Below are positions 1-38,132 of a DNA stretch of 38,132 nt, one piece after another. This DNA comes from Saprospiraceae bacterium (lineage in GTDB: Bacteria; Bacteroidota; Bacteroidia; Chitinophagales; Saprospiraceae), in the NCBI GenBank assembly GCA_020631375.1, contig JAHDHJ010000007.1, forward strand, positions 1-38,132, given 5' to 3'. The position numbers and the translations under genes are program-made. Below the pieces are notes generated by a model. It was given only the letters and a program-made list of their open reading frames with translations. It had not been told where the DNA came from and searched no databases. Numbering within the stretch: position 1 is the first letter of the stretch; each line of letters begins with the position of its first letter.

Positions 1-61
1 ATTATTAATTTTATCAGAAACTAATTGCATAAATCTTTAATACATAATCCAGTTAATTATT

Positions 62-160
62 AAAGCACTTTTGCTGAGAATTTTAGCATTGGGGAGTAAC
101 TGTACTTTTTATTTTACAGTTGTTATCTAGAGTTTTGTGATTAGCGAAAGTGCTTTTTTT
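62..160 (+). ncRNA. Long hairpin with central bubble and U-tract; 6S-like RNA or large terminator
   Basis: Bases 62-75 (AAAGCACTTTTGCT) pair with 143-156 (AGCGAAAGTGCTTT) over 14 bp, with one G-U wobble as RNA. Inside, 95-104 pairs with 115-124 (core AACTGTA/TACAGTT), closed by a 10-nt loop. A few further weak pairs may form around 91-94 and 125-128. Between the two stems lies an almost symmetrical unpaired bubble, about 15 nt on each side. The closing stem runs into seven Ts (154-160), as at an intrinsic terminator. Closing stem, central bubble and apical stem-loop is the architecture of 6S RNA, and short 6S-like RNAs are known in Bacteroidota. However, I see no clear promoter in bases 1-60, so it may simply be the 3' terminator of a gene left of the window. 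Confidence 0.35.
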
Positions 161-592
161 CAAGAAAAAAATATTTTTCCATTAACAAATAAAATTGCTT
201 TTTTGTAAAATAAATTAAGGTTGGTCTCTCTTTTTGGAAAAAGTGATTGTTAAGGAATAAAAAGAAGAGCCACTTATTATTCGGAAAACTCATACATGTA
301 AACATTTGGAGGGTTAATTCAATTGCGTATAAGTATGATTACTAAAAAAACTGCCATTATTAACTATGATATTTCCAATTTTTCATAGAATATCCTTTTC
401 TTTGATTACAGACTAGATATTATTACGAATTGTTTTTTATGAAAGGGGAATTAGGGGTTTTGAAAATATACAAGGCATTTTTAAAAAAGCCATAGCCCTA
501 GCTATGTTTGAGAAAAATAACAATTAACCACGTCTTTATCGAGGAAGTAGGTTTTTAAAAGGTCAATTTTCCTATAGTCAATGATTTGCAAT
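161..592. other. Gene-poor AT-rich stretch, nothing convincing
   Basis: About 430 bp with stops in every frame. The longest ATG-started reading frames I noticed encode about 17-18 residues (near 334 and 439) and have no supporting features. A short hairpin (CATAGC, CCTA loop, GCTATG, 491-506) is visible. I see no tRNA cloverleaf and no recognisable gene remnant. Confidence 0.5.
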
Positions 593-689
593 AAAGTCTA
601 CTATAATTTTTATAATTTTATTCAATATGGATAGCAATTACTATAGACTTTGCGGATTTATCCGCAACTTAACTTAAGAGTTGCTTTTT
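593..689 (+). promoter_or_regulatory. Overlapping alternative hairpins upstream of the small membrane protein gene
   Basis: Three helices compete for the same bases. AAAGTCTA (593-600) can pair with TAGACTTT (644-651). TTGCGGA (650/651-656) can pair with TCCGCAA (661-667). GCAACT (664-669) can pair with AGTTGC (679-684), and this last hairpin is followed by TTTTT (685-689), like an intrinsic terminator. The second and third hairpins share 664-667, so they exclude each other, as in an attenuator. The gene starts 30 nt downstream at 719. No known riboswitch class is recognised, and AT-rich DNA makes chance pairings common. Confidence 0.3.
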
Positions 690-718
690 AACACAAGATA
701 TCTAAATAATACTTGAAT

Positions 719-1132
719 ATGGGAAAGAAAATCTTAGTTGTATTAGCGGGAATAGTAATATCCGCGATAGTAATAGGAGTTATTGAATTTATAGGCCATC
801 AAGTTTTTCCTCCTCCAGCGGATTTGGATATTACAAATAAGGAAATGATGGCAGATTTTATAGCAAATCTTCCTTTAGGGGCATTATTGTTTGTAGTGGG
901 TGCTTGGTTAATCGGACCATTGGTGGGGTCTTTTATAGCATGTAAGTTCATGCCAGAAGAATGGAGGCACATTGCGATAGGAATCGGTGTGGCAATAGCT
1001 ATTTTTACCGTAATGAATATAATGATGTTTCCACATCCTCTTTGGATGACTGTGGTAGGGGCTTTATTTCCTTTACCCATGGCTTATTTGGGTGGAATGC
1101 TAGCAGTAGGGAAAGCCAATAAGGGAACTTGA
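719..1132 (+). CDS. Small integral membrane protein of unknown function
   Basis: A 137-residue hydrophobic protein with about four predicted membrane segments: residues 4-25, about 50-75, about 84-103 and about 107-130. The N-terminal segment could also be an uncleaved signal anchor. The loop between the first and second segments carries acidic residues and FPPPADLD. I chose the ATG at 719; an in-frame TTG two codons upstream (713) is a possible but less likely start. I do not recognise the family. It converges on the gtrA-like gene with only 8 bp between the stop codons and no obvious terminator between them. The leader upstream contains competing hairpins. Confidence 0.65.
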   Translation: MGKKILVVLAGIVISAIVIGVIEFIGHQVFPPPADLDITNKEMMADFIANLPLGALLFVVGAWLIGPLVGSFIACKFMPEEWRHIAIGIGVAIAIFTVMNIMMFPHPLWMTVVGALFPLPMAYLGGMLAVGKANKGT

Positions 1133-1140
1133 AGTAATTT

Positions 1141-1566
1141 TTATTTGTAAACAAAAAACCGTTGCATTGGATAGTTGAAAGCTAAACCGATTAGGATTGA
1201 AGTAATGAATTTAGCTATCATCAGATTTTTGATCTGCAATATTTCTACAAAAAATGCTACTCCTGCGGTATTGAGGATGATACTGCCTATGGCTGTTATC
1301 AAAAATTTGAGCCCTTGGTGGGATAATTTGCCATCCGTACTCATAAACGCCCAGTGTCGCCCAAGGAAGAACGCGGTTATCGCTCCTGCTGTTGCTGCAA
1401 TTGCGGTAGCATAGGGATAGAAGACACCTAATATATAATGAGTGAACATCAATGTGAGATAATCCACTGATGTGGCAAGAAATGCACTGATATTGTAGCG
1501 GATAAAAGACTTTTTAGTAGAAATCTTTTCTTCCGTTTTATTTTGTGTATTGTTTTTCTTGCTCAA
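1141..1566 (-). CDS. GtrA family membrane protein
   Basis: A 141-residue protein with a charged, Lys-rich N-terminus (about 20 residues) followed by four membrane segments. The C-terminal FNYPMQRFFVYK resembles the closing motif of the GtrA family, and GRHWAF in the middle also fits. GtrA proteins are thought to move polyprenyl-linked sugars or other lipid-linked groups across the inner membrane. Its start lies 2 bp after the stop of the PgpA-type phosphatase gene, so the two are almost certainly co-transcribed. Context suggests a role in translocating or modifying inositol lipids, but that is inference. Confidence 0.8.
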   Translation of the reverse strand: MSKKNNTQNKTEEKISTKKSFIRYNISAFLATSVDYLTLMFTHYILGVFYPYATAIAATAGAITAFFLGRHWAFMSTDGKLSHQGLKFLITAIGSIILNTAGVAFFVEILQIKNLMIAKFITSILIGLAFNYPMQRFFVYK

Positions 1567-1568
1567 AA

Positions 1569-2060
1569 TTATCCTAGAATTGTTTTGAGAACTCCGGAAT
1601 AAACAATGATTTGGAGAATGATATTCGCATAAATACCTGCTACGACATCATCAAACATAACGCCATATCCTCCTTTCCAAGATTCGAAATACTTTATTCC
1701 CAATGGTTTTAGAATATCAAAGAACCTAAATAGAATGAATGCCAAAATCAAGTTGGTCCAAGTCATGGGAATGAATAGACAGCTAATCCATAAACCTATG
1801 GTTTCGTCCATGACTATTTTTCCAGGGTCATGACCCCATTCGCTTTCCAATTCATTGGTACTCCAAATACCCAATAAGAGGAATATTATAGTCAGTATGA
1901 TTAAAATGATATTCAAATTCATGGGACTGACATTAATCCATCCGCTTAATGATAATATCCAAACAATGATACATCCGAAAATAGCTCCGAATGTACCCGG
2001 TGCAACCGGAGCGAAACCGAAACCAAAACTGGTGGCTATTATTTTTGCTATTTCTTTCAT
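1569..2060 (-). CDS. PgpA-type lipid phosphate phosphatase, likely acting on phosphatidylinositol phosphate
   Basis: A 163-residue PgpA family membrane protein. The family motifs are present: FGFAPVAPGTFG near residues 14-25, HDPGKIVMDETIG around residue 77, RFFDILKPLGI around residue 113, and GGYGVMFDDVVAG around residue 130. PgpA normally dephosphorylates phosphatidylglycerophosphate. In Bacteroidota inositol-lipid clusters the PgpA homologue removes the phosphate from phosphatidylinositol 3-phosphate, giving phosphatidylinositol. The neighbouring inositol-phosphate synthase and CDP-alcohol transferase favour that reading here. A strong terminator (2108-2142) separates it from the synthase gene upstream, so it depends on readthrough or on its own promoter, which I could not find. 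Classical PGP phosphatase activity remains the alternative. Confidence 0.85.
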   Translation of the reverse strand: MKEIAKIIATSFGFGFAPVAPGTFGAIFGCIIVWILSLSGWINVSPMNLNIILIILTIIFLLLGIWSTNELESEWGHDPGKIVMDETIGLWISCLFIPMTWTNLILAFILFRFFDILKPLGIKYFESWKGGYGVMFDDVVAGIYANIILQIIVYSGVLKTILG

Positions 2061-2107
2061 GGAAAAAGGGTAGTGGTAGTCTAGTATTGCTTAATTAATT
2101 TAGGCAT

Positions 2108-2142
2108 AAAAAAACCTCCTAGAATTTCTAGGAGGTTTTTTT
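2108..2142 (-). terminator. Intrinsic terminator after the inositol-3-phosphate synthase gene
   Basis: CCTCCTAGAA (2115-2124) and TTCTAGGAGG (2126-2135) form a near-perfect hairpin. Seven As lie on one side and seven Ts on the other, so it can work in both directions. On the minus strand it sits 14 bp after the stop codon of the synthase gene. Confidence 0.85.
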
Positions 2143-2155
2143 ATATTATGGATGA

Positions 2156-3472
2156 TTATTCCTCATAATAATCCAAACCCAAGTGAGTGATTAAATCCTC
2201 TCCGCTGATATGTCGAAGTGTATTTTCTAACTTCTCCAATTGTTTGAATAAATCATGTTGTGGATATAAGTCCTTTTTGGTTTGTGGCGATTTCAAGTAG
2301 AAAGACAACCATTCTTGGATGCCACCCATACCTGAACGTTTAGCCAAATCAAGGAATAAAGCCAAATCCAAAACCAAAGGAGCAGCCAAGATGGAATCCC
2401 TACAAAGGAAATCCACTTTGATTTGCATTGGGTAATCCAACCAACCTTTGATATCGATATTGTCCCAACCTTCCTTATTGTCTCCACGTGGTGGGTAATA
2501 GTTGATTCTTACCTTATGGTAGAGATCCCCATATAATTCAGGATGTAATTCAGGTTCCAGGATTTGTTCCAAAACACTGAGTTTTGATACTTCCTTAGTT
2601 TTGAAATTATCCGGATCGTCCAATACTTCCCCATCCCTGTTTCCTAGGATATTGGTAGAGAACCAACCTTCTATTCCTAGCATTCTGGCTTTCATTCCAG
2701 GAGCTATAATCGTCTTGATCAGTGTTTGTCCTGTTTTGAAATCCTTACCTGCTATTGGCGTTTGTGTTTGCTTGGCTAATTCCACCATTGCAGGAACATC
2801 ACATGATAGGTTAGGAGCGCCATTGGCATAAGCCACACCGGTTTTGACAGCTGCATAAGCATAAATCATACTTGGTGCAATGTCATGGTGGTTATTTCTT
2901 AAACCCTCTTCGAGATTAGCTACGGTTTGGTGTACTTCAGATTCTTCTATATAGATTTCAGTAGATCCACACCAGACCATGACCACTCTATCACAACCAT
3001 TTTCTTTCTTGAAGTTTTCAATATCCTGCATGACCATTTCAGCCAACTGCATTTTATTGTCAGCTTCCTTGACATTAGGCCCATCCAATTTCTTGACATA
3101 TTTTCTATCGAAAACAGCCTTCATTGGTTTTATAGCTTGCAATTCCTCTTTAATGCTATCTAAAAGATTTTTATCCAATACATTAGCATGGATAGCTGCT
3201 TCATAAACATTATCTTCAAATAAATCCCATCCTCCGAAAACTACATCTTCCAAAGGAGCGATATCTACCAATTCCTTAATAAGTGGTTTCTTCTTATCTG
3301 TTCTTTTACCTACTCTAATGGTTCCCATTTGAGTAAGAGAGCCGATTGGATTAGACAAGCCTCTTCTGACAGCTACGCATCCTGCAATGAATGTAGTGGC
3401 AACAGCTCCCATTCCCGGAAGTAATATGCCTAGTTTACCTTTGTGGGGTTGTACAGTTGGTTTATCAGCCAT
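2156..3472 (-). CDS. Myo-inositol-3-phosphate synthase (Ino1/MIPS type)
   Basis: A 438-residue enzyme that converts glucose 6-phosphate to 1D-myo-inositol 3-phosphate using bound NAD. Recognisable features are the nucleotide-binding start GILLPGMGAVATTFIAG (residues 15-31), FGGWDLFEDN (about 79-88), and the family signature region with AGKDFKTGQT and GWFSTNILGNRDG (about 245-285), which includes active-site lysine and asparagine residues. The length suits the bacterial branch. It has its own consensus promoter (3575-3604) and its own terminator (2108-2142), so it can be expressed apart from its neighbours. It lies between a CDP-alcohol phosphatidyltransferase gene and a PgpA-type phosphatase gene, the usual company in Bacteroidota inositol-lipid synthesis. 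Confidence 0.93.
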   Translation of the reverse strand: MADKPTVQPHKGKLGILLPGMGAVATTFIAGCVAVRRGLSNPIGSLTQMGTIRVGKRTDKKKPLIKELVDIAPLEDVVFGGWDLFEDNVYEAAIHANVLDKNLLDSIKEELQAIKPMKAVFDRKYVKKLDGPNVKEADNKMQLAEMVMQDIENFKKENGCDRVVMVWCGSTEIYIEESEVHQTVANLEEGLRNNHHDIAPSMIYAYAAVKTGVAYANGAPNLSCDVPAMVELAKQTQTPIAGKDFKTGQTLIKTIIAPGMKARMLGIEGWFSTNILGNRDGEVLDDPDNFKTKEVSKLSVLEQILEPELHPELYGDLYHKVRINYYPPRGDNKEGWDNIDIKGWLDYPMQIKVDFLCRDSILAAPLVLDLALFLDLAKRSGMGGIQEWLSFYLKSPQTKKDLYPQHDLFKQLEKLENTLRHISGEDLITHLGLDYYEE

Positions 3473-3574
3473 TTTTATTTTTTAATATTTTGATTAGAAT
3501 TCTGTTTGATTAACATATAACGAAAGTGAATAGCAAAATGATTGCTGTCATATCCGTTTATTTTTAATTTAGTG

Positions 3575-3604
3575 CAAATATATTCACTTTGTTTGGGCTT
3601 CCAA
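3575..3604 (-). promoter_or_regulatory. Bacteroidota-type promoter for the inositol-3-phosphate synthase gene
   Basis: On the minus strand, TTG (3604-3602), exactly 19 nt, and TATATTTG (3582-3575) match the Bacteroidota sigma-A consensus TTG-N19-TAnnTTTG. The -33 element lies inside the 3' end of the CDP-alcohol transferase gene. The predicted start near 3568 leaves a leader of about 95 nt before the ATG at 3472. Confidence 0.7.
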
Positions 3605-4285
3605 TTGTTCTTTGGAAAATTTTAATCTTCTAAGGGCTGTTAGGTTCGCCCAAATCGCCAAAATGAAGATGGGACCACTGAAAATAGTAATGGTTTGGAA
3701 TTTCGGAAGCGGCGGATAATTCAAGTCAAAATAAACGCTATTTCCAAAAAATCCTGAAACCAGACCGCATATTACAGCCGAAACGCCTACAATAAGTATC
3801 CTTTCCGGCCTTTGCATAATACCTACACTACAATCCACTCCTAACCCTTCCGCCCTAGCTCTGGTATAGCTGACCATTATAGAACCAATCATGGCAACGA
3901 ATGCAGCGATAGAGCCTATGAAATAGTGATGGGCTACAAGGTAGTAACAAATTCCCAGGAACATAATGAGTTCACTATACCTATCAAGTACGGAATCGAA
4001 CAATGCCCCATATGTAGATGCTGATTTGCCAACTCTTGCCAAACGTCCGTCCACCATATCCATGAGTCCGGCAATGAGGATGATTGCTCCAGCATATCCA
4101 ATAGTGGAATGATCGGAACGATCCCCAAATTCTGCACCAAGGATGAAAATTATTGTTGCTAGAAGATTAAGAATAAATCCGAGGAAAGTTATCATATTGG
4201 GCGTTATGCCCAATTTAATTAAGAGATTAATTAAAGGGTTGATGAGATTATAAATGAGTTCTTGTCCGCTTCGCTTCCAGTCCAT
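3584..4285 (-). CDS. CDP-alcohol phosphatidyltransferase, probable phosphatidylinositol (phosphate) synthase
   Basis: A 233-residue polytopic membrane enzyme. The complete CDP-alcohol phosphotransferase motif, D-x2-D-G-x2-A-R-x8-G-x3-D-x3-D, is present at about residues 75-100 (DMVDGRLAR, then G-ALF-D-SVL-D). About six hydrophobic segments are visible. The family joins CDP-diacylglycerol to an alcohol such as glycerol 3-phosphate, serine or inositol (phosphate). Being next to the inositol-3-phosphate synthase gene suggests inositol 3-phosphate as acceptor, giving phosphatidylinositol phosphate for the PgpA-type enzyme. A PgsA-like role cannot be excluded from sequence alone. A TAACTTTG element (4297-4290) lies just before the start codon but lacks a TTG partner. 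Confidence 0.85.
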   Translation of the reverse strand: MDWKRSGQELIYNLINPLINLLIKLGITPNMITFLGFILNLLATIIFILGAEFGDRSDHSTIGYAGAIILIAGLMDMVDGRLARVGKSASTYGALFDSVLDRYSELIMFLGICYYLVAHHYFIGSIAAFVAMIGSIMVSYTRARAEGLGVDCSVGIMQRPERILIVGVSAVICGLVSGFFGNSVYFDLNYPPLPKFQTITIFSGPIFILAIWANLTALRRLKFSKEQLEAQTK

Positions 4286-4405
4286 CAGGCAAAGTTAAAA
4301 TAGGTTTAAGTTTATTTTAATAAAATACTATGAAATTCATGATAATTATGCTTTTAATTCGTTTTTATTTTACAAATTACTTGGAATTGTCTGATAAAAC
4401 CGATT

Positions 4406-5638
4406 TTACTTCTTCATAATTTCATGCCCCATTTTATCTCGTTTGGTTTTTAGATAAAATTCATTGTGGATATTAGGGGGAATTTCTATGGCTATATTTT
4501 CCACGATTTCCAATCCGTATCCAATTAAACCTATCCGTTTCTTCGGATTGTTGCTCAATAGTTTGATTTTAGAAATATTGAGATCACGTAAAATTTGTGC
4601 ACCTATGCCATAATCTCTCTGATCCATTTTGAAACCTAATTTCTGATTGGCTTCATAGGTATCATATCCTTGTTCTTGGAGTTTGTAGGCCTTGAGTTTG
4701 TTCAATAAACCTATTCCTCGCCCCTCTTGCCTCATATATAAAACCAAACCGGCACCTTCTTCATCGATTCTTTTCATTGCAGCATGCAATTGTGGCCCAC
4801 AATCACATCTCAAAGAACCAAGTATATCTCCGGTTTCACATGAGGAATGGACTCTGACCAATACTGGGTCGCCGGGATTCCAATCTCCTTTTTTCAAGGC
4901 AAGATGGGTATCTCCGCTAGTCAGGTCGGTATAAGCAATCAATTCAAACTCGCCCCATTGTGTAGGCATTTTTATAGCGGTTTCCCTTTCTATAAGCCTT
5001 TCGTTATTCATTCTATATGCTACCAAATCCTTTATGGAGATAATCTTAAGGTTGAATTTCTCAGCCACTAGAAGTAAATCCGGCAAACGTGCCATAGTAC
5101 CATCTTCATTCAATATCTCAATAAGGGCAGCAGCAGGGTAGTGTCCTGCCATTTTTGCCAAATCTATGGCTGCTTCCGTATGTCCCGTTCTTCTGAGTAC
5201 TCCTCCTTCTTTGGCAATTAAGGGGTGTAAATGTCCCGGTCTGCCATAATCGCTTGCAGTAGTATCCGGACGTGCCAAAGCTTTTATTCCACTCGACCTA
5301 TCGAATGCGGAGATTCCGGTGGTACATCCGGGTCCTTTATAATCAATGGAAATCGTGAAAGCGGTTTTATGAAGATCCGTATTGTTCTTTACCATTAATG
5401 GCAATCCTAATTCTGTCGCTCTTTCCTGAGTGATGGGAGTGCATAATTGCCCTTTTCCTTGGGTAATCATAAAATTGACCAATTCAGGGGTCATGCTTTC
5501 TGCGGAAGCAATGAAATCACCTTCATTTTCTCGGTCTTCATCATCTACTACGATGACTAATCTTCCTGCTTTGATTTCTTCAATCGCTTCAGGGATAGTG
5601 TTGAGTTTAATCGGGGCGTTGTGTTGGTTGCCAGACAT
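4406..5638 (-). CDS. ribBA: Bifunctional 3,4-dihydroxy-2-butanone 4-phosphate synthase / GTP cyclohydrolase II
   Basis: A 410-residue fusion catalysing the two entry reactions of riboflavin synthesis. The RibB half (about residues 10-205) shows the acidic [11 protein letters not shown] motif near residue 32 and [17 protein letters not shown] near residue 150. The RibA half (about 210-405) shows the zinc site C-x10-C-x-C in [17 protein letters not shown] near residue 270, and [19 protein letters not shown]. The start ATG lies 32 bp inside the 3' end of the upstream glycosyltransferase gene, so translation is probably coupled. No FMN riboswitch is visible, and none would fit before this start. 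Other riboflavin genes are not in the window. Confidence 0.95.
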
Positions 5639-6827
5639 TGCTTTTAATTCCTTTTAAATAATTGATGAAACCTTGCAATAAGGCAATATTCATCATGAAA
5701 AAATACCTGATAGATCGAAAAAGACCTATGTTGATATTGAAAGATTGTAAAATCAGGTCAAATATCGGAATAATCATTATCAATACCACTTGAAATACTA
5801 ACAAAATGATATAGAATAAGTTGCCATCTAAGCTTAGAATAACATTGGCAGTGAAAGAAAATAGGATAAAGAAAGGACCTAGCCAGCGTAATGCCTTATG
5901 GGATAAGAAGTTGAATGCGATATATCCTTTGCTGGGAAGCAAGAGATGTTTGTAAGTAGAGAGGTTTTGAAAATTCCCTGCGGAAATTCTTGATTTTCTT
6001 CTGTACTCTTCTTTTATATGGTGTGAAACGGATTCTTTGCAAATGGCTTCTAATTCGTTAATGGCATTCTTTCCTTGATCCAGAACATTCATTGCCAAGA
6101 AAAAATCATCTACGAGATAATTTTCCGGTACAGGAATAAAGAGATCTGAACGCAAGGCATAACAACCGCCGAATGGGCCCATCATTTTTCCTGAAATAAT
6201 ACTTTCCTGATGTTTCAATTGGACTTCTCTGGAAATATAAATGTCTTCCGATTTTGAAATACCTTCTTTTTTCATTCCCGTATGCATCATATTGGAGTCA
6301 ACGAGTCCTATTTTCTCATTTTTAAAATGCTTGGCTAAATGGAAAATCGTTGACTGGCTTAAAATAACACTGGCATCGGTAATGACGAAAATATGCTCAC
6401 TTCCTTTTTTATTTTTTATGATGGCTTTTTCCGCCAATTGATTAATAACGCCGGGTTTTCCTTGTCGGTTTAGGAATGGAATGAAATGGAAATTACTAAG
6501 CTTATTTTTATTGACGAAATCGGAAACTATGGAATTGGTATTGTCAGAAGAATTATCGGAACCGATATAAAAATCAATTTTATTTTTTGGATATTTTTGA
6601 AGGAAAAATGATTTTATTTTTTCTTCAATTATTTTTTCTTCATTAAATAAAGACATTAAAACAGAGACATTAGGGAGTTCATTTTCTTCTTGATGGATAA
6701 TTTGGTTTGTCTTTTTATTTTTTGATAATAATTTTAAAATAAATGGGAAAATAAAATAACTGTAAACCAAGGAGAATACACTGGCCCCAAAAATGAATAG
6801 CAAAAAGATATTGGAGATTTCTTCCAT
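5607..6827 (-). CDS. Membrane-bound family 2 glycosyltransferase
   Basis: A 406-residue GT2 protein. One membrane segment at residues 7-35 precedes a GT-A catalytic domain (about 50-290) with [11 protein letters not shown], the nucleotide-binding [12 protein letters not shown] in place of DxD, and [13 protein letters not shown], where DD would hold the catalytic base. [15 protein letters not shown] corresponds to the processive-enzyme R/Q-rich motif. Three or four more membrane segments follow (about 310-395). The layout resembles exopolysaccharide synthases of the cellulose-synthase-like group. The start codon directly abuts the stop of the GT4 gene, and the end overlaps ribBA. The acceptor is unknown; cell-surface polysaccharide or a lipid are both possible. 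Confidence 0.85.
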
Positions 6828-8045
6828 TTATTCTGCTTTTGTTTTTTGACTGATTTCTTCCATTTTATTTTTTAATTTTAATGCAATATTTATTTCATCA
6901 AATTGTTCTAAAATAAAGTTTTCTGCATTTTTCCCTATTTCCAATATCTGCGATTTATTTTTTTTACAATAATCAATTGCTTGGATATATTCTTCGATTC
7001 CATCAGCGATGAGTACTTCTTTTTTTTCTTTGGCAGAAATGCCTTCCAAACCCAATGTCGAGGTAATAACAACCCGTCCCAAGGCCATGCCCTCTAGGAT
7101 TTTTACCCGCATTCCGCTACCGGATTTCAAGGGGACTACCATGATAGGATGGTCATTGATAAATGATTTTGCATCATCGACTTCTCCGTGGACAAATATA
7201 TTTTTCTTTTTTAAATCCAAAATTTCTTTTGGTGTATTTCTTCCGGCGATGTGGAATTCTATTTCTGGGTGTGCTTCTGATATTTTATCCCAAATATGAT
7301 TGATAAACCAATTCAGTCCCTCAAGATTGGGTCGCCAATCCAATGAGCCGATGAATGAAATGGAAATGTTATTTTCAAAAACTTTATAATTAGGAATGTA
7401 ATCTTTTTTTCCTATTCCGATAGGAATATAAATAGCAGGTTTTTTCAAACCTAAATTCTTATACCTATTCAAATCTTTTTCTGAAATAGCAGCAAATAAA
7501 TCATACTGATTCATCTGTTTTATTTCAAATCCTTTTAATCTTTTTGCCAATAAGGATAAATACCATTTCTTAGGAAAGAAACCAGTGTTCTGAGTTATTC
7601 TTTCCCAAATTTCAAATTCCACATTATGCGAACGCATAAGAATTTTTGCATTGGAATATTTTCTGATAATGGGAATATAAGCCGCTAGAACCAAGGTCTC
7701 TAATTGGACGAAATCAAATTCTTTTCCCGAAAGTATTTCTATCAATTTATTGGAAAAAGCTTCTGAAATAAAACGACTGATATGAAAAGATTCTTTGGAG
7801 AAAATATTGAGAATAGCATCCTTGATATAAATATTATTATCTACATCTACGAGTTCTATAAAAGAATAATGATTGGATTGTTCGGGAAAGGAATTTTCCT
7901 CAAACCGATGCCTTGAAGTATTCATGGATAATAATCCAATCTCACAAGCTACCTCTTTCAGTGATTTGCTCAAGTGCATGACTGCTAATGATTCGCCATC
8001 TTTAGCAGGGTAGGGAAATTTTTTGCACAATTGTAGTATTCTCAT
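6828..8045 (-). CDS. Family 4-like glycosyltransferase (GT-B fold)
   Basis: A 405-residue cytosolic GT-B glycosyltransferase. The N-terminal half starts MRILQLCKKFPYPAKDGES, typical of sugar transferases that bind their acceptor here. The C-terminal half has SFIGSLDWRPNLEGL near residue 230 and the donor-binding EX7E-like region with SGSGMRVKILEGMALG near residue 315. The acceptor and sugar cannot be read from sequence. It is the first gene of a run leading into the GT2 and ribBA genes with no spacing. A TAATTTTG element (8069-8062), without a clear TTG partner, is the best promoter candidate and would give a very short leader. Confidence 0.85.
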   Translation of the reverse strand: MRILQLCKKFPYPAKDGESLAVMHLSKSLKEVACEIGLLSMNTSRHRFEENSFPEQSNHYSFIELVDVDNNIYIKDAILNIFSKESFHISRFISEAFSNKLIEILSGKEFDFVQLETLVLAAYIPIIRKYSNAKILMRSHNVEFEIWERITQNTGFFPKKWYLSLLAKRLKGFEIKQMNQYDLFAAISEKDLNRYKNLGLKKPAIYIPIGIGKKDYIPNYKVFENNISISFIGSLDWRPNLEGLNWFINHIWDKISEAHPEIEFHIAGRNTPKEILDLKKKNIFVHGEVDDAKSFINDHPIMVVPLKSGSGMRVKILEGMALGRVVITSTLGLEGISAKEKKEVLIADGIEEYIQAIDYCKKNKSQILEIGKNAENFILEQFDEINIALKLKNKMEEISQKTKAE

Positions 8046-8091
8046 CAGAGCATTCTTTGTGCAAAATTAGTATTATATTCCTTATTAAAAT

Positions 8092-8128
8092 AAAAAAACG
8101 ACAACAACGTCTCAGACGTGTTGCCGTT
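8092..8128 (-). terminator. Intrinsic terminator after the secreted protein gene
   Basis: On the minus strand AACGGCAACACGTC and GACGTTGTTGTCGTT form an imperfect hairpin (one bulged base, one mismatch) followed by seven Ts. It lies 30 bp after the stop codon at 8158 and separates that gene from the glycosyltransferase run. Confidence 0.75.
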
Positions 8129-8157
8129 AAGTACACTCTTTAAAGAGCATACCCCCC

Positions 8158-8814
8158 TTATTCTTTCATTGCCACTCTATATTCTGTCGGGTCATGTTTC
8201 TTTACTTTCCAGTAATTATAGTCGGAAACCATCCTATCCAAATTCTTTAATTTGAAATCTTTTTCTCCTATTTTGGATTTTAGGGCAGTATAGTCCTTGA
8301 ACAATTTGCTAGATATAGTCTTGAAATTTTCATCATTTACCTTAGTGAAATTACCTTTATCATCTTCTATGAAAAATGAATATTCATATGGATTTTTCAC
8401 ATTATTCCTTATTTCTACATAGAAACAGAACAGCGAATAATGTCCTTCGCTTACTTCCTTATGCATGAATACTGTTGTTGGTCCGAAAAGGCGGGAGGGT
8501 CTATCTGCCTTTCGGGTTTCATAATGTACCCATCTCTTTTCTGTTTTTCCGACACAATCCGCTACAGTTTCTTCATAGGAATATGCTTTGAGTTGTGTAG
8601 GCTTATAAGTTTCTTTTTTACCGGATCCCCTTTTAATGAATTTAATTTGTACCTGATTGTTAGCCCAATCGCTGAGGATGATTTGACCGCTGATTTTTTT
8701 ACCACTATTGTCAATAATATAGCCGGGTAATTTATCTCCTTTTTTGCTCTGTGCATTTAATGTTGTTGCCAAACCAATTAAGGCAAAAGAAATGAGAGTG
8801 ATTAATCTTTTCAT
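8158..8814 (-). CDS. Secreted protein of unknown function
   Basis: A 218-residue protein with a clear Sec signal peptide (MKRLITLISFALIGLATTLNA, cleavage about residue 21). The mature part is charged and begins QSKKGDKLPGYIIDNSGKKISGQI, which looks like a small beta domain seen in many uncharacterised Bacteroidota exported proteins. No catalytic motif and no lipobox are visible. It is a single gene with its own terminator (8092-8128). Function unknown. Confidence 0.75.
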   Translation of the reverse strand: MKRLITLISFALIGLATTLNAQSKKGDKLPGYIIDNSGKKISGQIILSDWANNQVQIKFIKRGSGKKETYKPTQLKAYSYEETVADCVGKTEKRWVHYETRKADRPSRLFGPTTVFMHKEVSEGHYSLFCFYVEIRNNVKNPYEYSFFIEDDKGNFTKVNDENFKTISSKLFKDYTALKSKIGEKDFKLKNLDRMVSDYNYWKVKKHDPTEYRVAMKE

Positions 8815-9060
8815 GGTATTGTAAATTTTGATTTTGATAAAGAATTAAATTCGGTTAACAATTCAAATATGCAATAATGAACGAAAAGACAAATTTTCAG
8901 AGCTGGTGTTTTGTGACAGGATTTTATAGTTCAGGGTAATTTTATATATGTATCCTTAGTGAAACACCTATATATTAGGTAGAATGACTGCTAAGGCTAA
9001 AAGCGTTTGGTCTAAGTGTTTTTAGTGACAAAAAAATGGGAATATGGAAGTTCTTTTGAT

Positions 9061-9468
9061 TTAAGAAGCCCATATGATTTCTAGAACCTCTTCCAAATCC
9101 GGATGTAGGCTTCTTCTGACTGGACAACCATGAGCAGCCCTTTCCAGAAGCATTTTTTCCTTATCCGTGAATGGTTTATCCGGCATATGGATTTTTACTT
9201 CGATTTTAGCAATTCTCCTTGGGTTAGAAGCCATGATTTTAGTGGCTTCCGCTCTTGCTCCCTCCATGTCTATCCCCTTGTCCATAGCCTTAATGCCCAT
9301 GATGGATAACATACAACTTGCCAATCCTGTAGCGATAAGATCAGTGGGTGAGAAAGCCTCACCTTTTCCTCTGTTATCAGTAGGGGCATCAGTGATCAAG
9401 CGATTTCCTGATTTGATATGAGTAGCCTCTGTTCTTAAGCTTCCCTTGTATATGATTTCTGCAGTCAT
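9061..9468 (-). CDS. OsmC family protein
   Basis: A 135-residue OsmC/Ohr-fold protein of usual length. The two cysteines expected of the peroxidatic pair are present, in ATGLASCMLSIMG (about residue 52) and HGCPVRRSL (about residue 113). The family reduces organic hydroperoxides. The N-terminal RTEATHIKSGNRLITDAP is closer to the YhfA/OsmC-like branch than to true Ohr. It is divergent from the threonine dehydrogenase gene with a 97-bp shared upstream region. A TAATTTTG element (9494-9487) may be its -7 box. Confidence 0.88.
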   Translation of the reverse strand: MTAEIIYKGSLRTEATHIKSGNRLITDAPTDNRGKGEAFSPTDLIATGLASCMLSIMGIKAMDKGIDMEGARAEATKIMASNPRRIAKIEVKIHMPDKPFTDKEKMLLERAAHGCPVRRSLHPDLEEVLEIIWAS

Positions 9469-9565
9469 GATTTTTTTAATTTACATCAAAATTAATAAAA
9501 GATTCCTACCAAATATCAATGTATTCACATTACTTTTACCGGAGTAAACCAAACCAAACCAATTC

Positions 9566-10516
9566 ATGCCAAAAATCCTATTAACAGGTGCCGGAGGACA
9601 ATTAGGTTCTGTCCTGATTCCGTACCTTAGGGAAAAATATGGTATTGAGAATGTCATAGCTACAGATCTCAAACCATTGAAAAATGCTTCTGGGCCGTCA
9701 GACGTTTTAGATGTATTGGATTATGAGGGAGTAAAATCCATAATCCAAAAGTATGAAATAGACCAAATCTATCATTTGGCTGCCATCCTTTCTGCCAAAG
9801 GAGAACAGGATCCACGTTTTACATGGAAAGTGAATATGGATGGTTTATTGAATATTCTTGAAATTTCAAGAGAACTAGGAATAGAAAAAGTTTTTAATCC
9901 TAGTTCGATAGCGGTTTTTGGTTCAAAAACGCAAAAGGAAAATACTCCACAAAATCCTATTCTCATTCCTGAAACAATTTATGGAATGAGTAAGGAAGCA
10001 GGAGAAAATTGGACGAATTATTACTATCAGAAATATGGATTGGATGTGAGGTCCATACGCTATCCGGGATTGATTGGTTATAATTCCTTACCCGGTGGAG
10101 GAACGACGGATTATGCAGTTGAAATTTTTCACGATGCGATTAATAAGGGGAAATATACTTGTTTCCTTAATTCGGATACTGTTTTGCCAATGATGTATAT
10201 GCAGGATGCGATGCGGGCAACTGTCGAACTCATGGAGGCGCCCATTGAGGATATAAAAATAAGGACGAGTTATAATTTGGCTGCAATGAGTTTTTCCCCG
10301 GAACAGATTTTTTTAGAAATCAAAAAGTATCTTCCAAAATTCAAAATCAAATACAAAGCTGATTTTAGGGATGAAATAGCAAAATCCTGGGTGGAAAGTG
10401 TGGATGATTCGGCAGCAAGGAAGGATTGGGGTTGGAAAGAAACTTATGATTTGCCCAGAATGGTAAAAGATATGATTTATAATTTAAGGATAGAACCCCA
10501 TTCTTCCAGTGATTGA
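9566..10516 (+). CDS. L-threonine 3-dehydrogenase, epimerase (extended SDR) type
   Basis: A 316-residue NAD-dependent extended SDR protein. The glycine motif GAGGQLGS is at residues 8-15, an acidic residue ends the second strand (ATDLK), the catalytic serine lies in PSSIAVFG (about residue 115), and YGMSK holds the Tyr and Lys (about residues 141-145). In Bacteroidota this group oxidises L-threonine to 2-amino-3-ketobutyrate, unlike the zinc-dependent E. coli Tdh. The kbl gene 59 bp downstream on the same strand, which uses exactly that product, strongly supports this. A sugar-nucleotide epimerase is the less likely alternative. Confidence 0.88.
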   Translation: MPKILLTGAGGQLGSVLIPYLREKYGIENVIATDLKPLKNASGPSDVLDVLDYEGVKSIIQKYEIDQIYHLAAILSAKGEQDPRFTWKVNMDGLLNILEISRELGIEKVFNPSSIAVFGSKTQKENTPQNPILIPETIYGMSKEAGENWTNYYYQKYGLDVRSIRYPGLIGYNSLPGGGTTDYAVEIFHDAINKGKYTCFLNSDTVLPMMYMQDAMRATVELMEAPIEDIKIRTSYNLAAMSFSPEQIFLEIKKYLPKFKIKYKADFRDEIAKSWVESVDDSAARKDWGWKETYDLPRMVKDMIYNLRIEPHSSSD

Positions 10517-10575
10517 AACATCATTCCTAAGGAAGAGGTGTTGTGGGAAAATAAAAACTATTAAAATCAAATAAC

Positions 10576-11766
10576 ATGTTCGATAAAGTAAGGTCATCCA
10601 TACAAGGAGAATTAAATGAGATTAGAGAAGCGGGTTTGTTCAAAGAAGAAAGAATAATCGTGAGTCCCCAATCTGCTGAAATCAAAACGGATAAGGGTTT
10701 GGAAGTCCTGAATTTTTGTGCGAATAATTATCTGGGCTTGTCCTCACATCCGGAAGTAATAGAAGCTGCCAAAGCAACGATAGATACACATGGTTTTGGT
10801 TTGTCTTCTGTTCGTTTCATTTGCGGAACACAAGATATTCATAAGGAATTGGAAGAAAAGATTTCTACATTCCTAGGAATGGAAGATACTATTTTATACG
10901 CAGCTGCATTTGATGCCAACGGAGGTGTTTTCGAACCTTTGTTAACTAAGGAGGATGCGATTATTTCTGATGAATTGAACCACGCTTCCATCATAGATGG
11001 AATCAGGTTGTGCAAAGCGGAACGTTACAGATACAAGCACAACAATATGGAAGACTTGGAAGCACAATTGAAAGCTGCCCAAGGTGCAAGGCGAAGAATG
11101 ATTGCGACGGATGGCTCCTTTTCTATGGATGGAACTATAGCCCAACTGGATAAGATTTGCGACCTTGCAGATAAATATGATGCAATGATCATGGTGGACG
11201 AATGCCATTCGACCGGTTTTTTGGGGAAAACGGGTAGGGGAGTACATGAGTACAGAAATGTAATGGGTAGGATTGACATCATAACGGGTACTTTAGGAAA
11301 GGCATTAGGTGGTGCATCAGGTGGATTTACTGCAGCAAGAAAGGAAATCGTGGATATGTTGAGACAAAAATCCCGCCCATATTTATTTTCCAATACAGTA
11401 GCTCCCGCTATTGTAGGAGCATCTATAAAAGTATTGGATATTCTTTCTTCTTCTACGGCTTTGAGGGATAAATTGGAAGAAAATACCCGGTTTTTCAGAA
11501 CTGAAATGACCCAAGCAGGTTTTGATATAGTTCCGGGAGAACATCCGATAGTTCCGATTATGTTATATGATGCACCTTTGGCGCAGGAGTTTGCAGCTCG
11601 TTTATTATCCGAGGGCATTTATGTTATCGGTTTCTTTTATCCGGTAGTTCCCAAAGGGAAAGCAAGAATCAGGGTCCAAATGTCTGCCGGACATGAAAGG
11701 AAACATTTGGTGAAAGCAGTGGCTGCATTCACTAAAATTGGAAAAGAATTGGGGGTGGTAAAATAG
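10576..11766 (+). CDS. kbl: Glycine C-acetyltransferase (2-amino-3-ketobutyrate CoA ligase)
   Basis: A 396-residue PLP enzyme of the alpha-oxoamine synthase family. It cleaves 2-amino-3-ketobutyrate with CoA to glycine and acetyl-CoA. The PLP-binding lysine is in [14 protein letters not shown] (about residue 243), and the cofactor aspartate and histidine are in [12 protein letters not shown] (about residue 208). [16 protein letters not shown] near the N-terminus is typical. It is paralogous to bioF in this window, but the match to Kbl and the upstream threonine dehydrogenase gene settle the assignment. A bidirectional terminator (11788-11828) ends the operon. Confidence 0.95.
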
Positions 11767-11787
11767 AAGATTGGATAATCCGAAAAT

Positions 11788-11828
11788 AAGAAACCCATTT
11801 TTTGCTAATTACAAAAAATGGGTTTCTT
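11788..11828. terminator. Bidirectional terminator between kbl and recQ
   Basis: AAGAAACCCATTTTTTG (11788-11804) and its exact reverse complement (11812-11828) form a 17-bp stem with a 7-nt loop. A/T runs on both sides serve the convergent kbl and recQ transcripts. Confidence 0.85.
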
Positions 11829-11848
11829 TATTGAATAATTGGAAAAGT

Positions 11849-14035
11849 CTAATTCGCTTTTTCAGACATGAATTTAATTCTCATCAACCTGATTTCATCC
11901 AAACTGATATCATCTTCCGCTAGTTCTTTCAATGCGACTTCCACTTCATCCGTTTCTGATTCCATGAAATAATCCATAATGTCGTCCTGCGAATATTCAT
12001 CAATATTTTCTTCAATATAATAATCAATATTTACCCTGGTTCCGGAATCGACGATCATGTCCAGTTCGTCCATAAGGTCTTCCATTGAAATGCTATTTTG
12101 GACAGCCAATTCATGGAGAGGCATTTTCTTATCAACACCTTGGATAATGGCAACTTTGGTTTTGGATTTATTGGCGACTTGCTTCATTACAAAATCCGTA
12201 GGGCGGATAATATCATTGTCCTCTACATACTCAGCAATCAAATCCAGGAAAGGTCTGGCGAATTTCATGGCCTTTCCTTTACTCACCCCACTGATATTTG
12301 CCATTTCGTCCATAGTAATAGGGTAAATGGTAGCCATTTCTTGTAATGAGTTTTCCTTGAAGACCACATAAGGAGGTACGTTTTTCCTCATGGCTTCTTT
12401 TTGGCGTAAAGCCATCATCATTTTCAATAGTTGTGGATCTAACGCCGCACTCTTACTGGAAACCGGGGTGGTATCAACTATTTTGTCATAATTATGATTA
12501 ATGGCAATTTTGAATGAAGTCGGGTTTTTCAAATAAGCCTTACCCTTTTCAGTCAGTCCCAAAAGACCATATTTCTCAATATTCTTTTTTAGAAGCCCTT
12601 GTAAAAGTGCTTGCCTGAAAATAGTATTCCAGAAAGTCTTATCCTTTTCCGCACCACAGCCCAAAAGTTCATGATTCAATGTTCCGAAAGCTTGGTTTTT
12701 AGTTCCGAGCATAAAATCAACCAATACTTTGGAAGTATGGTTCGTACTAAGGACATCAATTACATTCAAGCCTTTGCTCAGCTCTTCCTGTACCTCTATT
12801 TTTTCTTTGGGATGGCGGCAATTGTCACACATCTTATTGCAATTGCTATCCTCATAAACCTCTCCGAAATAATGTAAAAGGAATTTTCTTCTACAAGCAG
12901 TCGTTTCGGAATAAGCAGAGATTTCGTGCATCAACAATGCTCCCATTTCCCTTTCCGCCAAAGGTTTGTCCCTAAGGAATTTTTCTAATTTTTGAATATC
13001 TTTGGGTGCGTAGAATGCAATGCAATTGCCTTCCAAACCATCCCTTCCGGCACGACCGGTTTCTTGATAATAATTTTCTATGCTTTTAGGAATATCATAA
13101 TGAATGACAAAACGTACATCCGGCTTGTCAATCCCCATTCCGAAAGCGATTGTTGCGACAATGACATCCACTTGTTCCATGAGGAAATCATCTTGTGATT
13201 TACTTCTGGTTTTGGGATCTAATCCAGCATGATAAGGAGAAGCTTTGATTCCATTTACATTCAATACTTTGGCAATTTCCTCAGTCGCTTTTCTGCTTTG
13301 TACATAAATGATTCCCGACTTTCCATCCATTCCCTTAATGATTTGTACCATCTGGCGGATGACATTTTCCTTTTTTCCCTTAGGTCGGACTTCATAATAT
13401 AAATTATCCCTATTAAATGAGGATATATATATGTTATCATCATTCATGCTTAGGTTCTTCAGAATATCTTGCTGAACCTTGGGAGTGGCGGTTGCTGTTA
13501 ATGCCATTAGGGGGATTTCTCGCCCAATGACATTTATCATTTCCCTTATCTTCCGATATTCGGGGCGGAAATCATGTCCCCATTCGGATATGCAATGTGC
13601 TTCGTCAATTGCAATAAGCGATATATTGACTTCGCTAAAAAAATCCAGGTTTTCCTGTTTGGTTAATGTTTCCGGAGCGACATAAATCATTTTTGTCTTT
13701 CCTGAAACAATATCTTCCTTTACCTTTTTTGCTTGGTTTTTAGTAAGGGAAGAATTGAGGAAATGTGCGATTTCGTCTCCCTCGCTATATCCCCTTATGG
13801 CATCTACCTGGTTTTTCATCAATGCGATGAGTGGGGAAATGATGATGGCAGTTCCTTCCATCATCAAGGCTGGTAATTGGTAACAAAGGGATTTTCCTCC
13901 CCCCGTAGGCATGATGACAAAAGTATCCTTACCTTCTAAAACACTGGTGACAATTTTTTCTTGAGTCCCTTTGAAACTGTCAAATCCAAAGTATCGTGCT
14001 AAAGCACCGTGCAAATCTTGCGTTATGGCTCCCAT
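11849..14035 (-). CDS. recQ: ATP-dependent DNA helicase RecQ
   Basis: A 728-residue 3'-5' DNA helicase of recombination and fork repair. The order is helicase core with Walker A MPTGGGKSLCYQLP (about residue 43), DEAH in AIDEAHCISEWGHDFRPEY (about 141), SAT-like ALTATATP, and motif VI with QETGRAGRDG (about 335). The RecQ zinc-binding region follows (CRRKFLLHYFGE, CNKMCDNCRHP; about 380-410), then a winged helix, an HRDC domain (about 520-600) and a C-terminal tail of over 100 residues rich in acidic residues. The length is typical of Bacteroidota RecQ. It is divergent from kdsD with 218 bp between them. Confidence 0.95.
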   Translation of the reverse strand: MGAITQDLHGALARYFGFDSFKGTQEKIVTSVLEGKDTFVIMPTGGGKSLCYQLPALMMEGTAIIISPLIALMKNQVDAIRGYSEGDEIAHFLNSSLTKNQAKKVKEDIVSGKTKMIYVAPETLTKQENLDFFSEVNISLIAIDEAHCISEWGHDFRPEYRKIREMINVIGREIPLMALTATATPKVQQDILKNLSMNDDNIYISSFNRDNLYYEVRPKGKKENVIRQMVQIIKGMDGKSGIIYVQSRKATEEIAKVLNVNGIKASPYHAGLDPKTRSKSQDDFLMEQVDVIVATIAFGMGIDKPDVRFVIHYDIPKSIENYYQETGRAGRDGLEGNCIAFYAPKDIQKLEKFLRDKPLAEREMGALLMHEISAYSETTACRRKFLLHYFGEVYEDSNCNKMCDNCRHPKEKIEVQEELSKGLNVIDVLSTNHTSKVLVDFMLGTKNQAFGTLNHELLGCGAEKDKTFWNTIFRQALLQGLLKKNIEKYGLLGLTEKGKAYLKNPTSFKIAINHNYDKIVDTTPVSSKSAALDPQLLKMMMALRQKEAMRKNVPPYVVFKENSLQEMATIYPITMDEMANISGVSKGKAMKFARPFLDLIAEYVEDNDIIRPTDFVMKQVANKSKTKVAIIQGVDKKMPLHELAVQNSISMEDLMDELDMIVDSGTRVNIDYYIEENIDEYSQDDIMDYFMESETDEVEVALKELAEDDISLDEIRLMRIKFMSEKAN

Positions 14036-14253
14036 TAAATTATATTCTTTGATATTATTATGTCTTAAAAATAAGAAAACTATTCTAAGACCCTATCTTT
14101 TTCTAAATTGAAAATTAATAAATTAGTTTCTCTATTCTTGTTTAAGTATGTATCAATTGCTTTGCTTTGTATTAAATTACAAAGAAAATTTGAAAAGGGG
14201 CTAATAAATTGTAATATATCCTTTTCTCCATATTCAAAAATAATATTTTTTAC

Positions 14254-15225
14254 GTGAAATCAAACATTAAAATTATAGAATCCGCAAGCTTAACATTTTC
14301 AATCGAAATTGAATCCTTGCTCAAGGTAAAAAAACAGTTAGGAAATGATTTTGTTCAAGTGGTTGAATGTTTGTCACAATTGGATGGCAGAGTAGTGATA
14401 ACCGGATTGGGGAAGAGTGCGATTATTGCCCAAAAGATTGTTGCTACATTGAATTCTACGGGGACTCCTGCCATGTTTATGCATGCAGCAGATGCCGTAC
14501 ATGGAGATTTGGGAATGTTGAAGAAAGGGGATGTTTTATTATGTCTGTCAAAGAGTGGGAATACTTCGGAACTTAAAGTACTGATTCCATTGGTAAAACA
14601 ATTTGGAAACCAGATCATTGGAATGACATCGAATGAGGATAGTTTTCTAGCCAGAGAAGCCGATATTGTTTTGTATTTGCCTATAGAAAGGGAAGCCGAC
14701 CCGAATAATCTCGCCCCTACAACAAGTACCACAGTACAATTGGTGATGGGAGATGCACTGGCAATTTGCCTATTGGCGAACAAAGGGTTTACACCCAATG
14801 ATTTTTCAAAATTCCATCCGGGTGGCTCTATTGGGAAACAATTATACATGAAAGTGAGTGACATTTATATAAGGAACGATCAACCTTATGTTAGTGAAAA
14901 GGACAATTTAAAAAAAATCATTATTTCTATGACTTCCGGAAGATTGGGAATAACTGTGGTCATTAATGATGAAAAAATACCAAAAGGTGTTGTGACGGAT
15001 GGGGATTTGAGGAGGATGTTGGAGAAAACTACTGACTTGGATGGAATCTTTGCTGAAGATATTATGAGCTTGTCTCCTAGAACGATTAATAGAAATGCTT
15101 TGGCAATGGAGGCTTTGAATATGATGAGGGATAACGAAATTAGCCAACTTGTGGTGGTTGGGGACGAGGGGGCTTATATGGGGATTGTTCATTTGCATGA
15201 TTTGGTGGCTGAGGGGATTATTTAA
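14254..15225 (+). CDS. kdsD: Arabinose-5-phosphate isomerase (SIS plus CBS domains)
   Basis: A 323-residue KpsF/GutQ family protein that interconverts ribulose 5-phosphate and arabinose 5-phosphate, the first step towards Kdo of lipopolysaccharide. An SIS domain (about residues 35-170) shows ITGLGKSAIIAQKI, HAADAVHGDLGM and LSKSGNTSEL, followed by the conserved FHPGGSIGK (about 188). Two CBS repeats make up the C-terminus (about 205-323). The start is GTG at 14254; no upstream in-frame ATG is available, and translation from GTG gives the normal family length. The stop codon is the first unit of a short tandem repeat (15223-15257). Confidence 0.92.
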   Translation: MKSNIKIIESASLTFSIEIESLLKVKKQLGNDFVQVVECLSQLDGRVVITGLGKSAIIAQKIVATLNSTGTPAMFMHAADAVHGDLGMLKKGDVLLCLSKSGNTSELKVLIPLVKQFGNQIIGMTSNEDSFLAREADIVLYLPIEREADPNNLAPTTSTTVQLVMGDALAICLLANKGFTPNDFSKFHPGGSIGKQLYMKVSDIYIRNDQPYVSEKDNLKKIIISMTSGRLGITVVINDEKIPKGVVTDGDLRRMLEKTTDLDGIFAEDIMSLSPRTINRNALAMEALNMMRDNEISQLVVVGDEGAYMGIVHLHDLVAEGII

Positions 15226-15257
15226 TGAATAATGAATAATGAATAATGGATAACGAA
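15223..15257 (+). repeat. Five 7-bp tandem units, TAATGAA
   Basis: Three exact TAATGAA units are followed by TAATGGA and TAACGAA. The first TAA is the stop codon of the kdsD gene. The repeat sits in the short gap before the next gene. Confidence 0.85.
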
Positions 15258-15300
15258 TGAATTAATGTGGAAGGAGGTGTTTTGATTTTATGATTATTTA

Positions 15301-16353
15301 ATGGTGAAATGTGATATTGGTTCAATGGATGGAATTGGATTGTTTAGGCTTTTTGGGATTTTTCTGCTTTTGATATTTGTTTCTTGCGAAGGGAATATTG
15401 CAGAGCCTAAATTGTCTTTCTATCATTGGCAATCTTATTTTGATGTAAGTGTGGAGGAATATGATTATTTGGAGAAATTATCTGTGGAGAGATTATATGT
15501 TCGTTATTTTGATGTGGATTTCCAAGGAGGAAAAGTGGAAGCAATAGGGAAAATTTTGAATCAGAATAATGAGTATTGTCCGAAGGAAATTATTCCTACC
15601 ATTTTTATTACGAATAGGACATTCAAATATTTGGAAGAAAAAGATATTCGGGATTTATCTGATAAGATTATTTCTTTGATTAAAAATAAGCATTCTGATT
15701 TTTCTAATAATGATTTTAATGAAATACAATTTGATTGTGATTGGACGGAAAGTACAAGGGATAAATATTTTTCTTTTTTAAAATTGTTTAAGGAAAGGAA
15801 TAAAATAAATTTATCTGCTACGATTCGTTTGCATCAAATTAAATTCAAGGAAAAAACTGGAATCCCTCCGGTAGATCGTTTTATTCTGATGTGTTATAAT
15901 ACCGGTGAAGTATCGGAAAGGAATGAAATTAATTCCATTTTAAATCCTAAAATAGTTGAGCAATATATTTCCGACATTTCGTCATACCCTGATCATTTGG
16001 AATTGGCTTTGCCTCTGTTTTCTTGGGCTGTTTTATTTAGGAATGGAAAATTGATTAAATTAATTCGGAATGTGGATCTTTCCACATTTGATAAGAATGA
16101 AAATTATGAAATAATTGATAATAAAATAAAAGTAATCAATAGTACTTACCTGAATGGATATTATCTTTATGGGGGAGATGAACTTCGCTTGGAAAGTATG
16201 GATGAGGAAATATTAAAAAAAACAATTCATGTACTAAAGGAAAATAATTTTAGACCCAAAGAAATAATTTATTACCACTTGGATTCTGTCATCATAAACC
16301 AATTCCCTTATGAAATATTGGAAAATATTAATAACGAGTTTACTTACCATTAG
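15301..16353 (+). CDS. Predicted lipoprotein of unknown function, possibly DUF3142-like
   Basis: A 350-residue protein with a lipoprotein signal: the hydrophobic GLFRLFGIFLLLIFVSC ends in a lipobox-like FVSC at residue 29. Methionine 9 (15325) is an equally good start and gives a shorter signal. The mature part has features of a TIM-barrel-like exported protein: SFYHWQSYFDVS, ERLYVRYFDVDFQ, and IQFDCDWTESTRDKYFSFL, reminiscent of the acidic strand-end motif in DUF3142/glycosidase-like proteins. That similarity is from memory and uncertain. The 3' end overlaps the next gene by 44 bp, so the two products are probably made together. Lys/Asn/Ile-rich codon use reflects low GC. Confidence 0.7.
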   Translation: MVKCDIGSMDGIGLFRLFGIFLLLIFVSCEGNIAEPKLSFYHWQSYFDVSVEEYDYLEKLSVERLYVRYFDVDFQGGKVEAIGKILNQNNEYCPKEIIPTIFITNRTFKYLEEKDIRDLSDKIISLIKNKHSDFSNNDFNEIQFDCDWTESTRDKYFSFLKLFKERNKINLSATIRLHQIKFKEKTGIPPVDRFILMCYNTGEVSERNEINSILNPKIVEQYISDISSYPDHLELALPLFSWAVLFRNGKLIKLIRNVDLSTFDKNENYEIIDNKIKVINSTYLNGYYLYGGDELRLESMDEEILKKTIHVLKENNFRPKEIIYYHLDSVIINQFPYEILENINNEFTYH

Positions 16354-18622
16354 TTTTATTTTTTTAATTCCCTTGAAAACATCCTTGGGCTGCGGGTATG
16401 ATGATGATGATTTTTATTTGGGGTACCGTTTCCTAAGTCAGAATATAATGGAAAAGGAAACGGAATTTTCACCTTATCTTTTATCTTTTTCGGATTATCA
16501 TTTGCCAGATGATGAAGCAAGTAAAAAACAAAAGGAAGCGAACCTTGAGGAATGGCAATTGGCTTCCTGCGAAGATGCTTCATTGGGAGATATTGAGGAA
16601 CTGATTTATTCTTCTACAAGAGACCAATTGGAATTATTAAAAAGAGCAGCTAAAAAGGGTGGGGAAGTACCACAGTCTTGGTCGGGAAATTATTTTGTAA
16701 GACATTTAATCAATAATAAATGTTACGATACTTTCGAGTATTTGCATTATGCAAAAAAATGCGAACCTCATGTGACCGCAGGGAGCAGTTGGGAAGAAGA
16801 ACCGATTCTAGATGATGAAATAAAAGAATTAATAGAACTGGGAAATCGGAATATTCTGAGAACGGATAACCAATTTTTGAGGATGAGATATATGTATCAG
16901 ATTGTCCGCTTGGCACATTATTCCGACCAATTTGAATATGCTCTTGAACTATATGATTTTCTCGATCCTAAAGTAGATGATAGTGAAAGTATAATTAAAT
17001 GGTGGCTACTGGGACATAAGGCGGGATGCCTGAAAAGGTTGGGGAAAAACGTGGAAGCTTCCTATTTGTTTTCTAAGGTTTTCAAGAATAGTCCAAGTAA
17101 AAGGGAGCAGGTCTATAGGAGTTTTTATATAAAGGATGATGCGGAATGGAAGGCTTGTCTTCTGATGTGTAACAGCGATGATGAAAGAGCGACTTTGCAT
17201 GCTTTGAGGGCGATGGATAGCCATGCGGATATAGAAGAGGAAATGTCCCAGATTTACGATTTATTCCCAGCTTCGGAACATTTGACTCCATTATTGATTC
17301 GGGAAATCAGTTCTTTGGAAGAGACGTTTTTAGGTTCGGAATTCAGGAGGGATCTGCAAGGACAAAAACCGGATAAAATAGCAAAAAACAGATTGATTAA
17401 ACTCTTGGATTTTGTAACGAGGGCATTAAAAGATAATAAAATAAAAGACGTGCCACTTTGGACATTGGCACAGGGATATTTGGAATATTTATCCAGGGAT
17501 TTATATGCGGCTAACCATACCTACAAAAAAGCGGAAACCTTGGTCAAAGGAAATCCTGTGCTTGAAGACCAATTGGAATTATTCCAATTGGCTTTGAATA
17601 TTCATGGATACACTCGGATTACGCCCTCGATTGAAGAAGAAATCAGTGCTTATATTAAAAAGAATAAATTTTTTAATTCCGTAGAAACATTTCCCCATTT
17701 TCTTTTTGACCGTTTATCTTATTTGTATAAAAAACAAAAAAACACGGGAAAGGGATTTCTTTGCAATTTTGGTTTGGAAGATTTGAGAGTGAATCCCAAA
17801 TTAAGGTATATTAATGATTTGATACGATTGGCAGAACGGGAAAACCATAATGAATTTGAGGAATATTTATTAAAAACAAAATTGGGAGAAGATTATTTAT
17901 CCGAATTATACGAATTAAAAGGAACGTATCATTTATCGAAATATGAATTGGCGGAAGCATTAAGGGCTTTTGAAAAAGTACAGCCTTCCAGAATGGATGA
18001 TGAAATTTTTTCTCCTTTTTTATTGCCGATTTTGGATTGCATACATTGTGAATCCCCAAGCGATACCACAATATTACATTTGAATAAAATGGAATTGGCA
18101 AAATTATTATTGGAATACGAATACAATGCAAAAACGGATATGGATAATGCGGATAAATATTATTATCGGCTAGGTTCCGCATTTTATAATATGTCTTATT
18201 ATGGACATTCTTTTGAAGTTTTGGATTATAATAGAAGCAGTGATTCTTGGAATGAGACACCGGAAGAACATAATGATGAAAGCGAAGAACCGAATTATAA
18301 TCCTTATGGTTTGGCATTCGGAAATAAGGAATATACGAATGTGACGAATGCACTTTTCTTTTTTGATAAATGCAAGGATTTGACCAAAGATGATGAACTC
18401 GCCGCAAGGGCTTCTTTTATGGCTGCCAAATGTGAACTCGCAAAATTCTATCAGGACAAAGATTCTGATTATAATTATTGGACAAATGAAATTCCCAAAC
18501 TCCCAGAGAAATATCGGAATTATTATGACATACTAAAAAATAAATATTCCAAAACAGAATTTTATCAAGAAGCAATTTCTGAATGTAAATTCTTCGCTTA
18601 TTATGTGGAGAAAGGGTGGTAG
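16310..18622 (+). CDS. Large exported protein of unknown function with helical-repeat character
   Basis: A 770-residue protein with an N-terminal signal (KYWKILITSLLTISFIFLIP, then LKTSLGC). The Cys after the signal is in a poor lipobox, so lipidation is uncertain. The mature protein starts CGYDDDDFYLGYRFLSQN and is acidic and mostly alpha-helical. Repeated pairs of helices, for example around residues 195-260, 395-450 and 530-575 (ELYELKGTYHLSKYELAEALRAFEKVQP), look like TPR-type repeats. There are no catalytic motifs that I recognise. It overlaps the lipoprotein gene by 44 bp, indicating a functional pair. A weak AT-only hairpin (18633-18649) lies after the stop. Confidence 0.7.
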   Translation: MKYWKILITSLLTISFIFLIPLKTSLGCGYDDDDFYLGYRFLSQNIMEKETEFSPYLLSFSDYHLPDDEASKKQKEANLEEWQLASCEDASLGDIEELIYSSTRDQLELLKRAAKKGGEVPQSWSGNYFVRHLINNKCYDTFEYLHYAKKCEPHVTAGSSWEEEPILDDEIKELIELGNRNILRTDNQFLRMRYMYQIVRLAHYSDQFEYALELYDFLDPKVDDSESIIKWWLLGHKAGCLKRLGKNVEASYLFSKVFKNSPSKREQVYRSFYIKDDAEWKACLLMCNSDDERATLHALRAMDSHADIEEEMSQIYDLFPASEHLTPLLIREISSLEETFLGSEFRRDLQGQKPDKIAKNRLIKLLDFVTRALKDNKIKDVPLWTLAQGYLEYLSRDLYAANHTYKKAETLVKGNPVLEDQLELFQLALNIHGYTRITPSIEEEISAYIKKNKFFNSVETFPHFLFDRLSYLYKKQKNTGKGFLCNFGLEDLRVNPKLRYINDLIRLAERENHNEFEEYLLKTKLGEDYLSELYELKGTYHLSKYELAEALRAFEKVQPSRMDDEIFSPFLLPILDCIHCESPSDTTILHLNKMELAKLLLEYEYNAKTDMDNADKYYYRLGSAFYNMSYYGHSFEVLDYNRSSDSWNETPEEHNDESEEPNYNPYGLAFGNKEYTNVTNALFFFDKCKDLTKDDELAARASFMAAKCELAKFYQDKDSDYNYWTNEIPKLPEKYRNYYDILKNKYSKTEFYQEAISECKFFAYYVEKGW

Positions 18623-18656
18623 GGAAAAGTGTTTATTATTTTATAATAATTACAAT

Positions 18657-20000
18657 TTACTCTCTGACAAAATCAAAGCCTATAGAGGGAGAGGGGATTG
18701 CAGGAATCGGATATATAGAACCATCCTGCCCTGCACTTGCTCCCAAATTAGAGCCATTACATCCGTTAGATGAATTGGTGACAACACCCGGCGTGCCTCC
18801 TGAAAAATCTGGAGTAATCCCGGCTCCGGCAAAATCTGTAAGTAAATAGCCTCCACTTCCGCCACCACCGGGTCCGAAGCATCTGTTTTGATTGATATTA
18901 GTTGTGTTTCCTCCATTCCCTCCGATGGCATTTATATTAAGTGTTCCTGTAAGATTTTGAATATCCAAATGGATACCACCTCCGGCACCGCCGCCGCCGC
19001 CGCCGTCCCCACCAGAGGGACTGCCGCCATTGCTACCATTGCTTAATATCGCATTTCCATTCCCAATAATGGTATTGGCATAAATGATAATGATTCCACC
19101 ACCCAAGCCACCTACGCCATTGGTTACATTATTTCCATGTCCTGCACCACCTCCACCACCAAGGAATAGTTTGTCTGTTGAATTAATATCCAAGCCTCCG
19201 ACACCGGGGAAGTCACCTTGGCAATTGAAAGTCCCCGGTTCATCATTTATTCCTCCTTGACCTCCTGTGGCTTGGTTGGAACCTCCGCCGCCGCCTGAAT
19301 TATGGTCATTTCCACCACCGCCACCATTGGCTTGGGGGCCTCTGCCACATTCTTTGCCTGTAATGATTTCTGCGATACCTTCTCCTTTCCCACCACCATA
19401 ACCGGAAGGAATAGTATAAAACCACTCGTTTCTTGGAGTAAAGAAATTACATGTATTCCCTCCTGTGTAAAAATGGACGCTCCCTCCTCTGAATCCTAAG
19501 CCGCTTACATCAATATTGGTATTCAGGCTCAATGTGCCTGTTGCTTCCAGTGCCAAAATCCCTCCGGTACTTCCATTCCATGCATTGCATGTCAATGTCG
19601 AAGTCACATTGGCATTTGCGTATTGTGCCAGATTGGTAATTTGTAGAGGAGAGGAAGGATCATAATTAAAGGAAAGGAATCCATTGATATAAATATCATT
19701 TCCTAGAATATTGCTGATTTGTTGTTTTTCAAAATTGCCGGTATTTCCCATGCCAGAAATAGTTCCGAATGTATTATCATTCAGTTCCGAAATCGCAGCA
19801 CCCTGCATTTGGATGATAATAATATAATCACCTATCGAAAAACCACCGGAAGAACTAACACTTAAAATGGTTTGACAATTCGGAGTGCTAGTAATATCGT
19901 TGACAATAGCGTAGTTGTTAATAATGCCTCCTATATCCTGGCTAGTAAGATGGTGAAGGCTAAAGGCTAAATACAGTACTGTAAGTAGCAATGTTCTCAT
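18657..20000 (-). CDS. Glycine-rich secreted protein
   Basis: A 447-residue protein with signal peptide MRTLLLTVLYLAFSLHHLTS. An upstream in-frame ATG (20072) adds 24 residues before this signal and is unlikely. Residues about 22-175 resemble the N-terminal domain of large Bacteroidota surface proteins (GDYIIIIQMQGAAI, GILALEATGTLSL). The rest is a low-complexity glycine-rich region (GGGGG runs, GGNGG) with regularly spaced Ile/Leu strands, as in a beta-helix. In many relatives I know, this domain begins a much longer adhesin ending in a type IX secretion C-terminal domain. None is present here: the protein ends SIGFDFVRE. It may be a natural short form or a truncated gene. Confidence 0.7.
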   Translation of the reverse strand: MRTLLLTVLYLAFSLHHLTSQDIGGIINNYAIVNDITSTPNCQTILSVSSSGGFSIGDYIIIIQMQGAAISELNDNTFGTISGMGNTGNFEKQQISNILGNDIYINGFLSFNYDPSSPLQITNLAQYANANVTSTLTCNAWNGSTGGILALEATGTLSLNTNIDVSGLGFRGGSVHFYTGGNTCNFFTPRNEWFYTIPSGYGGGKGEGIAEIITGKECGRGPQANGGGGGNDHNSGGGGGSNQATGGQGGINDEPGTFNCQGDFPGVGGLDINSTDKLFLGGGGGAGHGNNVTNGVGGLGGGIIIIYANTIIGNGNAILSNGSNGGSPSGGDGGGGGGAGGGIHLDIQNLTGTLNINAIGGNGGNTTNINQNRCFGPGGGGSGGYLLTDFAGAGITPDFSGGTPGVVTNSSNGCNGSNLGASAGQDGSIYPIPAIPSPSIGFDFVRE

Positions 20001-20057
20001 ACTTCTTATTTGTTTGTGGGAACTAAGATACAAGAAAAGAATCATATAATTGCTAAA

Positions 20058-20097
20058 ATAAAAAACAGGCAAACATCATATTGATATTTGCCTGTTT
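20058..20097 (-). terminator. Intrinsic terminator of the pnp gene
   Basis: AAACAGGCAAA (20063-20073) and TTTGCCTGTTT (20087-20097) form an 11-bp stem. On the minus strand it is followed by a T-run (TTTTTTATTTTA). It lies 30 bp after the pnp stop codon. Confidence 0.8.
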
Positions 20098-20126
20098 AAA
20101 ATTATTCCTAAAAGGAATTCGGAAGA

Positions 20127-22367
20127 TTATCTTCTTCTATCATCCCTTCTATTATTATCCCTACGATCTCCACGACGGCGATCACCACCTCCACCACGAC
20201 GGTCATCACGACGTTCTCGTTTCGGAGGCTCGACATATCCTTCCGGTTTTTCCATGAGTGCTTTTCTTGATAATCGGAGCTTTCCGGTCCTTTCGTCAAC
20301 ACCAATGAGTTTCACTTGAAGTTTGTCGCCTTCCTTGAACACATCTTCCACTTTGTCCACTCTATCATATGAGAATTCGGAAATGTGAAGCAATCCGCTT
20401 TTCCCTCCTTTAAAGTCAACAAATACACCGTAAGGTTGGATTGTTGCTACGACAGCATCATATACATCACCTACCTGTGGGGTGAATGTGATTCCATTAA
20501 TGGCGGCAAGTGCGGCATCTATGGACGATTTGTCATTGCTGGAAATTTGTATGACTCCCACATCATCCACTTCTTCAATATTGATTATAGTACCGGTAGT
20601 AGCTTGTAGTTCTTGGATGATTCTTCCTCCGGGACCGATAACCGCACCAATGAAGCTCTTGTCTATCTTCAGTTCGACGATTCTCGGAGCATGTTCCTTG
20701 AAATCATCCCTAGGAACATCAATGGTCTTTTTCATTTCATTCAGAATATGAACACGACCTTCCTTGGCTTGCAATAATGCTTTTTCAAGAACATCATAAG
20801 GCAATCCGTCCACTTTGATGTCCATCTGGCAAGCACAAATACCTTTTTCAGTACCTGTCACCTTGAAATCCATATCTCCCAAGGCATCCTCATCACCCAG
20901 AATATCCGTAAGTATGGCAATTCTGTCCCCATCTGCAATCATTCCCATCGCAACACCTGATACTGCGGCTTTGACTTTGATACCCGCATCCATAAGTGCC
21001 AATGAGCCTGCACAAACGGTAGCCATTGAAGAAGAACCATTGGATTCCATAATGTCGGAAACAATCCTTAATGTATAAGGGAAATCATCCGGCATGACTC
21101 TTTTTAGGGAACGGCCCGCAAGATTGGCGTGTCCGATTTCTCTACGGCCCGCACCTCTATTCGGTTTAGGTTCTCCTACGGAATAACCCGGGAAATTATA
21201 ATGAAGGATGAATTTCTCAAAATACAGTTCCTGAGCAGTGTCCATCATTAATTTATCCGTCTTACTTCCCAGCGTCAATGAAGCCAAAGCTTGGGTTTCA
21301 CCTCTATTGAAAATAGCGGAACCATGTGCTGCCGGAAGATAATCTATCTCCGTCCAAATCGGTCTAACCTCATCAGTCTTGCGACCATCCAAACGTACCC
21401 CAGTACTCAATACCATTTCACGAATGATATATTTTCTGTGGTATTCAAAATATTCTTTGGCCTTCCCCCAATTTTCTTCCATCCACTCTTCTCCTTCTGC
21501 TTCTAATAGGTCAGCTTTCAAACCATCTTTTACTGCATCTAAACCCTTCGCTCTTGCTTTCTTATCCAAGGCTCCTTCTCCTACAGCCAAAATTCCGTCT
21601 TTGACCATATCATGGACTCTTTCTTTAAGCTCTTCATCTTCTTCAGGTGCTTCGAAAGGAACGACAACTGCCTTTTCCCCTACCAATGCTTTTAGATCCA
21701 ATTGTGCTTGACACTGAACCTTAATGGCATCATGTCCTACTTTGATTGCCTCAATCAAATCGGCTTCCTGAGCTTCTTCCATTTCGCCTTCTACCATCAT
21801 TACATTGTCCATAGTCGCTGCAACGATAATATCCAGATCTGCATTTTCCAAATCGCTCTTCATCGGATTTACGCAATACTTGCCGTTGATTCTGGCTACC
21901 CTTACTTCGGAGATTGGCCCTTCGAATGGCAAATTGGAAACTGCCAATGCCGCTGATGCCGCCAGTGCTGCATAAGCATCCGGAAGTATTTCCGGTTCGG
22001 CGGAAATCAAGTTAATCATCACTTGAGTGTCATTCATGTATCCTTTAGGGAACAAGGGACGCAATGCCCTATCCACCAAGCGGCAAATCAGAATCTCATG
22101 TTCAGACAATCTTGCTTCTCTTCTGAAAAAGTTACCCGGAATCCGCCCCATAGAAGCGAATTTTTCTTGGTAATCTACGGAAAGTGGAAAGAATCTTTGT
22201 CCTTCTCTTGGTTCCTTACTGGAACTCACTGCGGCGAATATCATCGTGTCCGCTACTCTTACTACTACTGAACCTGCTGTCAGTGTAGCTAGTTTGCCAG
22301 TTTCAATTGTTACTGGCGTACCATCCGGTAAATCGAATGTTACCGAAATAGGAATTTGTTTACCCAT
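20127..22367 (-). CDS. pnp: Polyribonucleotide nucleotidyltransferase (PNPase)
   Basis: About 746 residues. PNPase phosphorolytically degrades RNA from the 3' end. Two RNase PH-like domains are present; the first starts ETGKLATLTAGSVVV, and the second has RAGRREIGHANLAGR and GSSSMATVCAGSLALMDAG with active-site residues. A KH domain (IGPGGRIIQELQATTG, about residue 565) and an S1 domain (VGDVYDAVVATIQPYGVFVDF, about 625-695) follow. The last 30 residues form an Arg/Asp/Gly tail (RRDDRRGGGGDRRRG and so on), probably an extra RNA-binding tail. I chose Met at 22367 because IPISVTFDLPDG follows as in homologues; an ATG at 22415 would add 16 residues. rpsO, often linked to pnp, is absent. Confidence 0.96.
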   Translation of the reverse strand: MGKQIPISVTFDLPDGTPVTIETGKLATLTAGSVVVRVADTMIFAAVSSSKEPREGQRFFPLSVDYQEKFASMGRIPGNFFRREARLSEHEILICRLVDRALRPLFPKGYMNDTQVMINLISAEPEILPDAYAALAASAALAVSNLPFEGPISEVRVARINGKYCVNPMKSDLENADLDIIVAATMDNVMMVEGEMEEAQEADLIEAIKVGHDAIKVQCQAQLDLKALVGEKAVVVPFEAPEEDEELKERVHDMVKDGILAVGEGALDKKARAKGLDAVKDGLKADLLEAEGEEWMEENWGKAKEYFEYHRKYIIREMVLSTGVRLDGRKTDEVRPIWTEIDYLPAAHGSAIFNRGETQALASLTLGSKTDKLMMDTAQELYFEKFILHYNFPGYSVGEPKPNRGAGRREIGHANLAGRSLKRVMPDDFPYTLRIVSDIMESNGSSSMATVCAGSLALMDAGIKVKAAVSGVAMGMIADGDRIAILTDILGDEDALGDMDFKVTGTEKGICACQMDIKVDGLPYDVLEKALLQAKEGRVHILNEMKKTIDVPRDDFKEHAPRIVELKIDKSFIGAVIGPGGRIIQELQATTGTIINIEEVDDVGVIQISSNDKSSIDAALAAINGITFTPQVGDVYDAVVATIQPYGVFVDFKGGKSGLLHISEFSYDRVDKVEDVFKEGDKLQVKLIGVDERTGKLRLSRKALMEKPEGYVEPPKRERRDDRRGGGGDRRRGDRRDNNRRDDRRR

Positions 22368-22500
22368 CTTTATTTTATCTAATGGTCTAGTAATTAAAGG
22401 TAAAACTCCGGTCATTTATCCATCCGTTGATGGATGTGGAGTTTTCACAAATACTAAGATGGTCTTAATATGTCTTAACCTTTTTTCTTTTTATCGGTCG

Positions 22501-22508
22501 CAAAGGTA
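22501..22508 (-). promoter_or_regulatory. Probable -7 element of the pnp promoter
   Basis: TACCTTTG on the minus strand (22508-22501) matches TAnnTTTG. The -33 position at a 19-nt spacing reads CTG rather than TTG. Transcription from here would leave a leader of about 125 nt before the pnp ATG, containing a small hairpin (CCATC/GATGG, near 22420-22434). PNPase leaders are often autoregulated. Confidence 0.45.
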
Positions 22509-22636
22509 ATGATTCCTTTTGTAAGTACAGATTATTTTTCAACGGAAGTATAAATTATTTTTATTTATATATGTGAATGGGTTTGGGTTGGGTGAAATAT
22601 TATATAATTCAAGTTGCGTAAAAGTGCAACAGACTT

Positions 22637-22717
22637 TAGATGTTAGTATTTAAATACTAACATCTATTCCGAATCTAGATACCTTGAGTCTAATACCAAA
22701 TCTAATATCTAAAGTCT
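22637..22717. repeat. 30-bp perfect palindrome inside a longer inverted repeat
   Basis: Bases 22637-22651 (TAGATGTTAGTATTT) are followed directly by their exact reverse complement (22652-22666). AGACTTTAGAT (22631-22641) is also the reverse complement of 22707-22717 (ATCTAAAGTCT). Between them are further TCTAGAT/TCTAATA-like words. It lies in the 372-bp gap between the pnp start and the end of the DAHPS gene, with no gene seen. It could be a cruciform, a regulator site or a degenerate intergenic repeat; no T-run follows, so it is a poor terminator. Confidence 0.6.
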
Positions 22718-22739
22718 AAATACGGTTTGTTTTATGAAA

Positions 22740-23831
22740 TTATCCTTTCAAATCTTCCAATTCAGCATTATTCATAATTTCCGCTTGATGGTTTATGGAT
22801 TCTTGGTGGATGGCACGTAGGATAATACTCATAAAATTTTCACTTAACCCTACATTTTTGCCTTTGGCAATTTGATTGTCCAAAATTTCATTCCAACGTG
22901 TGGTTTGTAAAATCGCAATATTATTTTCTTTTTTATACAAACCGATTTTATCTGCAATTTTCATTCTTCGCCCAAGCGTATTGATTAATTCCGTATCTAT
23001 TTCATCTATTTCGGAACGTAAATGTTCCAATGTTTCAATGAATGATTTATTATTGGAAGAAGTGGAACGGAGTACTAAATTATTGACCAATTCATGGAAA
23101 GTTTCCGGCGTGATTTGTTGGGCGGAATCCGACCAAGCATTATCGGGGTCGGGGTGTGTTTCTGTCATCAGTCCGTTGAAATCCAAGTCCATTGCTTTTT
23201 GTGCGACTTCTTGTAGAATATCCCTTCTTCCACAAATATGACTATTATCACAAATGACTTCCAATTGTGGGAATTGTCTTTTTAATTCAATGGGAATTTG
23301 CCATCTGGGAACATTCCTGAAACGGGAATCCCCATGATGTGAAAATCCACGATGAATGACTGCGATATTTTCTATTCCCGATTTATAAATCCTTTCTATC
23401 GCACCGAGCCATAATTTCAAATCCGGATTAATTGGATTTTTAATCATGATAGGAATATTGCTTCCCTCAATTGCATCTGCTATTTCCTGGACGGAAAAAG
23501 GGTTTACCGTAGTTCTCGCCCCTAACCAAAGCACATCTATATCATGTTTCAATGCTTCGAAAACATGTTCTCTATTGGCGACTTCAGTCGTAACTTTCAA
23601 ACCGGTTTCTTCCTTGACTTTTTGTAACCATTTCAATCCTATTCTTCCCACGCCTTCGAATGAACCAGGGCGGGTTCTTGGTTTCCAAATTCCGGCACGG
23701 AACAAATCTATTTTTTGCTTTGCTAATCCTCTGGCGGTTTTTAAAACTTGTTCTTCGGATTCTGCACTGCAAGGTCCTGCAATAATAATCGGCTCTCCTT
23801 GCGTTTTATTAAAAATGGCTTTGATATTCAT
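22740..23831 (-). CDS. DAHP synthase (type I-beta) fused to chorismate mutase
   Basis: A 363-residue bifunctional enzyme. Residues 1-260 are a KDO8P-synthase-like DAHP synthase with IIIAGPCSAES (14-24), FRAGIWKPRTRPGSFEG (about 44-60), KNPINPDLKLW, IHRGFSH and metal-site residues in CDNSHICGRR and TETHPDPDNAWSD. This part condenses PEP and erythrose 4-phosphate. Residues about 270-350 are an AroQ-type chorismate mutase helix bundle (LRSEIDEIDTELINTLGRRMKIADKIGLYKKEN), converting chorismate to prephenate. Mutase at the C-terminus is the common Bacteroidota arrangement, whereas B. subtilis has it at the N-terminus. It is the last gene of the aromatic operon, 36 bp after tyrA. The mutase domain may also serve as the feedback sensor. 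Confidence 0.94.
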   Translation of the reverse strand: MNIKAIFNKTQGEPIIIAGPCSAESEEQVLKTARGLAKQKIDLFRAGIWKPRTRPGSFEGVGRIGLKWLQKVKEETGLKVTTEVANREHVFEALKHDIDVLWLGARTTVNPFSVQEIADAIEGSNIPIMIKNPINPDLKLWLGAIERIYKSGIENIAVIHRGFSHHGDSRFRNVPRWQIPIELKRQFPQLEVICDNSHICGRRDILQEVAQKAMDLDFNGLMTETHPDPDNAWSDSAQQITPETFHELVNNLVLRSTSSNNKSFIETLEHLRSEIDEIDTELINTLGRRMKIADKIGLYKKENNIAILQTTRWNEILDNQIAKGKNVGLSENFMSIILRAIHQESINHQAEIMNNAELEDLKG

Positions 23832-23867
23832 TTTTTAGATTTAGTGATTAAATAAATATTTATACAT

Positions 23868-24707
23868 CTATTTAATGATTCTTTTTATTTCGTTGCTTTC
23901 TTGGATTAATTTATGGAATTTCTGGTAATCCTGTTTGATTAATACACTTCTAAAACGAGCGAGTTGGTTAATATGTTCATCCAAAACATCAAGGACATTA
24001 TCCCTATTTTGTTTGAAAATGGGAATCCACATATCAGGAGAACTTTTTGCGAGGCGAACAGAGGAATCAAAACCACCACTTGCTAATTCAAAAATTCTAT
24101 TTTCATCTTTTTCTTTTTCCAAAACTGTCAAGGCTAAAGCGAAAGAACTGATATGTGAAATGTGCGAAACATAAGCAGTATGTATATCATGTGATTTTGC
24201 ATCCAAATAAATAATGCTCATCGGAATGGATTGATATAGTGATTCTATTTTTTTAAGGGCTTTTTTGGAACTGTCTTTTCTATCGCAAATTACTGTGCAT
24301 TTCTTGTCGAATAAATTCGGGATGGCTGCTTCGGGGCCGGAATATTCCGTACCTGCCATTGGGTGTGTGGCAACATAATTTTTTCTCTTCGGATGTGTTT
24401 TTATTTTTTTTAATAAGGACACTTTAGTAGAACCGGTATCCATTACGATTTGGTCTTTTACTTGGTCCAAAATCTTGGGTAGTAAATCCATCATCACATC
24501 CATCGGGGTAGAAAGAATAATAATATCCGATGCTTGAATAGCCTCATCCAAATTCATGTCGTCATCAATTAATCTTCTGCGATAAGCTTTGTCGATATTT
24601 TCGGAATTAATATCTACACCGATTATTTTTTTAGCAAAACCGTTTTCTTTTAACGTAATTGCCAAAGAGCCTCCGATTAGCCCGATTCCTATTATTGTTA
24701 TTGTCAT
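23868..24707 (-). CDS. tyrA: Prephenate dehydrogenase
   Basis: A 279-residue NAD(P)-dependent oxidative decarboxylase making 4-hydroxyphenylpyruvate for tyrosine. The N-terminal Rossmann motif GIGLIGGSLA is at residues 7-16, and IGVDINSENIDKA ends the second strand. THPMAGTEYSGPEAA (about residues 114-128) holds the substrate-binding histidine region, and AYVSHISHISSFAL (about 188) is the typical helix. No ACT domain is attached, so feedback control must lie elsewhere. It lies 9 bp after the aminotransferase stop and is part of the aromatic operon. Confidence 0.93.
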   Translation of the reverse strand: MTITIIGIGLIGGSLAITLKENGFAKKIIGVDINSENIDKAYRRRLIDDDMNLDEAIQASDIIILSTPMDVMMDLLPKILDQVKDQIVMDTGSTKVSLLKKIKTHPKRKNYVATHPMAGTEYSGPEAAIPNLFDKKCTVICDRKDSSKKALKKIESLYQSIPMSIIYLDAKSHDIHTAYVSHISHISSFALALTVLEKEKDENRIFELASGGFDSSVRLAKSSPDMWIPIFKQNRDNVLDVLDEHINQLARFRSVLIKQDYQKFHKLIQESNEIKRIIK

Positions 24708-24716
24708 GCCTTAAAA

Positions 24717-25892
24717 TTATTCTTCGCTAATCCTTTTTAATGCTTCTTCAAATATTTCTATCGTATTGCAGAGAGAAATCCGAATATATTGATTTCCATT
24801 GCTGCCGAAAATTCCTCCGGGTGTAATGAAAACATTTTTATTATATAATATCTTGTCGGATAATTCATATCCATCTTTTATTTTCTTGGGTGTTTTTGCC
24901 CAAACGAACATTCCCTTTTGATTTTTATCATATTTGCAATTTAAAATATCCATAATTTGGAATACTTTTTTTTGTCTTTTTTTATAAATTTCGTTTAAAT
25001 CATCATACCAAGATTGTGGTAATTCCAAAGCTTTGGCGGCAGCTAATTGTATAGGTTTGAACATGCCGGAGTCCATATTGGATTTGAATCTCAAAACAGT
25101 TTCTATCATTTCTTTTTTACCTGCTAAAATTCCAACTCTCCAACCCGCCATATTCTGGGCTTTGCTTAGGGAATTTAATTCCATTGCAATTTCTTTTGCT
25201 CCATCTATTTCTAAAATAGAACATGGTTTTTCATTTAAAATAAAAGCATACGGATTGTCATTTACTATTAGGATTCCATGTTCTTTTCCGAAACGGATTA
25301 ATTTTTTAAAAAAGGTTTTATCCGGAGTGCTTCCCGTAGGCATATTAGGATAATTGACCCACATTATTTTTACATTGGATAAATCTTCTTTGGATAATTT
25401 TTCTAAGTCTGGTAACCAATTATTTTCTTCGATTAAATCATAATTTCTTGTTTTTCCTCCTGCTAATTGCGTTACGGCAGCATATGCTGGATAACCTGGA
25501 TTGGGGACAAGGACTTCATCCCCCGGATTTAAAAAACTCATACTAATGTGCATGATTCCTTCCTTGGAACCCATTAGTGGCAAGACTTCATTTTCGGGAT
25601 TTAAATCAACATTAAAATATTTTTTGTACCAAGAAGAAAAAGCGTTTCTTAATTCTGGAATGCCTTTGTAACTTTGATATGCGTGGCTGTTAGATAAATT
25701 AGCATTTTTATTTAATTCTTTTATTACAGAAGGGTGGGGCGGTAAGTCGGGACTGCCTATTCCTAAGTTCAGGATATTTTTTCCTGTGGCGTTTAATTCT
25801 GCTATTTCCCGTAATTTAATGGAAAAATAATATTCCTTTACTTCACCTAATCTATTGGCAGGATTTATTTTTATTTTATGTTCTATTTTCAT
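24717..25892 (-). CDS. Class I/II PLP-dependent aminotransferase, probably aromatic
   Basis: A 391-residue fold-type I aminotransferase. Key residues visible are LNLGIGSPDLPPHP near residue 40, MWVNYPNMPTGSTP near 177 (Asn contacting PLP), NDNPYAFIL near 216 (Asp/Tyr), and the PLP lysine in NSLSKAQNMAGWRVGIL near 244. The C-terminal arginine that binds the substrate carboxylate lies in QYIRISLC. Its position between pheA and tyrA implies transamination of phenylpyruvate and 4-hydroxyphenylpyruvate. Sequence alone would also fit LL-diaminopimelate or aspartate aminotransferase. Confidence 0.9.
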   Translation of the reverse strand: MKIEHKIKINPANRLGEVKEYYFSIKLREIAELNATGKNILNLGIGSPDLPPHPSVIKELNKNANLSNSHAYQSYKGIPELRNAFSSWYKKYFNVDLNPENEVLPLMGSKEGIMHISMSFLNPGDEVLVPNPGYPAYAAVTQLAGGKTRNYDLIEENNWLPDLEKLSKEDLSNVKIMWVNYPNMPTGSTPDKTFFKKLIRFGKEHGILIVNDNPYAFILNEKPCSILEIDGAKEIAMELNSLSKAQNMAGWRVGILAGKKEMIETVLRFKSNMDSGMFKPIQLAAAKALELPQSWYDDLNEIYKKRQKKVFQIMDILNCKYDKNQKGMFVWAKTPKKIKDGYELSDKILYNKNVFITPGGIFGSNGNQYIRISLCNTIEIFEEALKRISEE

Positions 25893-25948
25893 TCGTATTA
25901 ATCTTTATTAGAATAATATTTATTTAAATATTAGAATGTGGACTTTTA

Positions 25949-26833
25949 TTAATATTCATATTCTTTACCTTTTTTATAAATACCCATTACATTCAGATTC
26001 TGTGTGATAGGTCTGATTGCTTCAATAGCTGTGGCGTGTCCAATTTCTGAAATGACAAAATCCAAATAGAACATATATTCCCAAGGGGAACCGATAATAG
26101 GTGCCGAAGTGATTTTGCTTAGATTACAATTATATGCGGATAATACAGCAAGTACTTTATGTAAACTTCCGACCTCATGCGAAATGGAAAAACTCAAGGA
26201 AACTTTATTTGCTCTTTCTATTGTTTTTGCTTTGTCCTGATGTTCCAAGACTAAAAACCTGGTATGGTTTTTCTTATTGGTTTCAATACTTTCTTTTAAT
26301 ACTTCCAAACCATATAACTCGGCAGCTAGAGTACTGGCGATGGCAGCTATATTCTTTTTCTTTTTACCCTGAACTTCTTTTGCACTTAATGCTGTATCCG
26401 CATTTTCAATTAATTTAATATTAGGGTATTGTTTGAAAAAATCCCTGCATTGTGCAATAGCCATAGGGTGGGAATGCACTTCTGTTAAATCTTCTATTCT
26501 AGTATTTGGGAGTACAAGTAGATTTTGTTTAATCCTTAAAAATACTTCTCCGGTAATAGTGAGCTTGGATTGGTTTAATAAATTGTAATTATACATTAGA
26601 TTTCCGCCCAAAGTATTTTCTATTGCCATCAGACCAAGGTCGGCTTCTTTTTGTGTTTCTATTTTACTGACTAAATCATCAAAGGTATGTGCAGGAATAA
26701 TATCGATTTCTTCCGACTCGAAATTCAGCCTAGCGGCTATTTCATGGAATGCTCCGGCATATCCTTGGATACAAACTTTTTTAGTTATGGAATTCAAACT
26801 GATTTCTTTTTTGTATGGTATGGTTGTGTTCAT
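25949..26833 (-). CDS. pheA: Prephenate dehydratase with ACT domain
   Basis: About 294 residues; converts prephenate to phenylpyruvate. The catalytic domain begins VCIQGYAGAFHEIAAR, with AIENTLGGNL near residue 90 and the Thr-Arg-Phe motif in NHTRFLVLE near residue 195. The ACT domain follows (about 208-290; SLHKVLAVLSAYNCNLSKITSAPI), the usual phenylalanine-binding regulator. I chose the ATG at 26833. An upstream in-frame ATG at 26875 would add 14 residues, but their codons are the terminator hairpin described separately. First gene of the operon pheA, aminotransferase, tyrA, DAHPS-CM. The start overlaps the leader ORF stop as ATGA. Confidence 0.93.
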   Translation of the reverse strand: MNTTIPYKKEISLNSITKKVCIQGYAGAFHEIAARLNFESEEIDIIPAHTFDDLVSKIETQKEADLGLMAIENTLGGNLMYNYNLLNQSKLTITGEVFLRIKQNLLVLPNTRIEDLTEVHSHPMAIAQCRDFFKQYPNIKLIENADTALSAKEVQGKKKKNIAAIASTLAAELYGLEVLKESIETNKKNHTRFLVLEHQDKAKTIERANKVSLSFSISHEVGSLHKVLAVLSAYNCNLSKITSAPIIGSPWEYMFYLDFVISEIGHATAIEAIRPITQNLNVMGIYKKGKEYEY

Positions 26834-26913
26834 TTTTTTAGTATAAAAAAAGCCTCGCTTGTGCAAGGCTCCCATATGTTTGTATTAATAAAATATCTCA
26901 TATAGATGCCCAT
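26830..26913 (-). CDS. Possible aromatic leader peptide of the pheA operon
   Basis: A 27-codon reading frame that starts MGIYMRYFINTNIW and ends EAFFILKK. It has three Phe, two Tyr and one Trp, a strong aromatic bias for the operon that makes these amino acids. Its TGA overlaps the pheA ATG (ATGA), so translation could be coupled. The 3' half includes an intrinsic terminator hairpin whose U-tract encodes the two adjacent Phe. AAGGA directly precedes the ATG. Short ORFs arise by chance, so this is a hypothesis. Confidence 0.4.
   Translation of the reverse strand: MGIYMRYFINTNIWEPCTSEAFFILKK
26845..26870 (-). terminator. Attenuator-like terminator just before pheA
   Basis: On the minus strand AGCCTTG and CGAGGCT form a 7-bp stem (one T-G wobble) with a 6-nt loop, followed by a run of seven Ts. 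The U-tract ends 12 nt before the pheA ATG at 26833. No other gene needs a terminator here, because a stronger one lies upstream at 26988-27014. This makes conditional termination plausible. Confidence 0.6.
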
Positions 26914-26987
26914 TCCTTCGGGTAAGAAAAGAAATGAGGAAAATAATATGTGAATATTGAATTTATCATTATTGTAAAATTGAAAAT

Positions 26988-27014
26988 AAAAAAGAGTTCC
27001 GATTTTCGGAACTC
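26988..27014 (-). terminator. Strong intrinsic terminator upstream of the pheA leader
   Basis: GAGTTCCGA (26994-27002) and TCGGAACTC (27006-27014) form a 9-bp stem with a 3-nt loop. On the minus strand six Ts follow, then ATTTT. It ends the DUF937/OmpA-like transcript and/or the small unit starting near 27140. Confidence 0.85.
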
Positions 27015-27140
27015 CTAAATATTGTTTAGACTAACAATCGTTCAGTTCCTTTTTTGGTTTAGCCATAAAAGAAATAAGAATAAAACTGAATTGAACAAAT
27101 TGTAATCATTATCTTTTATTATTGGATGTAATTAAATTGT
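26988..27140 (-). ncRNA. Candidate small RNA (about 150 nt), or 3' UTR product
   Basis: A consensus promoter (27147-27177) and the strong terminator (26988-27014) frame about 150 nt with no ORF longer than 11 codons. The one visible, MAKPKKELNDC, starts at 27065. The RNA could fold further: TTCAGTTTT can pair with GGAACTGAA, and ATTGTT with AACAAT (27021-27038 region). It overlaps the 3' UTR of the gene ending at 27202, so it could be a 3'-UTR-derived regulator. No known Rfam class is recognised by eye. Confidence 0.4.
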
Positions 27141-27146
27141 ATATTC

Positions 27147-27177
27147 CAAATCTATACTATTGTTAGGAAGAAAACAA
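27147..27177 (-). promoter_or_regulatory. Bacteroidota-type promoter in the intergenic region upstream of pheA
   Basis: On the minus strand TTG (27177-27175), 20 nt, then TAGATTTG (27154-27147), matching TTG-N19/20-TAnnTTTG. Predicted start near 27140. It would drive the small unit ending at 26988, and possibly pheA by readthrough, since no promoter is visible between 26988 and 26914. Confidence 0.55.
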
Positions 27178-27201
27178 ATTCTGAATGGATTTTTTATTTT
27201 T

Positions 27202-28506
27202 TTAGTAAAGATAAATCTTAATTCCTGAATTTTGTCCTGCTTCCATTTGGATTCTGTCCCTGTTGATTCCGGCATCCATCAATGCTTTTTTTAAAGAGGC
27301 CGTCCTTGTCGGATTACTGGATTCAACCTTGATTCTAACTGTCGGATTTTCTTTGAGACTTGCAGCTAACTCTTTTACAATAGGTCTGGAATTTCTATTG
27401 ATAATTGCAGAATTTCCTTTGAATTTTAATGAATTAAAATTGATGGCTTCTCCACCTAATCCTCCATTGGTAATCAAATTGTCTATTTTGTTTTTGAAAG
27501 TTCCGGAAACATAAGTTTGCTTGCTTACTTCAGTTTTCGGCTTTGGCTTTGGTTTCAGTTTCGGAGTAATTTCGGGCTTAGGTTCTTGTTTTATAGATTC
27601 GGGTTTATCGATGATTTTGGGTTCATCTATTTTTGTTTCTTCTACTTTTTTTACTTCTTCCTCTATTTCTTTTTTAGGGGTTGGGGTGGTAGTTGTATTT
27701 ATTTCTTTTCTCTTTTTGGGAATAGGAATGATTTCTGCGGATATTTCTTTTGATTCCTCTACAATAGGATTATTCTTTTCATTGTAATTCCTAAGGATGA
27801 ATGCCAAAACAATAATTCCTAAGATACAAGCTAATACTATGGGTAAATATTTGATAAAAGAATTCGGTTCCTTTGGAATACTTGTTTGTTCCACGTAAGT
27901 GGCTGGAGAAGCCTTTTTTATATTTGTCTCGAATTCTCTTTCGGATTGAGTACTGCCTGTAACTGTGGAATTCGTATCGAAAATACTCATTCCATTAAAT
28001 TGGGGCGGAATGGCTGCCCCTATATGACCTTTTTGGCTGGAAAGCAGATTGAATAGACCAGAATGGTCAAGGTTCTGATTTTTTACTTGTTTTCCGATGA
28101 CCCCCAAAATCAGAGGGAAAGCCATCTTAATTATTGAGGAGGCAGAACTTCTTTTAGTGCCACTATAATTGGAAATGGCTTCTACAAGTAAGCTTTGCTT
28201 ATTTCCTAGATATTTAGTGGAAAGTCTTTCTCCGGATCTTAATAGGGAATCCGTAGAGCTTCCTCCACTGAAAAGGCCGGTTAGGTAGTTGAGCATGGTT
28301 CCATCATGCTTCTGGTTATGTATGGTTTGCAACAATTCTTCTGCTCCTTGTAAATCCGAACCCTTTTTTACGAGTACACTCATAATGGATGGCAGGGTAG
28401 CATCAAGGGCAGTTTGAATATGATTAGGCTCTTCGCCTAAAAATGTGCTAACTTGGTCATTTAGGCTGGAACCTAAGTGATATTTCAATAAATTTAGCAG
28501 ATTCAT
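27202..28506 (-). CDS. DUF937 protein with transmembrane segment and degenerate OmpA-like C-terminus
   Basis: A 434-residue protein. Residues 1-175 are a DUF937 domain (MNLLNLLKYHLGSSLNDQVSTFLG, LPSIMSVLVKKG, HDGTMLNYLTGLFSGG). One membrane helix follows (YLPIVLACILGIIVLAFIL, about residues 221-239), then a Lys/Glu/Pro-rich linker (about 250-325). The C-terminal 105 residues follow the OmpA peptidoglycan-binding layout (INFNSLKFKGNSAIINRNSRPIV) but have lost its key motifs: the usual GHTDN is replaced by ESSNP, and the NRRVE arginines are missing. It is paralogous to the next gene upstream, which keeps them. It probably spans the inner membrane with its C-terminus in the periplasm, but is unlikely to bind peptidoglycan conventionally. 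Confidence 0.8.
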   Translation of the reverse strand: MNLLNLLKYHLGSSLNDQVSTFLGEEPNHIQTALDATLPSIMSVLVKKGSDLQGAEELLQTIHNQKHDGTMLNYLTGLFSGGSSTDSLLRSGERLSTKYLGNKQSLLVEAISNYSGTKRSSASSIIKMAFPLILGVIGKQVKNQNLDHSGLFNLLSSQKGHIGAAIPPQFNGMSIFDTNSTVTGSTQSEREFETNIKKASPATYVEQTSIPKEPNSFIKYLPIVLACILGIIVLAFILRNYNEKNNPIVEESKEISAEIIPIPKKRKEINTTTTPTPKKEIEEEVKKVEETKIDEPKIIDKPESIKQEPKPEITPKLKPKPKPKTEVSKQTYVSGTFKNKIDNLITNGGLGGEAINFNSLKFKGNSAIINRNSRPIVKELAASLKENPTVRIKVESSNPTRTASLKKALMDAGINRDRIQMEAGQNSGIKIYLY

Positions 28507-28662
28507 TGTTTAGTAGTATATGGTTTTCTCAATGTCAAAAGGGGGTAGAAAGTGCCTGTATTCAAATAGTATGTTTGAGATAAAAGCAAAATTAATATAA
28601 AATTTTAATATATGCTTGGGTATGGCTTCTAGTGAGCGTGTTAATGTAATGATTAACGGCAT

Positions 28663-28703
28663 AACAAAATAGCCGCTTGTTGAAAACAAGCGGCTATTTT
28701 GTT
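28663..28703. terminator. Very strong hairpin terminator between the two DUF937 genes
   Basis: AACAAAATAGCCGCTTGTT (28663-28681) and its exact reverse complement (28685-28703) give a 19-bp perfect stem with a GAA loop. It lies 26 bp after the stop of the upstream DUF937/OmpA gene (minus strand). The A/T-rich stem base could act in both directions. The downstream paralogue therefore likely has its own promoter; a TAATTTTG box at 28594-28587 is a weak candidate. Confidence 0.85.
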
Positions 28704-28728
28704 AATTTGTAAATTAATATTTTGCTTT

Positions 28729-30048
28729 TTATTTCTTAGTGAAATAAAGTTCTACTCTACGGTTAGCGGCTTTTCCTTCTTCAGTTGCATTGTCAGCTAC
28801 CGGTTTTTCTTGCCCATATCCGATAGAAGTTATTCTATTGGCAGCGACACCTCTGGAAACCAATGCAGCTTTAGCTGCTGCTGCTCTCTTACTTGAAAGC
28901 GTTTTGTTGGCAGTAGGATTTCCTGAATTATCCGTATGTCCTTCTATACGTATCTCAGCAGTGGTGTAGGATTTAAGAATTTCAGAAAGGTTATCCAATT
29001 GAGTATTGGATTCATCAGATAAGTCTGCTGAACCTGTTTTGAATGTCAATCCATCAAAAGCATAAGACTTAGATAGGTCACTTTCTTCACCACTAAGGAA
29101 CGTTACAACTTTTTCTCCGAAAGAGCCTGCCATGAATTTGATTTCCTTTCCGCCAGGAAGTGTAACGGCTTTCAATGCGTTGATTGCATCTTTTCCTGCA
29201 TCGACAGTTGCATCTATTGCGCCTTTTCCTGCATCAATTGTTGCATCGACGGCACCTTTTCCTGCATCGACAGTTGCATCTATTGCACCTTTTCCTGCAT
29301 CTACAGTATCATCTACGGCACTACATCCTGTTTTGAAACCGAAATAACTTCCGATGAGTAATATAGCCAATAAAGGTAATAGCCATTTGAGCATTGAGCC
29401 TCCGGTTTTAGCACCTGTTTCTACAGCTTTTGCACCGGCATCAACAACCTTAGATCCGGATTCTACTATTTTATCTCCTGCTGAAGATAAATTGTCCTTG
29501 AATCCGTCAGCAAAGCCTAATAAGCTGCTGATTCCAGAAAGACCGGAAGGCATTGCAGCACTTACAAAACCTTTTTGACTGGATAAAAGGTTCATAAGAC
29601 CTGTTGCATTAAGACCGTTTCCGGCAACTTGTTTTCCGAGCATTCCTAGCAACATAGGTGCTGCCATTTTCATCAATGAAGATGAAGAATTTTCGCTAAT
29701 ACCACTGAACCCAGCGATTTTGCTTACAATAGATCCCATGTTATTGCCCAAAAGGCTTGAAAGGATAGAGCCACCTGAGGAAAGTAATCCATTGGTAGAA
29801 TCTCCACCACTGAAAAGTCCTGTTAGATTCCCAAGCATGCTTCCGTCATGCCCACCTGAAGTGATCATGTTCAATAATCCGGCAGCACCGGATTCGTTAG
29901 AGCCTTTACCGATAAGGCTTCCCATTAATGAAGGCAAAATAGCACTCATTGCAGATGAAGTATTCGATTTGTTCTCTCCTAAGAAAGAACTCGCCTGATC
30001 TACTAATGTGTCTCCTAATTGATCTTGGAGAAGAGATAATAAATTCAT
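28729..30048 (-). CDS. DUF937 domain protein with OmpA-family peptidoglycan-binding domain
   Basis: A 439-residue protein. The N-terminal DUF937 domain (about 1-180) is rich in Ser/Gly/Leu/Met. One membrane helix (MLKWLLPLLAILLIGSYFGF, about residues 218-237) is followed by four 11-residue repeats of the type DAGKGAIDATV (about 244-290). The C-terminal OmpA domain (about 325-439) is intact, with LTFKTGSADLSDES, RIEGHTDNSGNP, YGQEKPVADN and NRRVELYF. The OmpA domain should bind peptidoglycan in the periplasm, leaving DUF937 in the cytosol. Cellular role unknown. It is monocistronic, with a strong terminator (28663-28703) and an upstream palindrome (30161-30182). Confidence 0.88.
   Translation of the reverse strand: MNLLSLLQDQLGDTLVDQASSFLGENKSNTSSAMSAILPSLMGSLIGKGSNESGAAGLLNMITSGGHDGSMLGNLTGLFSGGDSTNGLLSSGGSILSSLLGNNMGSIVSKIAGFSGISENSSSSLMKMAAPMLLGMLGKQVAGNGLNATGLMNLLSSQKGFVSAAMPSGLSGISSLLGFADGFKDNLSSAGDKIVESGSKVVDAGAKAVETGAKTGGSMLKWLLPLLAILLIGSYFGFKTGCSAVDDTVDAGKGAIDATVDAGKGAVDATIDAGKGAIDATVDAGKDAINALKAVTLPGGKEIKFMAGSFGEKVVTFLSGEESDLSKSYAFDGLTFKTGSADLSDESNTQLDNLSEILKSYTTAEIRIEGHTDNSGNPTANKTLSSKRAAAAKAALVSRGVAANRITSIGYGQEKPVADNATEEGKAANRRVELYFTKK
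29191..29322 (-). repeat. Four tandem 33-bp repeats coding for 11-residue units
   Basis: The word TTTTCCTGCATC recurs at 29191, 29224, 29257 and 29290, exactly 33 bp apart. It codes on the minus strand for units like DAGKGAIDATV. The units differ by synonymous and conservative changes. An 11-residue period suits an extended amphipathic helix such as those in LEA-like proteins. Confidence 0.85.
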
Positions 30049-30160
30049 GATTGAAATGTTAATTGATAACTGAATTGAATTGATGTAAAGAAGTAGTAAG
30101 AGATCATATTCCTTTATAAGACGAAATACAAACTACTAGTCACATATATATGAATTAAAT

Positions 30161-30182
30161 GATATTAAACTAGTTTAGTATC
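30161..30182. repeat. 22-bp near-perfect palindrome upstream of the DUF937/OmpA gene
   Basis: GATATTAAACT and AGTTTAGTATC are reverse complements apart from one base pair. The palindrome lies about 113 bp before the ATG at 30048 and 79 bp past the bioB stop. It could be an operator or a weak bidirectional terminator. Confidence 0.45.
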
Positions 30183-30260
30183 ATTCCTGTATTTGTGTAA
30201 ATTATTGTATATCAATTGTATAGAGTTGAGTTTGGCTATTGCGAACGCAAATGTAAGTAT

Positions 30261-31352
30261 TTATTTTTCTTTTTCTGCTATTTTATTCTTTTTGCTATAA
30301 TTGATGTTTTTCTCAATCTTATGAGCCGGACGGCTCCATTTGATTTTTTTATCTTCCCCCTCGTATTCCACTTCCTTGGTTTCCGGTTGCGGATGTTTTG
30401 CAAATGGATCAGTTGGTGTCAAACCTAAAAGGTCGAACATTTCCAAATCTTCGTAAATGTCGGGATTGGGTGTGGTCAATAATTTGTCCCCTGCAAAAAT
30501 AGAGGCAGCACCCGCCATAAAACAAAATGCCTGTCCCTCTCTGCTCATGGAAGTCCTTCCTGCGGATAAGCGGATAGTGGTTTTTGGCATGACTATTCTT
30601 GTCGTAGCGACCATTCTTATCATATCCCAAATCGGAATGGGTTCCAAATCTTCCATAGGCGTACCCTCTACAGAAACCAAAGCATTAATCGGAACAGATT
30701 CAGGCTGAGGATTGAGGTTGGCGAGGGTAAGGAGCATTTCACACCTGTCTTTTATGGTTTCTCCCATCCCGATAATCCCTCCGGAACAAACTGTAACACC
30801 GGATTTCCTTACATTCTCTATTGTTTTCAATCTATCACCATAGCCTCTGGTGGAAATAACTTCTTTGTAATATTCTTCCGATGTGTCAACATTGTGATTG
30901 TAGGCATATAATCCCGCATCTGCCAGGCGTTGTGCTTGTTTTTCAGTCAACATTCCCAATGTGCAGCAGACTTCCATTTCCAATGCATTAACGGTTTTTA
31001 CCATTTCGACGACATGATCGAATTCTGCACCATCTTTTACATTCCTCCATGCTGCTCCCATACAAAGTCTGGAAGAACCTAATAATTTGGCTCTTTTAGC
31101 TGCGATTTCAACTTGCTTTACAGACATGAGAGCTTCGCTATCCACATCCGTATGGTATCTGGCAGCTTGTGGACAGTAGCCACAATCTTCCGGACAACCT
31201 CCTGTTTTGATAGATAATAAAGTGCTGATTTGAACTTCGTTCGCATTATGGTTTTCCCGATGTATCGTAGCAGCACGATAAACCAAATCCAATAATGGAC
31301 TATTATATAATTCAACGACTTCTTCTGATTTCCAAATTTTTTGCTCCGTCAT
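30261..31352 (-). CDS. bioB: Biotin synthase
   Basis: A 363-residue radical SAM enzyme that inserts sulfur into dethiobiotin. The SAM iron-sulfur motif C-x3-C-x2-C is in GGCPEDCGYCPQAARYHT (about residues 53-70). AWRNVKDGAEFDHVV, YNHNVDTSEEYY and SAGRTSMSREGQAFCFMAGA with the conserved Arg/Cys of the [2Fe-2S] site are all present. The C-terminal 50 residues are Lys/Glu-rich and longer than in E. coli BioB. Last gene of the operon bioF-bioD-bioA-bioB, 47 bp after bioA. Confidence 0.96.
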   Translation of the reverse strand: MTEQKIWKSEEVVELYNSPLLDLVYRAATIHRENHNANEVQISTLLSIKTGGCPEDCGYCPQAARYHTDVDSEALMSVKQVEIAAKRAKLLGSSRLCMGAAWRNVKDGAEFDHVVEMVKTVNALEMEVCCTLGMLTEKQAQRLADAGLYAYNHNVDTSEEYYKEVISTRGYGDRLKTIENVRKSGVTVCSGGIIGMGETIKDRCEMLLTLANLNPQPESVPINALVSVEGTPMEDLEPIPIWDMIRMVATTRIVMPKTTIRLSAGRTSMSREGQAFCFMAGAASIFAGDKLLTTPNPDIYEDLEMFDLLGLTPTDPFAKHPQPETKEVEYEGEDKKIKWSRPAHKIEKNINYSKKNKIAEKEK

Positions 31353-31399
31353 GACTGTTCTATTTTTAAAGGCTGCAAGATACGATGAACTTGTGTAAA

Positions 31400-32671
31400 T
31401 TAGGCTAATTCATCCAATGCTTTTTCTATCAAATGATATACCTTATTTAATTGTTCATCACTTATACAATATGGAGGCATGATATAAACCACATTTCCCA
31501 AGGGGCGAAGGAGTACGCCATGCTCAAGGAAAAAATAGTATAAGGTGTCCCTTAATGAATTAAAATATGAAGTGGATGAGTCCGTTTTGAAATCCAATGC
31601 GATGATGGTTCCCCTTTGTCTGACATTAGTAGCGGAAGGGTGTTTTTCTATTTTATTTTTAAATCTTTGGTGGGATTGGATTATCCTTTCGATATTGTTT
31701 TTTGTTTCTTCTTTTTCAAATAAATCCAAGCTTGCCAAAGCCGCCGCACAACCGATTGGATTTCCGGTAAATGAATGCCCATGAAAAAATGTTTTCTTTT
31801 TATCTTGGGATAAAAAAGCATTGTAAATTTCTTCACTACAGCTTGTGATGGACATAGGTAATGTTCCTCCGGTTAATCCTTTGGAAAGACAAGTTAAATC
31901 AGGTTTGTTTTTTAAATGATTGGATGCGAATATTTTTCCTGTCCTATAAAAACCCACCATGACTTCATCCGCAATACAAAGGACATTGTTTTCTTTACAA
32001 ATGCCGATTAATTCATCCAAAATTTCTGGTTCATACATCACCATTCCTCCGGCTCCTTGAATTAATGGTTCGAAAATAAAAGAACAGACATTTTTTTCTG
32101 AAATTATTTCTTTTAATTGTTCAATGGATTTATTTTCATTTCCTTTTGTTGGAGTCGGAATCCTTTCTATTTTAAACATGTGTTTTTTAAATGGGTCATT
32201 AAATCCATCGTCACCACCTGCGGACATGGCTCCGAAAGTGTCACCATGATATGCACTTTCCAAAGCAATTATCGTGTCCCTTTTTTCATTTTTATTATAG
32301 AAATATTGCAAGGACATTTTCAAGGCAACTTCCACTGCCGTCGAGCCATTATCAGAGAAAAATATCTTGGACTGATGAGGTAAATATCCGAGAAGCCTTT
32401 CGGCTAATTCTACGGCTGGTTCATGCGTAAAACCTGCAAAAATTACATGTTCCAGTTTGTTGAGTTGCTCGTAGATTTTATCAGCAATATAAGGGTGTGC
32501 ATGACCATGTACATTCACCCACCAAGAAGAAACGGCGTCTATGATTTCATTGTCATTTTCATCATAAATCAAAGCTCCTTTGGCCCTTTTAATTAGGATG
32601 GGATCTCCCGCAGTTTTCATTTGTGTGAACGGATGCCAAATATATGCTTTGTCTTTTTCAATCAGATTCAT
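31400..32671 (-). CDS. bioA: Adenosylmethionine-8-amino-7-oxononanoate aminotransferase
   Basis: A 423-residue class III aminotransferase producing 7,8-diaminopelargonate with S-adenosylmethionine as amino donor. The N-terminal YIWHPFTQMK and VSSWWVNVHGHAHP are BioA-specific. CIADEVMVGFYRTGKIFASN holds the PLP aspartate (about residue 235), and the PLP lysine is in CLSKGLTGGTLPMS (about 265). FFHGHSFTGNPIGCAAALASL completes the active site. It lies 11 bp after bioD and is followed by bioB. Confidence 0.95.
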   Translation of the reverse strand: MNLIEKDKAYIWHPFTQMKTAGDPILIKRAKGALIYDENDNEIIDAVSSWWVNVHGHAHPYIADKIYEQLNKLEHVIFAGFTHEPAVELAERLLGYLPHQSKIFFSDNGSTAVEVALKMSLQYFYNKNEKRDTIIALESAYHGDTFGAMSAGGDDGFNDPFKKHMFKIERIPTPTKGNENKSIEQLKEIISEKNVCSFIFEPLIQGAGGMVMYEPEILDELIGICKENNVLCIADEVMVGFYRTGKIFASNHLKNKPDLTCLSKGLTGGTLPMSITSCSEEIYNAFLSQDKKKTFFHGHSFTGNPIGCAAALASLDLFEKEETKNNIERIIQSHQRFKNKIEKHPSATNVRQRGTIIALDFKTDSSTSYFNSLRDTLYYFFLEHGVLLRPLGNVVYIMPPYCISDEQLNKVYHLIEKALDELA

Positions 32672-32682
32672 TATTATGAAAT

Positions 32683-33303
32683 TTAGATGTTGATACTTTC
32701 TGCAATTTGCTTAATGTGTTTTTTATTAATTATATTTAATTGTGGAATTTCAATTATCTTATTTATTCCTTTTGATTTTTTTATAATAATATCCCTAGTA
32801 GAAATATTGACTTCTCCGGAAAAAATTAAGGCATCTATTTTTATATGATTATCCAATAATTTATCAATACTTAATAAAGTATGATTAATGCTCCCCAGAT
32901 AATAAGATGCTACCAATATTACAGGAATATTTAATTTTTTTATTAAATCAAAAATGGTTTCATTTTCATTAATAGGGACCATTAATCCACCAGCTCCCTC
33001 AATGATTAAATGATTATCGGTTTCAGGTAAATTAAAATCATTTAAATTAATTTCCACTCCATCTAATTCGGCAGAATAATGAGGCGAAGCCGGTGTGTTT
33101 AATTGATAGGTTTCCGGATGGAATTTAGTTTTTAGATTGCTTATTAATGCTTTGATTTTATCAGAATCCGTATGGTCTAAATCTCCGGACTGAACGGGTT
33201 TCCAATAGTCCGCTTCCAAGGCTTCCACCAAAATTGCGGAAACGATGGTTTTGCCAACATCAGTACCGATACCTGTTACAAAAAATGTCTTTTTATCTTT
33301 CAT
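32683..33303 (-). CDS. bioD: Dethiobiotin synthetase
   Basis: A 206-residue P-loop enzyme that closes the ureido ring of dethiobiotin. The modified Walker A GIGTDVGKT is at residues 12-20, KPVQSGD is near residue 36, and IEGAGGLMVPINENET (about 100-115) holds the conserved EGAGG. The start overlaps the end of bioF by 11 bp, so translation is likely coupled. Confidence 0.93.
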   Translation of the reverse strand: MKDKKTFFVTGIGTDVGKTIVSAILVEALEADYWKPVQSGDLDHTDSDKIKALISNLKTKFHPETYQLNTPASPHYSAELDGVEINLNDFNLPETDNHLIIEGAGGLMVPINENETIFDLIKKLNIPVILVASYYLGSINHTLLSIDKLLDNHIKIDALIFSGEVNISTRDIIIKKSKGINKIIEIPQLNIINKKHIKQIAESINI

Positions 33304-34441
33304 CTTCTAATAATTCATTGATTGATTCAGCTAAGGATGCGACTTCTGCCGGGCTATTGAAAGCATGGATACAAATCCGAATCCTTTCCTTTCCCAAAGC
33401 TACGGTAGGGGAGACAATGGGCTTTACATCGAATCCTTTTTCTTGTATTTTTTTGGCAATAAGCCTAGTTTTCCCTGCTCCCTTGATTAATAAACTTTGG
33501 ATAGGACTCGGACTGGGCAGAATCATTTCCCTTACATGATCATTCAAAGAAGCCTTAAAGGCAATGATATTTTGTTTCAACAATTCTATCCTATTGGTTT
33601 TTCTGAGCATTTCATATGCTTTCGCAATATAAGAAACAGAGTGGGGAGGCAAAGCTGTCGTAAAAATGAAGGATCTGGCATAATTGATTAAGTAATCCCT
33701 CAGTGCCTGGCTGCCCAAAACAATGGCTCCATGACAACCCATCGCTTTTCCGAAAGTATGCACACGGACTAATATTTCATCTTCCAAACCCAATTCACAA
33801 ACCCATCCTTTTCCTTGTTTTCCCAATATTCCGGTAGAATGGGCTTCATCTATAATGATGGCAGCTTTGTATTTTTTACTTAATCCCACCATTTCCATCA
33901 ATGGGGAAGTATCTCCATCCATAGAAAAAATTCCCTCGGTAACTATGAAAATGTTCCCTTTTGAATTTTCTATATTCTTTTCCAAATCCTTGAGGTCATT
34001 ATGGATAAAAGGAGTTGAATTTGCCAAAGACATTTTCAAACCATCTAAGATAGATGCATGACAAAGTTCGTCATATAATATAGTATCTCCTTTTTGGGCG
34101 ATACAACCCAATACGCCCACATTCGCATCATATCCCGAATTGAACAACAAACCGGTATTGGCATGATGATAATCTGCTATCATTTGTTCTACACTTTCAT
34201 GTAATTTTGAGTTTCCGGATATTAATCTGGAAGCGGTTGCTCCCGAAAATTTTTCCTTAGCCAAAAAGGAATGTTCCAATAAGCCATCCGTAGCAAAGCC
34301 CAAATAGTCATTGGAAGAAAAATCAATGCGATCGTTTTCTTTAGGCAATTGCCGGAATGTGTTTTTTTCTTTCCGAGCTTCCAGTTTCTTGACGAATTGT
34401 CTTTCAAATTTCGGATCCATGCTGCAAAATTGCATCTTCAT
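33293..34441 (-). CDS. bioF: 8-amino-7-oxononanoate synthase
   Basis: A 382-residue PLP enzyme of the alpha-oxoamine synthase family that joins pimeloyl thioester and alanine. DFSSNDYLGFA near residue 43, IIIDEAHSTGILGKQGKG near 200 (PLP Asp/His) and the PLP lysine in HTFGKAMGCHGA (about 235) are present. The start could also be Met 3 (34435) or Met 8 (34420); all give a normal protein. First gene of the bio operon, divergent from lpxC-fabZ. No BirA-type TTGTnAACC operator is visible in the 115-bp gap. bioC/bioH, needed to make the pimeloyl chain, are not in this window. Confidence 0.92.
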   Translation of the reverse strand: MKMQFCSMDPKFERQFVKKLEARKEKNTFRQLPKENDRIDFSSNDYLGFATDGLLEHSFLAKEKFSGATASRLISGNSKLHESVEQMIADYHHANTGLLFNSGYDANVGVLGCIAQKGDTILYDELCHASILDGLKMSLANSTPFIHNDLKDLEKNIENSKGNIFIVTEGIFSMDGDTSPLMEMVGLSKKYKAAIIIDEAHSTGILGKQGKGWVCELGLEDEILVRVHTFGKAMGCHGAIVLGSQALRDYLINYARSFIFTTALPPHSVSYIAKAYEMLRKTNRIELLKQNIIAFKASLNDHVREMILPSPSPIQSLLIKGAGKTRLIAKKIQEKGFDVKPIVSPTVALGKERIRICIHAFNSPAEVASLAESINELLEDER

Positions 34442-34491
34442 TCTTATTCATTATAAGAAATTGCAGCTTATTTACGAATAATATACAAATC

Positions 34492-34523
34492 TTGAGTCTA
34501 TGTCAGCAAAACACATATCTTTG
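34492..34523 (+). promoter_or_regulatory. Probable promoter of lpxC-fabZ
   Basis: TTG (34492-34494), 21 nt, TATCTTTG (34516-34523), close to the Bacteroidota consensus with a slightly long spacer. The predicted start near 34530 leaves a leader of about 27 nt before the ATG at 34557. Confidence 0.5.
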
Positions 34524-34556
34524 CAGAATTATTATCAAACAAGCTAATCGGGATAG

Positions 34557-35951
34557 ATGAACCAACGGACACTCAAAGAGGCTATTCATATTGAAGGAAA
34601 GGGTCTTCACACTGGAAAAGTAGTGAATATGACCATCCGTCCAGCATCACCAAATCATGGAGTGAAATTCAAAAGAGTGGACATGGAGGGGCAGCCAGAG
34701 ATTTTGGCTGATGCCATGAATGTGGGTTCTACGGTGCGGAATACCACCATTAAGAGAGGAGGAGCTAGCATTTCTACAATAGAACATCTTCTATCTGCTC
34801 TTTATGCCTTGCATATTGATAATGTTCTTGTCGAAATAGATGCTGGAGAAGTTCCTATTTTAGATGGTAGTTCACTACCATTTGTACATGCCATCCAAAA
34901 GGCGGGTATAGAAGAGCAAGACCAGGAAAAAGAATTCCTGATAATAAGGAAACCTATCCACTATGTTGATGAGGAAACTGGAAGCGAAATCTCAGTTTTT
35001 CCGGCAGAGAATTTTGAATTGACCGCTCTGATTGATTTCAATTCCAAAATATTGGGTTTGCAATATGCCAATTATAATGGTTATACAGATTATGCCAAAG
35101 AAGTAGCACCTGCCCGAACTTTTGTTTTTTTACATGAATTGACTCAATTGTTACAATATGACTTGGTAAAAGGTGGGGGCTTGGAAAATGCAGTGGTTTT
35201 TGTAGAAGAAGTACCCGAAAGAAAAGAATTGGATAATATATCAGAGATTTTTAGTCAAAAAGATATAAAGGTCGAAGCTGGAGGAATATTAAACAAAGGC
35301 GGATTGAAATTTGATAATGAACCTGCAAGGCATAAGTTACTGGATATGATAGGTGATTTGGCTTTGGTTGGAAAACCGATAAAAGGACGGATTATTGTAA
35401 CCAAACCGGGACATACTGCGAACGTCAATCTTGCCAAGAAGCTCAAGCAACTTTTCAGGGAACAAAAGAAACTTAAAGGAATCCCCCATTACGATCCGAC
35501 CCAGTCCCCTATATATGATGTGATGGATATTTCTAGGAAACTCCCTCACCGGTTTCCATTCTTATTGATTGATAAAATCATAGAATTATCTGAGAAGTAT
35601 GTTGTAGGAATCAAGAATGTAACTTTCAATGAAAGATTCTTCCAAGGACATTTTCCCAATAATCCGGTTATGCCCGGAGTACTACAGTTAGAAGCAATGG
35701 GGCAAACCGGAGGAATATTAGCATTATCAACAGTTCCTGATCCTGAAAATTGGGATGCCTATTTTTTGAAGATTGATAATGCGAAATTCAAACAGAAAGT
35801 AGTTCCGGGCGACACTTTGGTTTTCAAACTGGAATTATTGGCTCCGATAAGAAGGGGGATTGTTACGATGAAAGGCATAGCCTATGTAGGTAATAATATT
35901 GTTTCCGAAGCGGAATTGACTGCCCAAATCGTAAGAAGGTCCGGTACATAA
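34557..35951 (+). CDS. lpxC-fabZ: UDP-3-O-acyl-N-acetylglucosamine deacetylase fused to 3-hydroxyacyl-ACP dehydratase
   Basis: A 464-residue fusion. The LpxC half (residues 1-about 300) is the committed step of lipid A synthesis. Its zinc histidines lie in IEHLLSALYALHIDN (about residue 78) and HKLLDMIGDLALVGKPIKG (about 261, with the Asp ligand). The FabZ half (about 320-464), a fatty acid synthesis dehydratase, has RKLPHRFPFLLIDK and the catalytic His and Glu in GHFPNNPVMPGVLQLEAMGQTGG. This fusion is common in Bacteroidota. The stop is 7 bp before the ATP-binding protein gene, so the two are co-transcribed. lpxA, the usual next gene in relatives, is not present here. Confidence 0.96.
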   Translation: MNQRTLKEAIHIEGKGLHTGKVVNMTIRPASPNHGVKFKRVDMEGQPEILADAMNVGSTVRNTTIKRGGASISTIEHLLSALYALHIDNVLVEIDAGEVPILDGSSLPFVHAIQKAGIEEQDQEKEFLIIRKPIHYVDEETGSEISVFPAENFELTALIDFNSKILGLQYANYNGYTDYAKEVAPARTFVFLHELTQLLQYDLVKGGGLENAVVFVEEVPERKELDNISEIFSQKDIKVEAGGILNKGGLKFDNEPARHKLLDMIGDLALVGKPIKGRIIVTKPGHTANVNLAKKLKQLFREQKKLKGIPHYDPTQSPIYDVMDISRKLPHRFPFLLIDKIIELSEKYVVGIKNVTFNERFFQGHFPNNPVMPGVLQLEAMGQTGGILALSTVPDPENWDAYFLKIDNAKFKQKVVPGDTLVFKLELLAPIRRGIVTMKGIAYVGNNIVSEAELTAQIVRRSGT

Positions 35952-35958
35952 TTAAGTT

Positions 35959-36606
35959 ATGGAAATTTCCCTCCACCAGCTAGGTAAGCGGTATCGTTTT
36001 GAATGGATATTCAAGGACTTGGATTTTGAATTCAAGGCGGGTTCGCATTATGCGATATTGGGTTCGAATGGCTCCGGTAAATCTACATTGATGAAAGTCC
36101 TTTCCGGACATCTTACTCCCTCCAAAGGAAAAATACAGCACATTAGGAATAATGTACTTATCCCACCGAATGAAGTATATCTCAATCTCTCTTTTGCTGC
36201 TCCATATATTGAATTAATTGAGGAATATACATTAAGGGAAGCCCTCGATTTTCATCGGAAATTCAAACCTTTCCTTAATGATATGAGGAGTGATGAAGTA
36301 CTGGAAATCATAAGTTTGCCCAAAAATAACCAACATAAGGATATCCGTTTTTTTTCATCAGGAATGAAGCAAAGGTTAAAGCTGGCAATGGCAATTTTAT
36401 CTGATACTTCACTGTTATTACTCGATGAGCCTACCACGAACCTAGACACAAAAGGGATGGACTGGTACTTGGGTTTAATAGAAAAATTCAAAGGTAATAG
36501 GACGATTATTGTTGCTTCCAATGAAGAAAGGGATTATGGTTTTTGTGACGAAAAACTGAATATCATGGATTTTAAGAAGAAGAAATCAAATGAAACCAAG
36601 AACTAA
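35959..36606 (+). CDS. ABC transporter ATP-binding protein, no permease nearby
   Basis: A 215-residue ABC ATPase. Walker A GSNGSGKSTLM is at residues 34-44, the signature FSSGMKQRLKLA near residue 131, Walker B LLLLDEPTTNLD near residue 153, and a switch asparagine (ASNEE) replaces the usual histidine in the H-loop. There is no membrane domain in the protein and no permease gene next to it. It follows lpxC-fabZ by 7 bp and probably shares its transcript, but nothing in its sequence tells the substrate. Homologues often pair with permeases encoded elsewhere. Confidence 0.88.
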   Translation: MEISLHQLGKRYRFEWIFKDLDFEFKAGSHYAILGSNGSGKSTLMKVLSGHLTPSKGKIQHIRNNVLIPPNEVYLNLSFAAPYIELIEEYTLREALDFHRKFKPFLNDMRSDEVLEIISLPKNNQHKDIRFFSSGMKQRLKLAMAILSDTSLLLLDEPTTNLDTKGMDWYLGLIEKFKGNRTIIVASNEERDYGFCDEKLNIMDFKKKKSNETKN

Positions 36607-36676
36607 TTAGCTGTTAAATTCTTCGCTCTAAAAGTTTAAATTTAATATATAGGGAACAGAACAGTGAGACCTTTCG

Positions 36677-36701
36677 TTCTTATTACGGTTCATAATAAGA
36701 A
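36677..36701. repeat. Hairpin after the ABC ATPase gene
   Basis: TTCTTATTA (36677-36685) and TAATAAGAA (36693-36701) form a 9-bp stem with a 7-nt loop. No T-run follows, so it is at best a weak terminator between the lpxC-fabZ operon and the PorE-like gene. Confidence 0.5.
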
Positions 36702-36791
36702 TCCTTTGGCTATTATTATGTATCTTCGCCTTCGAGAAAAATAAGAATAAATCCTTTTGGGATACTAATCCAATAACAATATAATACTGGC

Positions 36792-38132
36792 ATGTTTGTT
36801 CGTTGTTTGATACTGATTTTAATTATTATTTGTAATACATCCATTACTGTTTTCAGCCAATCCATTACGATTTTGAATGAAACGGCAGACTTGTATTTTT
36901 CCCAAGAAAAATATAAGGAAGCATTGGATAATTATGTTAAAGTACAAAAGGAAAAACCCAATAATCTAGATATCAAATACAAGTTGGGCGTTTGCTATAT
37001 GGAACTGGGTAATGTACAGAATGCAGAACAATATCTGCTTTTTGTAGCTAATCAAAAAGGAAGTAATTCTGATGCTTGGTATCAGTTAGGTAGATTAAAC
37101 CATAAAAAAAGCCAATTCAAAAAAGCCATTCAGCATTATAAAAGGTATATGAAACTAGTAAATGCCGGAGAGTATAAAAGAGCATTGGCTAAGCATTATA
37201 TCAGTCAATGTGCTTCTGCAAGGGAAATTAAGTATTTGGATGAGTTGGCAATAGTGGATAATCTTGGCAACGTGATCAATAGCACATATGATGATTATGC
37301 ACCCATTATGAGTCCGGGTAGGGAGAATACAATCTATTTTTCTTCAGTAAGACCTGGGAATAAAGGCGGATTGAGGGATCCTGTAGGTTTGGAAGATGAA
37401 CTATTAGGGACATACAAAAGTGATATTTATACGTCTAAATTGGTGAATGGAGAATGGACTTCCATTCGTCCGTTTGATAACTTGATTAATTCGTCAAAGA
37501 ATGATCAGATTCTAGGATTTAGTGACGATGCCACTGTTTTGTATTATTATAAAGGATATCATCCTAGCCATGATGGTGCTATTTTTACGGATACACTAAA
37601 GGCATCTGAAGAAATCATTTTTCCAGAAGAGTTCCGAAGTCCGATAAAAATAAAAACCGGAGATGAAACTCCATTTTTCTTTAATGATTCGATCATCCTT
37701 TATTCTTCTAGGCGAGAGGGCGGATATGGCGGATTGGATTTATATGTGGTTAGAAGACTTCCTGGCGGATTTTGGACGAGAGCGGAGAACCTTGGTCCGG
37801 AAATCAATACTCCATATGATGAAAAATGTCCATTCCTTAGCAAAGATGGAAGAACCTTGTTTTATAGTTCCAATAGTAAAAAAAGTATGGGAGGATTTGA
37901 TATTTTCAAATCTATTTTTGTGGATGATACAAGAGAATGGAAGACCCCGATAAATGTGGGGACACCCATTAATTCTCCCGGCGATGAACTTTATTTTTCC
38001 ATTTCTAAGGATGGCTTGAAGACTTATTTTTCTTCGGATAGAATAGGTGGAAAAGGAGGAATGGATCTTTATGCAGGATATTTTAAGACTGTACAAACGG
38101 GAATGCTTAACCAATCGTATCCCATTGCTTTC
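36792..38132 (+). CDS. TPR/PD40 outer-membrane-associated protein, PorE-like (partial, runs off the window)
   Basis: 447 codons are open to the right edge with no stop. A signal peptide (MFVRCLILILIIICNTSITVFSQ) is followed by two or three TPR units (about residues 28-135; LYFSQEKYKEALDNYVKVQ, WYQLGRLNHKKSQFKKAIQHY). A beta-propeller of PD40/WD40-like repeats begins near residue 165 (YFSSVRPGNKGG, LYSSRREGGYGGLDLY, LFYSSNSKKSMGGFDIF, YFSSDRIGGKGGMDLY). In Bacteroidota this layout normally continues with a carboxypeptidase-regulatory-like domain and an OmpA peptidoglycan-binding domain, as in PorE of the type IX secretion system. The C-terminal half is outside the window, so the exact type is unconfirmed. 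Confidence 0.8.
   Translation, partial: MFVRCLILILIIICNTSITVFSQSITILNETADLYFSQEKYKEALDNYVKVQKEKPNNLDIKYKLGVCYMELGNVQNAEQYLLFVANQKGSNSDAWYQLGRLNHKKSQFKKAIQHYKRYMKLVNAGEYKRALAKHYISQCASAREIKYLDELAIVDNLGNVINSTYDDYAPIMSPGRENTIYFSSVRPGNKGGLRDPVGLEDELLGTYKSDIYTSKLVNGEWTSIRPFDNLINSSKNDQILGFSDDATVLYYYKGYHPSHDGAIFTDTLKASEEIIFPEEFRSPIKIKTGDETPFFFNDSIILYSSRREGGYGGLDLYVVRRLPGGFWTRAENLGPEINTPYDEKCPFLSKDGRTLFYSSNSKKSMGGFDIFKSIFVDDTREWKTPINVGTPINSPGDELYFSISKDGLKTYFSSDRIGGKGGMDLYAGYFKTVQTGMLNQSYPIAF

Follow-up and report, generated by a model that had tools for sequence, protein, structure and literature searches.

Inositol lipid synthesis in the Bacteroidota, including that of phosphatidylinositol, a eukaryote-like lipid, has been described in the gut bacterium Bacteroides thetaiotaomicron, where the steps of myo-inositol-phosphate synthase (MIPS), of a CDP-alcohol phosphotransferase that acts as phosphatidylinositol-phosphate (PIP) synthase (PIPS) and of a PgpA-type phosphatase were established by knock-outs in the cluster BT_1522-1526 (PMC9246714, PMC8791184). 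The cluster also encodes a GtrA-type protein, BT_1524, whose gene was deleted in both of these papers from 2022, with conflicting results. By TLC the deletion matched the wild type, with no lipid change (PMC9246714). By LC-MS inositol phosphoceramide was lower, and phosphatidylinositol (PI) was higher in total membranes and not in vesicles; the BT_1522 deletion lacked this confinement of the PI rise to total membranes (PMC8791184). The BT_1522, 1523 and 1526 mutants had more ceramide than either the wild type or the BT_1524 mutant, and the role of BT1524 was left as unknown (PMC8791184). The capsule has traces of inositol, still found in the BT_1524 deletion (PMC9246714). Characterised GtrA-family members appear in an excerpt of PMC7389260 as putative C55-P-sugar flippases, and an excerpt of PMC11087976 states that a flippase for bacterial sphingolipids is yet to be identified.

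The window, by which we mean the whole 38,132-nucleotide stretch analysed, contains a locus that by its encoded protein families is a PI synthesis locus of the BT_1522-1526 kind (Table 1). Its PIPS, MIPS, PgpA and GtrA genes correspond to BT_1523, BT_1526, BT_1525 and BT_1524, respectively, and since this is the published pathway, the pathway at the locus is not new. Pfam scores far exceed the curated cut-offs, so the four family assignments are not due to chance. The first-pass annotation had described four such genes in a row on one strand, the first three as the steps from glucose 6-phosphate to PI, with a 2-bp gap between pgpA and gtrA; the row and the assignment of steps were borne out, and the gap holds given that the gtrA start codon is taken as TTG. 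Its further suggestion, that GtrA may move an inositol lipid or help to modify one, stays a hypothesis. What it overlooked was that BT_1524 belongs to the B. thetaiotaomicron cluster and had been deleted twice.

Table 1. Features of the PI synthesis locus, with profile scores and, in brackets, curated Pfam cut-offs
Feature	Coordinates	Strand	Support
BT_1523-like CDP-alcohol phosphotransferase of the PIP synthase type (PIPS)	3584..4285	-	PF01066 (CDP-OH_P_transf) 63 bits (22); NF052561 324 bits
myo-Inositol(-3)-phosphate synthase (BT_1526-like MIPS)	2156..3472	-	PF07994 (NAD_binding_5) 355 bits (25); PF01658 (Inos-1-P_synth) 112 bits (27)
BT_1525-like phosphatase of the PgpA type, putative PIP phosphatase	1569..2060	-	PF04608 (PgpA) 151 bits (28)
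BT_1524-like membrane protein of the GtrA family with four helices; TTG start, 2 bp behind pgpA	1141..1566	-	PF04138 (GtrA_DPMS_TM) 56.6 bits (26.1)
Terminator-like perfect inverted repeat of 19 bp flanked by A/T runs, MIPS/pgpA interval	2105..2145	.	-24.2 kcal/mol, z -8.4

The best NCBIfam model for the window transferase is NF052561 (PIPSynBT1523; 323.5 bits in the genome search), whose equivalog cut-off of 350 bits it misses, a cut-off passed by only 9 of the 74 matching genomes among 298 family genomes. The transferase does not group with PgsA: the pgsA model gives it 36 bits, the PIPS model 324. Three PF01066 matches were detected in the window genome; none of them is a PgsA-type transferase, and the two besides PIPS have their best scores as PssA and as phosphatidylcholine synthase. 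The closest solved structures are the PIP synthases of Mycobacterium tuberculosis and other actinobacteria (6h53: E 2.6e-16, 62 bits). The PIP synthase signature DxxDGxxARx8-9GxxxDxxxD is present as DMVDGRLARVGKSASTYGALFDSVLD, in the form DMVDGRLAR...G...D...D, and the arginine of the RPER motif aligns to 6h53. The M. tuberculosis enzyme has two inositol-phosphate-binding arginines, R155 and R195. R162 and R220 of the window protein are invariant among 22 aligned sequences, and R220, at a position beyond the printed alignment, probably equals R195. For MIPS the top PDB match over residues 4-426 is the inositol-3-phosphate synthase 7nwr (E 1.5e-167, 561 bits), which we take to be the B. thetaiotaomicron enzyme. 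No second PF04608 match was detected in the genome besides the PgpA-type protein, which is best read as a putative PIP phosphatase.

The inverted repeat between MIPS and pgpA looks like a two-way terminator. None of 200 shuffles folded as well, and it occurs once in the genome with up to 3 mismatches allowed; it is not one of the 2 sites listed by a consensus terminator scan, for which chance alone would give 2.8. Because this terminator-like repeat separates MIPS from pgpA, the four genes need not share one transcript. A genome of the same genus (G930) has the identical gene order with 4-bp overlaps at MIPS/PgpA and PgpA/GtrA, and its proteins are 79% (PIPS), 90% (MIPS), 73% (PgpA) and 75% (GtrA) identical to those of the window.

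Window GtrA is the only PF04138 match detected in its genome. Four helices are predicted (17-45, 50-73, 81-109 and 115-139; mean pLDDT 90.6), and the solved folds nearest to the predicted one are membrane domains of dolichyl-phosphate mannose synthase; a PDB sequence search found nothing significant (best E 0.46).

Linkage of gtrA to this pathway is not unique to the window genome but widespread. The survey covered 98 PIP-synthase loci, 97 of them fetched and one in the window, from 106 genomes with a chosen PIPS place (8 family hits were left out), and gtrA is present in 50 of the 98. It lies directly behind pgpA in 40/40 of these loci with both genes, at gaps of -25 to +44 bp, and pgpA is out of reach in the other 10 GtrA loci. 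A named set, which shares genomes with the first and so is not independent of it, has gtrA in 48 of 79 PIPS loci, pgpA in 45 of those 48, and gtrA directly behind pgpA in 45/45; here L225 was left out, its PIPS not being recovered by the ORF caller. Among the 298 family genomes the GtrA subfamily occurs in 67 of the 74 with PIPS and in 10 of the 224 without, at a 100-bit threshold set once the scores were seen to break between 100.9 and 83.2 bits. This co-occurrence is partly circular because the profile was built from cluster GtrAs, and Fisher p values for it overstate independence because the genomes are related. GtrA genes on contigs other than that of PIPS lie with pgpA in 12 of 23 loci and in others with neither gene; such other-contig loci may partly reflect assembly breaks (e.g. 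L267, L271 and L272). Two genomes with a listed completeness of 100%, G870 and G980, have PIPS and phosphoceramide synthase but lack GtrA of the subfamily, and gtrA is also absent from one Fibrivirga locus and a number of Mucilaginibacter loci. Cultured relatives in which the cluster is full include Chitinophaga filiformis and Pedobacter rhizosphaerae. The survey turns one puzzling knock-out into a phylum-wide pattern.

Two tallies of neighbour families took in the 25 most frequent families. Recurrent gtrA-locus neighbours include ceramide genes, in many of the same clusters; a YegS/DAGK-type lipid kinase lies directly behind 5/50, 8/45 and 1/49 GtrA genes in three sets. No glycosyltransferase is among the named recurrent families (ten clusters plus four, with clusters 14-20 and 23 of the top 25 left out). 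Literature searches found no papers on DUF4833 and, for the combined cluster, nothing that we recognised as to the point.

We somewhat favour a reading in which the locus enzymes make PI and GtrA moves it outward. By homology, MIPS would convert glucose 6-phosphate to inositol 3-phosphate, the CDP-alcohol phosphotransferase would join this to CDP-diacylglycerol to give PI-phosphate, and the PgpA-type phosphatase would yield PI. Four-helix GtrA would then carry PI across the inner membrane, from its cytoplasmic to its periplasmic leaflet; there PI could be used by the PAP2-type inositol phosphoceramide synthase found in relatives, or it could pass on to the outer membrane. A PI rise seen in total membranes and absent from vesicles, together with lowered phosphoceramide, is the pattern that PI trapped in the inner leaflet would give in the BT_1524 deletion. 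If PI delivery were fully blocked, however, ceramide would be expected to rise, and it was not raised in that mutant, which counts against a PI flippase. In rough topologies of inositol phosphoceramide synthases the catalytic HHYxxD lies outside in 65/67 sequences and the PSLH motif inside in 31/71.

In weighing a PI flippase we counted in its favour the pgpA-gtrA order, the co-occurrence, the second-copy pairs described below, the lipid kinase neighbours and the outside HHYxxD. Against it we counted the TLC null result, the complete genomes without GtrA, the loci without pgpA, the PSLH inside counts, a fold common to the membrane domain of a mannosyltransferase, and the window genome's want of a clear phosphoceramide synthase. 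On the last point, a search of this draft (88% complete) with NF052609, the model for phosphoinositol dihydroceramide synthase of the BT_1522 type, gave no match at E 1e-20; a PAP2_3 protein on contig 304, considered as a candidate for this synthase, scores 50.9 bits with that model (cut-off 480) and 198 bits with a cluster-built profile. The same-genus genome has an NF052609 match of 339 bits on a different contig from its PI locus.

Some GtrAs have another partner. At the second-copy GtrA loci fetched, a different CDP-alcohol phosphotransferase adjoins in 12/12, versus 0/15 other GtrA loci, a comparison group distinct from the remainder partly by construction. It is found beside GtrA in 3/10 loci of PIPS-negative genomes and 1/23 other-contig loci of PIPS-positive genomes; pairing is counted by fetched group, 16 paired loci having been picked after the neighbour was seen. 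Tentatively, this Bacteroidota GtrA branch may consist of phospholipid flippases dedicated to products of CDP-alcohol phosphotransferases, one clade serving PI made by synthases of the BT_1523 type, its sister clade the product of the second, uncharacterised transferase. The second pair offers an independent test of the same flippase idea. At issue is how new inositol lipids and sphingolipids cross the Bacteroidota inner membrane; if the idea is true, the GtrA branch supplies part of the missing transport step in bacterial inositol sphingolipid synthesis.

It is unlikely that GtrA is instead a flippase for a sugar (or inositol) linked to polyprenyl phosphate, serving a glycan or the glycosylation of the inositol lipid, and is located here since the glycan contains inositol. 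The putative C55-P-sugar flippases of the PMC7389260 excerpt and the capsular inositol of B. thetaiotaomicron would suit such a role, as would two same-strand glycosyltransferases 1.3 kb further (5607-6827 and 6828-8045); yet ribBA intervenes between the first of these, a GT2 not seen as a recurrent neighbour, and the locus, and the BT_1524 deletion retains its capsular inositol. No GtrB-type polyprenyl-phosphate glycosyltransferase was found among the scanned window genes (713-5638), and the named recurrent families, as given above, hold no glycosyltransferase at all.

Quite unlikely, too, is a role of GtrA in scaffolding or stabilising PgpA or PIPS, with GtrA transporting nothing itself and its loss slowing flux slightly. 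The constant position behind pgpA, a mild knock-out phenotype that varies with method, and the pairing of second copies with another transferase all fit, but loss of such a partner should cut PI or raise PIP, and PI rose; GtrA on contigs other than that of PIPS, moreover, lies with pgpA in 12 of 23 loci and in others with neither gene.

We think it very unlikely that GtrA moves ceramide, or oxidised ceramide, to the periplasm rather than PI. This too would account for the lowered phosphoceramide and raised PI of the BT_1524 mutant, many of the same clusters hold ceramide genes, and no sphingolipid flippase is known according to the PMC11087976 excerpt; against it, gtrA trails pgpA and not the ceramide genes, and ceramide did not rise in the mutant. 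The window draft genome, 88% complete, also yielded no serine palmitoyltransferase above cut-off and no member of the GNAT ceramide-synthase family. Its two matches to NF047600 score 338 and 228 bits, under the cut-off of 640, and are Kbl-like and BioF-like proteins, and the Kbl-like one (10576-11766), considered as a serine palmitoyltransferase, is a glycine C-acetyltransferase (706 bits, cut-off 493).

Strongly disfavoured is PgpA as a true phosphatidylglycerophosphatase only incidentally beside MIPS: the protein scores within the PgpA family and a BT1525 deletion was not obtainable in PMC8791184, but in PMC9246714 that deletion led to PIP with other glycerophospholipids unchanged, PgpA is repeatedly linked to MIPS and PIPS, and the CDP-alcohol transferases that were detected in the window genome include no PgsA.

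As in BT_1522-1526, genes for MIPS, a PIPS-type transferase, a phosphatase of the PgpA type and a GtrA-type protein are neighbours in the window locus, but their order here is PIPS-MIPS-PgpA-GtrA and the locus has no BT_1522-type synthase, the draft having only the distant PAP2 protein elsewhere. With the two-step PI synthesis of Mycobacterium and Renibacterium (PgsA1/PIPS) it shares the PIP intermediate, here a predicted one, the transferase signature and the RPER inositol-phosphate arginine, whereas sequence similarity is low (the 62 bits to 6h53) and the putative PIP phosphatase of the window is the adjoining PgpA-family protein. With the putative undecaprenyl-phosphate-sugar flippases of the GtrA/GtcA family, as far as the excerpt of PMC7389260 describes them, and with the membrane domain of dolichyl-phosphate mannose synthase, window GtrA has PF04138 and the four-helix fold in common; its type differs from that family in having, among its named recurrent neighbours, lipid head-group enzymes for partners in place of glycosyltransferases.

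The first-pass annotation described a row of four genes on one strand of the window; reading frames and Pfam bear this out and place the genes on the minus strand (see table). Intergenic spaces are 111 bp between PIPS (phosphatidylinositol-phosphate synthase) and MIPS, 95 bp between MIPS and pgpA, and 2 bp between pgpA and gtrA; the last gap, also claimed there, holds provided that gtrA starts at TTG. Because of the inverted repeat between MIPS and pgpA, which is single-copy in the genome and not among the sites of a consensus terminator scan, pgpA-gtrA may be transcribed separately from PIPS-MIPS. In a genome of the same genus (G930) MIPS and pgpA overlap by 4 bp at this place. A 139-aa protein encoded at 713-1132 converges on gtrA and has no match to Pfam or NCBIfam; G930 has a 137-aa frame at the equivalent position (L054). 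In the draft assembly (4.14 Mb, 88% complete) the window corresponds to contig 152; among named relatives, a Saprospiraceae MAG comes nearest (L170, JAHDFN010000105.1).

Features of the inositol lipid locus in the window and of the second transferase-GtrA pair
Feature	Location	Strand	Place	Evidence
PIPS	4285-3584	minus	1st in transcription order	reading frame and Pfam
MIPS	3472-2156	minus	2nd in transcription order	reading frame and Pfam
pgpA	2060-1569	minus	3rd in transcription order	reading frame and Pfam
gtrA	1566-1141	minus	4th in transcription order	reading frame and Pfam
Perfect 19-bp inverted repeat, A/T runs, terminator-like	2105-2145		between MIPS and pgpA	
Second CDP-alcohol phosphotransferase with own GtrA clade	L273:3240-4333; also L259, L274-L284, L287, L289, L291			

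The transferase carries the catalytic signature. Among NCBIfam models PIPSynBT1523 scores highest (324 bits, below the curated cut-off of 350), followed by archaetidylinositol phosphate synthase (132) and PIP synthase (109); pgsA scores 36. PIP synthases are its best solved relatives, and it appears to share their RPER arginine, the inositol-phosphate-binding residue of the solved enzymes (PMC4634129). Genome search found three PF01066 proteins including PIPS, the other two matching pssA and phosphatidylcholine synthase best, both under their cut-offs; no PgsA was seen among the three in this draft genome. A CDP-alcohol transferase resembling phosphatidylcholine synthase (161 bits against a cut-off of 300) lies at L061:10230-10985, in the same genome. 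No PgsA was seen and the window's PgpA is the sole one detected, which is more in keeping with a PIP than with a PGP phosphatase. MIPS aligns to the solved inositol-3-phosphate synthase 7nwr across almost its full length.

Linkage of gtrA to this pathway extends beyond one genome's peculiarity. PIPS model matches at E 1e-30 occur in 74/298 family genomes and 27/395 class genomes, and 13/395 phylum genomes pass the curated cut-off. The 98 PIPS loci examined, many truncated at contig ends, contain MIPS (69), gtrA (50), pgpA (48) and a PAP2_3 synthase-like gene (73); where 6.5 kb or more flanks both sides (55 loci), the counts are 48, 35, 32 and 41. Wherever both genes are present gtrA lies immediately 3′ of pgpA (40/40, gaps -25 to +44 bp); ten loci have gtrA without pgpA and eight the converse, some at contig or stretch ends. 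A named set, sharing members with the unnamed one and including Chitinophaga, Pedobacter, Spirosoma, Hymenobacter, Dawidia and Mucilaginibacter, has 80 loci, 79 with PIPS by our own ORF caller and 48 with gtrA, which again immediately follows pgpA in all 45 that contain both (gaps -26 to +488 bp); its 46 loci above 18 kb contain gtrA in 37, MIPS in 40 and pgpA in 40. One cluster (L215) is in an Azovibrio restrictus record, a proteobacterium by name, and is probably a mis-binned contig.

Co-occurrence was counted over the 298 family genomes: the GtrA subfamily (at least 100 bits) is found in 67/74 with PIPS versus 10/224 without, and phosphoceramide synthase in 70/74 versus 2/224. Since the GtrA profile was built from cluster GtrAs and its threshold chosen afterwards, this co-occurrence backs a specialised subfamily and is not independent proof. 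The seven PIPS genomes without it include two listed as 100% complete (G870 and G980); GtrA is therefore dispensable.

A second GtrA scoring at least 100 bits occurs in twelve family genomes, and in 12/12 it adjoins another, divergent CDP-alcohol phosphotransferase, also found beside GtrA at 3/10 loci of PIPS-negative genomes, 1/23 other-contig loci of PIPS-positive genomes and 0/15 loci of other GtrAs. This transferase keeps the four aspartates of the signature (DSLDGR[IL]AY...G...D...D), with Y in place of the PIP-synthase R, and is immediately upstream of gtrA in 15 of 16 loci, whose GtrAs form one clade (support 0.98, tree of 107 sequences). The Pfam model CDP-OH_P_transf matches 14/80 neighbours around these loci and is absent from the 25 most frequent families around other GtrAs. 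A YegS/DAGK-kind lipid kinase lies immediately 3′ of 5/50, 8/45 and 1/49 GtrA genes of three sets; examples come from several lineages (L137:4256-5137, L260:3093-4001). Together with the PI enzymes, these neighbours place GtrA in the company of lipid head-group enzymes.

Neighbouring genes that recur encode a serine-palmitoyltransferase-kind aminotransferase, proteins of the GNAT and epimerase families, a fatty acid hydroxylase, a PAP2_3 protein (311 bits against the model for phosphoinositol dihydroceramide synthase) and proteins with DUF5686 and DUF4833. Family and position suggest that the GNAT protein is the bacterial ceramide synthase and the epimerase-family protein the ceramide reductase, so that genes for ceramide and for inositol lipids cluster with gtrA in many Bacteroidota. 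Searches of the window's genome gave no GNAT-family match (without a positive control there), no serine palmitoyltransferase over cut-off and no phosphoceramide synthase at E 1e-20; G930 carries the last, on another contig. DUF4833 proteins (L099:3134-3688 and 41 others, cluster c0) occur in 42/98 loci, often immediately 3′ of PIPS, and are not mentioned in the literature searched. The DUF5686 protein is large, bears a carboxypeptidase-regulatory-like domain and recurs beside PIPS (L086:8020-10755 and 42 others, cluster c5); it is possibly the relative of BT_1527 and may conceivably act in the outer membrane. One inositol lipid cluster also contains a fatty acid desaturase that has a sphingolipid Delta4-desaturase domain (L056:3939-4976).

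The window GtrA, sole PF04138 protein detected in its genome, is predicted to have four helices (mean pLDDT 90.6). Among solved folds, dolichyl-phosphate mannose synthase membrane domains come closest to this model (Foldseek E 0.05, probability 1.00; VIA Z 10.8, rmsd 4.7 over 121 residues), well clear of the next matches but in a range where helical bundles can mislead. GtrA proteins are small and thought to flip lipid-linked sugars, according to the part of PMC7389260 available. The MIPS, PIPS and PgpA products would form at the cytoplasmic side, and the synthase consuming PI is of the PAP2 kind, so PI would have to cross the membrane; a crude positive-inside estimate put the HHYxxD motif of that synthase outside in 65/67 sequences and left the PSLH motif ambiguous (outside in 40, inside in 31). 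GtrA, a small putative flippase linked to PI enzymes, suggests itself as a candidate for flipping PI.

In B. thetaiotaomicron, BT_1526 makes inositol phosphate, BT_1523 PIP, BT_1525 PI and BT_1522 phosphoinositol dihydroceramide; BT_1524 contains a GtrA motif, and its deletion resembled the parent by TLC (PMC9246714, as available in part, the only paper found in the literature searched on GtrA, phospholipid and CDP-alcohol phosphatidyltransferase). By LC-MS the mutant had significantly lower inositol phosphoceramide and raised PI in total membranes without a matching rise in vesicles, and ceramide did not go up; in the portion available the authors leave the mechanism open (PMC8791184). In the literature searched, BT1524 comes up otherwise only in two unrelated papers. 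Slow PI flipping would give the higher PI in total membranes, the lower phosphoceramide and the lack of a PI rise in vesicles. The steady ceramide, the parent-like TLC pattern and the complete genomes that lack GtrA point to a redundant helper, or against the idea. Flipping of PI by GtrA is the proposed, testable part, strengthened by the conserved pgpA-gtrA pairing and the second transferase-GtrA pair, of a pathway that is itself ordinary and already described in B. thetaiotaomicron.
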